NCBI GenBank assembly: GCA_945871905.1
Contig: CAMBXL010000002.1
Span: 1 to 64,000 of the forward strand
Direction of reading: 5' to 3'
DNA: 64,000 nt
Origin: Chitinophaga pinensis
Lineage (GTDB): Bacteria > Bacteroidota > Bacteroidia > NS11-12g > UBA955
The notes beneath the pieces were generated by a model, which was given only the letters and a program-made list of their open reading frames with translations, was not told the DNA's origin and searched no databases. Below are positions 1 to 64,000 of this stretch, in pieces; the stretch's first letter is position 1, and each line of letters starts with the position of its first letter. A program made the translations under genes and the position numbers.

Positions 1-192
1 TTTGGGGTCAACACTCAACCACCTGCCCAATCTACTATCATATATCCTCGCTCCAAAATCATAACTACCTCCATTTACATTAATTTCATTGTCCTTTTCC
101 ATGGAGTTAAACCCATACCTATACCCCTTGTCCCACACACTACAAACAGTAGTATGTGAAAAATCGTTGTATATGTAGTTGGAGCCTTTCAT
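1..192 (-). CDS. RHS repeat-associated core domain fragment, runs off the left edge
   Basis: Reading the minus strand from an ATG at 192 gives 64 open codons to the window edge. The translation contains YRYGFNSMEKDNEI, then YDFGARIYDSRLGRWLSVDP. This is the conserved RHS/YD-repeat core signature (consensus-like YDFGARxYDPRLGRWLSxDP) that precedes the variable C-terminal toxin in RHS proteins. An in-frame TAA lies two codons upstream of the ATG, so this copy has no YD repeats on its 5' side. It is either a truncated orphan core cassette or a fragment displaced by recombination. A tyrosine recombinase starts divergently 57 bases away. The variable tip would lie left of base 1 and is not visible. 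The core identification is solid; whether it is expressed is unknown. Confidence 0.72.
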   Translation of the reverse strand, partial: MKGSNYIYNDFSHTTVCSVWDKGYRYGFNSMEKDNEINVNGGSYDFGARIYDSRLGRWLSVDPK

Positions 193-248
193 AGAGCATT
201 ATATAGAATTGCGAAAAAACAACAAAATTTACTATTTTATTCAAAAAT

Positions 249-1295
249 ATGAATAAAAATAGTAATAAAAAAGAATTGATTCCTTTGTTTGAAAAATTCA
301 TACAGGAATCCAAGAATGGAAAAAGAATTCAAAAAAATGGGAAAAGGTTATCAGAATCTTCAATTACAAGTTATAAAAACACCCTCAAATACATTGTTAA
401 GATAAATCAAAAGTATCAATCTCCCATATCAATAAGTTTTAGTTTTAAAAAGAACAGGCAAGAAATCATTAAAGAAAGTAAATATTGGGCTAATTTCTTT
501 ATTCAATTTAAAAAAGAAATGTATTTTAATGGTTGTTCGGATAATTATGTTGGCTTAAATATTAAAAACTTGAAAACATTCTTTAAATATTTAGAATCTG
601 AAAAATATTTTCCAGCATCTGATTTTTATAAAAAGTTTTATCCACCTCATTTCGAAACTCAAATTTTTGTTTTAGAACAAGATAAACTTAGGTTTTTAAT
701 TACTAACTTAGAATTTGAAAATTCACTAACAAATAATTTAAAAACAATTAAAGATATATTTGTAGTAGGCTGTACTGTTGGTTTAAGATACTCCGATTTA
801 TTATCATTAAAAAAATCAAATCTTCATTTCACAAACAATAATCTATATGTAGTTACAACTTCAAAAAAAACCAATACGAATACAAGGATAAAAATACCTC
901 TACATATCGAAAAAATTATTAATAAATATCAAAAAAAGAAAAACAAGAAACTTTTTCCTGAAATATCTTTATGGAACTTTAATTGTTATTTAAAACAATT
1001 AGGAGAAAAAGCTGGCTGGACTTATACTGTTGAAAAACAAAGGGTTTTTAATGGTCAAAAAAGAGAAGTAAAAAACAATGGCATGTCTTATAGGTATTGC
1101 GATAGATTGACAAGTCATACCATGCGTAAAACTGCAATAACAACTCTTTTAACATTAGGTATGCCCGAACAAATTGTTAGGAAAATAAGCGGTCACTCTG
1201 TAAATAGCAAAGAATTTTATAAATACGTTAAATACTCCGAAAGCTTTCAGGATGATGAAACAGATAAAGCCTTTTCTAAGTTATTAACGACTTAA
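249..1295 (+). CDS. Tyrosine recombinase / phage-type integrase
   Basis: This 348-residue protein has the two-domain build of Bacteroidota integrases: an N-terminal SAM-like core-binding domain (about residues 10-125) and a C-terminal catalytic domain. The catalytic residues are visible as R180 in VGLRYSDLL, H290 and R293 in SHTMRKT, H316 in ISGHS and the likely nucleophile Y326 in FYKYVKY. It lacks the Arm-DNA-binding domain seen in the second integrase of this window, at 56615. It probably catalyses site-specific strand exchange for a mobile or invertible segment, but I found no matching att repeats around it. The neighbours are an RHS core fragment (divergent) and a hairpin terminator about 110 bases downstream. 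Very A-rich codon use fits an accessory gene. Confidence 0.88.
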   Translation: MNKNSNKKELIPLFEKFIQESKNGKRIQKNGKRLSESSITSYKNTLKYIVKINQKYQSPISISFSFKKNRQEIIKESKYWANFFIQFKKEMYFNGCSDNYVGLNIKNLKTFFKYLESEKYFPASDFYKKFYPPHFETQIFVLEQDKLRFLITNLEFENSLTNNLKTIKDIFVVGCTVGLRYSDLLSLKKSNLHFTNNNLYVVTTSKKTNTNTRIKIPLHIEKIINKYQKKKNKKLFPEISLWNFNCYLKQLGEKAGWTYTVEKQRVFNGQKREVKNNGMSYRYCDRLTSHTMRKTAITTLLTLGMPEQIVRKISGHSVNSKEFYKYVKYSESFQDDETDKAFSKLLTT

Positions 1296-1723
1296 TACAT
1301 AATACCAATTTTACATCAATTTATAATGTCATTTAAGGCGCACAACATCTCCAAATCTTTCAAAAATGAGTTCGAAATAATGTCGGTGTCTTTCACAAGT
1401 ATCAAAACCTCCACATTTGTGGAGGTTTTTTTATGCCATAAAAAATCAAGCAAGCGTCGAAGACCTTGAGGGGATTTTAAAGTGATATTAAAAGCTCCAG
1501 TTGCCAAAAATCAACATACAAAAACACAACGCTTGATTAATCAAGATTATAGCTATATTTGGAATTGAATCCTATTATAAAACTCATCTATTGCATTAAA
1601 TAATGGTTATTTATAGAATCAGTTAGTAAGTTGCTAGGTTAAGTATATGAGAAAAAACAATGTATCAAACTATACATTTGTAAATTTGAAAGTGTATTTT
1701 AGGAAAAAATAGAATTTTATAAG
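1296..1723. other. Non-coding accessory spacer with terminator and palindrome
   Basis: 428 bases without a convincing gene. It holds a strong hairpin terminator (1404-1431) and a perfect 14-bp palindrome CTTGATTAATCAAG at 1532-1545. A 63-codon minus-strand frame (1507-1316) runs through the terminator hairpin and is not called as a gene. The rest is AT-rich with no recognised RNA. Confidence 0.5.
1404..1431 (+). terminator. Rho-independent terminator after the integrase
   Basis: An 11-base left arm (AAAACCTCCAC) pairs with GTGGAGGTTTT across a 4-base ATTT loop and runs straight into a T stretch. The A run before it makes it usable from either strand. Confidence 0.75.
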
Positions 1724-2242
1724 TTAAAAAATGTCTTTCTGAACATTTATTTTGTATTGAATTTCAACTTCCCACTTTTTTATATCATGTTTTAATGGGT
1801 TGGTATCTTTTATGATATAACCTGCAAAGCCCATCTCACCAATAAAATCATCCGTTTGTTTAAAGTTAAAATGACTGAAATTAAAATCATAATTTCCCAA
1901 ATTTTCACAATATTGATTCCATCGAATAAAGGTAAAAAGCCTTTTATAGCTTTTACTGTCATTGTCGTCTAAAATAAAAAAAAGAACTAAATTAATATCA
2001 TTTTGAAGGATTTTTTTTATTAAATCACAAATAGTATTCCTTACACATAAATCCAATGGAATGATCTCATCATGTTGATTAATTTGAGTAATGGATAAAA
2101 CCTTTAAATTAAAGAGTAAATCATCATAGCCCTTAAAGATATCCGTATTATCAGTATTAAATAATATACGATAGATAATATTATGTTGGGTTATAAAAGT
2201 ATAGTAATTATTTTCTAATGATACCTGGTAAAGCTGGGGCAT
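1724..2242 (-). CDS. Hypothetical protein, 172 aa (DUF6169-like?)
   Basis: This acidic, aromatic-rich soluble protein has no signal peptide or membrane segment. The N-terminal pattern (YQVSLENNYYTFITQHNIIYRILF) suggests a beta-rich fold and reminds me of the small Bacteroidota family DUF6169, but I cannot confirm that. The start at 2242 overlaps the end of a 57-codon reading frame (2381-2208) by 35 bases in another frame, so the two are probably translationally coupled. A small first protein with an overlapping second gene, next to an integrase and an arsenic operon, is a layout shared with toxin-antitoxin pairs. Nothing in the sequence proves that role. Confidence 0.55.
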   Translation of the reverse strand: MPQLYQVSLENNYYTFITQHNIIYRILFNTDNTDIFKGYDDLLFNLKVLSITQINQHDEIIPLDLCVRNTICDLIKKILQNDINLVLFFILDDNDSKSYKRLFTFIRWNQYCENLGNYDFNFSHFNFKQTDDFIGEMGFAGYIIKDTNPLKHDIKKWEVEIQYKINVQKDIF

Positions 2243-2381
2243 ACAATGAAACTCCTAATTTGTTTAATTCCGTTGTCAAAGCTTCGCCCTGCAAATCCGA
2301 TTTCAATAAAAGCTTTACCTGTTTCATTTTTTTCAATGAATCAGACAATTCTTTTGTAGTTATTTTAGATGTTTCTTTCAT
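2208..2381 (-). CDS. Small protein, 57 aa, first gene of a two-gene unit
   Basis: The ATG at 2381 opens a frame of 57 codons ending in TAA at 2208. The product begins MKETSKITTKELSDSLKK and ends ALPGIIRK. It is highly charged, Lys/Leu-rich and predicted largely helical in its first 40 residues. It overlaps the start of the 172-residue protein downstream by 35 bases. The family is not recognised. Size, charge and coupling to the next gene would fit an antitoxin, a small regulator or an uncharacterised partner protein. It is short enough to be missed by default gene callers. Confidence 0.42.
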   Translation of the reverse strand: MKETSKITTKELSDSLKKMKQVKLLLKSDLQGEALTTELNKLGVSLYAPALPGIIRK

Positions 2382-2544
2382 AACAATTACAAAAGTACAA
2401 TAAAATATTTATTTAATAATTAAAAAAATAGATTTTTGTGTTGTCGAAAAAATAATAATTATATCACATCTCAGTATAAAACATCTAATACCACCCCTTT
2501 ATTGAAACTTCCCCCAAAACTAAATTTTAAAAGCTCAATTTATT

Positions 2545-2560
2545 ATCGTAATATTGCAAT
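2545..2560 (+). promoter_or_regulatory. Probable ArsR operator
   Basis: ATCGTAATATTGCAAT is an imperfect palindrome (6 of 8 symmetric pairs) located 41 bases before arsR. Its position and A/T-rich dyad symmetry fit binding of a dimeric ArsR-family repressor controlling its own operon. Derepression by arsenite is inferred from the family. Confidence 0.5.
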
Positions 2561-2600
2561 GTGAAAATTTAAAACTTTTTACCAAACTAAATATTAAAAC

Positions 2601-2927
2601 ATGGGCATTACCAAATCAGACCAATTTACCGACCATCAAAACAAAATGGCAAATATCTTAAAAGCTCTTGCACACCCTGCAAGAATTGCTATTGTGGAAT
2701 ATCTTCTTTCTGTTGATTCTTGTATCTGTGGTGATATTGTCAATGAACTCCCCTTGGCACAACCTACAGTTTCCCAACACTTAAAGGAACTCAAAAATGC
2801 TGGAATTATTAAAGGAACTATCGAAGGCAAAGGCATTTGCTACTGCGTTAATGATGACATCATTACAGAAATAATGTCTTACTTCAATACGATCAACAAA
2901 CAACTTAATTTTAAAAAATGCTGTTAA
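2601..2927 (+). CDS. arsR: ArsR/SmtB-family metalloregulator
   Basis: A 108-residue winged-helix repressor. The recognition helix region reads LAQPTVSQHLKELKNAG (residues about 52-68), followed by a wing (GTIEGKGICYCV). Possible As(III) ligands are C41 and C43 in CICGD, the position of the ELCVCDL-type metal site of classical ArsR. Extra cysteine pairs occur at C80/C82 and at the C-terminal CC. It should bind the dyad at 2545-2560 and release it when arsenite or antimonite binds. It is the first gene of the operon arsR, DUF6428 gene, ACR3, metallophosphoesterase, with 12 bases to the next gene. Family assignment is firm; the metal is inferred from the neighbours. Confidence 0.92.
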   Translation: MGITKSDQFTDHQNKMANILKALAHPARIAIVEYLLSVDSCICGDIVNELPLAQPTVSQHLKELKNAGIIKGTIEGKGICYCVNDDIITEIMSYFNTINKQLNFKKCC

Positions 2928-2939
2928 ACCAACTTTATT

Positions 2940-3413
2940 ATGAAACTATCTGAAATAAAAACAAAACTAGCTGAATTAAACTCAGTGGACTTCGAATTAC
3001 AAAATGGAACTAAAGTTCCTGAACATTTCCACGTCACCGAAGTTGGCGTCGTTCACAAGCATTTTATCGATTGTGGAGGAACCGTTAGAAATGAAAAAAT
3101 GGCCAACTTCCAACTTTGGAATGCCAATGATACGGACCACAGACTTAAACCTCAAAAACTACTTAACATTATTGAACTATCAGAAAAAACATTGGGAATC
3201 GAAGATTTAGAAGTTGAAGTCGAGTATCAAATGGAAACCATTGGCAGATACGCTTTAGAATTCAATGGAAAATCTTTTGTACTAATGCCTAAATTCACAG
3301 ATTGCTTAGCCTCTGACAGCTGCGGTATTCCTCAAGAAAAAAAGAAAATCCGCCTGTCTGAAATTGTCGTTAACAATAACTCCTGCTGTTCTCCTGAATC
3401 CAACTGCTGCTAA
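2940..3413 (+). CDS. DUF6428 family protein of the ars operon
   Basis: A 157-residue soluble protein. Its motif [29 protein letters not shown] matches what I know of DUF6428, a Bacteroidota family regularly found between arsR and the arsenite transporter. The C-terminus is cysteine-rich ([10 protein letters not shown]), and there are further cysteines in DCLASDSCG. This looks suited to binding As(III) or handing it over to the pump, but that is inference. The gene lies 12 bases after arsR and 5 bases before the ACR3 gene, so it is cotranscribed and probably arsenic-inducible. No enzymatic motif is visible. Confidence 0.78.
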
Positions 3414-3418
3414 GCCTT

Positions 3419-4492
3419 ATGAGCAACCAAAACTGTACCCCTGCATACGAGCGAAAACGTTTAAGTTTTCTGGACCGCCATCTAACTATTTGGATATTTT
3501 TGGCAATGGGCATAGGCGTCTCTATCGGATACTTTATTCCTAGCAGCAGTCAATTTATCAATTCATTTTCAAGTGGTACTACTAATATTCCGCTAGCCAT
3601 CGGACTGATACTAATGATGTATCCGCCTCTTGCAAAAGTAAAATATGAAAAAATGGGCGAAGTTTTTAAAAACACAAAAGTGCTAACGGCTTCACTTATC
3701 CTTAACTGGATTATTGGCCCAATTTTTATGTTTACTCTAGCATTGGTTTTTCTAAAATCTTACCCCGCATACATGACAGGACTTATTCTCATTGGATTGG
3801 CGCGTTGTATTGCCATGGTTGTAGTTTGGAACGACTTAGCTGACGGGAACAGAGAATATGCCGCTGGCCTAATCGCCTTAAACAGCATATTCCAAGTATT
3901 ACTTTACAGCTTTTATGCCTATTTATTCATCACCATTTTACCACCCTATTTTGGCTACGAAAGTTACAAGGTCAACATCAGTGTATTACAAATAGCAGAG
4001 AGTGTAGGCATCTATTTAGGAATCCCTTTTGCCCTTGGTATCATTAGCAGATACGCACTTATCAAACAAAAAGGCATTGAATGGTTTGAACAAAAATTCG
4101 TTCCTAAAATCTCCCCTATTACATTAATTGCATTATTATTTACCATTGTAGTCATGTTCAGTTTAAAGGGCGAAATGATTGTAGAAATCCCCTTTGATGT
4201 TCTAAGAATAGCTATTCCATTGGTCATTTATTTTGCGGTAATGTTTGTGGTGAGTTTTATGATTGGTAAATACTTTGGTGCTGATTATTCAAAAAGTACT
4301 TCAATCGCATTTACTGCAACAGGCAATAATTTTGAGTTAGCCATTGCTGTTGCAATTGGTGTTTTTGGCATCAACAGTGGCGAGGCTTTTGTTGGAGTAA
4401 TTGGCCCTTTGGTTGAAGTTCCTGCACTAATTGCGCTCGTCAATTTAGCTTTTTGGTTTAGAAAAAAATGGTTTAAAACAGAAATTAATTAA
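3419..4492 (+). CDS. acr3: ACR3-family arsenite efflux transporter
   Basis: A 357-residue inner-membrane protein with about ten hydrophobic segments. It contains hallmarks of the ACR3 (BART superfamily) branch: [21 protein letters not shown] at the start, LGLARC-type segment [21 protein letters not shown] with the conserved cysteine, and [20 protein letters not shown] near the end. It exports As(III) and possibly Sb(III) using the proton motive force. It is the third gene of the operon, with 7 bases to the next gene. Length is normal for the family. No ArsA ATPase is present, so it acts as a secondary carrier. Confidence 0.95.
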
Positions 4493-4499
4493 AGATAAA

Positions 4500-5273
4500 A
4501 TGAAAATAGCATTATTTAGTGATATTCACGCAAACTTACCGGCTTTACAAGCATTTTTTGAAGATTTAGAACAAACAAAACCAGACGCTATGTACTGTTT
4601 GGGCGACTTAGTGGGTTACAATATTTGGCCCAATGAAGTAATAAATGAAATAAGAAAAAGAGGCATCCCAACTATTGCAGGTAATTATGATTTTGGCGTA
4701 GGCAGAAATTCTGACGATTGTGGCTGTGCCTATAAAACCGAAGAGGACAAAGCAATGGGTGCCCAATCAATTTCATACAGCAACCAACAAATTGGCGAAG
4801 AAGAACGCAATTATCTTCGAACATTACCTGCCCATATCCAAGTGGAGTATCAGTTGAATAACGACTCATTATTTTTATTAATGGTTCATGGCAGTCCACG
4901 TAAAATAAACGAATATTTATTTGAAGACCGAGAGGAAAAAAGCATGTTGAAGATTATGGAAACCGTGAATGCCGACCTCATGTTTTTTGGACATACACAC
5001 AAACCGTACCACCGAGTTTTTGAATACAACAAAGAGGGACAAACGGCTTACAGACATGCCATAAACATTGGTTCAGTTGGGAAACCCAAAGATGGCGACA
5101 CAAGAGGTTGCTATGTGCTAATCCACATCAATGAAAACACCAGTAGATTAGACAAAAACAGCATTAATGTAGAATTCAAAAGATTTGAATATGACATTGA
5201 AAAAGCAGCCACAGCGGTTGAAAATAGCATCCTTCCCAATGCCTATGCTGATATGCTAAGAAAAGCCTACTAA
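4500..5273 (+). CDS. Calcineurin-like metallophosphoesterase, last gene of the ars operon
   Basis: A 257-residue cytoplasmic protein with the dinuclear metal site of the family: DxH (FSDIHANLPAL, D8 and H10), GDLVGYN, GNYD, HGSP and GHTHKPY. It resembles the YfcE/MJ0936-like single-domain phosphodiesterases. It starts 7 bases after the ACR3 stop and so belongs to the arsenic transcription unit. The substrate is unknown. Linked phosphoesterases in ars clusters have been suggested to act on arsenylated or phosphate metabolites, but that is not shown here. It contains a DCGC pair near residue 78 that could be a metal or thiol site. Confidence 0.85.
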   Translation: MKIALFSDIHANLPALQAFFEDLEQTKPDAMYCLGDLVGYNIWPNEVINEIRKRGIPTIAGNYDFGVGRNSDDCGCAYKTEEDKAMGAQSISYSNQQIGEEERNYLRTLPAHIQVEYQLNNDSLFLLMVHGSPRKINEYLFEDREEKSMLKIMETVNADLMFFGHTHKPYHRVFEYNKEGQTAYRHAINIGSVGKPKDGDTRGCYVLIHINENTSRLDKNSINVEFKRFEYDIEKAATAVENSILPNAYADMLRKAY

Positions 5274-5283
5274 TTTCTCAAAA

Positions 5284-6657
5284 TCAATACTCAATAATTT
5301 GATAGCCCTTACCCATGTAATTGGTTAGTATGGCTTGAATATCACGGTTGTGGGGATACCTTTTTATAACTTCCTGTAAATCTTCAACGGACTGAATACT
5401 CTCCTCTTGGTTGATGAAACCAAACCCTTTGTAAACGCCATGTTCTATCCAAATAATCGATTTTTCGTAAACCGTTCTTCCTGAGCCTAAAATCAACATT
5501 CTTTTTTTAACAAAACTGTGCTTTTCCACCAAAGCCTCAACCCTTTCGTTGTAAACATCAATCTCTTCTTTTCCTTCGCACGCCCCCAAACACTTGTGCA
5601 ATTGTCTGTAAAAACAAGGACCTCCTATTGCTTGTAAATCCAACTTACTTAAACACAATTGGTATTTATTCGCCCATCTGTACAATTGGTCTTGCGCTTT
5701 TTTCTGACTGTCGGCTGTTATGATAGGTTCCTCATCTTCATTATAAGGCTTTATCTTGAAGGTTAAATATCCATCTTCATCCGCTATCAAATAAATGCCA
5801 TAAACGGGAATGGCTCTACTCCTTTTTTGACTAATATTATAAAAGGGCTTGTGGGTTTTTATTTCGTTTGACTCCAACAACAAAGCAACTAACTCATTTC
5901 CAGTAGCCTCGTATGAAATATCGGCAATTTCCTCTTTCATGGCAAGTGCTCGACGGTTTCCATGCGATGATAAATTCAAATGCTGTAATACCCTTTTTTT
6001 GATGTCTATACTTTTGCCTATGTAGAGTAAATTCCCCAGAGAATTGTGAAAATAATAAACCCCTGTTAATTCATCAGGTATTCGGTCAATGACCGACATT
6101 GAAAGCTGTGGTGGCAAAAAACTGGTTTTTATTTCATGCCCCAAATCGAACAACTCATTGCCCAAGGATTGCTGTTTTATTTTTTCAAACAACAAAACGG
6201 TTGCCTTCGCATCTCCAAAAGCACGGTGACGGTCATAAATAGGAATTGACAAAGATTCGCACAATTTTCCTAAACTGTATGAGGGCAATCCCTTAAATGT
6301 TTCACGACTTAAACGCACAGTACACAATGTTTTTCTATGGTATTGATACCCTAAAGACTTGTATTCTGCTTTAATAAAACTATAATCAAAACGGACATTG
6401 TGTGCCACAAAAACAGCCCCTTCTGTAATTTCAATAATGGATTTTGCAATTTCATAAAATTGCGGAGCATTCTGCACCATTTCGTTTGTAATTCCAGTTA
6501 TTTGAGAAATTTTTGGTGGAATTTTTTGTTGTGGATTTACCAAACTTTTAAATTCTTTGATAACCTGATTACCATCATGCAATAGAACCGCTATTTCCGT
6601 AATCTTATCCTTATCGGGATTTCCCCCTGTCGTTTCTATGTCAACTATTGCGTACAA
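5284..6657 (-). CDS. DEDDh exonuclease fused to a GIY-YIG (UvrC/Cho-like) nuclease
   Basis: Two nuclease modules are joined. The N-terminal DnaQ/epsilon-type 3'-5' exonuclease (about residues 1-165) shows YAIVDIETTGG, VAHNVRFDYSF and the final HRAFGDA motif. The second part carries GIY-YIG: GVYYFHNSLGNLLYIGKS and KKRVLQH, with a downstream cysteine-bearing segment (PCFYRQLHKCLGACEG) as in UvrC and Cho. Such fusions are probably DNA repair nucleases. No ATG precedes the domain. The TTG at 6657, immediately before YAIVDIE, is preferred over TTG 6699. A promoter-like pair (TTTG at 6697-6700 and GATATTTG at 6668-6675 on the minus strand) lies between them. Convergent with the ars operon; the stops are 10 bases apart. 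Confidence 0.87.
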   Translation of the reverse strand: MYAIVDIETTGGNPDKDKITEIAVLLHDGNQVIKEFKSLVNPQQKIPPKISQITGITNEMVQNAPQFYEIAKSIIEITEGAVFVAHNVRFDYSFIKAEYKSLGYQYHRKTLCTVRLSRETFKGLPSYSLGKLCESLSIPIYDRHRAFGDAKATVLLFEKIKQQSLGNELFDLGHEIKTSFLPPQLSMSVIDRIPDELTGVYYFHNSLGNLLYIGKSIDIKKRVLQHLNLSSHGNRRALAMKEEIADISYEATGNELVALLLESNEIKTHKPFYNISQKRSRAIPVYGIYLIADEDGYLTFKIKPYNEDEEPIITADSQKKAQDQLYRWANKYQLCLSKLDLQAIGGPCFYRQLHKCLGACEGKEEIDVYNERVEALVEKHSFVKKRMLILGSGRTVYEKSIIWIEHGVYKGFGFINQEESIQSVEDLQEVIKRYPHNRDIQAILTNYMGKGYQIIEY

Positions 6658-6956
6658 AATAAAGATGCAAATATCACCATTCAATTGATTAAAAAACAAA
6701 ATCTAATTGCTATTCCCTTTTTCTTATCAACATTAAAGAAAAGAAACTGATTTTTTAAAACTAGAAATCACAGTTAAGTCTATCTTTTATAGCTAGATAA
6801 TAGAGCACTAAAAACATGTTCACAATTTCAAACAATTGATGTTAAAAAAATAATTGATTATATTTACTTAAGTTATATAAACATGAATTAAATTTGAAAA
6901 CATTAGAAATCTGTATAAATTAGCCAAACAGAGGTCTATAAAATTGTCAATACAAG
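6658..6956. promoter_or_regulatory. Divergent intergenic region
   Basis: 299 bases of AT-rich DNA between the divergent exonuclease and helicase genes. The minus-strand promoter elements for the exonuclease (6668-6700) lie at its left end. I see no RNA gene, repeat or extra reading frame in the rest. Confidence 0.4.
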
Positions 6957-9239
6957 ATGAATCAAGATTACCCTCCATACTTAGATAAATTAAACCCTAC
7001 ACAAAGAGAAGCCGCAATGCATATCAAAGGACCTGTTATGATTATTGCAGGTGCGGGTAGTGGAAAAACCAGGGTATTAACTTATCGTATTGCCCATATC
7101 ATCAAACAAGGAAACGACCCCTTTAATATTTTATCATTAACCTTTACCAACAAGGCGGCTAAGGAAATGAAGAACAGAATTGCAACGGTGGTAGGTGCTG
7201 AAGCAAAAAATTTATGGATGGGAACTTTTCACAGTGTATTTGCCAAAATTTTGAGAGTGGAAGCTGAACATATTGGCTACCCAAAAGATTTTACGATTTA
7301 TGACACAGACGATTCAAAAAGCTTAATTAAAACCCTTCTAAAAGAATTTCAATTAGACGAAAAATTATACAAACCGGGAATTGTTTACAACAGAATCAGT
7401 AACGCTAAAAATAGCCTTATCACCTCGGACAAATACAAAAACATTCCTGAATTATTAGAGGCAGATAACTCATCAGGAAGACCAATGATTTCGAAACTGT
7501 TTGAAGCCTATCAAGCACGTTGTTTCAAAGCAGGTGCTATGGATTTTGACGATTTATTAGTCAATACTTTCCGCCTGTTTAATGAAAAATCAGACATTCT
7601 TTACAAGTACCAACACAAGTTTAAATACATCATGGTAGATGAGTATCAAGATACCAATTTGTGCCAATACATGATTGTTAAAAAACTGGCTAGCATGTAT
7701 GAAAACATTTGTGTAGTGGGCGACGATTCGCAAAGTATTTATAGTTTTAGAGGGGCTAATATTCAGAATATTTTAAACTTTGAGAAAGATTACCCTGATT
7801 TAGCTGTCTTTAAATTGGAACACAACTACAGAAGTACCTCTAATATTGTCAATGCCAGCAGCAGTATTATTTCCAATAACAAAGAAAAACTCGACAAGAA
7901 AATTTTTACAGAAAACCAAGAAGGTGATAAAATAAAAATACTTCGCGCACTGAGTGACAATGAAGAAGGTCGCTTAATTTCACAATTGATATTCGAAGAA
8001 AAAAACAATACCCATGGACTCAACTCTGACTTTGCAATACTTTACAGAACGAATGCACAGAGTAGATCTTTTGAGGAAGCTCTGAGAAAAAACAACATTC
8101 CATACAGGATTTATGGAGGCACTAGCTTTTACCAAAGAAAAGAAATTAAGGACTTACTTGCTTACTTAAAATTGGTGGTTAATCCCAATGATGAAGAGGC
8201 CTTAAAAAGAATCATTAATTACCCTGCAAGAAAAATTGGCAATACCACGATAGAGAAACTTGTGTATACAGCCAATCAAAATGAGTTGTCAATGTGGGAA
8301 GTGATACAAAAAATCAATTTATTTCCTGATTTTGGAGCTGCCACTGCGCATCTCAAGAACTTTTACATGTTAATGAGCAACTTCCAAACAATGCAAGCTA
8401 CCAAAAACGCTTACGAAGTTGCAGAATATGTTGCCAAAAACTCAGGATTAGTTTCACATTTAAGAGAAGACAAAACTGTTGAAGGCATTTCGAAGTATGA
8501 AAATTTGGTTGAGTTATTAAATGCAATCAAAGAATTTACGGAAGATGATACCAACGAAAACGACAAAACATTATCATTTTTTCTTCAGGACATCGCCCTT
8601 CTTACTGATGCCGACAAGGACAATGACGATACTGACAAGGTCACTTTAATGACAATTCACAGTAGTAAAGGATTGGAGTTTAAAAATGTGTTTGTGGTGG
8701 GATTAGAAGAAAACTTATTCCCTAGTCAGTTGAGCTTGAACAGCAGGCACGAATTAGAAGAAGAAAGACGATTGTTTTATGTGGCGGTAACAAGAGCGGA
8801 GCAAAAACTAACCTTATCATTTGCAACCTCACGATTTAAATACGGCAATTTAATTCCTTGCGAACCCAGTCGATTTATTGATGAAATAGACAAAAAATAT
8901 GTTGAATTTGATTTCCCTCAAAACAAACGCGAAATAGATGCCCCTAGAAGTTTGAATCCCAAAACAACATCGGTTAGCACTTATGGCAAAGGATATGGAA
9001 TGCAAGTCGGCAAGCAACTATTTTCTAGCACTTCAGTTTCTATTCCAGCATCGGCAAACTTTGTAGCGGGAGATAATAATTTGTTGGTAGAGGGAGACGA
9101 GGTTGAGCACCAAAGATTTGGCAAAGGACAAGTTCTTAAATTGGAAGACAGTGGAGAAAACAAAAAAGCAATTATCAATTTTACCCAAGCAGGACAAAAA
9201 ACATTGGTATTGAAATTTGCTAAACTAATGAAAATATAA
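6957..9239 (+). CDS. pcrA: UvrD/PcrA-type ATP-dependent 3'-5' DNA helicase
   Basis: A 760-residue superfamily 1A helicase. Motif I is GAGSGKT (residues 32-38), motif II DEYQDTN, motif III VGDDSQSIYSFRGA, motif IV LEHNYRST and motif V TIHSSKGLEFKNVFVVGLEENLFP; motif VI contains VAVTRAEQKL. The C-terminal tail (VEHQRFGKGQVLKLED) is the Tudor-like segment that binds RNA polymerase in PcrA/UvrD. Its role is nucleotide excision repair, restart and removal of stalled polymerases. Length is typical and it appears intact. It is monocistronic or leads into the small envelope-protein gene 23 bases downstream. Confidence 0.95.
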   Translation: MNQDYPPYLDKLNPTQREAAMHIKGPVMIIAGAGSGKTRVLTYRIAHIIKQGNDPFNILSLTFTNKAAKEMKNRIATVVGAEAKNLWMGTFHSVFAKILRVEAEHIGYPKDFTIYDTDDSKSLIKTLLKEFQLDEKLYKPGIVYNRISNAKNSLITSDKYKNIPELLEADNSSGRPMISKLFEAYQARCFKAGAMDFDDLLVNTFRLFNEKSDILYKYQHKFKYIMVDEYQDTNLCQYMIVKKLASMYENICVVGDDSQSIYSFRGANIQNILNFEKDYPDLAVFKLEHNYRSTSNIVNASSSIISNNKEKLDKKIFTENQEGDKIKILRALSDNEEGRLISQLIFEEKNNTHGLNSDFAILYRTNAQSRSFEEALRKNNIPYRIYGGTSFYQRKEIKDLLAYLKLVVNPNDEEALKRIINYPARKIGNTTIEKLVYTANQNELSMWEVIQKINLFPDFGAATAHLKNFYMLMSNFQTMQATKNAYEVAEYVAKNSGLVSHLREDKTVEGISKYENLVELLNAIKEFTEDDTNENDKTLSFFLQDIALLTDADKDNDDTDKVTLMTIHSSKGLEFKNVFVVGLEENLFPSQLSLNSRHELEEERRLFYVAVTRAEQKLTLSFATSRFKYGNLIPCEPSRFIDEIDKKYVEFDFPQNKREIDAPRSLNPKTTSVSTYGKGYGMQVGKQLFSSTSVSIPASANFVAGDNNLLVEGDEVEHQRFGKGQVLKLEDSGENKKAIINFTQAGQKTLVLKFAKLMKI

Positions 9240-9262
9240 TTCAAAAGAAGTACATTCGCACG

Positions 9263-10063
9263 ATGAAAAAAATACTATTAACAACATTAATCTTGATAAG
9301 TTATAGCGCTTATTCACAATTAAATCCAGTATTAAAAAACAAAAGAGGATTGGCTATTTTACCTGAAAAAGGAGATTACAGCATAGGTATTGGAGCAGAT
9401 CCATTTTTAAGATATATGGGTTCATTTTTTTCAAATTCAAGTAATGTGTCACCTAATGCTAATTTTATAAACAACTATAGCTTTTCTGGAAAGTATTTTA
9501 TCAAAGAAAATCAAGCTTATCGTTTGTCTTTTTTAATAAACACAAACAGTAGAATTACAGAAATATCTGTTTTAGATATGACTCCCGGGGCAACTCAATT
9601 TGCTCAAGTCCTTAACAAAGGGAAATTAAAAACGAATCAGTTTCAATTAAATTTCGGAAAAGAGTTCAGAAAAGGCAAAACTAGGCTTCAAGGTTTTGCA
9701 GGCGTTGATGGTTTTATAAGGTATAACAACACAAGCGAAAAAACAACTTTTGGAAATAAACTAGAATTATATGACACAGGGTACACCCGAGTAATAGATA
9801 GAAAAAACAGTGGATTTACTTTTGGGATAAGAGGATTTGTAGGAGCTGAATATTTTTTCGCACCAAAAATGTCCTTAGGTTTTGAAATAGGTTTTGGACC
9901 ATCTTACACCATTTCGAGAGACAATACCTATACAGCAGAAAGCTATGATTTTTCATCGAACGAAGTAAAAAACACAGAATATAAAGATGGAATTTCGACA
10001 AAAAGCTTCGCAATAAATAGAGACATTTTCAATAGTACGCTCAATTTAAACTTGTTTTTTTAA
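9263..10063 (+). CDS. Outer-membrane beta-barrel-like protein, 266 aa
   Basis: The N-terminus (MKKILLTTLILISYSAYSQ) is a Sec signal peptide with likely cleavage after AYS. The mature part alternates aromatic and polar residues in strand-like segments (LRYMGSFF, KYFIKENQAYRLSFLIN, FQLNFGKEFRKGKTRLQGFAGVDG, GFTFGIRGFVGAEYFF, LGFEIGFGPSYTIS) and ends in the Phe-terminal strand LNLNLFF, typical of outer-membrane barrels. I do not recognise a named family; the OmpA/OprF-like small barrels of Bacteroidota are the nearest idea. It follows the helicase by 23 bases and precedes a lipoprotein gene that has its own promoter. Confidence 0.7.
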   Translation: MKKILLTTLILISYSAYSQLNPVLKNKRGLAILPEKGDYSIGIGADPFLRYMGSFFSNSSNVSPNANFINNYSFSGKYFIKENQAYRLSFLINTNSRITEISVLDMTPGATQFAQVLNKGKLKTNQFQLNFGKEFRKGKTRLQGFAGVDGFIRYNNTSEKTTFGNKLELYDTGYTRVIDRKNSGFTFGIRGFVGAEYFFAPKMSLGFEIGFGPSYTISRDNTYTAESYDFSSNEVKNTEYKDGISTKSFAINRDIFNSTLNLNLFF

Positions 10064-10071
10064 AAAAAAGG

Positions 10072-10102
10072 TTGCTTCGTATTAATCTATAACATATATT
10101 TG
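10072..10102 (+). promoter_or_regulatory. Promoter of the lipoprotein gene
   Basis: TTG at 10072-10074, a 20-base spacer and TATATTTG at 10095-10102 match the Bacteroidota sigma-A consensus TTTG-N19/20-TAnnTTTG. The start codon lies 16 bases downstream. Confidence 0.6.
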
Positions 10103-10118
10103 CACAAAAAATTAATCA

Positions 10119-10721
10119 ATGAAAAAATTTAATTTAGTCCTAACGGTATTGTTTTTAACGAGTATTGCATTAACTTCATGTAAATATGAAGAAGGTCCTG
10201 GCATTTCTTTAACCTCTAAAAGAGACCGTCTTGCAAACGAGTGGTCAGTTGTTAACTACAAAATTAACAATGAAGACAATGCTGCAGCTTTAAATTCTTT
10301 TAAAAGTGGAGATACTTTAGAAATGATTTTATCTATCACTCGTTCTGGATATTTTAGTATTAACCCACAATATACTAAATCATATTCAAAAGCGAATGAT
10401 GGAAAAATTTTTACTTACAGAAAAGACGAACACTTCTATTTATTGGCACCAATATACGAAAACAACATTTTTGCAAAAAATTGTGCAGGTAATGGAAAAT
10501 GGTCTTTCACTGAAAGACATGACAAAGTTGTATTTGGGAACAATGGCAATGGAGATCTTTCTAAAGCTAGCGATTCTGAAGTTTTAACTTGTGAAATCAT
10601 TCAATTAAAAAATAAAGAACTTAAAATTAGTTTTACTGCTAAAGATGGCAAAAAACATTTAATGACCATGGAACCAAGAAACTCTGAAACACCTGCGCAA
10701 AGAGTTAAAAACGGTTACTAA
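10119..10721 (+). CDS. Lipoprotein, 200 aa, lipocalin-like hypothetical
   Basis: The N-terminus MKKFNLVLTVLFLTSIALTSCKYEEG ends in a lipobox (LTSC), so it is a lipoprotein acylated at C21. The following SLTSKRDRLANEWSVVNYKINNED segment and the alternating strands resemble the lipocalin-like/DUF5004-type envelope lipoproteins of Bacteroidota, in which a short helix and an NxW motif precede a small barrel. There is no catalytic motif. It has its own promoter (10072-10102) and is followed by a strong terminator (10741-10775), so it is a single-gene unit. Function unknown. Confidence 0.72.
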   Translation: MKKFNLVLTVLFLTSIALTSCKYEEGPGISLTSKRDRLANEWSVVNYKINNEDNAAALNSFKSGDTLEMILSITRSGYFSINPQYTKSYSKANDGKIFTYRKDEHFYLLAPIYENNIFAKNCAGNGKWSFTERHDKVVFGNNGNGDLSKASDSEVLTCEIIQLKNKELKISFTAKDGKKHLMTMEPRNSETPAQRVKNGY

Positions 10722-10740
10722 TCAATCAATAACCTCATAA

Positions 10741-10775
10741 AAAACCTACAATTGAAAAATTGTAGGTTTTTTTTT
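10741..10775 (+). terminator. Rho-independent terminator after the lipoprotein gene
   Basis: CCTACAATT (10745-10753) and AATTGTAGG (10758-10766) form a perfect 9-bp stem with a GAAA loop, preceded by an A run and followed by nine T residues. Confidence 0.9.
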
Positions 10776-10786
10776 ATATTTTTTGT

Positions 10787-10794
10787 TACCTTTG
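10787..10794 (+). promoter_or_regulatory. -7 promoter element for the DUF4290-murA unit
   Basis: TACCTTTG is a perfect TAnnTTTG match, 19 bases before the DUF4290 start and directly after the preceding terminator. No clear -33 TTTG is seen at the usual spacing. Confidence 0.55.
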
Positions 10795-10813
10795 ACCTAC
10801 TAATAGCCCTTCA

Positions 10814-11440
10814 ATGGAAGAACTTTTTAAATACAATACCCAATCTGAAAACCTTATTATCTCTGAATATGGCCGCTCTTTTCAAAACTATGTAAACTAT
10901 GTTTGCTCAGTTGAACCTAAAGAGAAAAGAACCAAAATGGCCGATACTCTCATTAGCGTTATGGAAATCCTTAACCCTACTGTTAAAAATCAATCCGATT
11001 ACAAACAAAAACTTTGGGACCACCTTCACATCATCGCAAACTTTAACCTAAATGTGGATTCCCCTTTTCCTGTTCCTGAAAAAACCAAAATCCATCAGAA
11101 ACCTGAAAAAATAGAATACCCTAACCAACCCATCAAGTTCCGTTTTTATGGACGTAATCTGCAAATGATGGTCAATAAAGCCACAGCATTAGGTGATGAA
11201 GACTTACAAAAAGAATTCCTAAACTTACTGGCCTCTTTCATGACTAATTCTTCCAAAAATTGGAATAATGAAAATTTAAGCAACTCACAACTGGCTGACC
11301 ACCTAGAAGCTCTGTCGAATAAAAAACTAAAAGTGACTCCTGAACAATTAGAAATAACACTAGAACAACAACAAGCTAAAAAGAAATTTTTTAAACCAAA
11401 CAACAAGTTTAAAAACAAAAAATTTGTAAAAAGAAAATAA
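10814..11440 (+). CDS. DUF4290 domain-containing protein
   Basis: A 208-residue cytoplasmic protein. The N-terminal 175 residues (start MEELFKYNTQSENLIISEYGR, then KLWDHLHIIANFNLNVDSPFP and IKFRFYGRNLQMMVNKA) match DUF4290, a helical family that is nearly universal in Bacteroidota and of unknown function. The last 30 residues are a basic tail rich in Lys, Phe and Asn that could contact nucleic acid. It lies 8 bases upstream of murA, a pairing I believe is common in the phylum, which suggests a link to growth or envelope synthesis. No enzymatic residues are evident. Confidence 0.88.
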   Translation: MEELFKYNTQSENLIISEYGRSFQNYVNYVCSVEPKEKRTKMADTLISVMEILNPTVKNQSDYKQKLWDHLHIIANFNLNVDSPFPVPEKTKIHQKPEKIEYPNQPIKFRFYGRNLQMMVNKATALGDEDLQKEFLNLLASFMTNSSKNWNNENLSNSQLADHLEALSNKKLKVTPEQLEITLEQQQAKKKFFKPNNKFKNKKFVKRK

Positions 11441-11448
11441 CAACTATA

Positions 11449-12762
11449 ATGGGAACTTTCAAAGTAACTGGTGGCAAAAAACTAAAAGGAGAAATCATCC
11501 CTCAAGGTGCCAAAAATGAAGCATTACAAATTATCTCTGCGGTGCTTCTTACACCCGAAGAGGTTATCATACATAACATACCCCAAATAAGAGACGTTCT
11601 CAAACTGATTGACTTACTCAAAGACCTTGGCGTTAAAGTAAATCAATTAAGTCAAGAATCATACTCTTTTAAAGCGGATGACATCAATCTCGAATTTCTA
11701 AACTCTGCTGAGTTCAAACAAAAAGGCGCAGCTCTTAGAGGTTCTATTATGATCATCGGTCCGCTCTTAGCAAGATTTGGCAAAGGATATATTCCTAGCC
11801 CAGGAGGCGACAAAATTGGTCGAAGAAGATTGGATACCCACTTTATTGGATTCATGAAATTAGGCGCCCGTTTTGAATACTTGGCTAGTGAACAATTTTA
11901 TAAAGTTACTACAGAAAATAACCGTCTAAAAGGTTGCTATATGCTGCTTGACGAGGCCTCTGTGACTGGTACTGCGAACATCGTAATGGCTGCAAGTTTG
12001 GCTGAAGGAACCACAACCATATACAATGCTGCATGTGAACCCTATTTACAACAACTTTGTAAAATGCTGAATAGAATGGGAGCCAAAATTACTGGTATTG
12101 GCAGTAATTTAATTCATATTGAAGGGGTAAATTATTTGGCTGGAACGGAACATACTCTTTTACCAGATATGATTGAAATTGGCAGTTTTATCGGTTTGGC
12201 CGCTATGACTGGCAGTGAAATCCGTGTCAAAAATTGCCAGATAAATGAATTGGGAATTATTCCTGATACCTTCAAAAGACTTGGTATAAAAATGGAATTT
12301 ATTGGCGATGATATTTTCATTCCACAGCAAGACCATTATGAGATAGAATCTTTTATTGATGGAAGTATTCTTACAATTGCAGATGCCCCTTGGCCCGGTT
12401 TTACGCCGGATTTAATAAGTATTATACTTGTTACTGCAACCCAAGCCCGTGGCAATTTATTAATTCATCAAAAAATGTTTGAAAGTCGATTATTCTTTGT
12501 CGATAATTTGATTGACATGGGTGCTAAAATTATTTTGTGCGACCCACACCGTGCCAATGTGATGGGATTGGACAAAAAAATACCCCTTAAAGGCATTACA
12601 ATGAGCTCCCCTGACATCAGAGCTGGTGTTGCTATGCTCATTGCTGCAATGAGCGCAAATGGCACTAGTACTATTAAAAATATTGAGCAAATTGACCGTG
12701 GCTATCAATACATTGACAAACGCTTAAATGAAATTGGTGCAGAAATTGTAAGAATAGATTAA
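11449..12762 (+). CDS. murA: UDP-N-acetylglucosamine 1-carboxyvinyltransferase (Asp-type active site)
   Basis: A 437-residue enzyme that transfers enolpyruvate from PEP to UDP-GlcNAc, the first committed step of peptidoglycan synthesis. The two-domain inside-out barrel is recognisable from GGKKLKGEIIPQGAKNEALQ at the start, LLDEASVTGTANIVMAAS in the middle and TLLPDMIEIGSFIGLAAM later. The active-site loop reads PSPGGDKIGRRRLDTH. The residue aligned with catalytic Cys115 of E. coli MurA is Asp121 here. A Cys-to-Asp change at this position is known to keep activity while blocking covalent modification by fosfomycin (for example in mycobacterial and chlamydial MurA). It is cotranscribed with the DUF4290 gene. 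Confidence 0.95.
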   Translation: MGTFKVTGGKKLKGEIIPQGAKNEALQIISAVLLTPEEVIIHNIPQIRDVLKLIDLLKDLGVKVNQLSQESYSFKADDINLEFLNSAEFKQKGAALRGSIMIIGPLLARFGKGYIPSPGGDKIGRRRLDTHFIGFMKLGARFEYLASEQFYKVTTENNRLKGCYMLLDEASVTGTANIVMAASLAEGTTTIYNAACEPYLQQLCKMLNRMGAKITGIGSNLIHIEGVNYLAGTEHTLLPDMIEIGSFIGLAAMTGSEIRVKNCQINELGIIPDTFKRLGIKMEFIGDDIFIPQQDHYEIESFIDGSILTIADAPWPGFTPDLISIILVTATQARGNLLIHQKMFESRLFFVDNLIDMGAKIILCDPHRANVMGLDKKIPLKGITMSSPDIRAGVAMLIAAMSANGTSTIKNIEQIDRGYQYIDKRLNEIGAEIVRID

Positions 12763-12778
12763 GTAATCTTATCTTATC

Positions 12779-13252
12779 ATGAAAATATCCATTAGTTTCC
12801 TTATCATTTTCGTTAGTTTGATCATGAGTGGCTTTAAATCAAAGCAAAACTCAGGAAGCAATATCCAACGATTTAGTGATTCTATCAACTGGAGTTTGTA
12901 CAAGAACAAAGTGGTAGTCGTTAACTTCTGGGCTTCTTGGAGTAAAGCAAGTCGTGCTGAAAATAAAAACTTAGCTAGAATCTACCAAAAATACAAAAAC
13001 AACTCAAAAATTGTCTTTATCAGCGTTTCCTTGGATACCGAAGAAACGAATTGGAAAAGTGCAATAAGCGAGGATGAGATGGTATGGGAAAATCATATCT
13101 GTGATTTCAAAAAATACAACTCCCAGATGGTTAAAAAACACAACGTCAGTTCTATCCCTAAAATAATAGTTTTTGACAAAGAAGGGACTATGATAAGTTC
13201 CGCTATCACTGTAAAAGAGATAGAAAACTCATTGGCTGAACTTGCCAAATAA
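12779..13252 (+). CDS. TlpA-like thioredoxin-fold protein lacking the CxxC cysteines
   Basis: A 157-residue protein with an N-terminal hydrophobic segment (residues 1-18), so it is membrane-anchored or exported. The fold is clear: VVVNFWASW at the end of strand 1, ARIYQKYKNNSKIVFISVSLD in the middle and SSIPKIIVFDKEG with the cis-proline before the last strands. The active-site motif is WSKAS, with Ser55 and Ser58 where TlpA/ResA proteins have WCxxC. It therefore cannot do dithiol/disulfide exchange by itself and may act as a chaperone or binding protein. It is 16 bases after murA. The Cys loss is seen directly; the role is inferred. Confidence 0.82.
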   Translation: MKISISFLIIFVSLIMSGFKSKQNSGSNIQRFSDSINWSLYKNKVVVVNFWASWSKASRAENKNLARIYQKYKNNSKIVFISVSLDTEETNWKSAISEDEMVWENHICDFKKYNSQMVKKHNVSSIPKIIVFDKEGTMISSAITVKEIENSLAELAK

Positions 13253-13260
13253 TCAGTCAT

Positions 13261-13285
13261 TTTTTGTCACTTTTATTGACAAAAA
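13261..13285. repeat. Inverted repeat upstream of grpE
   Basis: TTTTTGTCA and TGACAAAAA form a perfect 9-bp dyad around a 7-base spacer. There is no trailing T run on the plus strand, so it could be an operator for the grpE-dnaJ heat-shock unit or a weak terminator for the preceding gene. A further TTGTCA lies at 13306-13311. Confidence 0.45.
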
Positions 13286-13351
13286 CCTCCTACTAACAAG
13301 CCATATTGTCATATTTAAACAATGGCAAACAATTTGAAACGTAGATACATC

Positions 13352-13882
13352 ATGACAGAAGAAGAAAAAATCGAATTATCAGATGAGCAAGTCAGTAACG
13401 ATGCACAAACATCAAACACTGAAACTGAATTAGATGAATTGAGCAAGTTAAAAGCAGATTTACAAGAAGCTAATGATAAATTTCTAAGATTATACGCTGA
13501 GTTCGACAATTACAAAAGAAGAACCACTAAAGAAAGAGCAGAATTGCTTCAAACTGCTGGCAAAGAAGTTATTTTGTCTTTCCTTCCTGTAATAGATGAT
13601 TTTGAAAGAGCCATGAAAGTGAATGCTGACAAACAAAATCTTGAATCTTTTGCAGAGGGTATTACTTTGATTCACCAAAAATTTGTGAATACCCTTCAAA
13701 ACAAAGGATTAAAACCATTGGAAAGCATCGGTAAAGAATTTAATGTTGACTTACACGAAGCGATTACAAAAATCCCGGCACCTAACGAAGATTTAAAAGG
13801 CAAAATCATAGACGAAACCGAAAAAGGATATACCCTAAACGGACACGTGGTAAGGTTTGCAAAAGTGATAGTAGGCGAATAA
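13352..13882 (+). CDS. grpE: GrpE nucleotide exchange factor
   Basis: Cochaperone that releases ADP from DnaK. From the ATG at 13352 the product is 176 residues: an acidic disordered N-terminus, a long helix (LSKLKADLQEANDKFLRLYAEFDNYKRRTTKERAEL), then the beta domain ending ETEKGYTLNGHVVRFAKVIVGE, a classic GrpE C-terminus. An upstream in-frame ATG at 13322 would add ten residues. I prefer 13352 because a promoter-like pair (TTG at 13306, ACAATTTG at 13329-13336) falls between the two. It is followed 18 bases later by dnaJ, the usual heat-shock pair; dnaK is not in the window. Confidence 0.93.
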   Translation: MTEEEKIELSDEQVSNDAQTSNTETELDELSKLKADLQEANDKFLRLYAEFDNYKRRTTKERAELLQTAGKEVILSFLPVIDDFERAMKVNADKQNLESFAEGITLIHQKFVNTLQNKGLKPLESIGKEFNVDLHEAITKIPAPNEDLKGKIIDETEKGYTLNGHVVRFAKVIVGE

Positions 13883-13900
13883 AAATTAATATAAAACATT

Positions 13901-15034
13901 TTGGCAAAAAGAGATTATTACGAAATATTAGAGGTTAGCAAATCGGCTACTGAGGAGGAAATAAAAAAAGCCTACAGAAAAATGGCTATTAAATTCCACC
14001 CCGACAAAAATCCGGGTGACAAAGCTGCTGAGGAAAAATTTAAAGAAGCTGCAGAAGCCTACGAAATACTTAGCAATGCTGAAAAAAAACAGCGTTATGA
14101 CCAATATGGACATGCTGGTGTAGGTGGTGCTTCTGGTGGTGGATACGGCGGTGGCGGCATGAATATGGATGATATTTTCAGCCAATTTGGTGACATATTT
14201 GGCGGCGGAGGTGGTGGTGGTTTTGGCGACTTTTTTGGTGGCGGTTCTGGCAGAAATGGAAGAACTAGAGCGAATGTAGGTAGCAACATCAGAATAAAAC
14301 TTAAATTGAGCTATGCCGACATCAAAAATGGTGTAGAAAAGAAAATTAAATACAAAAAACTGGTTCAAGCCAAAGGCACTACTTTTAAAGAATGTAGCAC
14401 TTGTAAAGGCAGAGGACAGGTGAACAGAGTAACACAAACTTTCTTAGGACAAATGCAAACCGTTAGTGCTTGTCCTACTTGTCAAGGAAGTGGAAAAATT
14501 ATTTCAAACAGACCGGCAGGTTCTAATGAATACGGTCTTGTTCACGAAGAGATAGAAACAACAATTAAAATACCTGCAGGGGTTCAAGAAGGCATGCAAT
14601 TGTCTATCAATGGCAAGGGTAATGCAGCTCCCGGTGGTGGCATAGATGGCGATTTATTAATCTATATTGAAGAAGAAGGACATGCAGAATTGGAGCGTCA
14701 AGACCAACATGTAATATTCCAATTAGCCATCAGTGTGGTTGATGCCATATTAGGTTGCCAAGTGGAAGTGCCTACGATAGACGGTAAAGCCAAAATAACC
14801 ATTGAAGCTGGCACTCAAAGCGGAAAAGTACTAAGATTAAGAGGAAAAGGATTCCCTGAAGTAAACGGCTACCAAACAGGTGATCAATTAATAAAAGTTC
14901 ATGTGTGGATTCCTAAAAAAGTAAATTCCGAAGAAACTGATTTATTAAAGAAACTGAAAGATTCAGAGAATTTCTCTCCTAAAAATGCCAAAAAAGAAAA
15001 AGGGTTCTTCGATAAAATGAAGGATTGGTTTTAA
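13901..15034 (+). CDS. dnaJ: DnaJ (Hsp40) with only one zinc centre
   Basis: A 377-residue cochaperone of DnaK. The J domain (residues 4-68) carries HPD at 33-35. A long Gly/Phe-rich linker follows (about 71-125). The zinc region keeps only C165-x2-C168 (CSTCKGRG) and C191-x2-C194 (CPTCQGSG), i.e. motifs 2 and 3, which form zinc centre II. Motifs 1 and 4 (zinc centre I) are missing, replaced by [10 protein letters not shown] and [10 protein letters not shown]. The C-terminal substrate-binding domains are complete ([30 protein letters not shown]). I recall the same reduction in Flavobacteriia DnaJ. The start is TTG at 13901; no ATG fits. Cotranscribed with grpE. Confidence 0.94.
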
Positions 15035-15411
15035 GGAGATAAACAATGTATAACTGTGAGCGGAAGCCGCCGCAATAAGCTAAGCTTCTGACCAAGCACA
15101 GGGAAACTTCTGACTTCTAACTTCTCCCTTCTGACTTCTTCGTTCTACCTTCTGACTTCTCCCTTCTACCTTCTGATATGTCTCCCTTTCTATCTTACAC
15201 CTTAAAACAGTGGGTGGTCGCCACCACACAAGCTAATCTTCAGACCAACCACAGGAAAAACTTATGACTTATGACTTCTGACTTCTCCCTTCTCCCTTCT
15301 GATATGTCCCCCCATTCTATCTTGCATCTTAGAACAGTGGGTGGTCGCCACCGCACTAACTAATCTTCAGACCAACCACAGGAAAAGAAATCAAAAATCA
15401 AAACTGAAAAA
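15035..15411. repeat. Intergenic repeat array: pyrimidine tracts and hairpin-bearing units
   Basis: 377 bases without genes between dnaJ and pepT. Two nearly identical units (15170-15259 and 15296-15386, period 126) each begin CTTCTGATATGTC, contain AACAGTGGGTGGTCGCCACC (a GGTGG/CCACC hairpin) and end CTTCAGACCAACCACAGGAA. A decayed third copy of the unit end is at about 15059-15104. Tracts of CTTCTGACTTCTAACTTCT-like pyrimidine repeats separate them (15103-15170 and 15261-15300). It does not have CRISPR geometry. It looks like a family of dispersed intergenic elements. Its origin is unknown. Confidence 0.7.
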
Positions 15412-16659
15412 TCAAAAATGATGTTCTTCCCAAACTTGACACAAATTGATTAATACCTCAACGGCTTTTTCCATGTCTTGCAAACTGACATACTCTTTTC
15501 GAGAGTGAATCGCCATTTCTCCGGTAAAGATATTGGGACAAGGCAACCCCATAAACGACAGTCTTGAACCATCTGTGCCACCTCTGATACTCTCAATTCT
15601 TGTTTGTAGTCCTGCCCTTTTGTAGGCCTCCATGGCATTTCCCATTACTTGCGGGTATTGGTCTAACATTTCGCGCATGTTGCGGTATTGTTCCTTCACC
15701 TCAATTTTAAAGGTAGCACCCGGATAAGCTGCAATCGCCTCTTGCGCCAATTGTTCTATCTGATTTTCGTATTCTTTTAATTTAGCGGTTTCAAAATCTC
15801 TGATAATAAACTGTACAAACGTGGTTTCTATACCACCCTCAATGTGCAATGGATGAACAAAACCCTCTTTTCCCGAAGTTGTTTCTGGACTCCAAGTGTT
15901 TTTGGGCAATAACTCCACAAAATGTGAAGCAACTTTAATGGCTGATACCATTTTATTTTTAGCATATCCCGGATGAGCACTGATGCCTTCAAAAATCACT
16001 TTCATACCATCTGCAGAGAAAGATTCGCCTTCTAAAACACCTCGTTCTCCACCATCTAAGGTATAACCAAAGTCTGCCCCTAATTTTTTCATATCAATCG
16101 CATCCACGCCTCTACCAATTTCTTCATCTGGTGTAAACAATATTTTTATGGCACCATGCTTTACTTCGGGATGATGAATGATGTAATTTGCAAAATCCAT
16201 AATAATAGCGACCCCTGCTTTGTCGTCGGCACCCAATAATGTAGTCCCTGAGGCGGTAATGATGGTATCACCTATCCTTTCTTTTAAATAAGTATGTTCT
16301 TCAGCACTTAATACCAAACTTTTATCGTCTTCAAAATGTATCAATCCACCATCATAATTGGCATGAACAACTGGTTTTACTCCCTTCCCTGTTACATCGG
16401 GCGAAGTGTCCACATGTGAGCAAAAACACAATATTGGCACTTGCTTGTCTGTATTGGAGGGAATGGTGGCATACACATAACCAAATTCATCTAATTCTGC
16501 ATCTACAATACCCATGGCATGTAACTCCTCAACCAAAATTTTACTTAAATTTTTCTGTTTTTCCGACGATGGTTGTGTCACTGAATTGGGATCAGCTTCG
16601 GTATCAATTTGTAAATATTTACAAAAACGGTCTAAAAGGGTATAATTCGATAAATTCAT
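15412..16659 (-). CDS. pepT: Peptidase T (tripeptide aminopeptidase)
   Basis: A 415-residue cytosolic M20 metallopeptidase that removes the N-terminal residue of tripeptides. Zinc ligands and catalytic motifs are visible: CSHVDTSPD (first His and Asp), LLGADDKAG (bridging Asp), TPDEEIGRG (catalytic Glu pair), TLDGGERG and the C-terminal IFTGEMAIHSRKE with the last His. The lid/dimerisation domain sits between about residues 210 and 320. Length and ends are normal. It is transcribed toward the repeat array downstream of dnaJ and divergently from the ABC-F gene. Confidence 0.95.
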   Translation of the reverse strand: MNLSNYTLLDRFCKYLQIDTEADPNSVTQPSSEKQKNLSKILVEELHAMGIVDAELDEFGYVYATIPSNTDKQVPILCFCSHVDTSPDVTGKGVKPVVHANYDGGLIHFEDDKSLVLSAEEHTYLKERIGDTIITASGTTLLGADDKAGVAIIMDFANYIIHHPEVKHGAIKILFTPDEEIGRGVDAIDMKKLGADFGYTLDGGERGVLEGESFSADGMKVIFEGISAHPGYAKNKMVSAIKVASHFVELLPKNTWSPETTSGKEGFVHPLHIEGGIETTFVQFIIRDFETAKLKEYENQIEQLAQEAIAAYPGATFKIEVKEQYRNMREMLDQYPQVMGNAMEAYKRAGLQTRIESIRGGTDGSRLSFMGLPCPNIFTGEMAIHSRKEYVSLQDMEKAVEVLINLCQVWEEHHF

Positions 16660-16660
16660 T

Positions 16661-16738
16661 CTTTCTTATTTTTACACTGCAAACCTAAAAGAAAAGCCCA
16701 AATAAATCACACCAAAATTGAAACTTTCTTATTTTTAC
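16661..16738. repeat. 15-bp direct repeat between pepT and the ABC-F gene
   Basis: CTTTCTTATTTTTAC occurs at 16661-16675 and again at 16724-16738 in the 108-base divergent spacer. It could be a paired regulator site or a chance duplication. No protein is implicated. Confidence 0.4.
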
Positions 16739-16751
16739 TACATATTAACAT

Positions 16752-16759
16752 TAACTTTG
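16752..16759 (+). promoter_or_regulatory. -7 promoter element of the ABC-F gene
   Basis: TAACTTTG matches TAnnTTTG and ends 8 bases before the ATG at 16768, implying a very short 5' leader. Confidence 0.5.
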
Positions 16760-16767
16760 CGGCTTGT

Positions 16768-18639
16768 ATGAATTTACTTTCTGTTGATCAATTATCAAAA
16801 GCATATACTGAAAAATGGCTCTTTAAAAACATTAGTTTTGGAATAGCAAAAGGCGAAAAATTGGCACTGGTTGGAGCCAATGGCACTGGCAAATCGACCT
16901 TACTAAAAACCATTGCAGGCCTTATAAAACAAGACAGTGGCGAATTACAATTGGCAAACGGCTGTAGTGTGGGCTACCTTCCTCAAGAACCTGAATTGGA
17001 CGAGAACAAAACCATTCAACAAACTATTTTCTCGTCTGACAATCCTACTGTTAAAATCATCAACGAATATGAAGCTGCCATTCTAGATATTGAAGCTTCG
17101 GGTGATAGAATGCAGTTTTTATTAGATGAAATGAGTCGATTGGATGCTTGGGAGTTTGAAAAACGCTCTAAACAAATTCTGTCAAAATTAGGCATAAGTG
17201 ATGTGGAAGTTTTAAATAAATCATTGAGTGGTGGACAAAGAAAGAGAGTGGCATTGGCACAACTTTTATTGTTAAATCCTGATTTAATCATCATGGATGA
17301 GCCTACGAATCACTTGGATTTGGAAGCTATTGAGTGGTTAGAAAATTTATTAACGGCGCATCAAATTTCGTTGCTAATGGTAACGCACGACAGGTATTTC
17401 CTTGACAATGTTAGCAATCAAATACTTGAACTTGACCGTGGCAACTTGTATATACACAAGGGTAACTATGCTTATTTTCTTGAAAAGAAATCGATGCGAG
17501 AAACAATTCATGCCGCCGAAGTTAGCAAAGCACGCAACTTGATGGTAAAAGAACTGGAATGGATGCGCAGAATGCCAAAAGCCCGTGGCACTAAAAGTAA
17601 AAGTAGGATTGAAGCTTTTTATGACTTAAAAGACATTGCGACTCAAAATTTGAATCAAAATGAATTAGAAATTTCGGTTCAAACGACAAGATTAGGGAAC
17701 AAAATCATTGAATTACACAATATTTCAAAGCAATTCGATGACTTAAATATCATTGAAAACTTTTCATACATCTTTAAGAAAAAGGACAGAATTGGGGTGG
17801 TTGGAAAAAATGGGATTGGGAAAAGTACTTTTTTGGATTTACTTACTCAAACACAAGCACCTAGCAGAGGTGAAGTTATTCATGGTAGTACTTTAAAAAT
17901 TGGTTATTACACCCAACACACCAATAACTTAAACAACGAAAACAGGATTATTGACGAGGTTAAAGAAATTGCAGAATATGTAACCTTAGGCACGGGAGAA
18001 CAGGTCGCGGTAAGCAAATTATTAGACATGTTTTTGTTTCCCCCTAGCGTTCAACACACACCTATCAGCAAGTTGAGTGGTGGCGAAAGAAGACGTTTAC
18101 AATTACTGAAAGTATTGGTAAGCAACCCCAATTTCCTAATCCTGGATGAGCCTACCAATGATTTAGACATAGACACATTGAATGTGTTAGAGGATTTCTT
18201 AAGCGAATTTGCAGGTTGTCTTTTACTAGTTTCTCACGACCGTTATTTTATGGACAACTTAGTGGAACATTTGTTTGTTTTTGAAGGTGAAGGCAAAATC
18301 AAAGATTTTTATGGCAATTACACGGATTACAAAGACCAAAAAACAGAACTAAGTTCTGAATCCAAAAAAACAGAACCCAAATCGAGCCCTACTGCCGCAA
18401 CAACGGTGGTTGAGAGTAAAAAGAAAAAAGCGAGCTTTAAAGAACAACAAGAATACAAAAATCTAGAAACAGAGATTGCAAAACTTGAAAGTTTAAAGCA
18501 AGAATTAACCAACAAATTAAACAAAGGCAGCAGCAGTCATTCCGAATTAGCAGAATGGGCATTGGCAATTGAAAAAGCCAATTTACAAATTGATGAAAAA
18601 AGTTTAAGATGGTTGGAACTTGGTGAAATAATGGACTAA
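16768..18639 (+). CDS. ABC-F family ATPase (Uup-like)
   Basis: A 623-residue soluble protein with two ABC domains and no membrane segments. Domain 1: Walker A GANGTGKST, signature LSGGQRKRVALAQ, Walker B LIIMDEPTNHLDL. Domain 2: GKNGIGKST, LSGGERRRLQLL, FLILDEPTNDLDI. Between them is the helical P-site-tRNA-interaction linker (KARNLMVKELEWMRRMPKARGTKSKSRIEAF). The C-terminal 90 residues form a Lys/Glu-rich coiled coil, as in Uup. Such proteins act on the ribosome (translation factors, some antibiotic resistance). Both ATP sites look intact. The subclass is a judgement from the coiled coil, not an alignment. Confidence 0.93.
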   Translation: MNLLSVDQLSKAYTEKWLFKNISFGIAKGEKLALVGANGTGKSTLLKTIAGLIKQDSGELQLANGCSVGYLPQEPELDENKTIQQTIFSSDNPTVKIINEYEAAILDIEASGDRMQFLLDEMSRLDAWEFEKRSKQILSKLGISDVEVLNKSLSGGQRKRVALAQLLLLNPDLIIMDEPTNHLDLEAIEWLENLLTAHQISLLMVTHDRYFLDNVSNQILELDRGNLYIHKGNYAYFLEKKSMRETIHAAEVSKARNLMVKELEWMRRMPKARGTKSKSRIEAFYDLKDIATQNLNQNELEISVQTTRLGNKIIELHNISKQFDDLNIIENFSYIFKKKDRIGVVGKNGIGKSTFLDLLTQTQAPSRGEVIHGSTLKIGYYTQHTNNLNNENRIIDEVKEIAEYVTLGTGEQVAVSKLLDMFLFPPSVQHTPISKLSGGERRRLQLLKVLVSNPNFLILDEPTNDLDIDTLNVLEDFLSEFAGCLLLVSHDRYFMDNLVEHLFVFEGEGKIKDFYGNYTDYKDQKTELSSESKKTEPKSSPTAATTVVESKKKKASFKEQQEYKNLETEIAKLESLKQELTNKLNKGSSSHSELAEWALAIEKANLQIDEKSLRWLELGEIMD

Positions 18640-18661
18640 TAGAATAATTCAGATTAACCCT

Positions 18662-18669
18662 TATCTTTG
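18662..18669 (+). promoter_or_regulatory. -7 promoter element of the GT2 gene
   Basis: TATCTTTG is a perfect match and ends 4 bases before the GTG start at 18674, so the transcript may be leaderless. Confidence 0.5.
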
Positions 18670-18673
18670 AAAA

Positions 18674-19423
18674 GTGAAAATATCTGTTGTCATTATCACA
18701 AAAAACGAAGAGGAAAATTTAAAAAAATCTCTGCCCAAGTTATTTTGGTGTGATGAAATTGTTATTGTGGATGACCACAGTACAGATAACACCGTTGAAC
18801 TTGCAAAACAATACAATTGTAAAGTTTACAACTACATTTTTGAAAATTTTGGCAAACAGAAACGATTGGCAGTTTCATTGGCACAAAACAATTGGGTTTT
18901 GAGTTTGGATGCAGATGAAGTTCTGTCCGATGAATTGATTAATGAGCTGAAATCTCTGAAAGAAGATAAAAACATAGAAGGCTATTTCATTCCTCGTCAA
19001 CATGTTTTTTTAAATACGCCTTTTAAATATGGCAAAGAAAGCAAAGATTACATTTTGCGTTTATTTAACAAAGAAAAAGGGAACTTCAACGAAGCCAATG
19101 TTCATGAAAAAGTAATATTGAATGGAAACACAAGCTCCTTGAAAGGGATTATTTTACATTACAGTTACAAAAACCTTGACCATTATTTTAGTAAGTTTAA
19201 TCAATATACCACAAAAGGGGCCATTCAATTGAAAGAAAAAGGAAAAAAAAGAGCATTAATACTGTGTATCTTAAGTTTTCCTATTTATTTTTTCAAGCAT
19301 TACTTCCTTTACTTAAACCTATTTAATGGCAAAGCGGGCTTTGTATGGAGCTACTTAAGCGCTTGGTATCACACGGTAAAATATTTAAAACTGTTCGAAT
19401 TGAATAAAAAAGAGACCCTTTAA
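18674..19423 (+). CDS. Family 2 glycosyltransferase
   Basis: A 249-residue GT-A-fold enzyme. The N-terminus (KISVVIITKNEEENLKKSL) is the nucleotide-sugar-binding strand, followed by VDDHSTDNT and the metal-binding motif LSLDADEVLSDEL. It resembles the WaaE/KdtX-like GT2 group that decorates lipopolysaccharide core. The C-terminal stretch FPIYFFKHYFLYLN is amphipathic or hydrophobic and may associate with the membrane. The start is GTG at 18674, because the domain begins there directly after the promoter element. Donor and acceptor are unknown. Confidence 0.88.
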   Translation: MKISVVIITKNEEENLKKSLPKLFWCDEIVIVDDHSTDNTVELAKQYNCKVYNYIFENFGKQKRLAVSLAQNNWVLSLDADEVLSDELINELKSLKEDKNIEGYFIPRQHVFLNTPFKYGKESKDYILRLFNKEKGNFNEANVHEKVILNGNTSSLKGIILHYSYKNLDHYFSKFNQYTTKGAIQLKEKGKKRALILCILSFPIYFFKHYFLYLNLFNGKAGFVWSYLSAWYHTVKYLKLFELNKKETL

Positions 19424-19512
19424 TCGGGCTTAAATCCGTATTAGACCAAAATCTTTGTTTTTATTGCAGCTAATTTTCTTTTAAATTTGTCTAACACTTA
19501 TGAGTGGTAGTA

Positions 19513-20070
19513 ATGTTTTCAGAAAAGCAAATTATTGAAGGATGCCTTAAAGGTGACAGATTGTCGCAGAAGGCACTTTATAACCGCTTTGCCGGGAAAA
19601 TGCTAGCAATAAGTAAACGATATCTTTACGATTTGGAGCATGCCGAGGATGCTTTTCAAGACGCTTTTGTCAAAGTTTTCCATCATCTAAAAAACTTCAA
19701 TTTTCAAAGCAGTTTGGAAACCTGGATGACCCGAATCTTTATCAATGAAGCCATTAATAAACTGAGGTCGTTAAAACGATTAACACTCAACGTTAACATT
19801 GATGATTTAAGCTACCAATTACCCGAAAACAAAACTGAACTACCTGATAATTTCGATTATGACCTTGTGATGATGCTATTAGAGAAAATTCCCGAAAACT
19901 ACCGAATTGTACTAATGCTGTATGCCATTGATGGTTTTAATCACAAAGAAATTGCAGAAAAACTAAACATGCCTGAAAGCACTTCAAGAAGCTCACTGAC
20001 AAGAGCTAGAAATATGTTATGGCAACTATATAAAAAAGAATTAATTAAACATGAATCCAGAGGAATTTGA
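19513..20070 (+). CDS. ECF RNA polymerase sigma factor
   Basis: A 185-residue sigma-70 family protein with only regions 2 and 4. Region 2 (about residues 22-90) contains the core-binding and -10-melting part DAEDAFQDAFVKVFHHLKNF and WMTRIFINEAINKLR. Region 4 (about 125-175) has the HTH EIAEKLNMPESTSRSSLTRARNML. An in-frame GTG at 19504 would add three residues; I chose the ATG. A TAAATTTG element at 19482-19489 may be its promoter. Its stop overlaps the anti-sigma gene by 20 bases, so the pair is translationally coupled. The target promoters are unknown; autoregulation is usual for this class. Confidence 0.93.
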   Translation: MFSEKQIIEGCLKGDRLSQKALYNRFAGKMLAISKRYLYDLEHAEDAFQDAFVKVFHHLKNFNFQSSLETWMTRIFINEAINKLRSLKRLTLNVNIDDLSYQLPENKTELPDNFDYDLVMMLLEKIPENYRIVLMLYAIDGFNHKEIAEKLNMPESTSRSSLTRARNMLWQLYKKELIKHESRGI

Positions 20071-21514
20071 TAACAAATTAAAAAAATCATTCGAGAGAGA
20101 AAATTTGCCCCCCAAAGAAGAATTGTGGCAAAATATTTCTAGTCAACTTGACCAAAAATCAAAATTTAACTTTTGGTGGGTCTTTACCATTTCTGCTATT
20201 TTGATTGGCATTATCATTATTGGACAACAATTGTCTGGTAATTTCAAAAAGGGAACTACAGTTTCTAACAATGAACAAAAAGCTTTAAATACGCCAAACG
20301 AAACCAACCCTACTAGTAAGGAACAGCAATTCAGCACATCGCACAATGATGAAAGCCGTCAAGAAACTGAGAACTCAACATCAAAAAAGCAAAGCGGAAC
20401 TGATGACGACAAGTCAATAAAATCTTCTAGAGAAACTGCTCAATCAACAATCCAATCTAGGACTGCAAGGCAATCAAATAAAGTATCAAAATCATCACCT
20501 AAATTACCTGCCAATGACAATTCTAGTTTTGCAAAAACATCAACTCCATTAGAGACAAACATCCCTAATTCTTCTTTAACCACATTAGTAAAATCTACTG
20601 AAAATATAAATTCTTTGGGCAATGCAATGGCCTCTAATGCAGATTTTTATCAAATTAATTTTTTGAGATTTAAAAACTTTCAGGCTAAATCCAATCTTTT
20701 TTCGCTTAGTTTTTTTAATCCAATTGAGACTTTGGCAACAAACAAAAAATTCAAAACTAACAAAAAAACCAACCCTAAAGAATTCTACGAAAAATGGTTT
20801 CTTGCATTTGGCATAGGACCGCAATTCAATATCAACACAGTTAATGTTCCCAATGAATTGGAATCTTATGTACACAAAGATTTATGGAAAAATAAGGAAA
20901 ACACAACTCACAATGGAATTGGCTTTAACACCTTTGCTTTGTTAAATTACAAGTTTGGCAGAAACTTTATTTTTGAAACTGGTTTGGATTACCGCTTAAG
21001 AACCGAAGATATTAAACTAGACATCACAAGCATAGATATTGCGGCCAGAAATAATGCCAACCAAATCATTCAATATGCCAATATCAAATTGTTATACATT
21101 GTGGGCAACGACACTACTTTTTACGACGCACTAGCAAGTTTTAATTTAGCGGTTAAAAATAAATACCATGTCATTACTATACCATTCAATTTTAAGAAGG
21201 AAATTGCAGTCAGTGACCAATCTTATCTTTCATTCGGTTTAGGTGGCGGTCTTTCTTACCTCTTCAGCAATACCTTAAAACACATCGACTTGGTTAATGA
21301 AATCGTAAAAACCGAGAACAAAAGATCGGCTTTAAACACTTCAATTAACACACAATTAGCGTATTATACAAACTTTAACGATATTGGACAAATTGGAGTT
21401 TACACTGGTTATACTCTCTTTACCAACCCTTGGCAAATCAATCAGAAACAGTATTCTATCATTATGAGAGACGTTCAGTTTGGAATTACCTACCGTAAAC
21501 CATTGCAATGGTAA
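20051..21514 (+). CDS. Anti-sigma-type membrane protein fused to a barrel-like C-terminal region
   Basis: 487 residues. The cytoplasmic N-terminus (FDNKLKKSFERENLPPKEELWQNISSQL) shares a PPxxxLWxxIxSQ signature with the product of 48605-49498, which also follows a sigma gene. One transmembrane helix lies at about residues 40-60. Then comes a long Ser/Thr/Asn/Lys-rich disordered linker (about 65-190). The last 240 residues have strand patterns of a small outer-membrane barrel (WFLAFGIGPQFNIN, FIFETGLDYRLR, YLSFGLGGGLSYLF, IGVYTGYTLF, VQFGITYRKPLQW). It probably binds the sigma factor encoded by the overlapping upstream gene. The barrel-like part may sense envelope state or span to the outer membrane. 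Function inferred. Confidence 0.75.
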   Translation: MNPEEFDNKLKKSFERENLPPKEELWQNISSQLDQKSKFNFWWVFTISAILIGIIIIGQQLSGNFKKGTTVSNNEQKALNTPNETNPTSKEQQFSTSHNDESRQETENSTSKKQSGTDDDKSIKSSRETAQSTIQSRTARQSNKVSKSSPKLPANDNSSFAKTSTPLETNIPNSSLTTLVKSTENINSLGNAMASNADFYQINFLRFKNFQAKSNLFSLSFFNPIETLATNKKFKTNKKTNPKEFYEKWFLAFGIGPQFNINTVNVPNELESYVHKDLWKNKENTTHNGIGFNTFALLNYKFGRNFIFETGLDYRLRTEDIKLDITSIDIAARNNANQIIQYANIKLLYIVGNDTTFYDALASFNLAVKNKYHVITIPFNFKKEIAVSDQSYLSFGLGGGLSYLFSNTLKHIDLVNEIVKTENKRSALNTSINTQLAYYTNFNDIGQIGVYTGYTLFTNPWQINQKQYSIIMRDVQFGITYRKPLQW

Positions 21515-21691
21515 GCACAAAAGTCTGCCTTTTATAATTCCTATTTTTTATTGAACTTTGTAGCTAATGATAAACTACAATAATAAAGAGTGGTGGAAAC
21601 TCATTTTGGGAATTCAAAAAAGTGCCCCTTTTTGCCCATTTATATATTCAACAGAACATAGAAGAAATTCTCCATTAATTACATTGAGCCT

Positions 21692-23542
21692 TTGAAACTG
21701 TTAAAAAATTATCTTTTATTGTGTTTGTTGTTTTTAGTCACCTTCTTACTAAGTAGGTTGTATTTCATTACTTACCTTCACACACAATTTACAGATTCAT
21801 TAATAACTACGTTTTTCAAAAGTTCATTCCATGGGTTTGCGCTCGACTTGTCTGCCATTGCATACATAATGAGCTTAATTTTAATCCTTTATGGCCTTTT
21901 ATTAATGGTGAATAAACCCCATCACAAACGGGCAATTAAAATCATAATTTCACTTGTTTTGGGAGTTGTTTTTTTATCGACTATCAGCGATACAGAACTT
22001 TATAAACAATGGGGAAGTAAATTCAACAATCAAGTTCTTGTTTACATTACACATCCCAAAGAAATGGCCCTTTCTGCTGGCTCCACCAATTGGTTAAAAA
22101 CAATTTCTTGGGGCATTGTTCTGGCTGTACTGTTAATATTTCTATACCGAAAAGTAACACAATTATTATCTCCTATCGAACGAAACCTAAAAACAGTTCT
22201 GGTCTTGATTTCCCTTTTTGCTATTAACTTTATTTTTATGAGAGGTGGCATTGGTGTTACAACTATTAGCCAATCAAGAAGTGTTTTTTCAACCGATAAA
22301 ATCGAGAATGCTTCGGCAGTTAATGGTTTGTGGAACGCCATTTACTACATAGTTAACAATACCGAAAGAATCTATGGCAATAAATTCAATTTACTGACTG
22401 AAAAAGATGCTAAAACCCTATTCGATGCTCAACTTAACTCAGACTTAGACAGCACCCTGTATTACAAAAAAGAAAAGCCTAATATCGTTGTAATAATGCT
22501 CGAAAGTTTTACCGCGGGGGCTAGTAATTTACTTTTAGGGAAAAACAATTGCACCCCTAAATTGGACCAACTTGCACAAGAAAATTACTTTTTCTCGGAA
22601 TGTTATGCCACTGGCGATAGAACAGAAAAAGGATTGCTATCAATATTAAGCGGCTATCCGGCACAACCGATGTCATCCATTATTGTTTTTCCTGATAAAA
22701 TGGCAAAACTGCCATCTGTTTCCAAAGATTTAAAAAAAATGGGGTATCAAAATAGTTTTATTTACGGTGGCGATGTCGAATTTGCCTCTATGAAATCCTA
22801 TTTAATAGTTAATGATTTCGACTTCATCATTGACAAAAAAAACTTCACTTCTGAACAGTTAAACAGCAAATGGGGCGTGCATGATGGCAACTTATTTCAA
22901 AAATCCTTAAGTCATATTAACACGCTTAAACCTCCTTTTTTCACAACGATTCTTACCCTTAGCAGTCATGAACCTTATGAGGTGCCATATTCCTCAGGTT
23001 TGAGCAAAAATGAACCTTGGTATGCTTTCAAAAACTCGATAATGTACGCAGATTCTTGTTTATTCGAATTCATCAATCAGTGTAAAAAAGAAGCTTGGTA
23101 CAACAACACGCTGTTTGTTATAGTTGCAGACCACGGTCATGACATTGGATTAACGGATATCCATTATTTTGGCAAACAAAAATTCCAAATTCCTTTGGTT
23201 TTATTAGGCGGTGCACTTGATCCAATTTACTTAAAAAAACAAAACAATACGATTGTTTCTCAATCTATAATCCCTCAACTGATTACACCCATTGCACAAA
23301 GACATCAATACAATTGGCAGACCAATAGCAATGACAGCAATGGATTTGCACAATATCACTTTTACAATGGGTTTGGAAGAGTGACAAAAAACAAAGAAAT
23401 CGTCTTTGATAACGACTCCAAATTCGCTTACAATTACATTGATAAATCGCTAAAAGGCAAAACATTAAAAGACAGCTTAGTCCTTATAAATCAATCAAAA
23501 GCGTATCAACAAATCCTTATAAAAGATTTTCTAACCAAATAA
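21692..23542 (+). CDS. LTA synthase-like membrane sulfatase (phosphoglycerol transferase family)
   Basis: 616 residues. The first 210 contain about five transmembrane helices, followed by a periplasmic alkaline-phosphatase-fold domain. Motifs: NIVVIMLESFTAGA (metal-binding Glu), CYATGDRTEKGLLSILSGYP with the Thr/Arg nucleophile region, SSHEPYEVP, and VADHGHDIGL with the metal-binding Asp-His. In Firmicutes LtaS makes lipoteichoic acid. In Bacteroidota, homologues probably transfer phosphoglycerol or a similar group to periplasmic or envelope glycans. The start is TTG at 21692 because no ATG lies before the first helix; this start is uncertain. Single-gene unit upstream of pdhB. Confidence 0.88.
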   Translation: MKLLKNYLLLCLLFLVTFLLSRLYFITYLHTQFTDSLITTFFKSSFHGFALDLSAIAYIMSLILILYGLLLMVNKPHHKRAIKIIISLVLGVVFLSTISDTELYKQWGSKFNNQVLVYITHPKEMALSAGSTNWLKTISWGIVLAVLLIFLYRKVTQLLSPIERNLKTVLVLISLFAINFIFMRGGIGVTTISQSRSVFSTDKIENASAVNGLWNAIYYIVNNTERIYGNKFNLLTEKDAKTLFDAQLNSDLDSTLYYKKEKPNIVVIMLESFTAGASNLLLGKNNCTPKLDQLAQENYFFSECYATGDRTEKGLLSILSGYPAQPMSSIIVFPDKMAKLPSVSKDLKKMGYQNSFIYGGDVEFASMKSYLIVNDFDFIIDKKNFTSEQLNSKWGVHDGNLFQKSLSHINTLKPPFFTTILTLSSHEPYEVPYSSGLSKNEPWYAFKNSIMYADSCLFEFINQCKKEAWYNNTLFVIVADHGHDIGLTDIHYFGKQKFQIPLVLLGGALDPIYLKKQNNTIVSQSIIPQLITPIAQRHQYNWQTNSNDSNGFAQYHFYNGFGRVTKNKEIVFDNDSKFAYNYIDKSLKGKTLKDSLVLINQSKAYQQILIKDFLTK

Positions 23543-23590
23543 AGGTTTAGGATAACAAAAAACTAATTTTTCAAATTGGTTTCAATTGTA

Positions 23591-23598
23591 TATTTTTG
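23591..23598 (+). promoter_or_regulatory. -7 promoter element of pdhB
   Basis: TATTTTTG is a perfect match located 21 bases before the ATG at 23619. It lies inside a possible upstream TTG extension (23586), which supports the ATG as the real start. Confidence 0.55.
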
Positions 23599-23618
23599 CG
23601 AAACAATTAAAAGAAACG

Positions 23619-24596
23619 ATGAGAGAAATTCAATTCAGAGAAGCCTTAAGAGAAGCAATGAGTGAAGAGATGCGTAAAGATGAACGTGTTTTTTTGTTAG
23701 GAGAAGAAGTTGCTGAATACAATGGCGCATACAAAGTAAGTCAGGGAATGCTTGCCGAATTTGGCGAAAAAAGAGTCATAGATACTCCAATTGCTGAACT
23801 TGGATTTGCCGGTATTGCAGTAGGTGCTGCTATGAATGGCTTGGTTCCTATTGTTGAATTCATGACTTTTAACTTTTCATTAGTTGCTATTGACCAAATT
23901 ATAAACAGTGCTGCTAAAATGAATAGCATGACAGCCGGTCAATACAAATGCCACATGGTATTTAGAGGACCAACAGGAAGTGCAGGTCAATTAGGTGCTC
24001 AACACTCTCAAAACTTCGAAAATTGGTATGCCAATACGCCAGGTTTAAAAGTGGTTGTTCCTTCCAATCCTTATGATGCTAAAGGTTTATTAAAATCTGC
24101 AATCAGAGATGGCAATCCTATTATTTTCATGGAAAGTGAGCAAATGTATGGCTTAAAAGGTGAGGTTCCTGAAGAAGAATATACCTTAGAAATAGGCAAA
24201 GCACATGTGGCTAAACAAGGAACCGATGTTACAATCGTTTCTTTTGGAAAAATGATGCTGCGTGTTAATGAAGTTGTTATTGAACTTGAAAAAGAAGGTA
24301 TTAATGCAGAAGTTATTGACCTAAGAACAGTTAGACCATTAGACCACCACACTATCATTGAATCAATCAAAAAAACCAATAGACTTGTAATTGTTGAAGA
24401 AGCTTGGCCACTAGCTTCCATAAGTAGTGAAATAACATACCAAGTTCAACGCCACGCTTTTGATTACTTAGATGCGCCTATCAGACGTATTACAACTCAA
24501 GATACGCCATTGCCTTATGCCTCAACTTTCGTAGAAGCCTTTTTACCTTCTATTGGTAAGATAGTGGAAGCTTGTAAAGCAGTTGCATACAAATAA
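23619..24596 (+). CDS. pdhB: Pyruvate dehydrogenase E1 component, beta subunit
   Basis: 325 residues beginning MREIQFREALREAMSEEMRKD. The transketolase-like pyrimidine-binding domain carries VFLLGEEVAEYNGAYKVSQGM (the Glu that activates thiamine diphosphate), DTPIAELGFAGIAVGAAMNG and FRGPTGSAGQLGAQHSQ. The C-terminal domain includes VIDLRTVRPLD and RRITTQDTPLPYAS. It pairs with an E1 alpha subunit (not in the window) for oxidative decarboxylation of pyruvate. Length is standard. I rejected the in-frame TTG at 23586 because the promoter lies downstream of it. A bidirectional terminator follows. Confidence 0.96.
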   Translation: MREIQFREALREAMSEEMRKDERVFLLGEEVAEYNGAYKVSQGMLAEFGEKRVIDTPIAELGFAGIAVGAAMNGLVPIVEFMTFNFSLVAIDQIINSAAKMNSMTAGQYKCHMVFRGPTGSAGQLGAQHSQNFENWYANTPGLKVVVPSNPYDAKGLLKSAIRDGNPIIFMESEQMYGLKGEVPEEEYTLEIGKAHVAKQGTDVTIVSFGKMMLRVNEVVIELEKEGINAEVIDLRTVRPLDHHTIIESIKKTNRLVIVEEAWPLASISSEITYQVQRHAFDYLDAPIRRITTQDTPLPYASTFVEAFLPSIGKIVEACKAVAYK

Positions 24597-24614
24597 TAAA
24601 TTTATACATCTATA

Positions 24615-24652
24615 AAAAAAGCCCCGAATAGCAAGTATTCGGGGCTTTTTTA
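24615..24652. terminator. Bidirectional rho-independent terminator
   Basis: GCCCCGAATA (24621-24630) pairs with TATTCGGGGC (24636-24645) around GCAAG, with A and T runs on the two sides. It ends pdhB on the plus strand and the UXS operon on the minus strand. Confidence 0.93.
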
Positions 24653-24701
24653 TGAATATTAATTGGAGAATCTTAACTGTAACTTAGAAATCAAAAACGC
24701 C

Positions 24702-25688
24702 TTACTTTTTCCCAAAATCCCTGCCGTGTGGCTCTTCGTACCAACGCTCTTTGGGTAAAGATTTAAAGTATTCGTAAGTGATTCTTAAACCTTCTTCTCT
24801 GCTTACTTTTGGTTCCCAATTTAACAATGATTTGGCTTTTGTGGTGTCAGGTTTTCTTTGCTTAGGGTCGTCTTGTGGTAAAGGCTTGTAAACCACTTTT
24901 TGTGAGGTTCCTGTTAATTTGATAATCTCTTCCGCAAATTCATTAATGGTAATTTCGTTCGGGTTACCTATGTTCACAGGCGTAGCACAATCACTCATTA
25001 ACAAGCGGTAAATCCCTTCGATTAAATCATCTACATAACAAAAAGAACGTGTTTGACTGCCATCACCAAAAGCGGTTAAATCCTCTCCTCTTAATGCTTG
25101 TCCAATAAATGCAGGCAACACTCTACCGTCATTCAGTCGCATACGTGGACCATACGTATTAAAAATCCTTACAATACGGGTTTCCAAACCATGATAAGTG
25201 TGATAAGCCATGGTCATTGCCTCCTGAAATCTTTTGGCTTCATCGTAAACCCCTCTAGGGCCTACAGGATTAACATTGCCCCAATATTCTTCGTTTTGAG
25301 GATGAACCAAAGGATCTCCATAAACTTCACTTGTTGAAGCCACTAAAATTCTTGCGTTTTTAGCTTTTGCCAATCCCAATAAATTATGTGTTCCTAACGA
25401 ACCCACTTTTAAGGTTTGAATAGGGATTTTTAAGTAATCTATTGGACTTGCAGGTGAGGCAAAATGCAGAATATAATCTAAGTCGCCAGGCACATGCACA
25501 AACTTGGAAACATCGTGGTGGTAAAACTCAAAGTTTTTAAGTTTGAATAAATGTTCTATGTTTCTTAAATCACCAGTGATTAAGTTATCCATAGCCATTA
25601 CATGGCAATTTTCTTTGATAAACCTATCGCAAAGGTGCGAACCTAAAAAACCTGCTGCACCTGTTATTAATACCCTTTTTTGACTCAT
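24702..25688 (-). CDS. UDP-glucuronate decarboxylase (UDP-xylose synthase), extended SDR
   Basis: 328 residues. The NAD-binding Rossmann motif is [16 protein letters not shown] at the N-terminus. The catalytic region has STSEVYGDP and the YxxxK dyad in [11 protein letters not shown]. The UXS-specific stretch [26 protein letters not shown] is present. It converts UDP-glucuronate to UDP-xylose (through the 4-keto intermediate) for surface polysaccharides. The Ugd enzyme encoded just upstream in the same operon (6-base gap) makes its substrate, which supports the call. Last gene of the cassette, ending at the shared terminator. Confidence 0.92.
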
Positions 25689-25694
25689 TTTTTC

Positions 25695-27017
25695 TTAATT
25701 AACTATTTCTCTACCAATACATTCATAGTGATACCCCAAGGCTTTCATTTCTTGTGGCTCATAAATATTTCTACCATCAAAAATAACTTTATTGTTTAAT
25801 GATGCTGAAATTTTATCAAAATCTGGTGAGCGGAATTCAGGCCACTCGGTAACGATAACCAAAGCATCTGAATGAGACAATGCAGCATATTGATCATCAA
25901 AGTAAGTGATTCTATCACCTAAAATTCTTTGAGCTTCATGCATAGCAACAGGGTCGTAAGCCAATACTTTTGCGCCTGCTTTTAATAATTGGTCTATCAA
26001 CACCAAACTTGGCGCTTCACGCATGTCGTCTGTTTTAGGTTTAAATGAAAGACCCCACAAAGTGATAGTTTTACCGTTCAAATCGCCTAGATAACGTTTT
26101 AGCTTCGTAAACATCACATGTTTTTGACCATCATTGACGTCTTCAACTGCTTTCAACACTTTCATATCGTAACCATTTTCATTGGCAGTTTTTATTAATG
26201 CTTTCACATCCTTAGGAAAACAACTTCCACCGTATCCAATACCAGGATAGATGAACTTATGTCCAATTCTGGTATCACTGCCTATTCCTTTACGAACCAT
26301 ATTCACATCTGCACCCATTAGTTCACACAAATTTGCAATGTCATTCATAAAACTAATTTTGGTTGCCAACATACTATTTGCAGCATATTTGGTCATTTCA
26401 GCACTTGGAATATCCATAAAAATACATGGATGACCATTTAATAAAAATGGTTTGTATAACCTTTGTAATACTTCTTCTGATTTATCGCTTTCTACCCCAA
26501 TAACTATTCTGTCTGGCTTCATAAAGTCATCTATCGCAGCACCCTCTTTCAAGAATTCAGGATTACTTGCCACATCAAAACTTAAGTTTGAATTCCTTAA
26601 AGCCAAGGCCTCCGAAACTGCCTTTTTAACTTTTTGGGCAGTCCCAACTGGCACTGTACTTTTGGTGACTACCACCAAGTAATCTGTCATGTATTTTCCA
26701 ATATCATTGGCTACACCTAATACATACTTTAAGTCGGCACTTCCATCTTCTTCAGGAGGCGTTCCTACTGCAATAAAAGCAGCTTCACACCCTTGAATAC
26801 TTGACTGCAAATCGGTTGAAAACTGTAAACGCCCTTTGTCAAAATTACGCTTAACCATTTCATCTAAACCAGGTTCATAAATAGGCAAAATACCTTGTTT
26901 TAAATTCTCGATTTTCTTTTGGTCAATATCAATACAAACAACATTGATGCCTACTTCGGCAAAACATGTGCCTGTTACCAAACCTACATATCCCGTTCCT
27001 ACAACTGCAATTTTCAT
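25695..27017 (-). CDS. ugd: UDP-glucose 6-dehydrogenase
   Basis: 440 residues. N-terminal NAD domain VVGTGYVGLVTGTCFAEVGINVVCID, then GTPPEEDGSADL and KSTVPVGTA. Catalytic cysteine in GYGGSCFPKDVKAL. C-terminal domain WGLSFKPKTDDMREAPS and FDGRNIYEP. It oxidises UDP-glucose to UDP-glucuronate with two NAD+. It overlaps the start of the DegT gene end by 4 bases (ATGA type) and is followed by UXS, giving UDP-glucose to UDP-glucuronate to UDP-xylose in one operon. Length normal. Confidence 0.95.
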   Translation of the reverse strand: MKIAVVGTGYVGLVTGTCFAEVGINVVCIDIDQKKIENLKQGILPIYEPGLDEMVKRNFDKGRLQFSTDLQSSIQGCEAAFIAVGTPPEEDGSADLKYVLGVANDIGKYMTDYLVVVTKSTVPVGTAQKVKKAVSEALALRNSNLSFDVASNPEFLKEGAAIDDFMKPDRIVIGVESDKSEEVLQRLYKPFLLNGHPCIFMDIPSAEMTKYAANSMLATKISFMNDIANLCELMGADVNMVRKGIGSDTRIGHKFIYPGIGYGGSCFPKDVKALIKTANENGYDMKVLKAVEDVNDGQKHVMFTKLKRYLGDLNGKTITLWGLSFKPKTDDMREAPSLVLIDQLLKAGAKVLAYDPVAMHEAQRILGDRITYFDDQYAALSHSDALVIVTEWPEFRSPDFDKISASLNNKVIFDGRNIYEPQEMKALGYHYECIGREIVN

Positions 27018-28132
27018 TTTTTAAAATATTTTAATACGTTTTCTATAATAAATTCAATTTGTTCTTGTTCCATGTCTGTGCCTATTGGCAAACTAACAAC
27101 ACAAGTGCTCAATACTTCTGAGTGAGGCAATTGTATGTCTTGCAAGTAAGCGGTTTGCTTATACAATGGCAATGGATAATATATCATGGTAGGAATTCCT
27201 ACTTTTTGAAGCGTGTCTCTAAAATGGGGAATATCGACATCGCACATTTGAAGCGTGTACTGATGAAACACATGTGTTGAGCTTGAATTTCTAGAAGGTG
27301 CTTTAATGTTAGGATGGTTTGCAAATGCTGCGTCGTATTGATTGGCTACATTTCTTCTTTCCTTATTGAACTCATCCAAATATTGCAACTTAACTTTTAA
27401 TATGGCCGCTTGCAAAGTATCCAAACGTGAATTTACTCCAACCACATCGTGAATATACTTCACCTTTTGACCGTGATTGGCAATCATTTTCAACTTTTCA
27501 CCAAGGGCATCGTTATTGGTATAAATAGCACCACCATCTCCATAACAACCCAAATTTTTGGAAGGGAAAAAAGAAGTTGTGCCAATATCGCCAATCGTTC
27601 CTGATTTCATTACTTTACCGTTAGAAAAAGTATAATCAGCACCTATGGATTGGGCATTGTCTTCTATCACATACAAATGATGTTTTTGGGCAATGGCCAT
27701 TATCGCTTCCATATCTGCACATTGTCCGTATAAATGTACAGGAGCAATGACTTTGGTTTGTGGTGTTATTAATGCTTCTATTTGATTAACATCAACCGTA
27801 AAAGTATCCAAATTAACATCGCAATAAACAGGCTTTAAGTGAAGTAATAAACACACTTCAGCCAAAGCAATGTATGAAAATCCTGGCGTAATAACTTCAC
27901 TCCCAATAGGCAAATCCAAAGCCATTAATGCAATTTGTAATGCATCGGTTCCATTGGCACATGGTATAACGTGTTTGGCACCAAGGTATTGACTTAAATC
28001 GTTTGCAAAAGCTTTTACATCGGGGCCATTTATATAGGCAGCTTTATCTAAAACTTGTTGAATAGAAGCATCAATTTCCGGTTTTAATCGCGCATATTGA
28101 CTGGCCAAATCAACCATTTGTATCGGTTTCAT
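27014..28132 (-). CDS. DegT/DnrJ/EryC1/StrS family sugar aminotransferase
   Basis: 372-residue PLP enzyme. It shows the ANGTDALQIALMALDLPIGSEVITPGF substrate/cofactor region, EDNAQSIGADY (the Asp that binds the pyridine nitrogen), and the Schiff-base lysine in TTSFFPSKNLGCYGDGGAI, followed by NHGQKVKYIHDVVGVNSRLD. It transfers an amino group to a keto-sugar nucleotide for O-antigen or capsule. It is the first gene of the ugd-UXS operon. A 4-keto sugar made in the pathway would be a natural substrate, but the exact sugar cannot be read from sequence. A perfect -7 element (28152-28159, minus) precedes it. Confidence 0.92.
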   Translation of the reverse strand: MKPIQMVDLASQYARLKPEIDASIQQVLDKAAYINGPDVKAFANDLSQYLGAKHVIPCANGTDALQIALMALDLPIGSEVITPGFSYIALAEVCLLLHLKPVYCDVNLDTFTVDVNQIEALITPQTKVIAPVHLYGQCADMEAIMAIAQKHHLYVIEDNAQSIGADYTFSNGKVMKSGTIGDIGTTSFFPSKNLGCYGDGGAIYTNNDALGEKLKMIANHGQKVKYIHDVVGVNSRLDTLQAAILKVKLQYLDEFNKERRNVANQYDAAFANHPNIKAPSRNSSSTHVFHQYTLQMCDVDIPHFRDTLQKVGIPTMIYYPLPLYKQTAYLQDIQLPHSEVLSTCVVSLPIGTDMEQEQIEFIIENVLKYFKK

Positions 28133-28151
28133 TTTTACTTTTTTTTGCGAG

Positions 28152-28159
28152 CAAAGATA
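28152..28159 (-). promoter_or_regulatory. -7 promoter element of the DegT-ugd-UXS operon
   Basis: On the minus strand TATCTTTG matches TAnnTTTG perfectly, 19 bases before the ATG at 28132. No clear -33 element is seen. Confidence 0.55.
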
Positions 28160-28301
28160 ATAGTTAACTTGAAAAATTTAACACTGAAGTTTTAATGTTT
28201 CATTACAATTTTAACAAGATTTAAAAGTGAGCATAAACATGACCTTCATCAGTTTCCCATTTTATGTGACTTTAATCACACTAGCACTTTTCTCAATGAG
28301 G

Positions 28302-28309
28302 TATTTTTG
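28302..28309 (+). promoter_or_regulatory. -7 promoter element of the MBL/rhodanese gene
   Basis: TATTTTTG is a perfect match, 25 bases before the ATG at 28335. Confidence 0.5.
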
Positions 28310-28334
28310 CTTCAATTATTAAAAGATTTATCTT

Positions 28335-29747
28335 ATGAAATTAGAACAAATTTATACCGGATGTATTGCACACGCTGCATACTACTTAGAAAGCAATGGT
28401 GAAGTCGCTATTTTTGACCCTCTAAGAGAAGTTCAACCATACATCGATCAAGCACTTAAAAACAATGCTCAAATTAAGTATGTTTTTGAAACCCACTTTC
28501 ATGCTGATTTTGTGAGTGGTCATTTAGATTTGGCTAAGAAAACTGGCGCTTCAATCGTTTATGGACCAACGGCTAAACCTAGTTTTGATGCCATAGTGGC
28601 CGAGGATAATCAAATCTTTAAGGTTGGCAACTGCCAAGTAAAAGCCATTCATACCCCTGGACATACAATGGAAAGTACTTGCTATTTAATCATTGATGAA
28701 AACGGCAAAGAACATTGCATTATTACTGGTGACACTTTGTTTATTGGCGATGTGGGTCGTCCTGATTTGGCGCAACATGTTATTGCTGACCTTACAGAAG
28801 AGAAACTAGCCGCACATTTATTTGAGTCTTTGCGCAACAAAATAATGCCTTTGAGTGATGATTTAATCGTTTATCCAAATCATGGTGCTGGTAGTGCGTG
28901 CGGTAAAAAAATGAGCAAAGAAACCACAGACACATTGGGCAATCAGAAAAAAACAAACTATGCCCTTAGACCTGACATGACTAAAGAGGAGTTTATCAAA
29001 GAATTATTGACTGGTTTGACAGCCCCTCCAGGCTATTTCCCAAAAAATGTTTTGATGAATATTCAAGGATACGAAAGTTTGGATACTGTGATGGAAAGAG
29101 GTGACAAGCCTATGGATGCTAACACTTTTGAATTGGTGGCCAACGAAACTGGTGCTTTGGTTCTAGACACAAGAGATGCCAATGATTTTGCAAAAGGTTT
29201 TATCCCTAATAGCATCAATATTGGTTTAGAAGGCAGCTTTGCCATGTGGGTTGGCGAAATGATAAAAGACATCAAACAAGAAATTCTTTTGGTTACAGAT
29301 TTGGGTAAAGAAGAAGAAGCAATTATCAGACTTTCTAGAGTTGGTTACGACCACACAATCGGGTATTTGAAAGGTGGTTTTGACACTTGGAAACAAGCAG
29401 GCAATATAATAGATAGCGTTGAGAGAATAAGTGCTGTAGAACTTGAACAAAAAGTAAATGAATTTTGTTGCATCATTGATGTCAGAAAAAAGAGCGAATA
29501 CGATTCAGAGCATGTGCAAGGGGCGATTAATATTCCTTTGAACGACATTAACAATCATTTGTCATCCTTTCCCAAAGACAAAAGATTTGCATTACATTGT
29601 GCAGGTGGTTACAGAAGTATGATAGCAGCAGCCATTTTGAAGCAAAGAGGTTGGGAAAACTTTGTAGATATTAAAGAAGGATTTGCGGGCATTAAAACAA
29701 CTGGTTTACCAGTAACAGAATATGTTTGCCCAAGTACGTTATTGTAA
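28335..29747 (+). CDS. Metallo-beta-lactamase-fold hydrolase with two rhodanese domains
   Basis: 470 residues in three modules. The MBL domain (about 1-240) has THFHADFVSGH, HTPGHTMEST, GDTLFIGDVGRPD and a final PNHGAGS, the pattern of persulfide dioxygenase/ETHE1-like enzymes. Rhodanese 1 (about 265-355) has LLVTDLGKEEEAI in place of a Cys loop and so is catalytically silent. Rhodanese 2 (about 365-460) keeps the active cysteine in LHCAGGYRS. The layout resembles CstB/BlH proteins that oxidise persulfide sulfur. A role in sulfide or persulfide detoxification is inferred. It ends at a bidirectional terminator. Confidence 0.88.
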   Translation: MKLEQIYTGCIAHAAYYLESNGEVAIFDPLREVQPYIDQALKNNAQIKYVFETHFHADFVSGHLDLAKKTGASIVYGPTAKPSFDAIVAEDNQIFKVGNCQVKAIHTPGHTMESTCYLIIDENGKEHCIITGDTLFIGDVGRPDLAQHVIADLTEEKLAAHLFESLRNKIMPLSDDLIVYPNHGAGSACGKKMSKETTDTLGNQKKTNYALRPDMTKEEFIKELLTGLTAPPGYFPKNVLMNIQGYESLDTVMERGDKPMDANTFELVANETGALVLDTRDANDFAKGFIPNSINIGLEGSFAMWVGEMIKDIKQEILLVTDLGKEEEAIIRLSRVGYDHTIGYLKGGFDTWKQAGNIIDSVERISAVELEQKVNEFCCIIDVRKKSEYDSEHVQGAINIPLNDINNHLSSFPKDKRFALHCAGGYRSMIAAAILKQRGWENFVDIKEGFAGIKTTGLPVTEYVCPSTLL

Positions 29748-29765
29748 CACATAAAACAAACTACA

Positions 29766-29796
29766 TAAAAAAAGCCCCGAAATATCGGGGCTTTTC
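29766..29796. terminator. Bidirectional rho-independent terminator
   Basis: GCCCCGA (29774-29780) pairs with TCGGGGC (29785-29791) around AATA, with an A run on the left and T run on the right. It serves the MBL/rhodanese gene and the convergent tsf operon. Confidence 0.9.
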
Positions 29797-29817
29797 AATT
29801 AAATATTGTTTGTTTGA

Positions 29818-30654
29818 TTAAGCGCCTAAAGCTACTCTTTTAAAACTTTTTACTACTAAGCCAGCTTCTGTATCAGCAAGCATTTTAGCGATTGTTTTAG
29901 AACTGTCTTTAACAAATTCTTGATTCAATAAAGTGTATTCTTTGTAAAACTTATTCAATCGACCTTGAGCAATTTTTTCAGCCATTTCTGCAGGTTTACC
30001 TTCAGCTATAGCTTGTTCTTTACCAACTTCAATTTCTCTAGTGATAACATCTTGAGGAACTTCTGATTCGTTTAATGCGATTGGGTTCATCGCTGCAATT
30101 TGCATTGCAGTATCTTTTCCAGCAGCAATATTAGCTTCTGAAGGTGCGTTGTTTAGTTCAACCAAAACACCCATTCTGTTTCCAGCGTGAATGTATGGAA
30201 CAATGTTTTCACCTTTTACTAACTCATATTTAGAAACTTCCATTTTTTCACCTGTTTTACCCATCATATCAAGCAAGGCTTGTTCGATAGTTAAACCATT
30301 AACTGTTGAAGCAACTAAAGCTTCTATATCATTAGGGTGAGTAGATAAAGCTTGATTGGCAATCATATTGGCAAAAGCAACGAAATCTTCGTTTTTAGCT
30401 ACGAAATCAGTTTCGCAGTTTAATTCAATGATAACACCTACTTTTTTATCTTCACTTGTTAGGGCAATTACTGCACCTTCTTTTGCTGATCTATCGGCTC
30501 TGTTTAAGGAAATCTTTTGACCTTTTTTTCTAAGAAAATCAACGGCTGCGTCAAAATCACCATTGGTTTCAGTAAGGGCTTTTTTGCAATCCATCATACC
30601 GGCACCTGTCATCTGACGGAGTTTGTTTACATCTGCTGCACTAATTGTTGACAT
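29818..30654 (-). CDS. tsf: Translation elongation factor Ts
   Basis: 278 residues. Guanine nucleotide exchange factor for EF-Tu. The UBA-like N-terminus ADVNKLRQMTGAGMMDCKKALTETNGDFDAAVDFLRKKG with the MTGAGMMDCKKAL signature is followed by ELNCETDFVAKNEDF (TDFV motif contacting EF-Tu). The coiled-coil/C-terminal module ends VVKSFKRVALGA. Last gene of the rplM-rpsI-rpsB-tsf ribosomal operon. Length typical for Bacteroidota. Confidence 0.97.
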   Translation of the reverse strand: MSTISAADVNKLRQMTGAGMMDCKKALTETNGDFDAAVDFLRKKGQKISLNRADRSAKEGAVIALTSEDKKVGVIIELNCETDFVAKNEDFVAFANMIANQALSTHPNDIEALVASTVNGLTIEQALLDMMGKTGEKMEVSKYELVKGENIVPYIHAGNRMGVLVELNNAPSEANIAAGKDTAMQIAAMNPIALNESEVPQDVITREIEVGKEQAIAEGKPAEMAEKIAQGRLNKFYKEYTLLNQEFVKDSSKTIAKMLADTEAGLVVKSFKRVALGA

Positions 30655-30712
30655 ATAAATAAAATATTAAAACTTTTAAGGGGTATAAAACGTAATTATG
30701 AAAGAAATAAAA

Positions 30713-31459
30713 TTAAGCTTCAGCTGCTTCTTTTTCTACTTTAGATTTCTCTATTTCAACAGCATCTTTCTCTTTTTTTCTATCCATTTGACCTTCTTCA
30801 ATTGCTTTAAGAATTTCACCAACAATTAAATTGATTGATTTTGAAGAGTCATCATTTGCAGGAATTGCAAAATCGATATTGCTTGGATCACTATTGGTAT
30901 CAACCATAGCGATAGTAGGAATATTTAATTTGATTGCTTCTGCTACAGCTAAGTGTTCTTTTTTAACATCAACGATGAACAATGCTGAAGGTAATTTTGC
31001 CATATCAGCAACACCACCAAGAACAGAAATAAGCTTTGCTTTTTCACGCTCTAACATTAATTTTTCTTTTTTATTGATATTAGCGTAAGTTCCATCATTG
31101 GCCATTTTGTCAATGGTTTGCATTTTTTTGATAGACTTTCTAACTGTTGCGAAGTTTGTTAACATACCACCCAACCATCTTTCTGTTACGAAAGGCATAC
31201 CTGCTTGTTTGGCAGCTTCTTGGATAATATCTTTTGCTTGTTTTTTCGTAGCAACAAACATGATTTTTTTACCAGATTTAACAAAATTTCTAACAGCAGA
31301 AGTTGCTTCGTCTAACTTCTGTCCTGTTTTGTTTAAATCGATGATATGAATACCATCTTGTTCCATGAATATGTATGGAGCCATTTTCGGATTCCATTTG
31401 CGAGTAAGGTGTCCAAAGTGACATCCTGCTTCCAATAATTGTTCTTTTGATACTGACAT
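30713..31459 (-). CDS. rpsB: 30S ribosomal protein uS2
   Basis: 248 residues. uS2 signatures: LLEAGCHFGHLTRKWNPKMAPYIF at the start, PFVTERWLGGMLTNFATVRKSIKKM in the middle and ALFIVDVKKEHLAVAEAIKLNIPTIAMVDTNSDP later. The C-terminal tail is Lys/Glu-rich. It lies between rpsI (12-base gap) and tsf (58-base gap). In many bacteria S2 represses its own operon through the 5' region; no such element is evident here because rpsB is internal. Confidence 0.97.
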   Translation of the reverse strand: MSVSKEQLLEAGCHFGHLTRKWNPKMAPYIFMEQDGIHIIDLNKTGQKLDEATSAVRNFVKSGKKIMFVATKKQAKDIIQEAAKQAGMPFVTERWLGGMLTNFATVRKSIKKMQTIDKMANDGTYANINKKEKLMLEREKAKLISVLGGVADMAKLPSALFIVDVKKEHLAVAEAIKLNIPTIAMVDTNSDPSNIDFAIPANDDSSKSINLIVGEILKAIEEGQMDRKKEKDAVEIEKSKVEKEAAEA

Positions 31460-31471
31460 CTGTACGGTGTA

Positions 31472-31858
31472 TTAGCGTTTGCTGAATTGAAATCTTTTTC
31501 TTGCTTTCTTTTGACCTGGTTTTTTTCTTTCAACCATTCTATCATCTCTTGTCAATAAACCGTGTGGTTTCAAAAGTGGTCTGTTCTCAGGGTTTATTTC
31601 ACACAATGACTTGGAGATAGCTAAACGAATAGCCTCTGCTTGTCCTGTAACTCCTCCACCATCAACATTTACTTTGATAGCAAATTTGCCTACATTGTCT
31701 GTCAATTGCAAAGGTTGTAAAACCTTAGACTGATTAACGATTGTAGTGAAATAAGCATCATACGGTTTGTTGTTGATGATTATGTCGCCATTGCCATCTT
31801 GAACGTAAATTCTAGCAACTGCTGTTTTTCTTCTTCCTGATTTATTTGTAACTTCCAT
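31472..31858 (-). CDS. rpsI: 30S ribosomal protein uS9
   Basis: 128 residues with the uS9 pattern SGRRKTAVARIYVQDGNGDI, AIRLAISKSLCEINPENRPLLKPHGLLTRDDRMVERKKPGQKKARKRFQFSKR at the end. The basic C-terminus reaches the ribosomal P site; the last residues KRFQFSKR are conserved. It lies 17 bases after rplM, with which it is nearly always paired. Confidence 0.97.
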   Translation of the reverse strand: MEVTNKSGRRKTAVARIYVQDGNGDIIINNKPYDAYFTTIVNQSKVLQPLQLTDNVGKFAIKVNVDGGGVTGQAEAIRLAISKSLCEINPENRPLLKPHGLLTRDDRMVERKKPGQKKARKRFQFSKR

Positions 31859-31875
31859 GTATTAAATTTGATGGA

Positions 31876-32322
31876 TTATTTAATGGTTAATTCTTTTGGT
31901 TGTTGAGCTTGGTGAGGATGTTGGTCAGCATCATAAACAAATAGATTTCTGAACATTTCTCTACCCAATCTGCTTTTCGGCAACATGCCTTTAACAGCTT
32001 CTTCTAGCAATGCAATTGGCTTTTTGTTTACCAAATCAGAAGCACTTACTCTTTTTTGACCACCTGGGTAGCCTGAGTAAGTAATGTATTCTTTGTCTTG
32101 TAACTTAGTACCTGACAATTTTACTTTTCCTGCATTTAGAACAATTACACAATCTCCATTGTCTGAATGGGGAGTGTAATCTGTTTTGTTCTTGCCAATT
32201 AAGGCTGCAGCTATCTGTGAGGCTAGTCTGCCTAGAACTTTATCACTTGCATCTACCACGTACCAGTTCTTTTGAATGGTTGCTTTGTTGGCGTATACGG
32301 TTTTGTAACTTATTGAATCCAC
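31876..32322 (-). CDS. rplM: 50S ribosomal protein uL13
   Basis: 148 residues. YVVDASDKVLGRLASQIAAALIGKNKTDYTPHSDNGDCVIVLNAGKVKLSG and AVKGMLPKSRLGREMFRNLFVYDADQHPHQAQQPKEL are typical of uL13. First gene of the operon rplM-rpsI-rpsB-tsf, served by a well-formed promoter at 32352-32383 on the minus strand. Confidence 0.97.
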   Translation of the reverse strand: MDSISYKTVYANKATIQKNWYVVDASDKVLGRLASQIAAALIGKNKTDYTPHSDNGDCVIVLNAGKVKLSGTKLQDKEYITYSGYPGGQKRVSASDLVNKKPIALLEEAVKGMLPKSRLGREMFRNLFVYDADQHPHQAQQPKELTIK

Positions 32323-32351
32323 GTCTGTATGTTGATAAATTTTTGGGAGCG

Positions 32352-32383
32352 CAAAATTAGATAATCATATTGAGAATACCAAA
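32352..32383 (-). promoter_or_regulatory. Promoter of the rplM-rpsI-rpsB-tsf operon
   Basis: On the minus strand, TTTG (32383-32380), a 20-base spacer and TAATTTTG (32359-32352) form a full Bacteroidota sigma-A promoter, 29 bases before the rplM start. This is the best-formed promoter in the window, as expected for a ribosomal operon. Confidence 0.72.
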
Positions 32384-32397
32384 CAGTCTTGTAAAAT

Positions 32398-33516
32398 TTA
32401 TTTGATTTTTTCTTCAATTTCTTTGTAAACCCTTATCAATACACGTTTCTGAGACTCCCAATCATAATGTTTTTTTACAGCTAACTTTCCGTTTTCTGAC
32501 ATTTGTTCAGTTTTTAGTACATCCCTGTGTATTGTTTCTATTGCCTCTCCTATCTCATGACTGTCTCTTGGTGATACACAAAGACCACATTGATTGCCCT
32601 CCACTACTTCTTTGTACAATGAAAATGAGGAGGTAATTATAGGCAAACCAACTGCCATGTATTCAAATAACTTGGTCGGATAACTCTCCATAGAATTTTT
32701 CATCGGCCATATGATACACATCCCTATGTCCATTTTCTCGGCCAATGCATATCCGTCCTCTAATCTCTTCCTTCCATAAAAATGCAACTGTCCTTTAATG
32801 TCGTCATAATAATCTAATTTTTTTATTTTGGCTGACAAATCGGAATACAACTCCCCTACCACATGAAAATGAACATTCATCCCTTTTGCCTTTAACTGCT
32901 TTATACTTTCTATAATCTCTAAAATACCCCTATTTTCTAATACAATACCTATGTAAAACAAGTTCAACTGCTGTTTAAATTCTTTCTTTTGGAATTTATC
33001 AAAAAAATTAATGTCACAATAATTGAGCACCACCGAATAATTAGCCTTTAACAACTCATACCTTTTTTGATAACTCTTCTCAGCCAAAATCACATGAAAT
33101 CTCTTGACAGCCATTTTCTCAAAAAAATTAAAAATCTTATATGCCATTTTCTGATTCCTAATCCATGGTTTGTCAAAAATATCCTCAGCTATGTTTTCGT
33201 GTACATCATAAATTACTTTTTTACCAAACATTGACAACAAAATACCACAAGGAATTAATTCAGGATCGTGAAAATGATAAATACTAGCTCTCTGTTTGAT
33301 TGCTTTAAAAAACATCAATAACCACGAAAATAAAACCCTAACATTCCTGTTTCGAAAAACTTTAAATGGAATAATATGAACCCCATTTACTGTCTCCTTT
33401 TGGGGATGGTGTGCTATTAAAGTCACTTCATAGTCCTCTTTTAATGCCTGACACATTTTATAAAAAATCCTAGTATCCATTGCATAATGGACCGAACTTA
33501 AATGGCAAACTTTCAT
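32398..33516 (-). CDS. Family 4 glycosyltransferase
   Basis: 372 residues from the ATG at 33516 (MKVCHLSSVHYAMDTRIFYKMC). GT-B fold: N-terminal acceptor domain with YHFHDPELIPCGILLSMFGKKVIYDVHENIAEDIF, and a C-terminal nucleotide-sugar domain with LFYIGIVLENRGILEIIESI, KLFEYMAVGLPIITSSF and the GT4 Glu motif region. It is likely to build a surface polysaccharide. An in-frame TTG at 33537 would add seven residues. I rejected it because a perfect -7 element (33535-33542) overlaps it. Divergent from sdhC. Confidence 0.9.
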   Translation of the reverse strand: MKVCHLSSVHYAMDTRIFYKMCQALKEDYEVTLIAHHPQKETVNGVHIIPFKVFRNRNVRVLFSWLLMFFKAIKQRASIYHFHDPELIPCGILLSMFGKKVIYDVHENIAEDIFDKPWIRNQKMAYKIFNFFEKMAVKRFHVILAEKSYQKRYELLKANYSVVLNYCDINFFDKFQKKEFKQQLNLFYIGIVLENRGILEIIESIKQLKAKGMNVHFHVVGELYSDLSAKIKKLDYYDDIKGQLHFYGRKRLEDGYALAEKMDIGMCIIWPMKNSMESYPTKLFEYMAVGLPIITSSFSLYKEVVEGNQCGLCVSPRDSHEIGEAIETIHRDVLKTEQMSENGKLAVKKHYDWESQKRVLIRVYKEIEEKIK

Positions 33517-33534
33517 TTTTAGAGACAAGGGCGG

Positions 33535-33542
33535 CAAATATA
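33535..33542 (-). promoter_or_regulatory. -7 promoter element of the GT4 gene
   Basis: TATATTTG on the minus strand, 18 bases upstream of the ATG at 33516; it decides between the ATG and the earlier TTG. Confidence 0.55.
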
Positions 33543-33681
33543 ATGTTAATATTGATAATAATCCATTCTGCTACTTTATTAATACTCTCATTATCAAACA
33601 AAACATAATGCCTTTTAATGGGTTTATTGTATTAAAGTAAATAAGTATTATTATTTAGAACGATTATAAGAAATAAAATAA

Positions 33682-33689
33682 TAATTTTG
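33682..33689 (+). promoter_or_regulatory. -7 promoter element of the sdh operon
   Basis: TAATTTTG matches TAnnTTTG, 29 bases before the sdhC ATG at 33719. The -33 element is not obvious. Confidence 0.5.
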
Positions 33690-33718
33690 CACCTCAAATA
33701 TAATTACAAATAAAAGAT

Positions 33719-34495
33719 ATGAATTGGTTATCGAGTTTTCTAAAATCAAGTATCGGAAAAAAACTACTAATGGCCCTAACCGGTCTGTTTTTATGTACTT
33801 TCCTAGTGGTCCATTTGACCGGAAATTTACAATTATTCAAAAATGATAGTGGTCTGGCATTTAATGAATATGCAGTATTCATGACGACTAACCCACTAAT
33901 TAAGTTTACTTCTTATGGCCTTTATGCCACCATTTTATTTCACGCTTTTTGGGGAATCTATTTGGTTTACGACAACAAAAAAGCCCGTCCTGTAGCCTAT
34001 GCTCAGGTTGACGGAAAAGCAAATAGCGGTTGGGCCAGTAGAAATATGGGACTTTTGGGTACTATTATTCTTGTTTTTATCGTATTACACATGACTGGTT
34101 TTTGGGCTAAATACAAATTTGGCGAAGTTCCATACACCGATTATCACGTTAATCTAACCGATGGTGAAATTACAGCCTATCCTTATGACGGAAATATAAA
34201 CGGCAAAATTGAAAAATTTACTGAACAAGGATTCGAAAGAGTAATTGTTAAAGATTTATACGCAGTAGTAAATGATGCTTTCAAAAATCCTTACGTGGTT
34301 ATTTTTTATGTTATAGCAATGTTGGCCCTAGCCTTTCACTTAATTCATGGTTTCAAAAGCGCATTCCAAACATTAGGGCTCAACCATAAAAAATACAACC
34401 AATTAATTAAAAATATTGGAATTGGTGTGTTCGGCATTATCGTTCCAATACTATTCGCTGCTATGCCAATTTACTTTTTACTTTTCAACCATTAA
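33719..34495 (+). CDS. sdhC: Succinate dehydrogenase/fumarate reductase cytochrome b subunit
   Basis: 258 residues, inner membrane, five transmembrane helices (type B, di-heme class). GKKLLMALTGLFLCTFLVVHLTGNLQLF is helix 1 with a heme-ligand His. LYATILFHAFWGIYLVY, LGTIILVFIVLHMTGFWAKYKFG and IAMLALAFHLIHGFKSAFQTLGL carry further His ligands. It passes electrons from succinate oxidation to menaquinone. A hydrophilic insert of about 50 residues (about 140-190) makes it longer than many homologues. First gene of sdhCAB. Confidence 0.94.
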   Translation: MNWLSSFLKSSIGKKLLMALTGLFLCTFLVVHLTGNLQLFKNDSGLAFNEYAVFMTTNPLIKFTSYGLYATILFHAFWGIYLVYDNKKARPVAYAQVDGKANSGWASRNMGLLGTIILVFIVLHMTGFWAKYKFGEVPYTDYHVNLTDGEITAYPYDGNINGKIEKFTEQGFERVIVKDLYAVVNDAFKNPYVVIFYVIAMLALAFHLIHGFKSAFQTLGLNHKKYNQLIKNIGIGVFGIIVPILFAAMPIYFLLFNH

Positions 34496-34510
34496 AAATC
34501 AATCTAAAAA

Positions 34511-36517
34511 ATGTCAATTAATAAATTAGATTCAAAAATTCCTGAAGGTCCAATAGATCAAAAATGGACTAAATACAAATCTTCAGTTCCTTTGGTTAAT
34601 CCTGCCAACAAAAGAAGTTTAGAAATTATCGTAGTTGGAACTGGCTTAGCTGGTGCTTCTGCGGCTGCTTCTTTGGCCGAAATGGGATATAAAGTAAAAG
34701 CATTTTGCTTTCAAGATTCTCCAAGAAGAGCACACTCTATTGCAGCTCAAGGTGGTATAAATGCTGCTAAAAACTATCAAAATGATGGCGACAGCACCTA
34801 CCGTTTGTTTTACGACACCATAAAAGGTGGTGATTACAGATCAAGAGAAGGCAATGTTCACCGTTTGGCTGAAGTTAGTTCTAGCATTATTGACCAATGT
34901 GTGGCTCAAGGGGTTCCGTTTGCTAGAGAATATGGTGGACTTCTTAGTAACCGTTCGTTCGGTGGCACTCAAGTTCAACGTACTTTTTACGCAGCAGGAC
35001 AAACTGGTCAACAATTGTTACTAGGAGCCTACAGCGCTTTACAAAGACAAATTGGTATGGGTAATGTAACCATGCACACCCGTCATGAAATGATGGATGT
35101 TGTTACCATAGATGGTAAAGCAAGAGGAATTATTGCCCGTAACTTAATTACAGGTGAGTTGGAAAGACACTTCGGACATTCTGTTTTGTTGTGTACTGGA
35201 GGATATGGCAACGTGTTTTACTTATCAACCAACGCGATGGGTAGTAACGTTACTGCCGCTTGGAAAGCTCACAAAAAAGGCGCTTTCTTTAGTAATCCTT
35301 GCTATACTCAAATTCACCCAACTTGTATTCCTGTTTCTGGCGACCATCAATCTAAATTAACATTGATGTCTGAGTCTTTAAGAAATGACGGTAGAATATG
35401 GGTTCCAAAAAATGTAGAAGATGCTAAATTAGTGAGAGAAGGTAAATTAAACCCTAATGATATTACTGAAGAAAACAGAGATTATTATTTAGAAAGAAGA
35501 TACCCTGCATTCGGTAACTTAGTTCCTCGTGACGTAGCTAGTAGAGCTGCCAAAGAAAGATGTGATGCTGGTTATGGGGTAAATAAAACTGGTCAAGCAG
35601 TATTTCTAGACTATGCTGCTGCTATTGAGCGTTATGGTAAAATAGAAGCGACAAAACAAAATTTAACCAATCCAGATAAAGCTACTTTAACTAAACTTGG
35701 AAATGCGGTTGTTAAAGAAAAATACGGCAACTTGTTTGACATGTACAAACAAATTACTGGGGTTAATCCATACAATGAGCCGATGCAAATTTATCCAGCG
35801 GTTCACTACACCATGGGTGGTTTATGGGTAGATTATAACTTAATGACAACTGTACCAGGATTATACGCTTTGGGTGAAGCTAATTTCAGCGACCATGGTG
35901 CCAACAGATTGGGTGCTTCTGCATTAATGCAAGGTTTGGCAGATGGTTATTTTGTAATTCCTTATACGATTGGTGCATACTTAAGTACTGATATCCGCAC
36001 AAAAGCGATTCCAACCGACCATGAAGCTTTTGTTCAAGCAGAAAAAGAAGTTGCAGACAGATTGAACAAATTAATCAATATTAAAGGCACAAAATCGGTT
36101 GATTATTTCCACAAAATATTGGGTAAAATCATTTGGGATGAATGTGGAATGGCAAGAAACGAAGCTGGTTTGAAAAAAGCAATTGCTGATGTTCAAGCAT
36201 TGAGAAACGAATTTTGGACCAATGTTCGTGTACCAGGAGAAGTGAATGAATTCAACACCGAATTAGAAAAAGCAGGCAGAGTAGCCGACTTCCTTGAATT
36301 AGGTGAATTGATGTGTAAAGATGCATTAGAAAGAAACGAAAGTTGTGGCGGTCACTTCCGTGAAGAATTCCAAACCGAAGAAGGCGAAGCGCTAAGAGAC
36401 GACGAAAACTTCAGTTTTGTATCTGCTTGGGAAATGACACAAGACGCCCAATGGCAATTACACAAAGAAGAATTAAAATACGAGAATATTAAAATTGCAG
36501 CGAGAAGCTATAAATAG
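34511..36517 (+). CDS. sdhA: Succinate dehydrogenase flavoprotein subunit
   Basis: 668 residues. FAD-binding domain with [24 protein letters not shown]. The covalent-FAD region is [20 protein letters not shown]. Active-site motifs are [22 protein letters not shown] and [48 protein letters not shown]. Oxidises succinate to fumarate in the citric-acid cycle, type B (menaquinone) complex. 15 bases after sdhC. The following sdhB is displaced by an inserted four-helix-bundle gene. Confidence 0.97.
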
Positions 36518-36582
36518 TAAGTGGTGTAATGGTTATTTGTATAATGGTTAATAGTGTTTATTTGTTTAATAAGATTTAGGAA

Positions 36583-37017
36583 ATGAGTCAAATCAGAAGT
36601 TTTGAAGATTTAGAATGTTTCAAGTTTTGTAAAGAATTACGACTTGAAGTTTCTGAGTTAGTAAAAACGTTCCCTATTTCAGAACAATACAGATTAACTG
36701 ATCAAATGATAAGATGTTCCCGTTCCACTACAAATAACATAGCAGAAGGTTATGGGCGATTTCATTTTAAAGAAAACATACAGTTTTGTAGAGTGTCAAG
36801 AGGCTCTTTATATGAATTGCTAGACCATCTTCAGATTGCATTAGAAAATCAATATATTGATACCACCAAACTATCCATTTTAGAATTAAAAATAGAAACT
36901 TGCCTTAAATTAATGAATGGTTACATCAATTATTTAAACTCAAAATTAAATTCAAATTACGCATCAGAACCAAAACCCGAGTATAATATTCAAGAAGTTA
37001 ACAACCCCAACTCTTAA
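36583..37017 (+). CDS. Four-helix-bundle protein (S23 / 23S rRNA-intervening-sequence type)
   Basis: 144 residues. RSFEDLECFKFCKELRLEVSELVKTFPISEQYRLTDQMIRCSRSTTNNIAEGYGRF is the hallmark of the S23/IVP four-helix family, which forms pentameric bundles (also seen in DGR accessory protein Avd). Here it sits in a protein operon, between sdhA and sdhB, rather than in rRNA. The flanks hold related repeats: AATGGTTA copies upstream and AACCCTTAACCAATA tandem units downstream (37018-37056), partly complementary to each other. This suggests arrival as a repeat-bounded cassette. Function unknown; nucleic-acid binding is a family suggestion. Confidence 0.9.
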   Translation: MSQIRSFEDLECFKFCKELRLEVSELVKTFPISEQYRLTDQMIRCSRSTTNNIAEGYGRFHFKENIQFCRVSRGSLYELLDHLQIALENQYIDTTKLSILELKIETCLKLMNGYINYLNSKLNSNYASEPKPEYNIQEVNNPNS

Positions 37018-37056
37018 CTAATAACCCTTAACCAATAACCCTTAACCAATAACCCC
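37018..37056. repeat. 14-bp tandem repeat between the four-helix gene and sdhB
   Basis: ACCCTTAACCAATA occurs at 37023-37036 and 37037-37050, with a partial third copy (ACCCCTAAA) and a degenerate lead-in. The reverse complement resembles the GGTTAAT/GGTTATT words at 36530-36560 on the other side of the four-helix gene. Confidence 0.65.
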
Positions 37057-37061
37057 TAAAG

Positions 37062-37808
37062 ATGAAAATAACATTAAAAGTTTGGAGACAAAAAAATACA
37101 AAAAGTAAAGGTCAATTTGAGACCTATAAATTAGACCATGTTTCTGAGGATATGTCATTCTTGGAAATGTTTGACGTACTTAACGAACAGTTGATCAACG
37201 AAGGCAAAGAACCTGTAGTGTTTGACCACGATTGCCGCGAAGGTATTTGCGGTAGTTGCTCAATGTACATCAACGGTAGACCACATGGTCCAAAAAATGC
37301 TGTTACAACTTGTCAATTGCACATGCGTTCATTTAAGGATGGTGACATCATCGTTGTTGAGCCTTGGCGCGCAGCAGCCTTCCCTGTTTTGAAAGATTTA
37401 TCTGTAGATAGAAGTTCATTTGATAGAATTATGTCAGCGGGTGGATTTGTTAGTGTAAACACCGGGAATGCACAAGATGCTAATTCTTTACCAATTGGAA
37501 AAGACATAGCAGACGAAGCCTTTATGAGTGCCGCTTGTATCGGATGTGGTGCTTGTGTGGCGGCTTGTAAAAACGCCAGCGCCATGTTGTTTGTATCTGC
37601 CAAAGTATCACAATTGTCATTATTGCCCCAAGGACAACCTGAGGCTAAAAAACGTGCCATTGCGATGGTGAATCAAATGGATGCAGAAGGTTTTGGCTCA
37701 TGTACCAACACAGGTGCTTGTAGTGCAGAGTGTCCTAAAGAAATCAGCTTAAGCAATATAGCACGCTTAAACAGAGAATACCTGTCAGCTAGCGTTGCAG
37801 GAGAATAG
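37062..37808 (+). CDS. sdhB: Succinate dehydrogenase iron-sulfur subunit
   Basis: 248 residues. The [2Fe-2S] plant-type ferredoxin domain has [19 protein letters not shown] and a distal Cys ([10 protein letters not shown]). The C-terminal domain has [17 protein letters not shown] for [4Fe-4S] and [15 protein letters not shown] for the second cluster. Transfers electrons from the FAD of SdhA to the heme-bearing SdhC. Normal length. Separated from sdhA by 544 bases because of the four-helix-bundle gene. Followed by AT-rich tandem repeats and a terminator. Confidence 0.97.
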
Positions 37809-37814
37809 CATTTA

Positions 37815-37844
37815 AGATTTTAGATTTTAGATTTTAGATTTTTT
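37815..37844. repeat. 7-bp tandem repeat AGATTTT
   Basis: Four consecutive AGATTTT units directly after sdhB. Simple tandem repeat, distinct from the two other intergenic repeat families in this window. Confidence 0.75.
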
Positions 37845-37875
37845 AAAGTCAATAATTAGATCTTAGATAAAACTA

Positions 37876-37908
37876 AAAAGCAAGTAAGCAATTACTTGCT
37901 TTTTTTTG
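37876..37908 (+). terminator. Rho-independent terminator of the sdh operon
   Basis: AGCAAGTAA (37879-37887) pairs with TTACTTGCT (37892-37900) around GCAA, followed by a run of seven T residues. Confidence 0.9.
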
Positions 37909-37954
37909 TTTATTATAGTTTTGAAGCCAAATTTTGGGATTAAATTGATAATTA

Positions 37955-38176
37955 ATAGATAAAAATCATTTCAAAACTGTCTTTTATGAATTTGATTTAA
38001 ACAGTGAAAAATCAAGCACATTTTATATGACAAATGAATTTGACAGTTTAATTGATTATTCACCCAAATTAAATCATGTATATTATGACGGAAATAAATT
38101 TATCCAAGTTTTTAATATGTTTGAAATTAAAACAAAACAAGTTAATCTATACTATAAAGTATACTGGAAATTATAA
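37955..38176 (+). pseudogene. Gene remnant, C-terminal fragment
   Basis: The stretch 37909-38298 has no full gene. One frame is open from about 37955 to TAA at 38174-38176 and reads as a plausible protein end (HFKTVFYEFDLNSEKSSTF, then VYYDGNKFIQVFNMFE and VNLYYKVYWKL). Stops precede it and the first ATG is internal (38027, 49 codons). The strand-like composition suggests the tail of a lost secreted or hypothetical protein. Family not recognised. Confidence 0.35.
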
Positions 38177-38298
38177 ACAAAAAAATTGAGTTTTAAAAAA
38201 GTGCCTTAACTCTACACAACCTATTATTTCGTTAATTCATTACATTTTTTAGATTAAACGAAATACAACTTATTTCAAATTATCCTGATATTTGCCTT

Positions 38299-39081
38299 AT
38301 GCAAAACCACGAAATAGACTACAAAATTATTGGCGAAGAGATGCAATGCGTTGAAATTGAACTCGACCCTCAAGAAACTGCCATTGGCGAAAGCGGTAGC
38401 TTTATGATGATGGACCAAGACATTCAAATGGAAACCATTTTTGGGGATGGAAGTGCTCAACAAAGTGGGTTTTTAGGCAAACTGGTTTCGGCAGGCAAAC
38501 GCTTACTTACCGGAGAAAGCTTATTTATGACAGCCTACACTAATACTGGTTATGGCAAAAAGAAAGTAACCTTTGCGGCTCCTTACCCTGGTAAAATTAT
38601 CCCTATGGATTTATCTCTTTTACAAGGCAAAATCATTTGTCAAAAAGATGCCTTCTTATGCGCAGCTAAAGGGGTATCCGTGGGCATTGAATTTCAAAGA
38701 AAATTAGGCACAGGCCTGTTTGGTGGCGAGGGTTTTATTATGCAAAAACTAGAAGGTGATGGATTGGCCTTTGTGCATGCAGGTGGTCATGTTTTGGAAC
38801 GTGAACTTAAAGCAGGTGAATTAATTAAAATTGATACCGGTTGTATCGTTGGATTTGAACAAACCGTCAATTATGACATCCAATTTGTTAGAGGCATTAA
38901 AAATGTGATGTTTGGTGGTGAAGGTTTATTCTTTGCAACATTGCAAGGTCCTGGAAAAGTATGGATTCAAAGTTTACCTATCAGTCGTTTGGCTTCTAGA
39001 ATCATTAGTTATGGTGGATTTAATAGAAAAGAAGAAGGTTCTATCCTTGGTGGTTTAGGCAATTTGTTGGACGGAAGATAA
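38299..39081 (+). CDS. AIM24 / TIGR00266 family protein
   Basis: 260 residues, soluble, beta-rich. MQNHEIDYKIIGEEMQCVEIELDPQETAIGESGSFMMMDQDIQMETIFG and PGKIIPMDLSLLQGKIICQKDAFLCAAKGVSVGIEFQRKLGTGLFGGEGFIMQKLEGDGLAFVHAGG are typical of the AIM24/TIGR00266 family (mitochondrial biogenesis factor-like fold in eukaryotes, function unknown in bacteria). The C-terminus contains Gly-rich turns. A GATATTTG element (38287-38294) ends only 4 bases before the ATG. Monocistronic. Confidence 0.92.
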   Translation: MQNHEIDYKIIGEEMQCVEIELDPQETAIGESGSFMMMDQDIQMETIFGDGSAQQSGFLGKLVSAGKRLLTGESLFMTAYTNTGYGKKKVTFAAPYPGKIIPMDLSLLQGKIICQKDAFLCAAKGVSVGIEFQRKLGTGLFGGEGFIMQKLEGDGLAFVHAGGHVLERELKAGELIKIDTGCIVGFEQTVNYDIQFVRGIKNVMFGGEGLFFATLQGPGKVWIQSLPISRLASRIISYGGFNRKEEGSILGGLGNLLDGR

Positions 39082-39204
39082 AACGCCTACTTTTTTTTAC
39101 TTTTTTTCACTTTAACTACCTCCTTCTGCTCCCCAAAAACTATTTGGGTTTAATAGGTTATTTAGCCAAAAAAAATTAATATTGCGTTAGTAATTTAAAG
39201 CATT

Positions 39205-39828
39205 TTGACAAAGAAAGAAAAGGTTCAATACATTATTCAAACGTTGGAGGAATTATATCCCGAAACACCTGTCCCTTTAAATCACCACGACGCTTATACG
39301 CTTTTAATTGCAGTATTACTTTCCGCACAATGTACCGACGAAAGGGTTAATAAAATTACCCCTTTTTTATTTGCTAAAGCAGACTCTCCTCAACAGATGA
39401 TAACCCTTAGCGTTGAACAAATTCGTGAAATTATCAAACCATGTGGATTGTCCCCAGCTAAATCTAAAGCTATATTTGAATTAAGTCATTTGATATTAAA
39501 TCACCACAATGGCGAAGTACCTAACAGTTTTGAAGCATTAGAATTACTGCCCGGAGTCGGACATAAAACAGCCTCAGTGGTTATGTCTCAGGCATTTGGC
39601 GTTCCCGCTTTTCCTGTAGATACGCACATTCACCGCTTGGCCGAAAGATGGAAACTGAGTAATGGCAAAAATGTAACCCAAACCGAAAAAGACTTAAAAA
39701 GATTAATCCCAAAAGAATTGTGGAACAAAATCCACTTGCAAATCATCTTTTATGGTCGTGAATATTGTCCTGCACGAGGTCATCAGATAGACAAATGTAT
39801 TATTTGCAACAAACTTAGTCAGAAATAA
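39205..39828 (+). CDS. nth: Endonuclease III-type DNA glycosylase lacking the usual Fe-S cysteine pattern
   Basis: 207 residues. Helix-hairpin-helix and catalytic residues: LLPGVGHKTASVVMSQAFGVPAFPVDTHIHRLAERW, with Lys in GHKTAS and Asp in VDTHIHR. Removes oxidised pyrimidines from DNA (base-excision repair). The C-terminal loop reads REYCPARGHQIDKCIICNKLSQK: three Cys spaced 9 and 2 apart, with no fourth, instead of C-x6-C-x2-C-x5-C. It may therefore lack the [4Fe-4S] cluster; I believe similar loops occur in other Bacteroidota. Start TTG 39205; no nearby ATG. Overlaps lipB by one base. Confidence 0.93.
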   Translation: MTKKEKVQYIIQTLEELYPETPVPLNHHDAYTLLIAVLLSAQCTDERVNKITPFLFAKADSPQQMITLSVEQIREIIKPCGLSPAKSKAIFELSHLILNHHNGEVPNSFEALELLPGVGHKTASVVMSQAFGVPAFPVDTHIHRLAERWKLSNGKNVTQTEKDLKRLIPKELWNKIHLQIIFYGREYCPARGHQIDKCIICNKLSQK

Positions 39829-40502
39829 TGAATGAATGTAATCTCATAGACGAAGGATTAATTGCTTATGAATTGGCTTGGAACAAGCAGAAACAGCTTT
39901 TTAATGAATCCATTGCGTTAAAACTCGCTAATAAAAAACCCAAGCACCACCTTATTGTATGTGAACATACTCATGTTTACACCTTAGGCAAAAGTGCAGA
40001 AATAAAAAATCTCTTACTCAACAACAATCAGTTAAAAGACAAAAACATCGATTTATTTGAGATTGAGCGTGGCGGAGATATTACTTACCACGGCCCAGGG
40101 CAATTGGTTGTTTATCCTATTTTTGATTTGGAACAATTGGGCATTGGCGTTAAGCAATTTGTCTTTAACATTGAGCAATGTATTATCAACACACTAACAA
40201 ACCTAGGGATTGAAAGTGAACGCATAGATGGAAGAATTGGCATTTGGTTGGGAAAAGAAACCAAAAACGAAAGAAAAATAGCCGCCATAGGCATTAAATG
40301 CAGTCGATATGTAACTATGCACGGCTTGGCTTTTAACATTGAACCAGATTTGAATTTGTTTAATTTCATCATCCCATGTGGCATTTTGGACAAGGGCGTA
40401 ACGAGTGTAGAAAATGAATTTGGTCGAAAGGTTGATACATTGCAAATAAAAAATACTTTAATCAAGGAATTTTCTACTATTTTTGAACTACAATTTAATT
40501 AA
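39828..40502 (+). CDS. lipB: Lipoyl(octanoyl) transferase
   Basis: 224 residues. Transfers octanoate from acyl carrier protein to lipoyl domains of the pyruvate and 2-oxoglutarate dehydrogenases. Motifs: VCEHTHVYTLGKSAEIKNLL, RGGDITYHGPGQLVVYPIFDLE (substrate loop), GIWLGKETKNERKIAAIGIKCSRYVTMHGLAFNI with the catalytic Lys region, and FNFIIPCGI with the nucleophilic Cys. ATG shares its A with the nth stop codon (TAATG). Confidence 0.95.
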   Translation: MNECNLIDEGLIAYELAWNKQKQLFNESIALKLANKKPKHHLIVCEHTHVYTLGKSAEIKNLLLNNNQLKDKNIDLFEIERGGDITYHGPGQLVVYPIFDLEQLGIGVKQFVFNIEQCIINTLTNLGIESERIDGRIGIWLGKETKNERKIAAIGIKCSRYVTMHGLAFNIEPDLNLFNFIIPCGILDKGVTSVENEFGRKVDTLQIKNTLIKEFSTIFELQFN

Positions 40503-40503
40503 T

Positions 40504-41100
40504 ATGAAAAAAGGATATTTAATCGTTTTAGGAGTTTTATTGCTTTTAACTTTTTACAGTTGCAGCAAATACAATCAATTGGTGAGCACTGACGAAAATT
40601 TAAAAAATGCTTGGGGTGATGTTCAAGCGGATTACCAGAGAAGAGCTGACTTAATTCCTTCTTTAATTGCAACTGTAAAAAAAGCAGCTGAGAATGAAAA
40701 AGACATTTTAACGACTGTTACCAATGCTAGAGCAGGCATTCCTAATTTGGAAAAAGAAGCAAGTGAAAATTCTGAACAAATAAAATCAGCAAAGTCTCCT
40801 CAAGAACTTGAAGCTGTTGGTCAAAGAATTAATTCTGCAATTAAAATCACACTCGAAGCCTACCCTTCTATCCGAAGTACTGACGCCTTTATTGGTTTAC
40901 AAGGTCAGCTAGAGGGGACAGAAAATAGAATTAAAACCTCTCGAAGTGATTACAATAAAAAAGTAAAAGAATACAATATTGCGGCAAGAACTTTCCCTAA
41001 TAACATCTTCGCAAAACTATTTGGTTTCTCTGTAAAAGATGAGTTCAAAGCCTCGGAGGGTAGCGATAAAGCACCTGATGTAAAAGCATTATTTGATTAA
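40504..41100 (+). CDS. lemA: LemA family lipoprotein
   Basis: 198 residues. N-terminal signal/lipobox KGYLIVLGVLLLLTFYSCSKYNQLV (Cys at about residue 20), then the LemA helical domain (VSTDENLKNAWGDVQADYQRRADLIPSLIATVKKAAENEKDIL...ITLEAYPSIRSTDAFIGLQGQLEGTENRIKTSRSDYNKKVKEYN) and the tail NIFAKLFGFSVKDEFKASEG. Envelope protein of unknown function that commonly travels with TPM-domain proteins, as here. I start at the ATG 40504, one base after the lipB stop, not at an earlier in-frame codon at 40483 inside lipB. Confidence 0.94.
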   Translation: MKKGYLIVLGVLLLLTFYSCSKYNQLVSTDENLKNAWGDVQADYQRRADLIPSLIATVKKAAENEKDILTTVTNARAGIPNLEKEASENSEQIKSAKSPQELEAVGQRINSAIKITLEAYPSIRSTDAFIGLQGQLEGTENRIKTSRSDYNKKVKEYNIAARTFPNNIFAKLFGFSVKDEFKASEGSDKAPDVKALFD

Positions 41101-41110
41101 TTAAAAAACA

Positions 41111-41548
41111 ATGTCAACTGTTTATTTTTTGTCCGAAAAGGAGGACAATGCAATTCTTAATGCCATTGCAGAGGCCGAAAAAGGTACTAGTGGAGAAATC
41201 AGAGTACACTTTGCTAAAAAAATATCAAACGGTATTTTCAATGATGCAAAAAAAACCTTTGAATCACTAAAAATGCACCAAACTGAACTTAGAAATGGCG
41301 TATTAATATACATGGTGCTAAGCGAAAAACAGTTTTACATACTGGGAGACCAAGGCATTCACCAATGTACAGGCGAAGTATTTTGGCAGTCGTGCAAAGA
41401 TATAATGCAAGAAGAATTTGCAAAAGGCAATATTTCACAAGGTATAATAAAAGGAATAGAGGCAGTAAAAGACATTCTTAAAAAAGAATTCCCATACTCC
41501 TATGACGATAAAAATGAATTAAGCAATGAGATTTCTAAAGACCATTAA
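41111..41548 (+). CDS. TPM-domain protein without membrane anchor
   Basis: 145 residues, cytoplasmic (no signal peptide). The TPM domain (PF04536) is seen in FLSEKEDNAILNAIAEAEKGTSGEIRVHFAKKI, NGVLIYMVLSEKQFYILGDQGIHQCTGEVFWQSCKDIMQEEFAKGNISQGIIKGIEAVKDIL. It is the first of two adjacent TPM genes downstream of lemA. Its stop overlaps the next gene by 23 bases. TPM proteins have been described as phosphatases (plant TLP18.3) and as photosystem/respiratory-complex assembly factors; the role here is unknown. Confidence 0.88.
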   Translation: MSTVYFLSEKEDNAILNAIAEAEKGTSGEIRVHFAKKISNGIFNDAKKTFESLKMHQTELRNGVLIYMVLSEKQFYILGDQGIHQCTGEVFWQSCKDIMQEEFAKGNISQGIIKGIEAVKDILKKEFPYSYDDKNELSNEISKDH

Positions 41549-42287
41549 AATACTCTTTCTGTTCTTGGTTTTTAGCAATGTCAGTATTGCACAAGAAAAT
41601 ATCCCAAGAAACAGTGGTTATGTCAACGATTTTGCTAAGGTTTTAAACCCTGATGAAGCAGCCACTTTAAATCAAATATTAAAGGACTACAGCGACAGCA
41701 CTTCCACTGAAATTGCAATCGCTATTGAAAGCAATTTAAACGGCAATGATGTCATGAGTCGAAGCTTAGACATAGCTCGGGCTTGGCAAATTGGGCAGAA
41801 AGACAAAAACAATGGTGTTTTACTTTATATTGCGATTGAAGATAAAAAGATTTTCATTCAAACAGCTGACCAAACCCAAGGGGTATTAACAGATTACTTA
41901 AGCAAGTTAATCATTGAAAAATCTATACTTCCTGAATTCAAGAAAGGCAATTACTACGCAGGTATTTACAACGGTGTTGTCAGTATTCAAGAGGCATTGC
42001 GAGGTGAATTTAAGGCAGATCAAAAAAACCCTAAAAAGAATCAAAGTAAATTCTTGGTTTTTTTACTCATTTTATTGGTCATTTTCATCATCATTTCAAG
42101 GAACAACAATGGTGGTGGCGGCATCAATCGCCGTGGCGCATATCCACTTGGAGGTGGATTGTTGGGTGGCATGATGGGAGGCGGCATGTGGGGTGGAGGT
42201 GGCGGAGGCAGTTCAGGTGGTGGAAGTTGGGGTGGTTTTGGTGGCGGAGGCGGATTTAATGGAGGTGGTGCTGGCGGAAGTTGGTAA
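41526..42287 (+). CDS. Exported TPM-domain protein with Gly-rich tail
   Basis: 253 residues: signal peptide MRFLKTIKILFLFLVFSNVSIAQ, TPM domain (YVNDFAKVLNPDEAATLNQILKDYSDSTSTEIAIAIESNL ... NGVLLYIAIEDKKIFIQTADQTQGVLTDYLSKLII), one transmembrane helix (about 177-192) and a C-terminal tail rich in Gly, Trp and Ser. The topology (periplasmic TPM, TM, Gly-rich cytoplasmic end) matches the YgcG family. Overlaps the preceding TPM gene by 23 bases, so the lemA-TPM-TPM group is one operon. Confidence 0.9.
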   Translation: MRFLKTIKILFLFLVFSNVSIAQENIPRNSGYVNDFAKVLNPDEAATLNQILKDYSDSTSTEIAIAIESNLNGNDVMSRSLDIARAWQIGQKDKNNGVLLYIAIEDKKIFIQTADQTQGVLTDYLSKLIIEKSILPEFKKGNYYAGIYNGVVSIQEALRGEFKADQKNPKKNQSKFLVFLLILLVIFIIISRNNNGGGGINRRGAYPLGGGLLGGMMGGGMWGGGGGGSSGGGSWGGFGGGGGFNGGGAGGSW

Positions 42288-42302
42288 TTAAATAAATCTA
42301 TC

Positions 42303-43019
42303 ATGTTAGAAAATATAAACTTAAGTCATTTGTTAATTTTAGACATAGAAACGGTGTCACAAAAACCCGATTACCAAAACTTAGATGAGGAGTGGCAAGA
42401 GTTATGGTCGAAAAAAGTAGGTGCCCTGAATAATCCTGAAATTGATGCTTCAGCCAATTACGACCGAGCTGCTATTTATGCAGAATTTGGCAAAATAGTC
42501 TGTATAGGTTTAGGGATTTTTCATTACTCCGATGGTCAACTTCAACTGAGAGTTAAGTCGATTCACAACGATGATGAAAAAGTAATATTGGAAGAATTTT
42601 CAGAACTTTTAAATAAACACTACGCTTCAGACCAACATCAATTAGTAGCCCACAATGGCAAAGAGTTTGATTTTCCTTACATCAACCGAAGATTAATTAT
42701 AAATGGACTGAAAATCCCTAAAATACTCGACTTAGCTGGCAAAAAACCATGGGAAGTGAAACATTTGGACACCATGGAGTTATGGAAATTTGGCGACTAC
42801 AAAAACTATACTTCTTTGGCTGTATTGGCCAAATGTTTTGATATCCCTTCACCCAAAGATGATATTGACGGAAGTATGGTAGGTCACACCTATTGGCAAC
42901 AGAATGATTTGGAAAGGATAGCGGTCTATTGCAAAAAAGACATAGTAACTACAGCGCAGATTCTATTGAAATTCAAAAATTTACCATTGTTGAGTCAAGA
43001 AAACATTCAAATTCAATAA
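42303..43019 (+). CDS. DEDDy-type 3'-5' exonuclease (predicted PolB-like)
   Basis: 238 residues. Exonuclease motif I LLILDIETVSQKPDY (Asp-Glu), motif II VAHNGKEFDFPYINRRLIINGL and the third motif region LERIAVYCKKDIVTTAQILL (Tyr-x3-Asp) fit the YprB/PolB-like DEDDy group. The ETV-x-x-KPDYQNLDEEWQELW insert is characteristic of the Bacteroidota subfamily. It may act in DNA proofreading or repair. Starts 15 bases after the second TPM gene. Confidence 0.85.
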   Translation: MLENINLSHLLILDIETVSQKPDYQNLDEEWQELWSKKVGALNNPEIDASANYDRAAIYAEFGKIVCIGLGIFHYSDGQLQLRVKSIHNDDEKVILEEFSELLNKHYASDQHQLVAHNGKEFDFPYINRRLIINGLKIPKILDLAGKKPWEVKHLDTMELWKFGDYKNYTSLAVLAKCFDIPSPKDDIDGSMVGHTYWQQNDLERIAVYCKKDIVTTAQILLKFKNLPLLSQENIQIQ

Positions 43020-43072
43020 TAAAAAAGCAACCCTTTTATAAAATTTTAAGTCTAAAAGAATAAAAATTATAT

Positions 43073-43080
43073 TATTTTTG
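43073..43080 (+). promoter_or_regulatory. -7 promoter element before the PKD/CHU_C gene
   Basis: TATTTTTG is a perfect match ending 4 bases before the TTG start at 43085, so the mRNA may be leaderless. Confidence 0.5.
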
Positions 43081-43084
43081 TGAG

Positions 43085-45199
43085 TTGACTTTAATTAAAC
43101 CGTTTTTCACCTTAATTTTATTGTTTTCCGCCCTGTTTGTATATGGTGCAAGACCCACTGTGCACTCATCGAACTTAACGTTTAACAACTTAACTTGCAA
43201 TTCTGTCATTATTCAATGGACAAGTGGGAATGGTTCAGCCAGAGTTATTGTAGCAAAAGAAGGTTCTACTCCTGATTATGAACCCGTGGATGGCTCGCAA
43301 TATTCCCCCAATAAAGATTTTGGCAAATCAATAGAATATGGCGTTAAAAACTATATCGTTTACAATTCGAATGGAACGAACTTTGTAAAGGTAGACAGTC
43401 TTAAACCAGGCAAAACCTACTACTTTACGATTGTTGAACATGACAATAACTTAAACAACACCTTGTATTATGTGAGCAATCCTCCTTCAATAAGCATTAC
43501 AACACATTCACTGAATCTGAATTTCACCATCAAATATTTTGACAGCTGTCAACAAAAAAATTTATACGAATTCACAAACACTTCTACTGCTAGTTTTTCT
43601 GGTGTCACTTATACTTTTGACTTTGGAAATGGCAATACATCTTCGAGTAGTCCTGTTCAAAGAAGCTTTACAAATGCAGGTCTTGTCCCAGTTAGAATAT
43701 CAGCTAACCCCTCATTAGGTTGCCCTAATTTAGTATCAAAAAATGTTAGGGTTTACAATAAAAGAGTAGCTTTTATTGATTTCAATGTTTTTGATGACAC
43801 CATTCAGTGTCTGGATGGCAACTATTTTGATATTGACCCAACTCCAGTTACCTCACCATTGCTAGCCTCCTATCGTTACAATTGGGATTTTGGTGATGGA
43901 AAATCCTCTTCATTTAAACGAATGAAAAAAACATACGAAGCTAGCGGTCGATATAAAGTTCAATTGGAAATATTAACTAATGTGAACTTACAACCAACAG
44001 GTTGCCGTGATACTTTAAGATTCGACTTAGTTGTTTTACCCAATCCAGCAGGAAGCGTTATTGTAAACCAAGAAAAACAGTGTTCTACTAACAATAACTT
44101 CATCTTTGAAAATCCTGACAATACGCTCACTTTTTACAAATGGTATTTTAGTACAGGCGACTCAAGCTCGTCAAGAATAACAAGCAAAAGATATAACAGT
44201 GTCAATAAATTCCAAGTCATACATGTGGCATTTTCTAAAGATGGTTGTAAGGGTAAAGACACTATTGAAGTTGAGGTTTTGCAAAACCTTGATGCTACTT
44301 TTAGCGGTTTAGATACAGCCTATTGCAAGAGCAACAACCCCGTGACTTTAAATACTACTATGCCAAATGGAGTATTTAGTGGTTACAATATTGCAAATAA
44401 TACACTTTTGCCAAACACACCCGGAACATACTCCCTTAAATATTTATTAAAAGACCAATATTGTGCTGACTCCACTGAACAAAATTTTAAAATATCAGAC
44501 AATCCCCAACCATTTATTGGAAGAGATACTGCTATCTGTTCTACAGGAACGTACTTTTTAGACGCCAATCACAATGGTACTTATTTATGGAACACAGGCG
44601 AAACTAGCAAAACGATTGGTATCAATCAATCGGCGACCTACGGAGTTGTGGTTACAGAAGGATTGTGCAAAGGTTCAGATTCAATACAATTAATTTTCTC
44701 TACCGTTCCTGTTGTTAACATAGGAAGAGATACCATTTTGTGTAAAGGGGGCTCATTAAAGCTAGTTGCTACCAATCCTCGCTCTATTTACCAATGGAAC
44801 ACAGGCAGTAAAGACAGTTTTATATACACCTTCAATTCTGGCAAATATAAGGTTACAGTAAGCAATCCTTGTGGAGTAGCTTCAGACTCTATAAATATTT
44901 CGGTCCAAGGCGATTATTGCGACTTGTTTATGGTTAATGCGTTTACACCTGGAAACGATTTACTAAACAATGTATTCATGCCAAGAGGTAGAAACATAAC
45001 CGTTAAACTCTTTCAAATTTACAACCGTTGGGGTGAATTGATTTTTGAAACCGATCAAAACAATGTAGGTTGGGATGGCACCTATAATAACAATAATGCA
45101 GACATGGGTCTTTACATTTGGAAATTATTTTACACCGTTCCAAACGGACCATTCGTAAAAAAGAGCAATGCCTTTGGTCAAATATTACTCATTAGATAA
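43085..45199 (+). CDS. Secreted PKD-repeat protein with gliding-motility/T9SS type-B C-terminal domain
   Basis: 704 residues. Signal peptide LIKPFFTLILLFSALFVYG. A fibronectin-III-like module (about 24-130) is followed by PKD-type domains (YTFDFGNGNTSSSSPVQRSFTNAG and YRYNWDFGDGKSSSFKRM). Two short repeated Ig-like units each begin IGRDTxxC and hold YxWNTGExxKT-type strands (about 478-620). The C-terminal 90 residues (AFTPGNDLLNNVFMPRG ... FQIYNRWGELIFETDQNNVGWDGTYN ... GLYIWKLFY) form the CHU_C/TIGR04131 sorting domain for the type IX secretion system. Probably a cell-surface adhesin. Start is TTG 43085. Confidence 0.9.
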   Translation: MTLIKPFFTLILLFSALFVYGARPTVHSSNLTFNNLTCNSVIIQWTSGNGSARVIVAKEGSTPDYEPVDGSQYSPNKDFGKSIEYGVKNYIVYNSNGTNFVKVDSLKPGKTYYFTIVEHDNNLNNTLYYVSNPPSISITTHSLNLNFTIKYFDSCQQKNLYEFTNTSTASFSGVTYTFDFGNGNTSSSSPVQRSFTNAGLVPVRISANPSLGCPNLVSKNVRVYNKRVAFIDFNVFDDTIQCLDGNYFDIDPTPVTSPLLASYRYNWDFGDGKSSSFKRMKKTYEASGRYKVQLEILTNVNLQPTGCRDTLRFDLVVLPNPAGSVIVNQEKQCSTNNNFIFENPDNTLTFYKWYFSTGDSSSSRITSKRYNSVNKFQVIHVAFSKDGCKGKDTIEVEVLQNLDATFSGLDTAYCKSNNPVTLNTTMPNGVFSGYNIANNTLLPNTPGTYSLKYLLKDQYCADSTEQNFKISDNPQPFIGRDTAICSTGTYFLDANHNGTYLWNTGETSKTIGINQSATYGVVVTEGLCKGSDSIQLIFSTVPVVNIGRDTILCKGGSLKLVATNPRSIYQWNTGSKDSFIYTFNSGKYKVTVSNPCGVASDSINISVQGDYCDLFMVNAFTPGNDLLNNVFMPRGRNITVKLFQIYNRWGELIFETDQNNVGWDGTYNNNNADMGLYIWKLFYTVPNGPFVKKSNAFGQILLIR

Positions 45200-45206
45200 T
45201 GAGTAT

Positions 45207-46439
45207 TTAAATCGCTTGACTTAAAATAGTTTTTTCAATGATATCACAACATTCGTTTACTTGCGCTTCGGTGATAATAAGTGGAGGTGCAAATCTTATA
45301 ATATGGTCGTGCGTTTGTTTTGCTAACAAACCATTTTTCAACAAATCTAGACAAATATGATAAGCGGTTTTGTTGTCACCAAAAGGCTTTATAACCACAG
45401 CATTTAGCAATCCTTTTCCTCTTACTTTTTCCACTATTGGAGAATCAATAGCACTTAATCTTGCCCTAAATAATTCACCCATTCTGTATGCATTTTCAGT
45501 CAATTTTTCATCTTGAATTACCTTTAAAGAAGCAATAGCAACCGCACAGGCCAATGGATTTCCTCCAAAAGTACTGCCATGTTCACCAGGATGAATAACA
45601 TCCATTATAGATTTACTAGTCAATACTGCTGAAACGGGCAATACCCCGCCACCCAATGCTTTTCCTAAAATCAAAATATCAGGTTTAACACCTTCATACT
45701 CACAAGCCAATAATTTACCAGTTCGGCCAATACCCGTTTGAACTTCATCGGCAATAAACAGCACGTTGTGTTCTTTACACATCTGATAAGCTTTAGATAA
45801 ATAACCTTCAGAAGGCACCACTACACCCGCTTCACCCTGAATGGGTTCCAACATAAATCCTGCAACATTTGGATCTTTTAATGCAGTAGCTAAAGCGTCT
45901 AAATCATCATAAGGTATAATTTCGAATCCAGGTGTATATGGGCCAAAATTATTAGAACTTTTAGGATCGGTACTTGAACTTACTGCAGCAATGGTTCGAC
46001 CCCAAAAGTTATTTTCTACAAAAATTATCTTTGCTTTGTTTGATTCAACGCCTTTGACTTCATAAGCCCATTTTCTACATATTTTAATAGCAGTTTCCCC
46101 ACCTTCAACCCCTGTATTCATTGGTAACACTTTTTCGTATGAAAAGTAATTACAAATAAATTCAGAATATTCAGCTAGCAAATTATTATGAAAAGCCCTT
46201 GAAGTCAATGTTAAATTTTGAGCTTGACTTGTTAAGGCATCAATAATGGCAGGATGGCAGTGACCTTGATTGACAGCACTGTATGCAGACAAGCAATCAT
46301 AATAGGGTTTACCTTCAACATCCCAAACCATTATTCCTTTTCCTTTTTGAAGGACTAAAGGCAAAGGATGGTAATTGTGTGCGTTGTAAAGATTTTCCTT
46401 TTCAATAAAATACTGACTGTTTAAAGAGGTATGATTCAT
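45207..46439 (-). CDS. rocD: Ornithine--oxo-acid aminotransferase
   Basis: 410 residues from the ATG at 46439 ([21 protein letters not shown]). PLP-dependent class III aminotransferase converting ornithine and 2-oxoglutarate to glutamate semialdehyde. Motifs: [78 protein letters not shown] (PLP Lys in LGKALGGG) and [15 protein letters not shown]. The frame extends upstream into sucD, but that extension has no homology character. A hairpin (46460-46483) separates it from sucD, although both are on the same strand. Confidence 0.95.
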
Positions 46440-46459
46440 AATACTTATAGAATAAATAT

Positions 46460-46483
46460 GCCCTCCAATTAGAATTGGAGGGC
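46460..46483 (-). terminator. Hairpin between sucD and rocD
   Basis: GCCCTCCAATT and AATTGGAGGGC form a perfect 11-bp inverted repeat with a 2-base centre. There is no long T run after it on the minus strand, so it could be an attenuator, mRNA-end stabiliser or terminator for sucD. Confidence 0.65.
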
Positions 46484-46509
46484 ACAGATTAATTTTTTGT
46501 TTATATAAT

Positions 46510-47400
46510 TTAAGCTTTCGCTTTTGCGCCCAAAACTTCAAGCATTTTTGCACCAATTTCTGCAGGAGATTCAACAACATGAATTCCACATTCACGCATA
46601 ATTGCCATTTTTGCAGCAGCAGTATCGTCTTTACCACCAACTATTGCACCGGCATGACCCATTCTTCTACCAGCAGGAGCTGTTTGACCAGCGATAAATC
46701 CTACTACAGGCTTAGTTCCATGAGCCTGAATCCATCTTGCAGCTTCAGCTTCCATACCACCACCAATTTCACCTATCATGATAATTCCGTCAGTATCAGG
46801 GTCGTTCATTAACATTTCAACCGCTTGCTTGGTGCTTGTTCCAATAATTGGATCGCCACCAATTCCTATTGCAGTACTTTGACCTAAACCAGCTTTAGTA
46901 ATTTGATCAACCGCTTCATAAGTTAAAGTTCCTGATTTAGAAACAATACCTATTCTACCTGGATTAAAGATAAAACCTGGCATAATTCCAACTTTAGCAC
47001 CTCCCGGAGTCATTACACCTGGGCAGTTTGGACCTATTAAAGTACAAGATTTATCACTTAAATAATCTTTCACTTTAATCATGTCTTTAGTTGGAATACC
47101 TTCAGTAATACAAACTATTACAGCAATTCCAGCATCAGCTGCTTCCAAAATTGCATCAGCTGCAAAAGCAGGTGGAACGAAAATAATAGAAACATTGGCA
47201 CTTGTCGCTTTAACAGCTTCTTGAACGGTATTAAAAATTGGTTTATTTAAATCGGGATGTAAGCTACCACCTTTACCGGGAGTAACACCACCAACCACAT
47301 TTGTACCATATTCTATCATTTGCGATGCATGAAATGTTCCTTCTTTACCTGTAAATCCTTGAACAATTACCTTTGAGTTTTTATCAACCAATACTGACAT
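46510..47400 (-). CDS. sucD: Succinyl-CoA synthetase alpha subunit
   Basis: 296 residues. CoA-binding Rossmann domain with [35 protein letters not shown], then [13 protein letters not shown]. The phospho-histidine is in [13 protein letters not shown]. Converts succinyl-CoA to succinate with substrate-level phosphorylation; SucC is not in the window. A perfect TATATTTG -7 element lies at 47424-47431 on the minus strand. Length typical. Confidence 0.97.
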
Positions 47401-47423
47401 GACTTGTTTTTATTTTGTTGGCG

Positions 47424-47431
47424 CAAATATA
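47424..47431 (-). promoter_or_regulatory. -7 promoter element of sucD
   Basis: TATATTTG on the minus strand, 23 bases before the ATG at 47400; no clear -33 element. Confidence 0.55.
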
Positions 47432-47513
47432 CATCAAATTAACTAAAAAAATCAGGATATTTTTATAATTTCGCACCTCATTATTATTAAATATAAACCA
47501 AACTTACCATAAA

Positions 47514-47981
47514 ATGAATTTTCAAACCTATTCCGAACAAATAGAATCTGCACTTGCTACACTTGGCTTAAACCCTGTTGAAACAAGATGTGCAGATGAA
47601 GGACAATGGATGATTTTTAATGGAGAAACTGAAATTTATATTGATTTATGGGAAAATGAAACTGACAATCCTTGGTTGTATTTTGAATCAACTGAACCTT
47701 TGTTTATGTTTCAAATCATTGCCCCTATTTGCCTGATGCCTGATGACAAATCTGTTGTATTTTATGAAGAATTATTACATAATAATTTAAATATGCTTTA
47801 TGGTTCTTACACTATCAATAAAGACCAAAACATGTTGGCAGTTAAATACAGAAGACCAATGAAAAATCTAAGCAAAGAAGAGGTCATCGACTTAATAGAA
47901 TGTATCGGTTACTACGCCGAATCAACATTTGAAATACTCAAAGAAAGATACGCTATTCAAAAAATTGCTCAAGAAAATTAA
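47514..47981 (+). CDS. YbjN-like / type III secretion chaperone-fold protein
   Basis: 155 residues, acidic and soluble. It has no signal peptide. The pattern TYSEQIESALATLGLNPVETRCADEGQWMIFNGETEIYIDLWENE ... PLFMFQIIAPICLMPDDKSVVFYEELLHNNLNMLYGSYTINKDQNMLAVKYRRPMKNLSKEEVIDLIECIGYYAEST reads like the YbjN family, which shares its fold with CesT secretion chaperones. It lies upstream of the sigma/anti-sigma/giant CHU_C genes but with its own spacing (78 bases). Possible chaperone role is inference. Confidence 0.7.
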   Translation: MNFQTYSEQIESALATLGLNPVETRCADEGQWMIFNGETEIYIDLWENETDNPWLYFESTEPLFMFQIIAPICLMPDDKSVVFYEELLHNNLNMLYGSYTINKDQNMLAVKYRRPMKNLSKEEVIDLIECIGYYAESTFEILKERYAIQKIAQEN

Positions 47982-48059
47982 TTTTTTTTTTGACGAAGGC
48001 AACCTTGATAGGTATAAACACCTCTAACCATTCAGAAATAAGAACGAAAAATTGTGTAA

Positions 48060-48608
48060 ATGGCAGATTTCAATACAGAACAACTAAACTTACTTTTAGC
48101 CCAATGTATTGACAATCAATCAAAAGCACAAAAAAAGTTATTTGACATATTAGCTCCAAGAATGTTTGCAATATGCTTACGTTATGCGCAAAACAGTGAT
48201 GAAGCCAAAGATATTTTACAAGAAGGTTTTATTAAAGTATTTGCCAATTTGAATAAATTTGAACACAAAGGTTCTTTCGAAGGTTGGATAAAACGTATAT
48301 TCATTAACACAAGTATTGAGTTTTATCGAAAAAATCAAAAACACAGTGTTTTAGATAAATTAGAACCATACAATGAAAAAGGCATTGAATCAGATGTGCT
48401 TTCTCTTTTGAAACATGCTGATTTAATGAAACTAGTCCAAGTTCTACCCAATGGATATCGAACAGTGTTCAACTTATTTGTGGTGGAAGGATACAGCCAT
48501 GATGAAATTTCTAAAATGTTAAACATTTCAGAAAACACCAGCAAAAGCCAACTACATAAAGCAAGACATTTCTTACAAGAGTTAATATTAAAACAAAATT
48601 TAAAGTGA
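48060..48608 (+). CDS. ECF RNA polymerase sigma factor
   Basis: 182 residues. Region 2: ICLRYAQNSDEAKDILQEGFIKVFANLNKFEHKGSFEGWIKRIFINTSIEFYRK. Region 4: VLPNGYRTVFNLFVVEGYSHDEISKMLNISENTSKSQLHKARHFL. It is related to the sigma factor at 19513 but distinct. It overlaps the following anti-sigma gene by 4 bases (GTGA), then 4 or so bases lead to the giant surface protein gene. This operon order implies that the sigma factor directs, or is tuned by, production of the surface protein. Promoter targets unknown. Confidence 0.93.
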   Translation: MADFNTEQLNLLLAQCIDNQSKAQKKLFDILAPRMFAICLRYAQNSDEAKDILQEGFIKVFANLNKFEHKGSFEGWIKRIFINTSIEFYRKNQKHSVLDKLEPYNEKGIESDVLSLLKHADLMKLVQVLPNGYRTVFNLFVVEGYSHDEISKMLNISENTSKSQLHKARHFLQELILKQNLK

Positions 48609-49498
48609 GTAACGACAACGACATACAAGCATTTGACCAGATTTTCAAAAATCAATTGGAAAAGGCATCTGTAAATCCTCCTGCAGGCTTATGGGAGTCT
48701 ATTGCCTCGCAAACTGCTCCAATCAAAACCATTTCGACTGCAAGTAAATGGGGCGCAACATGGATTAAAGGAATTTTATTATCAGGCACTATTACCATAG
48801 GTTCTGTTGCTATATATCAATATTTAAAAACTGTAGCGAATAGTGAAATAAACACTCCAATCGTTTTAGAAAAAAGTGAAACAACAGCTCCGTTACAAGC
48901 AGAAGATGAAACACAATTTAACGATGAATCAACTACCAAAAGCTCTGTTGCTAAAAATATCAAAACCGACAAAACATCAATAAATATTGAACCAAAACTG
49001 GGTGAAGAGGTAAATAAAATGGAAGGCAATAACAGTCACAGCACTAACAAAATCATTCCAATTCCCGGAGTATTAAATATCCCAAGTAATTTTTTCCCTA
49101 CAATTATTCCAAGTACAACAATTACAAAAGTAGAAAATTTACAAGAAGAGAATAATTATCAAGAAAATAACACAGAAATTGTTCCTACTTTAGATGATGA
49201 ATCTAAAACTAAGTCTGACAATAGTGTGCTAAATATCCCCAATGCTGTAACGCCAAATGGGGATGGATTAAATGACACCTATTTTATTGAAATTCAGGGA
49301 GAAGAGTACTTTGAGATGATTATTTACAACGAAAAGATGGAGAAACTGTTTGAAACAAAATCGAAATACAAGTCATGGGATTGTAAATTACCAAATGGCG
49401 ATTTGGCTCCTGCGGGCAACTACATGGTATTTTTAAAATATAAATTTTACAACCAAGAATTTGAAAGTCAATACATTAAACTTAAGATCATAAAATAA
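48605..49498 (+). CDS. Anti-sigma-type membrane protein ending in a CHU_C (T9SS type-B) domain
   Basis: 297 residues, GTG start overlapping the sigma stop. The N-terminus (FDQIFKNQLEKASVNPPAGLWESIASQ) shares the PP-x3-LW-x2-I-x-SQ signature with the product of 20051-21514, which follows the other sigma gene. One transmembrane helix lies at about residues 54-70. Then comes a long polar linker and, from about residue 212, NIPNAVTPNGDGLNDTYFIEIQGEEYFEMIIYNEKMEKLFETKSKYKSWDCKLPNGDLAPAGNYMVFLKYK, a CHU_C domain. The cytoplasmic part should bind the sigma factor and the CHU_C domain should sit in the periplasm. The CHU_C domain is normally a C-terminal secretion signal of T9SS cargo, so its use here is unusual. 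Confidence 0.85.
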   Translation: MSNDNDIQAFDQIFKNQLEKASVNPPAGLWESIASQTAPIKTISTASKWGATWIKGILLSGTITIGSVAIYQYLKTVANSEINTPIVLEKSETTAPLQAEDETQFNDESTTKSSVAKNIKTDKTSINIEPKLGEEVNKMEGNNSHSTNKIIPIPGVLNIPSNFFPTIIPSTTITKVENLQEENNYQENNTEIVPTLDDESKTKSDNSVLNIPNAVTPNGDGLNDTYFIEIQGEEYFEMIIYNEKMEKLFETKSKYKSWDCKLPNGDLAPAGNYMVFLKYKFYNQEFESQYIKLKIIK

Positions 49499-49528
49499 GA
49501 TTTGGAAAAAAGAAAAAATGAACATAAT

Positions 49529-52500
49529 ATGCAAACTGAAAATAGTATGAATAAAATAAGACAACTAGTAAAATTTGGCAAAGGAGTAGGCGTACTGATA
49601 GCCTTTCTTTTCGTCCATTTTAGCGCTAATGCGCAATGTAGTATCACCGTATCCGGTGCACCCTGTGTGGGCGAACCAGTGGTGTTTAATTGTAATTCCG
49701 TAGGAGCTTCCAACTACAATTGGAACTTTAACGGTGAGGGAACTAATACAACGTTATGTAACCCAAGCTTTACATTTAACTCCCCAGGACAAAAAACCAT
49801 TACCCTGTCACTAAGACTAGCAAATGGTAGTACTTGTAACGCCACTTACACACTCGATGTTAAACCAAAACCAATTATTAACGTAAGACGTATTGTAAAT
49901 CAAACACAGTGTTTTGCTAACAACAGCTTTTGTTTTACAGACAGTAGTAAGTCAGGCGAACCTGGAGGACAAATTTGTAGAACTGTCATTGTATTTGACG
50001 ATGGTACTCGTTACTCATTTTCAGGCAATGGACCTCGTCAATTTTGTCATTCATTTGGCGATCCTGCAGGTGGAACTTACGGCATGACCATTGAAGTGGA
50101 AGATTGTAATGGATGTTTAACAAAAACAAGGTTAAATGCAGTAGCAATTGTTCAAGCTTCTTTAGGCTTAACATTTACCTCTCCACGTCCACAAAGATGT
50201 GACAGTGTACAATTGTGTGTTACCAATAATTCTACTATTCCATTGACTGACATTACAAGTTTTACTTGGGATTGGGGTGATGGAACAAAATCTACAGGAA
50301 ACTCATCAACTCCTAGCTTATGGAAAAATGTAGTATGTCATTGGTTTTACGCTCAAGGACCGAACGGTGGTAACTTCAATACAAAATTAACTGTAACTTC
50401 AGTTTTTGGTTGTACAGAATCGTTTACTTTTACAGCTTCTGCAACAAACTTAATTGTTAAGCCTGTTATCATAGCAGACCGAGATTCAGTGTGTTTTAAT
50501 GACAAAACGATACAATTTAAACTTAAAAATGGCGCTGTTCCTTTGGCAACTAATCCTGTATGGAACTTTGGTAATCCACCAAGTGGACCGCTAAACACTG
50601 TAAGACAATGGACAGGAGCTCACGCTGCTTGGGGATTAGGGCCCTATAAAATCAACTTCTCTTTCCAACATCCAATACCTGGATGTGGTAAAACAGTATA
50701 TGACACTATTTTAGTTATTGGACCACAATCTACTATTGAAGGTGCACCACCTGCTGGTATGAAGTGGTTAATAGATTCATTAAGATACCAATGTGTTATT
50801 AAAGATACCGTTAAATTCTGGAACTTCTCTAAATTCTATCACAATGACAAAGACATGACAGACGATGACTCTGTTATTATCTTAGCTAAAGATAGTATTA
50901 TGATTAACAAAACTACTGGTGCTATTCTTGATCCTAAAACGACTGTTTTCAACCCTTCATCTCATGAGTGGGTAAAACCTGGATTTAATGCGCCTTTGAT
51001 ACATGGTTTTAATAACAGACCAAACGGACAAACCTCATTAAGACATCACAATCAACAAAGGGGTAATGACTGTACTATTAGACTTTGGGATTTTGATGAT
51101 GACTATTGTGAAAAATGTACAACGGACACCAAAAATGGTGTAAACATCGGCAAAAACTGTAAATACAGCAAAGACTCACTTCCTCAACACTGGTATACTC
51201 CTTGGGATTCATTGTATCAAACTAACTTCGGTTTGCGTTCTGAAAGTGTTTTCAGATATGACAGAGATTCAGGTTTATGTTTCCAAAGAAGAATGTGGTC
51301 AAATGACTCAGTTGCCATTATCAGAGATACTTTCTTATTCTATGGCGATAACCCAATTGGAAATAAAACCAAAGATTCTACTGTTTTTGCTAACATAGAC
51401 AATAAAATAAAAGTGCCATCAGGGGTACAAGGAAAAGCAAGAATTGACATTACCATTGCTACAAGGGTTTATGTTCCTACGGGGGATACTTTATTTGTTG
51501 ACCCAAACAACGGCTTCCCTCCTAACAGATGGATAGGACAACGTTTTGTGACTTTGCAACCCGGAACTACATTGATACTGAATTCCAAAACAGACAAAGT
51601 CCTGTACCATTATTGGATTCAAACTATTCAAGATACTATTCCACTTCACCTAGTTCAACCATGGCACAAGGTATGGAAGAAAGATGTAATGAGAGGTTAT
51701 CAAAAAGGTGACAGTATTAATGCTGATGCACACCGTCAAAAATTCTACAGTGGTGATGTTGTAAGATGTTTCAATGTGCGTTTAAAACACGTTGACGTAT
51801 GTCACCCTTTGAAATGCGAACACGAAGCTGTTGCTTCATTGGCATTACAACCACCAAGTGCTAAAAAATTACGTAAAGAAGGTGTATTATGTCTAGGTGG
51901 TGCTCAACAAACGTATGGTATTACCTTTATATTGGAAGATACTAAACCAGGTTGCTCTAGAACATGGGCTGAAATAAACTACGATACTGCATTAAACAAA
52001 AATGGTTGGGTACCTTTAATTGGTCCAAACTTAGGTGCAGGTGGTGTTTCTACTGGCAACTTACCTCCAGTAAATCCTCCATACTTAGGTTATAACTTAG
52101 GTGGTCCAGCTCCAGGCCGTTTCTCTAAACAATTTACTGTTGATGATATTAAAGACACCATTACAGGTTACATCAATGTTGGTTTAATTGTTGGAAATGG
52201 AATGTGGACTAATAATTTAAACAATGGTATTAACCCAAATACTTGGGGTTATCCTACAGGTTGCAGTGATACTGTTTATTATAACAAATTTGCACGTTTC
52301 CCAATCTTAGATAATAACTTTAGAATTATTAAACCAAAAGAAGGTGAAGCATTTACTAAAATATGTAGAAAAGATACGATTTGCTTAACTACTAATGTTT
52401 GGAACAGATCTTATGTTCCGGATGTTGCTGAAGCATTATGGACTTTAACAGGTGCTAACGTAGGTAAATTCTACAATCAATACTACATTTTAAGTGCTAG

Positions 52501-54988
52501 TGAAAGATACCAACGTTTCAAAACAATTCACCCTGATACTCCATACTTAGAAGACCGTTTACAAGTTGTAAAACAAAGTTTCTTCGATGGCAGAACTGTA
52601 ACTTTAGACAGTCAAAACTTCAGAGTTGCTAAAGTTACTAAATGGCATACAGAAGCAGATATAACGCCTGTGTTTGATATTATCAAAGCTATTTTAGAAT
52701 TCAACAATATCGATATCTATGATTTAACGCCTGCTCAATTAAACGACATTATTTGGAATGGTAAAGGTCAATTTGGCAAACCATATACAGGTTCAAGAGG
52801 TTGTTTAGATACAACAGGATTTGGAAGATTTATTAGATTCTATAAAGTAGCTGACGCAAAACAAAGCTTACATTATAGAGATACTTCATTAATTCCAATT
52901 GAAAGAGTAAAAGGCTGGGATGGTAAAAATTACAACGCTTATTGCTTTAAACCACAATTCTCAGGATACTATGTTGCAAACTTTGGATTAAGAAGTACTG
53001 CTCCTGAAAACTGTAACAAAAGCACAGGAACTGCTAAGAAAGTTATTGTTGGCTTCTATGGTGTAATGAACTACACAGACACAATCATCTGTCATGGTTC
53101 TGAAATTGTCGCTGAGCCACAATTTAGATACTTTGAAGTATTCCCTGAAATTACTTTCCGTTTGCTTGATCCTACTGACTATTGGAGAACTAGAATTTCA
53201 GAAGCTGGTAACCCTAATAGAGAAATTCCTACTCGTTGGGATTTAAATAAAGATGATGATGGAACACATCCACAATCTATCTTTGGTGGTTTCCCTTATG
53301 GTGCCTCTGGATTAGGTAATCCTCAGATTAGTTTGGGTGGTGTTCAACGTCCTGGAAGCTTGTATTACAATCAAGATACAGGTCGTGTTTATACAATCAG
53401 AACTGCTGCTGGTGACAGTGCTACTTGTCGTGATACTTTCACTCAAGACATCTACGTAACCGCAGTAAGAGCTAAATTTGATATTGACCAAAAACGTCCT
53501 CAGTGTAACACAATCATTGAGTTATTCGACTCTTCTTATGTTCAAGACCCTTGTATGGCTAAATTAAAAACACCATGCGACAGAATCATTAGATGGACTA
53601 TCAACTGGGGTGACAAAGCCGCTAACTCTATCAACAAATTCTTAAATGTTTTACCAACAAGTATAGGTCACGATTATACTAGAAACGGTAGATTTAATAT
53701 TATCTTAGAAGTAGAAACTGCTCTTGGATGTATTGACAGAGATACTATGGAAATATACATTCCTGGTCCTATTCCATTGTTTGATACTTTAATTAACAGA
53801 AAATACTGTGTTGGCGAAAGAGTTGATTTCTCTAACTTAAGTACTTACCTAAGAGCTGACAGTAGCATTTGGTTATGGAGTTTTGGTGATGGTGTATTTG
53901 GTAATCAAACAGATACTATTGCCTCTACAAACGATACAATGAGTCACAGATATACTAAACCAGGTACTTATTCTATTTTCTTATACCACTACTTTAAATT
54001 GAAAGTTGGTAGTACAACAAAAACATGTTCTGTGGTATATCCTGACACTACGAATGGACAAGAAGCCCACTTCACAGTTGAGATAACCGCCTATGACAGT
54101 TCAAAAGTAAGTGCCACACCAGTCGATGTGTGTATAGGAGATACAGTCTTTATAAATGGTGAAGTTCATCCTTATGGAAGATACACTAACTACAAATGGA
54201 ACTTTGGTGTTAACAGTACTGATACTTTAATTTCACCTGATACTGCACAAAAAAGAACATACAACGCTCCTGGTAGATATGTTATTAGGTTCAGTGGTGA
54301 CGTTAATTCTGCCTCATCTCTAATTAAAATATGTCCTGGAGAAGACAGTGTCGTTGTAAATGTTGCTAATGTAGTGGCTGATTTCCAAATAGACTCTACG
54401 AACAAACCGGTGTTCTGTTTCAATAATACGTCAACCAATAATGTTAAAAACTTCTGGTCATTCTACAATGATGGGTCTAACATCAACAACCCAACAGGTA
54501 ATAAACCTACCCCTAAAATCTATAACAGAACTACTGATGGTAAAGAATTAAACGACCCTCAAGTTTGTGAAGATTATAGAGATTCATTAGGTGAATACTG
54601 GGTATGTTTAGAGGTTGAAAATGCTATTGGTTGTACAGATACAATTTGTAAAAAAGTTTACAATGACTTTAAAGCATCTATTCGTCCACCTAACGTATTT
54701 ACGCCAAACACAGATAATTTCACTGGAGTAGATAAAGATGGATTAGTTGGTAATAACGTCTTTAATATCGAGATTAATGGTCAAGTTAAATATGACTTAG
54801 TAATATACGACAGATGGGGAGTTAGAGTATTTGAATCAACAGATGCAAATAAAGATTGGAACGGTAAAGTAAATAACACTGGTGCTATTTGTCCAGACGG
54901 AACCTACTACTATATCTTGAAATACAGATATAAAGGTATCGACAAAGACGAAGAAATTCTTAATGGTGTTGTAAGAATTATCCGTTAA
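49529..54988 (+). CDS. Giant secreted PKD-type surface protein with T9SS type-B domain
   Basis: 1819 residues from the ATG at 49529 (TTG 49502 or ATG 49547 are alternatives). Signal peptide region VKFGKGVGVLIAFLFVHFSANA, cleaved before QCSITV. It is a string of PKD/Ig-like beta domains (NYNWNFNGEGTNTTLC, TSFTWDWGDGTKSTGNS, IIRWTINWGDKAANS, SSIWLWSFGDGVFG, TNYKWNFGVNSTDT) with cysteine pairs and a less repetitive middle. The C-terminal CHU_C domain (NVFTPNTDNFTGVDKDG ... YDRWGVRVFESTDANKDWNGKVN ... YYYILKYRYKG) directs type IX secretion. Likely a surface adhesin or S-layer-like scaffold. It starts only 4-31 bases after the anti-sigma gene. Confidence 0.9.
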   Translation: MQTENSMNKIRQLVKFGKGVGVLIAFLFVHFSANAQCSITVSGAPCVGEPVVFNCNSVGASNYNWNFNGEGTNTTLCNPSFTFNSPGQKTITLSLRLANGSTCNATYTLDVKPKPIINVRRIVNQTQCFANNSFCFTDSSKSGEPGGQICRTVIVFDDGTRYSFSGNGPRQFCHSFGDPAGGTYGMTIEVEDCNGCLTKTRLNAVAIVQASLGLTFTSPRPQRCDSVQLCVTNNSTIPLTDITSFTWDWGDGTKSTGNSSTPSLWKNVVCHWFYAQGPNGGNFNTKLTVTSVFGCTESFTFTASATNLIVKPVIIADRDSVCFNDKTIQFKLKNGAVPLATNPVWNFGNPPSGPLNTVRQWTGAHAAWGLGPYKINFSFQHPIPGCGKTVYDTILVIGPQSTIEGAPPAGMKWLIDSLRYQCVIKDTVKFWNFSKFYHNDKDMTDDDSVIILAKDSIMINKTTGAILDPKTTVFNPSSHEWVKPGFNAPLIHGFNNRPNGQTSLRHHNQQRGNDCTIRLWDFDDDYCEKCTTDTKNGVNIGKNCKYSKDSLPQHWYTPWDSLYQTNFGLRSESVFRYDRDSGLCFQRRMWSNDSVAIIRDTFLFYGDNPIGNKTKDSTVFANIDNKIKVPSGVQGKARIDITIATRVYVPTGDTLFVDPNNGFPPNRWIGQRFVTLQPGTTLILNSKTDKVLYHYWIQTIQDTIPLHLVQPWHKVWKKDVMRGYQKGDSINADAHRQKFYSGDVVRCFNVRLKHVDVCHPLKCEHEAVASLALQPPSAKKLRKEGVLCLGGAQQTYGITFILEDTKPGCSRTWAEINYDTALNKNGWVPLIGPNLGAGGVSTGNLPPVNPPYLGYNLGGPAPGRFSKQFTVDDIKDTITGYINVGLIVGNGMWTNNLNNGINPNTWGYPTGCSDTVYYNKFARFPILDNNFRIIKPKEGEAFTKICRKDTICLTTNVWNRSYVPDVAEALWTLTGANVGKFYNQYYILSASERYQRFKTIHPDTPYLEDRLQVVKQSFFDGRTVTLDSQNFRVAKVTKWHTEADITPVFDIIKAILEFNNIDIYDLTPAQLNDIIWNGKGQFGKPYTGSRGCLDTTGFGRFIRFYKVADAKQSLHYRDTSLIPIERVKGWDGKNYNAYCFKPQFSGYYVANFGLRSTAPENCNKSTGTAKKVIVGFYGVMNYTDTIICHGSEIVAEPQFRYFEVFPEITFRLLDPTDYWRTRISEAGNPNREIPTRWDLNKDDDGTHPQSIFGGFPYGASGLGNPQISLGGVQRPGSLYYNQDTGRVYTIRTAAGDSATCRDTFTQDIYVTAVRAKFDIDQKRPQCNTIIELFDSSYVQDPCMAKLKTPCDRIIRWTINWGDKAANSINKFLNVLPTSIGHDYTRNGRFNIILEVETALGCIDRDTMEIYIPGPIPLFDTLINRKYCVGERVDFSNLSTYLRADSSIWLWSFGDGVFGNQTDTIASTNDTMSHRYTKPGTYSIFLYHYFKLKVGSTTKTCSVVYPDTTNGQEAHFTVEITAYDSSKVSATPVDVCIGDTVFINGEVHPYGRYTNYKWNFGVNSTDTLISPDTAQKRTYNAPGRYVIRFSGDVNSASSLIKICPGEDSVVVNVANVVADFQIDSTNKPVFCFNNTSTNNVKNFWSFYNDGSNINNPTGNKPTPKIYNRTTDGKELNDPQVCEDYRDSLGEYWVCLEVENAIGCTDTICKKVYNDFKASIRPPNVFTPNTDNFTGVDKDGLVGNNVFNIEINGQVKYDLVIYDRWGVRVFESTDANKDWNGKVNNTGAICPDGTYYYILKYRYKGIDKDEEILNGVVRIIR

Positions 54989-55008
54989 TTAAACTCTTAA
55001 ATAATTTA

Positions 55009-55045
55009 AATAAGCCCTGACTAACAATCAGGGCTTATTTTTTTT
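55009..55045 (+). terminator. Rho-independent terminator of the giant-protein operon
   Basis: AATAAGCCCTGA (55009-55020) pairs with TCAGGGCTTATT (55028-55039) around a 7-base loop, followed by T residues. The mnmE promoter element begins right at its end. Confidence 0.92.
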
Positions 55046-55052
55046 ACCTTTG
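55045..55052 (+). promoter_or_regulatory. -7 promoter element of mnmE
   Basis: TACCTTTG is a perfect match, ends 7 bases before the ATG at 55060 and abuts the preceding terminator, implying a very short leader. Confidence 0.55.
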
Positions 55053-55059
55053 TACCGTC

Positions 55060-56463
55060 ATGTTTGCCCATCAATATAATCCTGAAGACACCATTGTTGC
55101 AATTACCACACCTGCAGGTAAGGGTGCAGTAGGAATGATTAGAATATCTGGGAATAAAGCTTTTTCTTTAACGGAGTTATTGACAAAAAAAGAAATTCAT
55201 GCTTGGCCATCACATACTATCCATTTAAGTCGATTTTATGAAAAGGAAGAAATTATAGATGAAGGTTTGGTCTTAAAATTTAATGGGCCCAACAGTTATA
55301 CAGGCGAAGACACCATTGAGCTTAATTGCCATGGTTCACCACTGATACTTCAAAAAACTTTACAAACATTAATTTCATTAGGTGCTAGAATAGCAGCTCC
55401 AGGTGAATTTACATTCAGAGCTTTTATAAACGGAAAGCTCGACTTAGCACAAGCAGAAGCAGTAGCAGATGTTATTAACGCTGAAAGTGAAAAGGGATTG
55501 ACCAATGCCCTTAAACATTTAAAAGGTGGTTTTTCAAAATCAATACAAATCCTTAGAACCGATTTAATAAAATTCGCTTCTTTAATTGAACTCGAACTCG
55601 ACTTTGGGGAAGAAGATGTAGAGTTTGCTGAAAGAAATGCCCTACTCAATAAAATTGAAGAATTAAGAATTGAAATAACCCAATTGATAGAATCATTTAA
55701 AGTGGGGAATGCCATATCAAAAGGAATTCCAACCGCAATAGTTGGTAAACCCAATGCAGGCAAATCATCACTTCTAAACACGATACTGAATGACGACAGG
55801 GCTATTGTTTCGAATATTGCAGGCACAACAAGAGATACTATTGAAGAACTATTTAATATCAATGGCCTCCTTTACAGACTTATAGATACAGCAGGCATTA
55901 GGGAAACAGAGGATGTCATTGAAAAAATAGGCGTTAAGAAAGCTTTAGAAAAAATAAGTGAGGCAGACATTGTCCTTTATTTAATAGATGCTCAAACTTT
56001 CAACATTTCTGAACTTCGCGATTTGGTAAATGCACAATACCATCAAAACAGTAAACTGATAGCTTGTTTCAATAAAATAGATTTATTAACAGAGATTGAA
56101 TTATTGGAATTACAGACAAGTATTAAGAACGAAAAGCTACAAGAACATAATATTGAAACTCTATTTCTTTCCACAACCAAAAAACAAGGCATTGCGGAAT
56201 TGAAGGAATTGATGTCAAAAGACATTTTAAATCAATTAAGGGCTAATGAGCAATTGCTTACCAATAATAGACACTACGAGGCCCTAAGCAAGGCAAATGA
56301 GCAACTTCTCTTGTGTAAGTATGCCATAGAACAAAGAATAAGCAATGACCTGTTAGCCGAAGACCTCAAACTTGCACTGTATCACCTAGGTGAAGTGTCA
56401 GGGACTATCAGCAATGATGATCTTTTAGAATCCATTTTTAGGGATTTTTGTATCGGAAAGTAA
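55060..56463 (+). CDS. mnmE: tRNA uridine-5-carboxymethylaminomethyl modification GTPase
   Basis: 467 residues. N-terminal folate-binding domain (DTIVAITTPAGKGAVGMIRISG, TGEDTIELNCHGSPLILQKTL, ARIAAPGEFTFRAFINGKLDLAQAEAVADVI). G domain inserted in the helical domain: G1 GKPNAGKSS, G3 DTAGIRETEDVIEKIGV, G4 NKID. C-terminal FCIGK with the conserved cysteine. Works with MnmG to modify wobble U34 of tRNA. The last 15 bases of the gene (56449-56463) are also the left attachment site of an integrative element; the stop codon is preserved, so the protein is intact. Confidence 0.96.
   Translation: MFAHQYNPEDTIVAITTPAGKGAVGMIRISGNKAFSLTELLTKKEIHAWPSHTIHLSRFYEKEEIIDEGLVLKFNGPNSYTGEDTIELNCHGSPLILQKTLQTLISLGARIAAPGEFTFRAFINGKLDLAQAEAVADVINAESEKGLTNALKHLKGGFSKSIQILRTDLIKFASLIELELDFGEEDVEFAERNALLNKIEELRIEITQLIESFKVGNAISKGIPTAIVGKPNAGKSSLLNTILNDDRAIVSNIAGTTRDTIEELFNINGLLYRLIDTAGIRETEDVIEKIGVKKALEKISEADIVLYLIDAQTFNISELRDLVNAQYHQNSKLIACFNKIDLLTEIELLELQTSIKNEKLQEHNIETLFLSTTKKQGIAELKELMSKDILNQLRANEQLLTNNRHYEALSKANEQLLLCKYAIEQRISNDLLAEDLKLALYHLGEVSGTISNDDLLESIFRDFCIGK
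56449..56463 (+). mobile_element. attL core at the 3' end of mnmE
   Basis: TGTATCGGAAAGTAA is repeated with one mismatch as TGTATTGGAAAGTAA at 61839-61853. It encodes the final CIGK-stop of MnmE. The position next to the integrase gene and the conserved target make it a likely attachment core. Confidence 0.8.
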
Positions 56464-56539
56464 AGTTATTTTCTTTTGATAGTGTAATCCCTTCTTATAA
56501 TTGACTTGTAGCCATTTTTAGATGGTTTAATTTTCTTTT

Positions 56540-56575
56540 ATTTTGTTGTTATTTGTTGTTTTATTGTTGTTAATT
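56540..56575. repeat. TTGTTGTT repeat cluster before the integrase gene
   Basis: Three TTGTTGTT copies at roughly 10-11 base intervals within TTTTGTTGTTA / TTTGTTGTTT / ATTGTTGTTA lie between the att core and int. The helical-turn spacing suggests integrase arm sites or repressor iterons. Confidence 0.5.
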
Positions 56576-56577
56576 TA

Positions 56578-56585
56578 TATCTTTG
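56578..56585 (+). promoter_or_regulatory. -7 promoter element of the element's int operon
   Basis: TATCTTTG is a perfect TAnnTTTG match, 29 bases before the int ATG at 56615. TTTG at 56552-56555 is a possible -33 element with a 22-base spacer. Confidence 0.55.
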
Positions 56586-56599
56586 TATAACATTTACAC

Positions 56600-56611
56600 A
56601 ATTAGCAACAA
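56600..56611 (+). repeat. Left copy of a 12-bp inverted repeat at the element ends
   Basis: AATTAGCAACAA; its exact reverse complement TTGTTGCTAATT is at 61778-61789 near the right end. Likely integrase arm-type or excision-factor site. Confidence 0.5.
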
Positions 56612-56614
56612 AAA

Positions 56615-57772
56615 ATGAAAGTACATTTAAGACAAAGAAAACAAACTGATAAAAAAAGCAGTAAGTCAAATGACACTAATAAAGCAAATGTTAGTTTGTA
56701 TTTAGAAATTTATAAAGGAACTGCAATCACTCCTGAAGGTAAGACTAAAATATTAAGAGATTATGAATACTTAAATTTATACTTAATAGACAAACCAACA
56801 TCAATTGCTGATAAACAAATCAATAAAGATACCTTAGCTTTAGCAGAAAAGATTAAAAACAAAAGGCAATCAGAAATTGACAATGGCACTTATGGATTTG
56901 ATAGTAAACAAAAAAAGCAAACTAACTTTATTGACTACATTCAATCTTTATCCAACAAAAGATATGAAAGCAAAGGTAATTTTGGCAATTGGGAAAGCTT
57001 AGTTAAACACCTTAAAAAATATGCTGGTTTAAATTTAACATTCAATGATGTTAATGAAAAATTTTGTGAAGACTTTAGAGATTATCTAAATAGTGCCAAA
57101 ACTAAAAGTAATCAAAAATTATCATCAGGTTCTGTTTCATCTTACTATACTAAATTTAGAGTAGCTTTAAAACAAGCAGTAAAGGAAAAAATCATTTTAT
57201 CAAATCCAAGTGATGATATAAGCACTCCAAAAGTAATTGAAAAACAAAGAGAGTATTTAACTTTAGATGAAATAAAAGCATTGGTAAAAACAGAATGTAG
57301 GTATGAAGTTTTAAAAAGAGCTTTTATATTTTCATGTTTAACTGGCTTAAGATGGTCTGACATTAATAATCTAACATGGAATGATGTTGAAATAACATCT
57401 GATGGCTGTAGAATTACTTTCCATCAACAAAAAACTAAAGGATTGCAATATCTTGACATATCAGGTCAAGCAAAAAACTATATAGGTACACAAGGCAATC
57501 CTTTTGATAGAGTTTTTATAGGGCTAAAATATAGTAGCTATGCAAATGTAGAACTAACAAAGTGGATGCTGAAAGCTGGGATTACAAAAGATATTACTTT
57601 TCATTGTGCCAGACACACTTTTGCTGTTTTGCAGTTAAGCTTAGGAACTGAAATTTACACACTTTCAAAGCTATTAGGACATTCAGAAATAAAAACCACT
57701 CAAGTATATGCTAATATTATAGATGCAAAGAAAAAAGAGGCTGTAAACAAAATACCAGATATATCACTATGA
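56615..57772 (+). CDS. int: Tyrosine integrase of the mnmE element
   Basis: 385 residues, three domains: Arm-DNA-binding (about 1-95, KVHLRQRKQTDKKSSKSNDTNKANVSLYLEIYKG), SAM-like core-binding (about 105-200) and catalytic (about 215-370). Catalytic residues: R246 in TGLRWSDI, Lys in HQQKTKG (about 273-275), H330 and R333 in FHCARHTF, H356 in LLGHSE, nucleophile Y365 in TTQVYANI. It should recombine the 15-bp core at mnmE. Distinct from the recombinase at 249. Ends in an ATGA overlap with the next gene. Confidence 0.95.
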   Translation: MKVHLRQRKQTDKKSSKSNDTNKANVSLYLEIYKGTAITPEGKTKILRDYEYLNLYLIDKPTSIADKQINKDTLALAEKIKNKRQSEIDNGTYGFDSKQKKQTNFIDYIQSLSNKRYESKGNFGNWESLVKHLKKYAGLNLTFNDVNEKFCEDFRDYLNSAKTKSNQKLSSGSVSSYYTKFRVALKQAVKEKIILSNPSDDISTPKVIEKQREYLTLDEIKALVKTECRYEVLKRAFIFSCLTGLRWSDINNLTWNDVEITSDGCRITFHQQKTKGLQYLDISGQAKNYIGTQGNPFDRVFIGLKYSSYANVELTKWMLKAGITKDITFHCARHTFAVLQLSLGTEIYTLSKLLGHSEIKTTQVYANIIDAKKKEAVNKIPDISL

Positions 57773-58554
57773 AAAAAGATAAAAACCTAAAAATCAATTT
57801 AGATACTAATTTAGAAAACATATCTAAATACATCAAAGATGATAAAGACATTAAATTACATTCTGAAATTGAATTAACTGCCAAGGCTTATTTTATACTC
57901 AATAATGACTATAAACCTTGGAAAATGGAAATCATTGCTGAACTTAAAAAAATAAGTGAACCAAAAAATCAAATAGATTATTTAAGAAAACAAAGTATTG
58001 AATATTTAGAATATGTTTCAGACAATCCATATTTATTAGCAGCATCAGGTTATACACAAAAAACCCATCAACATAAGGCTGGTTTAGATAGATGGATTGA
58101 GTTAGAAATTAGTAAAATTGAACTTAGTATGGTAAATGATAATCCTATTAAATCAAAAAATAAAATATCATACATCTGGGTAAACAATCCAGACAAAGAA
58201 TTACCAGAACTTTTTGAACTTATGGTTAATAAACACAAACTAATTGCACCTGAGACAAACTATGAGCAATTTAAAGCAGTTTTTACAGGGCAGCTAATAG
58301 ATGATGAATTTAAGCCTATCAAATGGCATCAAGACAATGCAAGTGAATTGTTATATTTTATAAATAGATTAAACTTTTACAGCAACATTACTAAACCAAA
58401 TCAAAATGCTGATTATAAAAAAATGACATCATGTTTTGTTAAGCCAGATGGAAAGCCATTTGAAGCAGCTTGGAAGTCATTAAACTCTAATATTGAGATT
58501 AATTTATCAGATGCAAAACAAAAGGTAATAGACAAAATAATTAATGAATTTTAA
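57769..58554 (+). CDS. Element hypothetical protein, 261 aa, RteC-like C-terminus?
   Basis: Soluble, Lys/Asn-rich. The C-terminal 90 residues (KLIAPETNYEQFKAVFTGQLIDDEFKPIKWHQDNASELLYFINRLNFYSN ... FVKPDGKPFEAAWKSLNSNIEI) resemble the pattern of RteC-type regulators, which have a KW-x-GS-x2-L-x-E-L-I-Y-x-L segment and control excision or mobilisation in Bacteroides elements. Overlaps int by 4 bases (ATGA), so the two are translationally coupled. The resemblance is weak and needs a profile search. Confidence 0.55.
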   Translation: MKKDKNLKINLDTNLENISKYIKDDKDIKLHSEIELTAKAYFILNNDYKPWKMEIIAELKKISEPKNQIDYLRKQSIEYLEYVSDNPYLLAASGYTQKTHQHKAGLDRWIELEISKIELSMVNDNPIKSKNKISYIWVNNPDKELPELFELMVNKHKLIAPETNYEQFKAVFTGQLIDDEFKPIKWHQDNASELLYFINRLNFYSNITKPNQNADYKKMTSCFVKPDGKPFEAAWKSLNSNIEINLSDAKQKVIDKIINEF

Positions 58555-58633
58555 ATACTCATTCTTTACCTTTACCTTTACTAATCAAGCAAGTAAACAC
58601 TAATATTTTCTTTGTTTTCTGTCCTTTGCAGAC

Positions 58634-58927
58634 ATGAATTTAGAAAATATAAATGATAGACTAAGGAACATTGAAACCTTACTATTAAATCAAAAATCAG
58701 TATTTAATTTTGATGAAATTGCAGCTTATACTGGGCTGTCTAAAAGTCATCTTTACAAACTTACATCATCTGGTGGAATACCTTGCTACAAACCACAAGG
58801 GAAACACATTTATTTCAATAAGGTTGAAATAGATGCATGGCTTATGCAAAACAGAAAAGCCACTAATCAGGAGATTGAAATCCAAGCATCAACTTATTTA
58901 ACTATAGGAGGGCAAAAAAATGATTAA
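58634..58927 (+). CDS. HTH protein of the excisionase/AlpA (helix_turn_helix_17) type
   Basis: 97 residues. A short N-terminal helix (INDRLRNIETLLL) precedes the MerR-like winged HTH FDEIAAYTGLSKSHLYKLTSSGGIPCYKPQGKHIYFNKVEIDAWLMQN, the standard arrangement of the helix_turn_helix_17/DUF3853-type excisionases in Bacteroidota. Probably the recombination directionality factor or a regulator of the element. It overlaps the next gene by 8 bases. Confidence 0.88.
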   Translation: MNLENINDRLRNIETLLLNQKSVFNFDEIAAYTGLSKSHLYKLTSSGGIPCYKPQGKHIYFNKVEIDAWLMQNRKATNQEIEIQASTYLTIGGQKND

Positions 58928-59456
58928 CAACTATTTTAAATTCATTGCTTTGCCTGATGATGTTAAGGCAGCTAATAAAATCAGAAGTAAAAAAAGACTT
59001 GATTGTATTGTATTTAGTAATAAAGAAAATTATCATGGCTTGACAAATTTTGTCAATGATAAAGGTCAATTATATTTATACAAAACTGAATGTAACAACT
59101 TTATAAATGCTGACAAAAAAAGAATGGCTGAATGGAGTTTAACTGGTAATGAGTTAAACCTAAGTAGTATTTATATTGATGATACTGACATCATAGAATA
59201 TGGATATGGCTATCCAAACCCAAACAGAACTTTAGGGAATGGAAAGCCAAACCCACTATTTGAATTTAGAAATGATGGTTATTTGTTTATTATGAATAAT
59301 GACTATTCAGAAATTGAAATCTTGATTGTAAAGGATGGCAGAAACTTAATAAGCAGTTATTACCAGAAATTAATTGATGGTGGATTTGATAGCTTAATAA
59401 GTGAATTTAGAAAGCAATCAATCCCATTTTACAATTACTTAAATAATAGACTATAG
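58920..59456 (+). CDS. Element hypothetical protein, 178 aa
   Basis: I do not recognise it. Soluble, no signal peptide, many Asn/Tyr/Lys. A stretch with DIIEYGYGYPNPNRTLGNGKPNPLFEFRNDGYLFI is Gly/Pro/Asn-rich. It overlaps the HTH gene by 8 bases and lies 35 bases before the rep-like gene, so it is part of the element's main operon. No catalytic motif seen. Confidence 0.6.
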   Translation: MINNYFKFIALPDDVKAANKIRSKKRLDCIVFSNKENYHGLTNFVNDKGQLYLYKTECNNFINADKKRMAEWSLTGNELNLSSIYIDDTDIIEYGYGYPNPNRTLGNGKPNPLFEFRNDGYLFIMNNDYSEIEILIVKDGRNLISSYYQKLIDGGFDSLISEFRKQSIPFYNYLNNRL

Positions 59457-59491
59457 TAAGCTGTTTTGAATGACATTTTTAATCAATTGAT

Positions 59492-60421
59492 ATGTATGAC
59501 ACTATTAATTTTTGGCTATCATCTGACAAAGTTAATTCATTTAATATTTCAGATACTTCAAGACATCTTGTGAATATTTCAGAAAGCTTTAGAGATGATG
59601 GTCAAAACTTAATAAGTGGAAACATTAAAAACTTAAAGGTATCAATTAGGCTTGAAGGCATATCTATAAAAGGCAGCCTTGCAAAATACTTTCTAAATGA
59701 TAACTTTAAAACCTTAACAAGATTAGATACTCAAAGAGCTATTGAACAACTATCAGATGAATTGTATTTACCCATACATGAATTTAATATAACAAGATTA
59801 GACTTTGCCCAAAATATGCTGATGGAACACCCACCAGAGGCATATTATAACTTTTTAGGGGATTGCATCCACTACACAAGACTAAAGCAGCCACAAAGCA
59901 TTTATTATTCAAATGGATTAAAACAGAAATTGTTTTATAATAAGATTGCAGAAGGCAGAAAAAAAAGGGAAACAATCCCTGAAATATGGAATGACAGAAA
60001 TGTTTTAAGATATGAAATGAGATACTTAAACAGACTGCCAAAACAATTTAATACTTCAATGGTCACAGCCCAAACAATAACTGATGAAAAGTTTTACATG
60101 ACAATGTTTGACAATTGGCACAATGAGTATAACAGCATCAATAAAATAAATGACTTTAAAATTAACACCAAAGAAATGAAAAGCCCAAAAGACTTTAAAA
60201 AACAACTTGAAATTTTTGCTATAAAACAATTAGGTCAAGACAATCTTTTTGAAATGATTGAAAGCTTAAGACTTCAAAACACTTTTGAAAGTCCTGAATA
60301 CTATTCAAGATTAAAAAAAGAAATCAGGACACTTTGCAGCACTCCAGAAATCACTATTGAAACAGAACTGATAAAAGAGCTAAACAAAAAAATAGATAAC
60401 ACTAAAAGGAACTACAGATAA
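59492..60421 (+). CDS. rep: Phage/plasmid-type replication initiation protein
   Basis: 309 residues. The pattern MYDTINFWL ... GISIKGSLAKYFLNDNFKTLTRLDTQRAIEQLSDELYLPIHEFNITRLDFAQNM ... LKQKLFYNKIAEGRKKRE ... NVLRYEMRYLNRLPKQFN matches what I know of Bacteroidota phage/plasmid replication proteins (Phage_X / Phage_CRI, Rep_trans-like, rolling-circle initiators of the filamentous-phage and small-plasmid type). It would let the excised circle replicate. I cannot point to the nicking tyrosine with certainty. Confidence 0.82.
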   Translation: MYDTINFWLSSDKVNSFNISDTSRHLVNISESFRDDGQNLISGNIKNLKVSIRLEGISIKGSLAKYFLNDNFKTLTRLDTQRAIEQLSDELYLPIHEFNITRLDFAQNMLMEHPPEAYYNFLGDCIHYTRLKQPQSIYYSNGLKQKLFYNKIAEGRKKRETIPEIWNDRNVLRYEMRYLNRLPKQFNTSMVTAQTITDEKFYMTMFDNWHNEYNSINKINDFKINTKEMKSPKDFKKQLEIFAIKQLGQDNLFEMIESLRLQNTFESPEYYSRLKKEIRTLCSTPEITIETELIKELNKKIDNTKRNYR

Positions 60422-60451
60422 AATCACAATTGACAAAAAACATCAATCAAA

Positions 60452-60889
60452 ATGGCTACACCCAAAACACAAATAGAACTAACAGAACTTGAAAGCCTTG
60501 CATGGCAGTACATAATTGAATGTGAAAACAACACAAAACTGCATCCAACAGCATCAGGAAAGCTTGTATCAATTAATTACAGGCATTTACCCACTATTAG
60601 TTACTTCCTAAATATATATATCCCAATGAAGGGAAAGCCCACAATAAGCAGAACAACATATTACAACTGGCTAAACCAATCTAATGACAAAGAAAAGCTT
60701 GACACTATAGCCACTATAGGTAAGCTATTTGAAGCTTTAGCAATTGACATAGTAGCCAATGAAGGGAGGGGCATATTTTATTCAAAAAATAAATTAAATT
60801 TTACTGATAAGATTGAGCAAAAAAATAATGAAAATTTTAAGCCTATTGAATTAGTAGTTAAATATTCAGATGATATAAAACCATTATAA
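60452..60889 (+). CDS. Element protein, 145 aa, HTH / small-terminase-like?
   Basis: The middle reads KGKPTISRTTYYNWLNQSNDKEKLDTIATIGKLFEALAIDIVANEGRGIFYSKNKLNFTDKIEQK. An HTH-like segment followed by IFYSKNKLNFTDK resembles the end of phage small terminase subunits, where a similar FxLKNKFGYxDK motif is common. This is a suggestion only. It lies 30 bases after rep and 3 bases before the next small gene. Confidence 0.5.
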   Translation: MATPKTQIELTELESLAWQYIIECENNTKLHPTASGKLVSINYRHLPTISYFLNIYIPMKGKPTISRTTYYNWLNQSNDKEKLDTIATIGKLFEALAIDIVANEGRGIFYSKNKLNFTDKIEQKNNENFKPIELVVKYSDDIKPL

Positions 60890-60892
60890 GGA

Positions 60893-61126
60893 ATGAAACC
60901 AAAAGAACTTAAATTTATAATAAACAGCATTGATGATATAATTAAATTAGGTAGAAGTAACAAGCTTACACCTAAGCAATTTAATGAGGTTTTAAGTCAT
61001 TGCAGCCCCTTTGTAGGCATCTTTACAAAAGACTATGAAAACACTATTGAAATGGCTGAAAAGCTACATGAATTTAACAAGACATGGCAGCATACAATAG
61101 AAAAGCCTATCTTTATTGATTTTTAA
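60893..61126 (+). CDS. Element small protein, 77 aa
   Basis: Unrecognised. MKPKELKFIINSIDDIIKLGRSNKLTPKQFNEVLSH then a short helical tail. Starts 3 bases after the previous gene and ends 14 bases into the convergent lipoprotein gene. No motif assigned. Confidence 0.55.
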   Translation: MKPKELKFIINSIDDIIKLGRSNKLTPKQFNEVLSHCSPFVGIFTKDYENTIEMAEKLHEFNKTWQHTIEKPIFIDF

Positions 61127-61673
61127 ATTTATTTTTAAAGCAATTAGATACATTATAGAAAAATTCAGACTCCTGAATACTTATAAAATTTTGTGTAGCA
61201 ATACCCAATTTCACACCTTTGATTTTTTTTATTGAAAAATCACTTAAATGTTTGTCATTTATTTCAAAAAAAGCTTTTGCAGAATGATAGACATTTCCAT
61301 AAAAATCTGAAGTAACATCTCCAGTAACTTTGCTATCAATTTTTAATTGAGTATCATCATCAAATAATAATACAACTCCCCTTTCATCAAGTATAGGAGA
61401 ACTTGAAATCCCGTTTATAGACATATATTTTCTAATTTCATTACCACTTTTAACAAAACTAAATGATAAAATACTTTGTTTTGTAAACTTTACTCCAGAC
61501 TCTTTTATTGAAATAAAAGAAGGTGACCTAAAGTTAGTATCTTTACTAAATGCATCTACACTTGTATTTATTAATAGTGAACAATCAATAGTAGTTGAAT
61601 TAACAAATAAAGTTGATTTGTAAGGGCTACATCCCAATAGTAACAGCAAAGTTAAAAATCCAAAATATTTCAT
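61113..61673 (-). CDS. Element lipoprotein, 186 aa (cargo?)
   Basis: Signal peptide and lipobox MKYFGFLTLLLLLGCSPYKSTL (Cys15), so it is a lipoprotein. The rest is beta-rich with many charged residues (FTKQSILSFSFVKSGNEIRKYMSINGISSSP, VVLLFDDDTQLKIDSKVTGDVTSDFYG). It is the only gene of the element on the minus strand and sits at the far end, the usual place for cargo. Converges with the 77-residue gene (14-base overlap). A TAATTTTG promoter element (61678-61685) ends 4 bases from the ATG. Confidence 0.6.
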   Translation of the reverse strand: MKYFGFLTLLLLLGCSPYKSTLFVNSTTIDCSLLINTSVDAFSKDTNFRSPSFISIKESGVKFTKQSILSFSFVKSGNEIRKYMSINGISSSPILDERGVVLLFDDDTQLKIDSKVTGDVTSDFYGNVYHSAKAFFEINDKHLSDFSIKKIKGVKLGIATQNFISIQESEFFYNVSNCFKNKFKNQ

Positions 61674-61677
61674 TTGC

Positions 61678-61685
61678 CAAAATTA
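61678..61685 (-). promoter_or_regulatory. -7 promoter element of the element lipoprotein gene
   Basis: TAATTTTG on the minus strand, 4 bases before the ATG; another candidate for a leaderless transcript. Confidence 0.45.
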
Positions 61686-61777
61686 TCATTTTAACTTTCA
61701 ATAAAAAATATTATATTTGCTAAACACTATTTTAAAGATAGTTTATTTATAAAATAGCATAATAGTAAAATAACTAA

Positions 61778-61789
61778 TTGTTGCTAATT
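61778..61789 (-). repeat. Right copy of the 12-bp inverted repeat
   Basis: TTGTTGCTAATT, the exact reverse complement of 56600-56611. Confidence 0.5.
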
Positions 61790-61830
61790 TTCACTAAAAA
61801 CATCCTTAACCCTTGTAAATACACACTTTT

Positions 61831-61853
61831 TTACTTTCTGTATTGGAAAGTAA
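61831..61853 (+). mobile_element. attR with palindromic core
   Basis: TTACTTTC (61831-61838) and GAAAGTAA (61846-61853) are perfect inverted arms around the 7-base TGTATTG, the geometry of a tyrosine-recombinase core site. 61839-61853 repeats the mnmE 3' end (TGTATCGGAAAGTAA) with one mismatch, inside the 7-base spacer. Confidence 0.78.
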
Positions 61854-64000
61854 TTAAATCCCTAGAGGCGAATCGCCTGGTTGCCCATATTCTTCGGTGT
61901 CTTTTTCCTCGAAATATTGACTGCAATCAAACTCAAAACTAATTTCTTGTTGTGGCCGGTCTATAGGGTCAAGCCTAATTCCTAATTCCTTATCCGCCCG
62001 AGCTTTATTGATAAAATGAGCAAAAATTGGCAATGCAGAGTGAGCACCTTGTCCATAATTTGTACTTCTGAATCGCACTTTACGACTGTCGCAACCCACC
62101 CAAGTAGCACAAACCAAATCCTTAGTAACACCCATAAACCATCCATCACTGTTGCTTTGGGTAGTTCCTGTTTTACCCCCTACCCATCCTTCCACTTTGT
62201 AACGGTTGTGCAAGCGTTGACCTGTTCCTCTTTTACAAACACCTTCCAACAACTGACACATGACATAAGCTTTTTCTTCAGTTAGAACTTGCCTAATTTT
62301 TTGGGGTGAAAACTCAGCCAATATATTCCCGTTTTTGTCTTCTATCCTGGTAATATAAGTAGGTTCAACCCAATATCCTTTGTTGGCAAATGTAGAAAAT
62401 GCACCCGCCATATCGAAAGGAGAAATGTCTGTTACGCCTAAACAAATAGATGGATAAGGCTCTAATTTGGCACTGTCTATTCCCATTTTCCTAACAAACT
62501 CTATCACATTTTGAGGTGCATTTTCCCCCAAAGTATACATCACTTGTGCTACTATACAGTTGGTAGAGGAAGCCAATCCTCTGAACATATTCATTGTGCC
62601 TCCATAAGAACCATCACTATTACTGATTGTCCAATTAGGATATGGAGGAGGATTATTAGGAAACTGCATACAAGGCGATAATTTATTGTCAATTGCCAAA
62701 GCGTAAACAAATGGTTTGAATGTAGAACCAACCTGACGACCTGAACCTTTATTGACATGGTCATATTTGAAATAATGGTGATTAATCCCTCCTACCCAGG
62801 CTTTTACTTGTCCTGTTGTCGGTTGGATTGCAATAAAACCAGTATGTAAAAAACGTTTCATATACTTTACCGAATCCAAAGGACTCATCATGGTATCAAT
62901 GTCCCCTTTCCAACTAAAAACCGTCATTTTGGTCTTCTTTCTGCAAATCTTCATTATTTTAGAAGTATCGCCATCAAACTGATCTTTAAGCAATCTGTAT
63001 CTTTCGGTTTTTCGCAACTCTTGCATTGGATATTCTGGTAACACTTTCCAGTTTTCATCTCTCCAAGGCTCTCTATTACCCCACGATTTGTCAAATTGAC
63101 CTTGTAATTCTGTTAAATGCATTTTTACAGATTCTTCAGCATAAGTCTGTAATTTGGAATTAATGGTTGTGTATATTTTTAATCCATCTTTGTATAGATT
63201 ATAATTTTCACCATTCGGTTTTTTATTTTCCTTACACCATTTGGTTAAATCACGTTTGAGCCATTCTCTAAAATATACGGCCAAACCAGAATTGTGGTCT
63301 TCATATTGGTAGTTGAGTTCAATAGGCATTGATTTGAGTGAATCGAAGCCATTCTTGGTAATTTTTTCATTACGAAGCATCTGACCTAACACTGTATTTC
63401 TTCTTGCCAATGAGTTGTTAGGATTTCTTTTGGGATTGTATATGGTTATAGCTTTTAATACGCCTACCAATACTGCCGATTCTTGAATACTAAGATCTGA
63501 GGGTTGTTTATTAAAAAACTCCTTTGAGGCCGATTTGATACCATACGAATTACCCGAAAACTGCACTGTATTCAAATACATGGTTGCTATTTCTTCTTTG
63601 GTATATCTTCGTTCTAGTTTAATGGCAATAACCCATTCCTTTAATTTTTGTATAAGTCTGATTGGCAAACTTGGTCTAATGCCATCTTCGTAGTGAAACA
63701 AATTCTTAGCAAGCTGTTGTGTAATGGTACTGGCACCCCCTTTTTTCCCTAATCCTACAACAGCACCCAACAAACGTTTAACATCGATTCCTGAGTGAGT
63801 AAAGAAACGCTCATCTTCAGTGGAAATAAGGGCATCAAACATGCTTGGGGCAATATCACGGTAATCAACATTGGAGCGCTTCTGAATAAAATACTGGCCC
63901 AAAACCACTCCATCTTCACTGTATAATTCACTAGCAAGTGCACTTTTGGGGTTTTCTAACTCTTCAATATCTGGCATGTAACCCAATACTCCTAGATTGA
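61854..64000 (-). CDS. Penicillin-binding protein 1A, 5' end beyond the window
   Basis: Bifunctional class A PBP, partial (frame open past the right edge: NLGVLGYMPDIEELENP). Transglycosylase: EDERFFTHSGID, ASTITQQLAKNLFHYEDG, KLERRYTKEEIATMYLNTVQF. Transpeptidase: GSTFKPFVYALAID (SxxK), SSTNCIV (SxN), GGKTGTTQSNSDGW (KTG). It builds and cross-links peptidoglycan. The missing part should be the cytoplasmic tail and signal anchor. Its stop codon begins at 61854-61856, right after attR, so the mobile element lies between convergent mnmE and PBP genes. Confidence 0.95.
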   Translation of the reverse strand, partial: NLGVLGYMPDIEELENPKSALASELYSEDGVVLGQYFIQKRSNVDYRDIAPSMFDALISTEDERFFTHSGIDVKRLLGAVVGLGKKGGASTITQQLAKNLFHYEDGIRPSLPIRLIQKLKEWVIAIKLERRYTKEEIATMYLNTVQFSGNSYGIKSASKEFFNKQPSDLSIQESAVLVGVLKAITIYNPKRNPNNSLARRNTVLGQMLRNEKITKNGFDSLKSMPIELNYQYEDHNSGLAVYFREWLKRDLTKWCKENKKPNGENYNLYKDGLKIYTTINSKLQTYAEESVKMHLTELQGQFDKSWGNREPWRDENWKVLPEYPMQELRKTERYRLLKDQFDGDTSKIMKICRKKTKMTVFSWKGDIDTMMSPLDSVKYMKRFLHTGFIAIQPTTGQVKAWVGGINHHYFKYDHVNKGSGRQVGSTFKPFVYALAIDNKLSPCMQFPNNPPPYPNWTISNSDGSYGGTMNMFRGLASSTNCIVAQVMYTLGENAPQNVIEFVRKMGIDSAKLEPYPSICLGVTDISPFDMAGAFSTFANKGYWVEPTYITRIEDKNGNILAEFSPQKIRQVLTEEKAYVMCQLLEGVCKRGTGQRLHNRYKVEGWVGGKTGTTQSNSDGWFMGVTKDLVCATWVGCDSRKVRFRSTNYGQGAHSALPIFAHFINKARADKELGIRLDPIDRPQQEISFEFDCSQYFEEKDTEEYGQPGDSPLGI

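Follow-up and report, generated by a model that had tools for sequence, protein, structure and literature searches.

The element of 5,390 bp that is integrated between mnmE and a PBP1A gene very probably represents a minimal phage satellite which encodes its own terminase small subunit (TerS) and uses a Rep of the M13-gpII type. It appears to be copied by rolling circle and, because it carries TerS without a recognisable large subunit (TerL), the hijacking of virus particles is its probable means of transfer. This reading was drawn without reads and without circle, particle, packaging or induction data. The element occupies positions 56464-61853 of the window, as the whole stretch of 64,000 nucleotides that was analysed is called here. 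Its eight open genes follow the order int, ORF261, HTH_17, ORF178, Rep, ORF145, ORF77 and a convergent lipoprotein. The features are as follows (Pfam matches were counted only above the family cut-off):

55060-56463, plus strand: mnmE, host gene (PF12631, PF10396), its 3' end being the integration target and kept intact (empty-site congener)
56449-56463, plus strand: attL core repeat TGTATCGGAAAGTAA (repeat search of the window)
56615-57772, plus strand: tyrosine integrase, 385 aa (PF00589, 4e-18; PF13102, 1e-21; tree and identities)
57769-58554, plus strand: ORF261, overlapping int by 4 nt (ATGA), in a position resembling that of PICMI iolg
58634-58927, plus strand: excisionase/regulator-like HTH_17 protein, 97 aa (PF12728, 3.5e-14; TIGR01764 'excise', 8e-12)
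58920-59456, plus strand: ORF178, conserved and linked to Rep, fold and function unknown (alignment of 15)
59454-59491, plus strand: putative double-strand origin, a TAGTAAGNTGT motif and an imperfect hairpin directly 5' of rep (hairpin comparison)
59492-60421, plus strand: predicted rolling-circle initiator Rep, 309 aa, Phage_CRI / G2P type (PF05144, 3.9e-20; relatives)
60452-60889, plus strand: ORF145, assigned as TerS (identity to ORF138 of locus L063; IMG/VR relatives preceding TerL)
60893-61126, plus strand: ORF77, small TerS-linked protein (similar protein after TerS in L063)
61113-61673, minus strand: putative lipoprotein, 186 aa, convergent, cargo (lipobox-like MKYFGFLTLLLLLGC, by eye)
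61839-61853, plus strand: attR core repeat TGTATTGGAAAGTAA (repeat search of the window)
61854-63986, minus strand: PBP1A-like gene, bordering the integration site on the right (PF00912, PF00905)

The flanking repeat TGTAT(C/T)GGAAAGTAA occurs in two copies only and nowhere else in the window, and these copies are the sole sites within two mismatches of the mnmE 3' end on both strands of the 64 kb. The first copy supplies the 3' end and stop codon of mnmE, which is therefore left intact. The second, as read from the sequence, has the form TTACTTTC-TGTATTG-GAAAGTAA, with 8-bp inverted arms flanking a 7-bp spacer. An empty site was found in a congener (G001; MnmE 63% identical to that of the window), where the mnmE end TGTATCGGAAAGTAG is directly followed by CTAAATCCCTAACGG, in agreement with the right flank TTAAATCCCTAGAGG of the window, and by PBP1A. 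The direct repeats and the integrative element of about 5.4 kb at the mnmE 3' end, both proposed in the first-pass annotation of this DNA, were thus confirmed, and the empty-site relative that it had named as a check exists. The G+C content of the element is 0.279 versus 0.351 in the remaining window. No tRNA gene was detected in the window, and Rfam gave no match between 55 and 64 kb. Being a discrete integrated element with its own integrase and att sites, it displays a general trait of phage satellites.

The full integrase adjoining attL and the excisionase-like HTH gene, both recognised earlier, were upheld by the profile matches listed above. Tree and identities grouped the integrase in one clade with those of mnmE-located relatives. 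The HTH_17 protein also matches phrog_25262 (8e-28, function unknown), and its relatives were found on other contigs without the Phage_CRI Rep as well. ORF261 is inferred to be, probably, an excision accessory; a gene overlaps int by exactly 4 nt in eight of 22 loci and by any length in ten. The suggested RteC family found no support, as no match was obtained in ORF261, in the proteins of the int-HTH interval of nine relatives or in that of L029. None of ORF261, ORF178, ORF145, ORF77 and the lipoprotein reached the cut-off of any Pfam family. As for the announced convergent lipoprotein, the convergent gene is present; its lipobox rests on inspection by eye only, and profile searches gave no family match.

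Judged by its profile match, Rep is a rolling-circle initiator of the Phage_CRI (filamentous-phage / M13-gpII type) family, which bears out the replication initiator-like gene proposed at first. Its relatives came from whole-genome searches and not from single-sequence searches of collections: with the single sequence no match was found in the phage collection, nor with single-sequence patterns in IMG/VR or genome_contigs, and one distant plasmid record was matched in Parabacteroides distasonis (E 2e-13, 27% identity). The Rep profile had no match among PDB sequences. The AF2 model of ORF178 was confident (pLDDT 90.1); structure searches of PDB and BFVD (viral) gave nothing below E=0.001 (best VIA Z 4.3), and sequence comparison with PDB nothing below E=0.16. 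The hairpin preceding rep is conserved. In the comparison, five of six pairs were changed on both sides, and covariation reached 0.502 versus 0.109 after shuffling. This count relied on 13 rows, standing for 14 loci (L016 and L017 are identical), which were picked and registered by hand; the rest of the 33 Rep+ loci were omitted for lack of a clear register, and L120 and L108 were omitted despite having a hairpin. Tested locus by locus, the hairpin was mostly not significant (stem of at least 6 in 9 of 27), and the best perfect stem in the window is only 3. With its compensatory changes, the hairpin looks like a rolling-circle origin and is considered a putative one. The alternative label given by the first-pass annotation, a minimal rolling-circle integrative element, is likewise supported, Rep being of the Phage_CRI type.

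The identity of ORF145 as TerS rests on relatives, its own profile score against a TerS family being weak (E=0.03). It is 61% identical to ORF138 of L063, which matches the phrog_606 TerS family at 6.6e-4. An alignment of three sequences retrieved 390 relatives from IMG/VR, and a large-terminase gene lies downstream in 76 of the best 80, within about 410 nt in 74. PHROG named the next gene TerL in six of the seven contigs tested. These are not 76 independent cases, since near-copies are numerous among the 80 contigs and the TerL profile was itself built from six of them. By relatives and synteny, ORF145 is assigned as a TerS of a lineage located directly upstream of TerL in tailed-phage contigs. 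The small terminase-like gene suggested earlier was therefore retained, and the 145-aa and 309-aa proteins were not placed in unrelated families, an outcome which would have refuted the original proposal. The single ORF145 sequence had no match in the phage collection; its sole IMG/VR match (L075), of 27 residues inside a protein that is ParB-like by eye, was dropped. The AF2 model of ORF145 was poor (pLDDT 52). ORF77 shares 35% identity with its L063 counterpart over 54 columns (E=1e-7, a single comparison). No TerL, capsid or tail family was matched among the eight proteins. A TerL profile, which represents one lineage and could miss others, had no match in ORFs of satellite loci, and one query for a relative of the L143 TerL in the host genome found none. 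A packaging-redirecting gene (TerS by relatives and synteny) without any structural-gene match is a further trait of satellites, and the earlier guess of a phage satellite gains support from it, helper induction and packaging being unshown.

The same compact gene order was found in several Bacteroidota families. Nine Rep+ loci are adjacent to mnmE (the window, L016, L017, L020, L029, L065, L114, L115 and L112), and an attR copy with one to three mismatches was found in six. For L112 the mnmE pattern missed the variant end, so that no valid search was made; in L020 a match with two mismatches, 7.4 kb after rep and without arm, was rejected. The five elements measured span 5,390-7,105 bp, each with G+C below both flanks.

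A plus-strand ORF of 80-210 aa starts within 260 nt downstream of Rep in 17 of the 33 Rep+ loci. Five of these ORFs match TerS families at E<1e-3: L064 (Sf6_terminase, 3e-18, and phrog_1482), L019 (phrog_309), L021 and L024 (both phrog_6299) and L063 (phrog_606). Among them are three PHROG TerS families other than the one matched by the ORF145 relative in L063. Eleven of the 17 are not proven TerS, namely five cluster-4 ORFs, L029 and L030 (DUF5681-type), L018, L065, L114 and L115. The two cluster-4 proteins tested had no family, cluster-4 and L029 proteins had no match in the phage collection, and the L115 protein has relatives in three Bacteroides phages, not beside an annotated TerL. DUF5681/GGR proteins were left unproven as TerS because their phage relatives do not adjoin annotated TerL. 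No slot ORF was found in the remaining 16 loci, of which L120 and L108 have less than 450 nt of locus after Rep. The sister contig L121 has the order int, ORF (4-nt overlap), HTH, helicase, primase-like and TerS; its TerS is 62% identical to that of the window over 115 aa, and helicase and primase-like genes stand in place of Rep, whose profile had no match there.

TerS proteins of several families in this slot are not needed for conjugation, and L121 retains TerS without a Rep-profile match. Both argue against a non-canonical integrative and mobilizable element (IME), in which the Phage_CRI Rep would be the relaxase, a resident ICE would supply the mating pore and TerS would be incidental, and which is regarded as unlikely. 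It draws some support from streptococcal IMEs, where RCR-initiator-like putative relaxases are frequent and MobT/Rep_trans and PHA00330-type proteins were proposed as relaxases, and from the use of the trmE (mnmE) 3' end by SGI1 and related IMEs (available parts of PMC5704250); the RCR Rep could serve as relaxase, and the occurrence of HTH relatives without this Rep fits as well. Bacteroidetes IMEs, however, carry canonical relaxases according to the same parts of PMC5704250, and no relaxase or coupling-protein family was matched in the window element, in line with the absence of capsid and conjugation genes noted at first. A decayed prophage or integrated rolling-circle plasmid with a stray terS, no longer mobile, would fit the tiny size, the lack of structural-gene matches and the broken parts of some relatives (split integrase in L029/L116, split Rep in L024), but is highly improbable in view of the gene order shared across families, two intact att sites, the empty site in the congener, eight open genes and a conserved non-coding origin-like hairpin.

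If the element is a phage satellite, its HTH_17 regulator would be switched on when a tailed helper phage infects the cell or is induced. Integrase and HTH protein, perhaps also ORF261, would excise a circle, and Rep would nick the origin directly upstream of its gene and produce rolling-circle concatemers. The satellite TerS would bind its own DNA and recruit the helper TerL, the concatemers would be packaged by headful in helper capsids, and the packaged DNA would integrate at the mnmE 3' end of the recipient. A possible role of the lipoprotein cargo is to curb infection by competitor phages. A broader proposal is favoured only slightly: that a widespread class of rolling-circle satellites of down to about 5 kb exists in Bacteroidota, whose concatemers, made by a Rep of filamentous-phage type, are steered to the fitting helper terminase by an exchangeable TerS from several different phage TerS families. 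Around a core of int, accessory gene and HTH gene, replication (by Rep or by helicase-primase) and packaging (by type of TerS) would behave as plug-in modules, and a single integrase clade would belong to the mnmE end.

The best descriptions of phage satellites come from Proteobacteria and Gram-positive cocci. No element of this kind was found for Bacteroidota, a phylum abundant in gut and water, in the literature searched, among the matches listed (titles and beginnings of abstracts). If the interpretation is true, this satellite is very small and encodes its own packaging specificity factor, and its replication strategy goes unmentioned for terS satellites in the available parts of the literature compared. 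The relatives would offer a natural TerS-swap series for asking how satellites choose helpers. The family is testable, because the culture-collection strain Gracilimonas mengyeensis DSM 21985 carries a relative (L118) with the same type of Rep and ORF178 at the same mnmE site, its TerS slot being filled by a cluster-4 gene.

TLC-phi and RS1, satellites of Vibrio filamentous phages, are small, have a gpII/Cri-type rolling-circle initiator and depend on XerCD integration and filamentous helpers. Unlike them, the window element has its own integrase and a tailed-phage TerS; no Zot/pI ATPase or filamentous coat gene was matched among the eight proteins, and the filamentous trait is not met. With IMEs it shares a tyrosine integrase, with the SGI1 family among them the trmE/mnmE 3' end as target, and with streptococcal IMEs an RCR-type protein; it differs from IMEs by TerS and by the lack of a match to a canonical relaxase family or coupling function (PMC5704250, in part).

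The layout also resembles that of PICIs and SaPIs, with int, small regulator/xis, replication gene, then terS in some SaPIs, where it redirects helper packaging, and accessory genes last (PMC6092414, in part). PICIs have primase and initiator in place of a rolling-circle Phage_CRI Rep, and those of Gram-negatives use AlpA. Here Phage_AlpA scored 16.9 bits against a cut-off of 21, HTH_17 being present instead, and no match to a primase or Pri-Rep module was obtained; judged by these profile scores, the element is not a PICI by the strict signature. A terS or other packaging gene, found in some Gram-negative PICIs, is present. Words beginning with Bacteroid or Flavobact do not occur in the main text of PMC6092414.

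The phage-inducible chromosomal minimalist islands of Vibrionaceae (PICMI) differ, in the available parts of PMC10803314, by integration next to fis instead of mnmE, by a core of int, AlpA and primase, of which only int is met here and a Phage_CRI initiator replaces the primase, and by having no packaging-redirecting genes detected, versus a TerS here. The likeness is drawn from size, layout and function alone. PICMI likewise measure about 6 kb (eight copies, about 49 kbp), with few genes, a small regulator, their own replication gene and no capsid-remodelling genes. In most subfamilies a gene overlaps int by a few nt, by ATGA as in the window, and this gene, iolg, is needed for excision. PICMI are packaged as concatemers, which is consistent with rolling-circle replication (PMC10803314).

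The direct repeats noticed in the first-pass annotation were recovered at the positions it had assigned, and no third copy within 2 mismatches was present in the 64 kb on either strand. The site is organised as follows:

55060-56463, plus strand: mnmE, whose final 15 bases are the first repeat
56449-56463: first repeat, TGTATCGGAAAGTAA
56464-61853: the element (5,390 bp), with the gene order int, ORF261, HTH_17, ORF178, Rep, ORF145, ORF77, lipoprotein gene
58920-59456: ORF178
61839-61853: second repeat (attR), TGTATTGGAAAGTAA
61854-63986, minus strand: PBP1A-like gene

The attR sequence reads TTACTTTC-TGTATTG-GAAAGTAA, i.e. 8-bp inverted arms around a 7-bp spacer. Such an arrangement is typical of the core sites of tyrosine recombinases. 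The G+C content of the element was 0.279, against 0.351 for the remaining window. MnmE was searched in 16 congeners, and the complete gene end was readable in 13 (loci L081-L093). In one of them, genome G001 (L081), the PBP1A gene directly follows mnmE, which is the window arrangement minus the element; the empty site that the first-pass annotation had proposed to look for thus exists. In five others (L082, L085, L087, L088, L093) a different tyrosine integrase lies immediately 3' of mnmE, with no Rep found beside it, while the region downstream of mnmE in the last seven matched neither query (PBP1A, integrase). From the empty site and the other integrases it follows that the element has a mobile origin and that mnmE is an integration hot spot within the genus.

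The integrase was identified by PF00589 (4e-18) and PF13102 (1e-21). Profile matches also bore out the excisionase-like and replication initiator-like genes proposed earlier: the HTH protein matched HTH_17 (3.5e-14), NCBIfam 'excise' (8e-12) and phrog_25262 of unknown function (8e-28), and residues 1-192 of Rep matched PF05144 Phage_CRI (3.9e-20). Rep had no PHROG match, and ORF261, ORF178, ORF145, ORF77 and the lipoprotein matched no Pfam family above cut-off. The ORF178 family, which the nearer relatives encode between the HTH gene and rep, gave a confident AF2 fold (pLDDT 90), for which no PDB or viral structural match with E<0.001 was obtained. ORF261 and int share the four bases ATGA. Of the 22 loci in which an integrase is listed and a plus-strand ORF follows it, eight have an overlap of exactly 4 nt and ten an overlap of any length; in one of the eight (L070) it is the ORF of the HTH protein that overlaps int.

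A Rep profile of eight sequences (A1; E<=0.001) matched 4/70 family genomes, 19/395 sampled phylum genomes and 18/395 sampled class genomes; each count includes the window's own genome, and the samples overlap. ORFs were mapped around Rep in 27 loci and six more (L108, L112, L114, L115, L117, L120), giving 33, without the weakest matches of the phylum and class samples and without the duplicates L113, L116, L118 and L119 (of L063, L029, L017 and L016, respectively). The recurring order is int, a variable protein, HTH_17, an ORF178-like protein (nearer relatives only) and Rep. Among the named carriers are Gracilimonas mengyeensis DSM 21985, a Balneola sp. MAG, the MAG Saprospiraceae bacterium UBA2365 and Pontibacter sp. 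E15-1. A distant Rep-containing element was seen in a Parabacteroides distasonis record (L014, NZ_OY725790.1 47553-64173), with int, HTH and Rep followed by small hypothetical genes; for the only one tested (138 aa) there was no match to a TerS (terminase small subunit) family.

Nine of these loci lie at mnmE (window, L016, L017, L020, L029, L065, L114, L115, L112). An attR copy with 1-3 mismatches was located in six; none was accepted for L020, none was found in L115, whose locus stops shortly after, and L112 lacked a valid search. The L017 copy was chosen from three 3-mismatch matches by its flanking arm. The five measured elements (5,390, 6,646, 5,841, 7,105 and 6,473 bp) all have a G+C content below that of both flanks. 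In the integrase tree the window, L029, L065, L016 and L017 form one group (0.982), of which L020 and L074 are the sister pair (0.998 for all seven). Five Rep-containing loci (L063, L064, L018, L019, L015) are on contigs other than those carrying the genome's mnmE, and a sixth (L120) does not adjoin mnmE; the same Rep module therefore uses other sites with other integrases.

In genome G610 (L079:4161-10365), mnmE is followed by a Septu-like PtuA/PtuB pair (1.8e-92, 5.5e-49), a gene judged HTH-like by eye and a window-type TerS. The integrase and Rep profiles matched nothing in the surrounding 19 kb. This locus is another mnmE-site element, or a remnant, with defence genes.

Upstream of rep, TAGTAAGNTGT occurs 34-39 nt before the start codon in 7/33 loci (window, L016, L017, L029, L063, L115, L120), with a single further occurrence on the same strand across the searched loci. 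It is followed by a hairpin in the short pre-rep gap. Tested per locus, the hairpin was mostly not significant, and the window copy is imperfect. In 13 rows, picked and registered by hand, 87% of the pairing cells were paired vs 66% when shuffled, five of six pairs were altered on both sides, and covariation was 0.502 vs 0.109 shuffled and <=0.12 when slid. The region is read as the putative nicking origin of Rep, a regulatory hairpin of rep not being excluded.

ORF145 alone reached a PHROG TerS family at E=0.03 only. A three-sequence alignment (A5) retrieved relatives in 390 IMG/VR contigs, the best 80 of which, including many near-copies, were examined. A gene like that of the terminase large subunit (TerL) lies downstream in 76/80, within about 410 nt in 74; it is farther off in L123 (3.3 kb) and L133 (1.4 kb). 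TerL was absent from the available stretch downstream of TerS in L121, L122, L157 and L198, the stretches of L121 and L157 ending at or near the TerS end. Six neighbour proteins that PHROG names terminase large subunit went into the TerL profile; the seventh neighbour examined (L123) was a glycosyltransferase. From this neighbourhood ORF145 is predicted to be a TerS of tailed phages, in line with the small terminase-like gene proposed at first. None of the ORFs in the satellite loci was hit by the TerL profile.

Rep is followed within 260 nt by the start of a plus-strand ORF (80-210 aa) in 17/33 loci. Five matched TerS families at E<1e-3, and ORF145 is counted as the sixth by 61% identity to L063 and synteny; TerS identity remains unproven for the other 11. 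The slot ORFs are:

L064: Sf6_terminase (3.3e-18), phrog_1482 (5e-16)
L019: phrog_309 (3e-13)
L021: phrog_6299 (4.5e-16)
L024: phrog_6299 (6e-19)
L063: phrog_606 (6.6e-4)
L029, L030: DUF5681 / phrog_15125 (unknown function)
L018: HTH-like
L065, L114, L115: short basic proteins
L015, L017, L066, L069, L074: one common unnamed family (only L015 and L017 scanned)

According to PHROG, this slot is occupied by three TerS families other than the window type, to which the L019 family is distantly related (E=6.6e-5). Such variety is hard to explain unless the slot has a packaging role. A 180-210-aa family recurs downstream of Rep in L015, L016, L017, L066, L067, L069 and L074, with a conserved (Y/W)xF(V/L)CPxTG-like stretch; for L017 neither Pfam nor PHROG gave a family at E<0.1, and for L015 PHROG gave none.

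The TerS proteins of the window, L063, L079, L121, L122 and L123 form one 6-tip clade (support 0.989) in a tree of 83 sequences rooted at its midpoint. L121 (IMGVR_UViG_3300042868_012912, a linear IMG/VR contig of 7,164 bp) encodes int, a 314-aa ORF with a 4-nt int overlap, HTH, a 376-aa DnaB/helicase-like protein, a 425-aa protein (primase-like by eye; unknown PHROG family, 2.7e-5) and a TerS that shares 62% identity with that of the window over 115 aa. No mnmE piece was found in the record. These data point to a sister satellite in which replication was swapped and int, HTH and TerS were retained.

The last gene of the window element is the convergent lipoprotein gene, and unrelated secreted or lipoprotein-like genes follow Rep in L015, L017, L019, L029, L063 and L065 (by eye). 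In the Balneola element (L016/L119), ORF293 (L119:11515-12396, minus strand), between Rep and the gene of the unnamed slot family (cluster 4), matched the PADLOC candidate defence protein PDC-S42 (1.8e-38). For the window element itself PADLOC reported no defence system and nothing beyond a resemblance in the HTH domain (mad1, 3.6e-7). That this cargo serves to exclude rival phages is inferred.

The window element is real, mobile and minimal. The first-pass annotation had wavered between a phage satellite and a minimal rolling-circle integrative element; with a Phage_CRI Rep and a TerS assigned by synteny, both descriptions are supported, and the very probable reading, in the absence of packaging, induction or helper data, is a phage satellite that encodes a rolling-circle initiator and a TerS of its own. 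No Bacteroidota rolling-circle TerS satellite was among the literature matches listed, subscription papers being mostly outside coverage. The comparison rests on the available parts of PMC10803314, PMC6092414, PMC11389934, PMC5704250, PMC12946183, PMC12324425 and PMC13376191. In 21/35 PICMI subfamilies int shares 1, 4 or 13 nt with an overlapping gene, which belongs to diverse families, and in PICMI115 that gene is required for excision (PMC10803314); the likeness to ORF261 is positional only. The element would work like SaPI/PICI or PICMI. It falls short of a PICI in the strict sense, as AlpA scores below cut-off and no primase was matched, and it lacks the integration site and gene core of PICMI. 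The variant is new, while its kind is already known.
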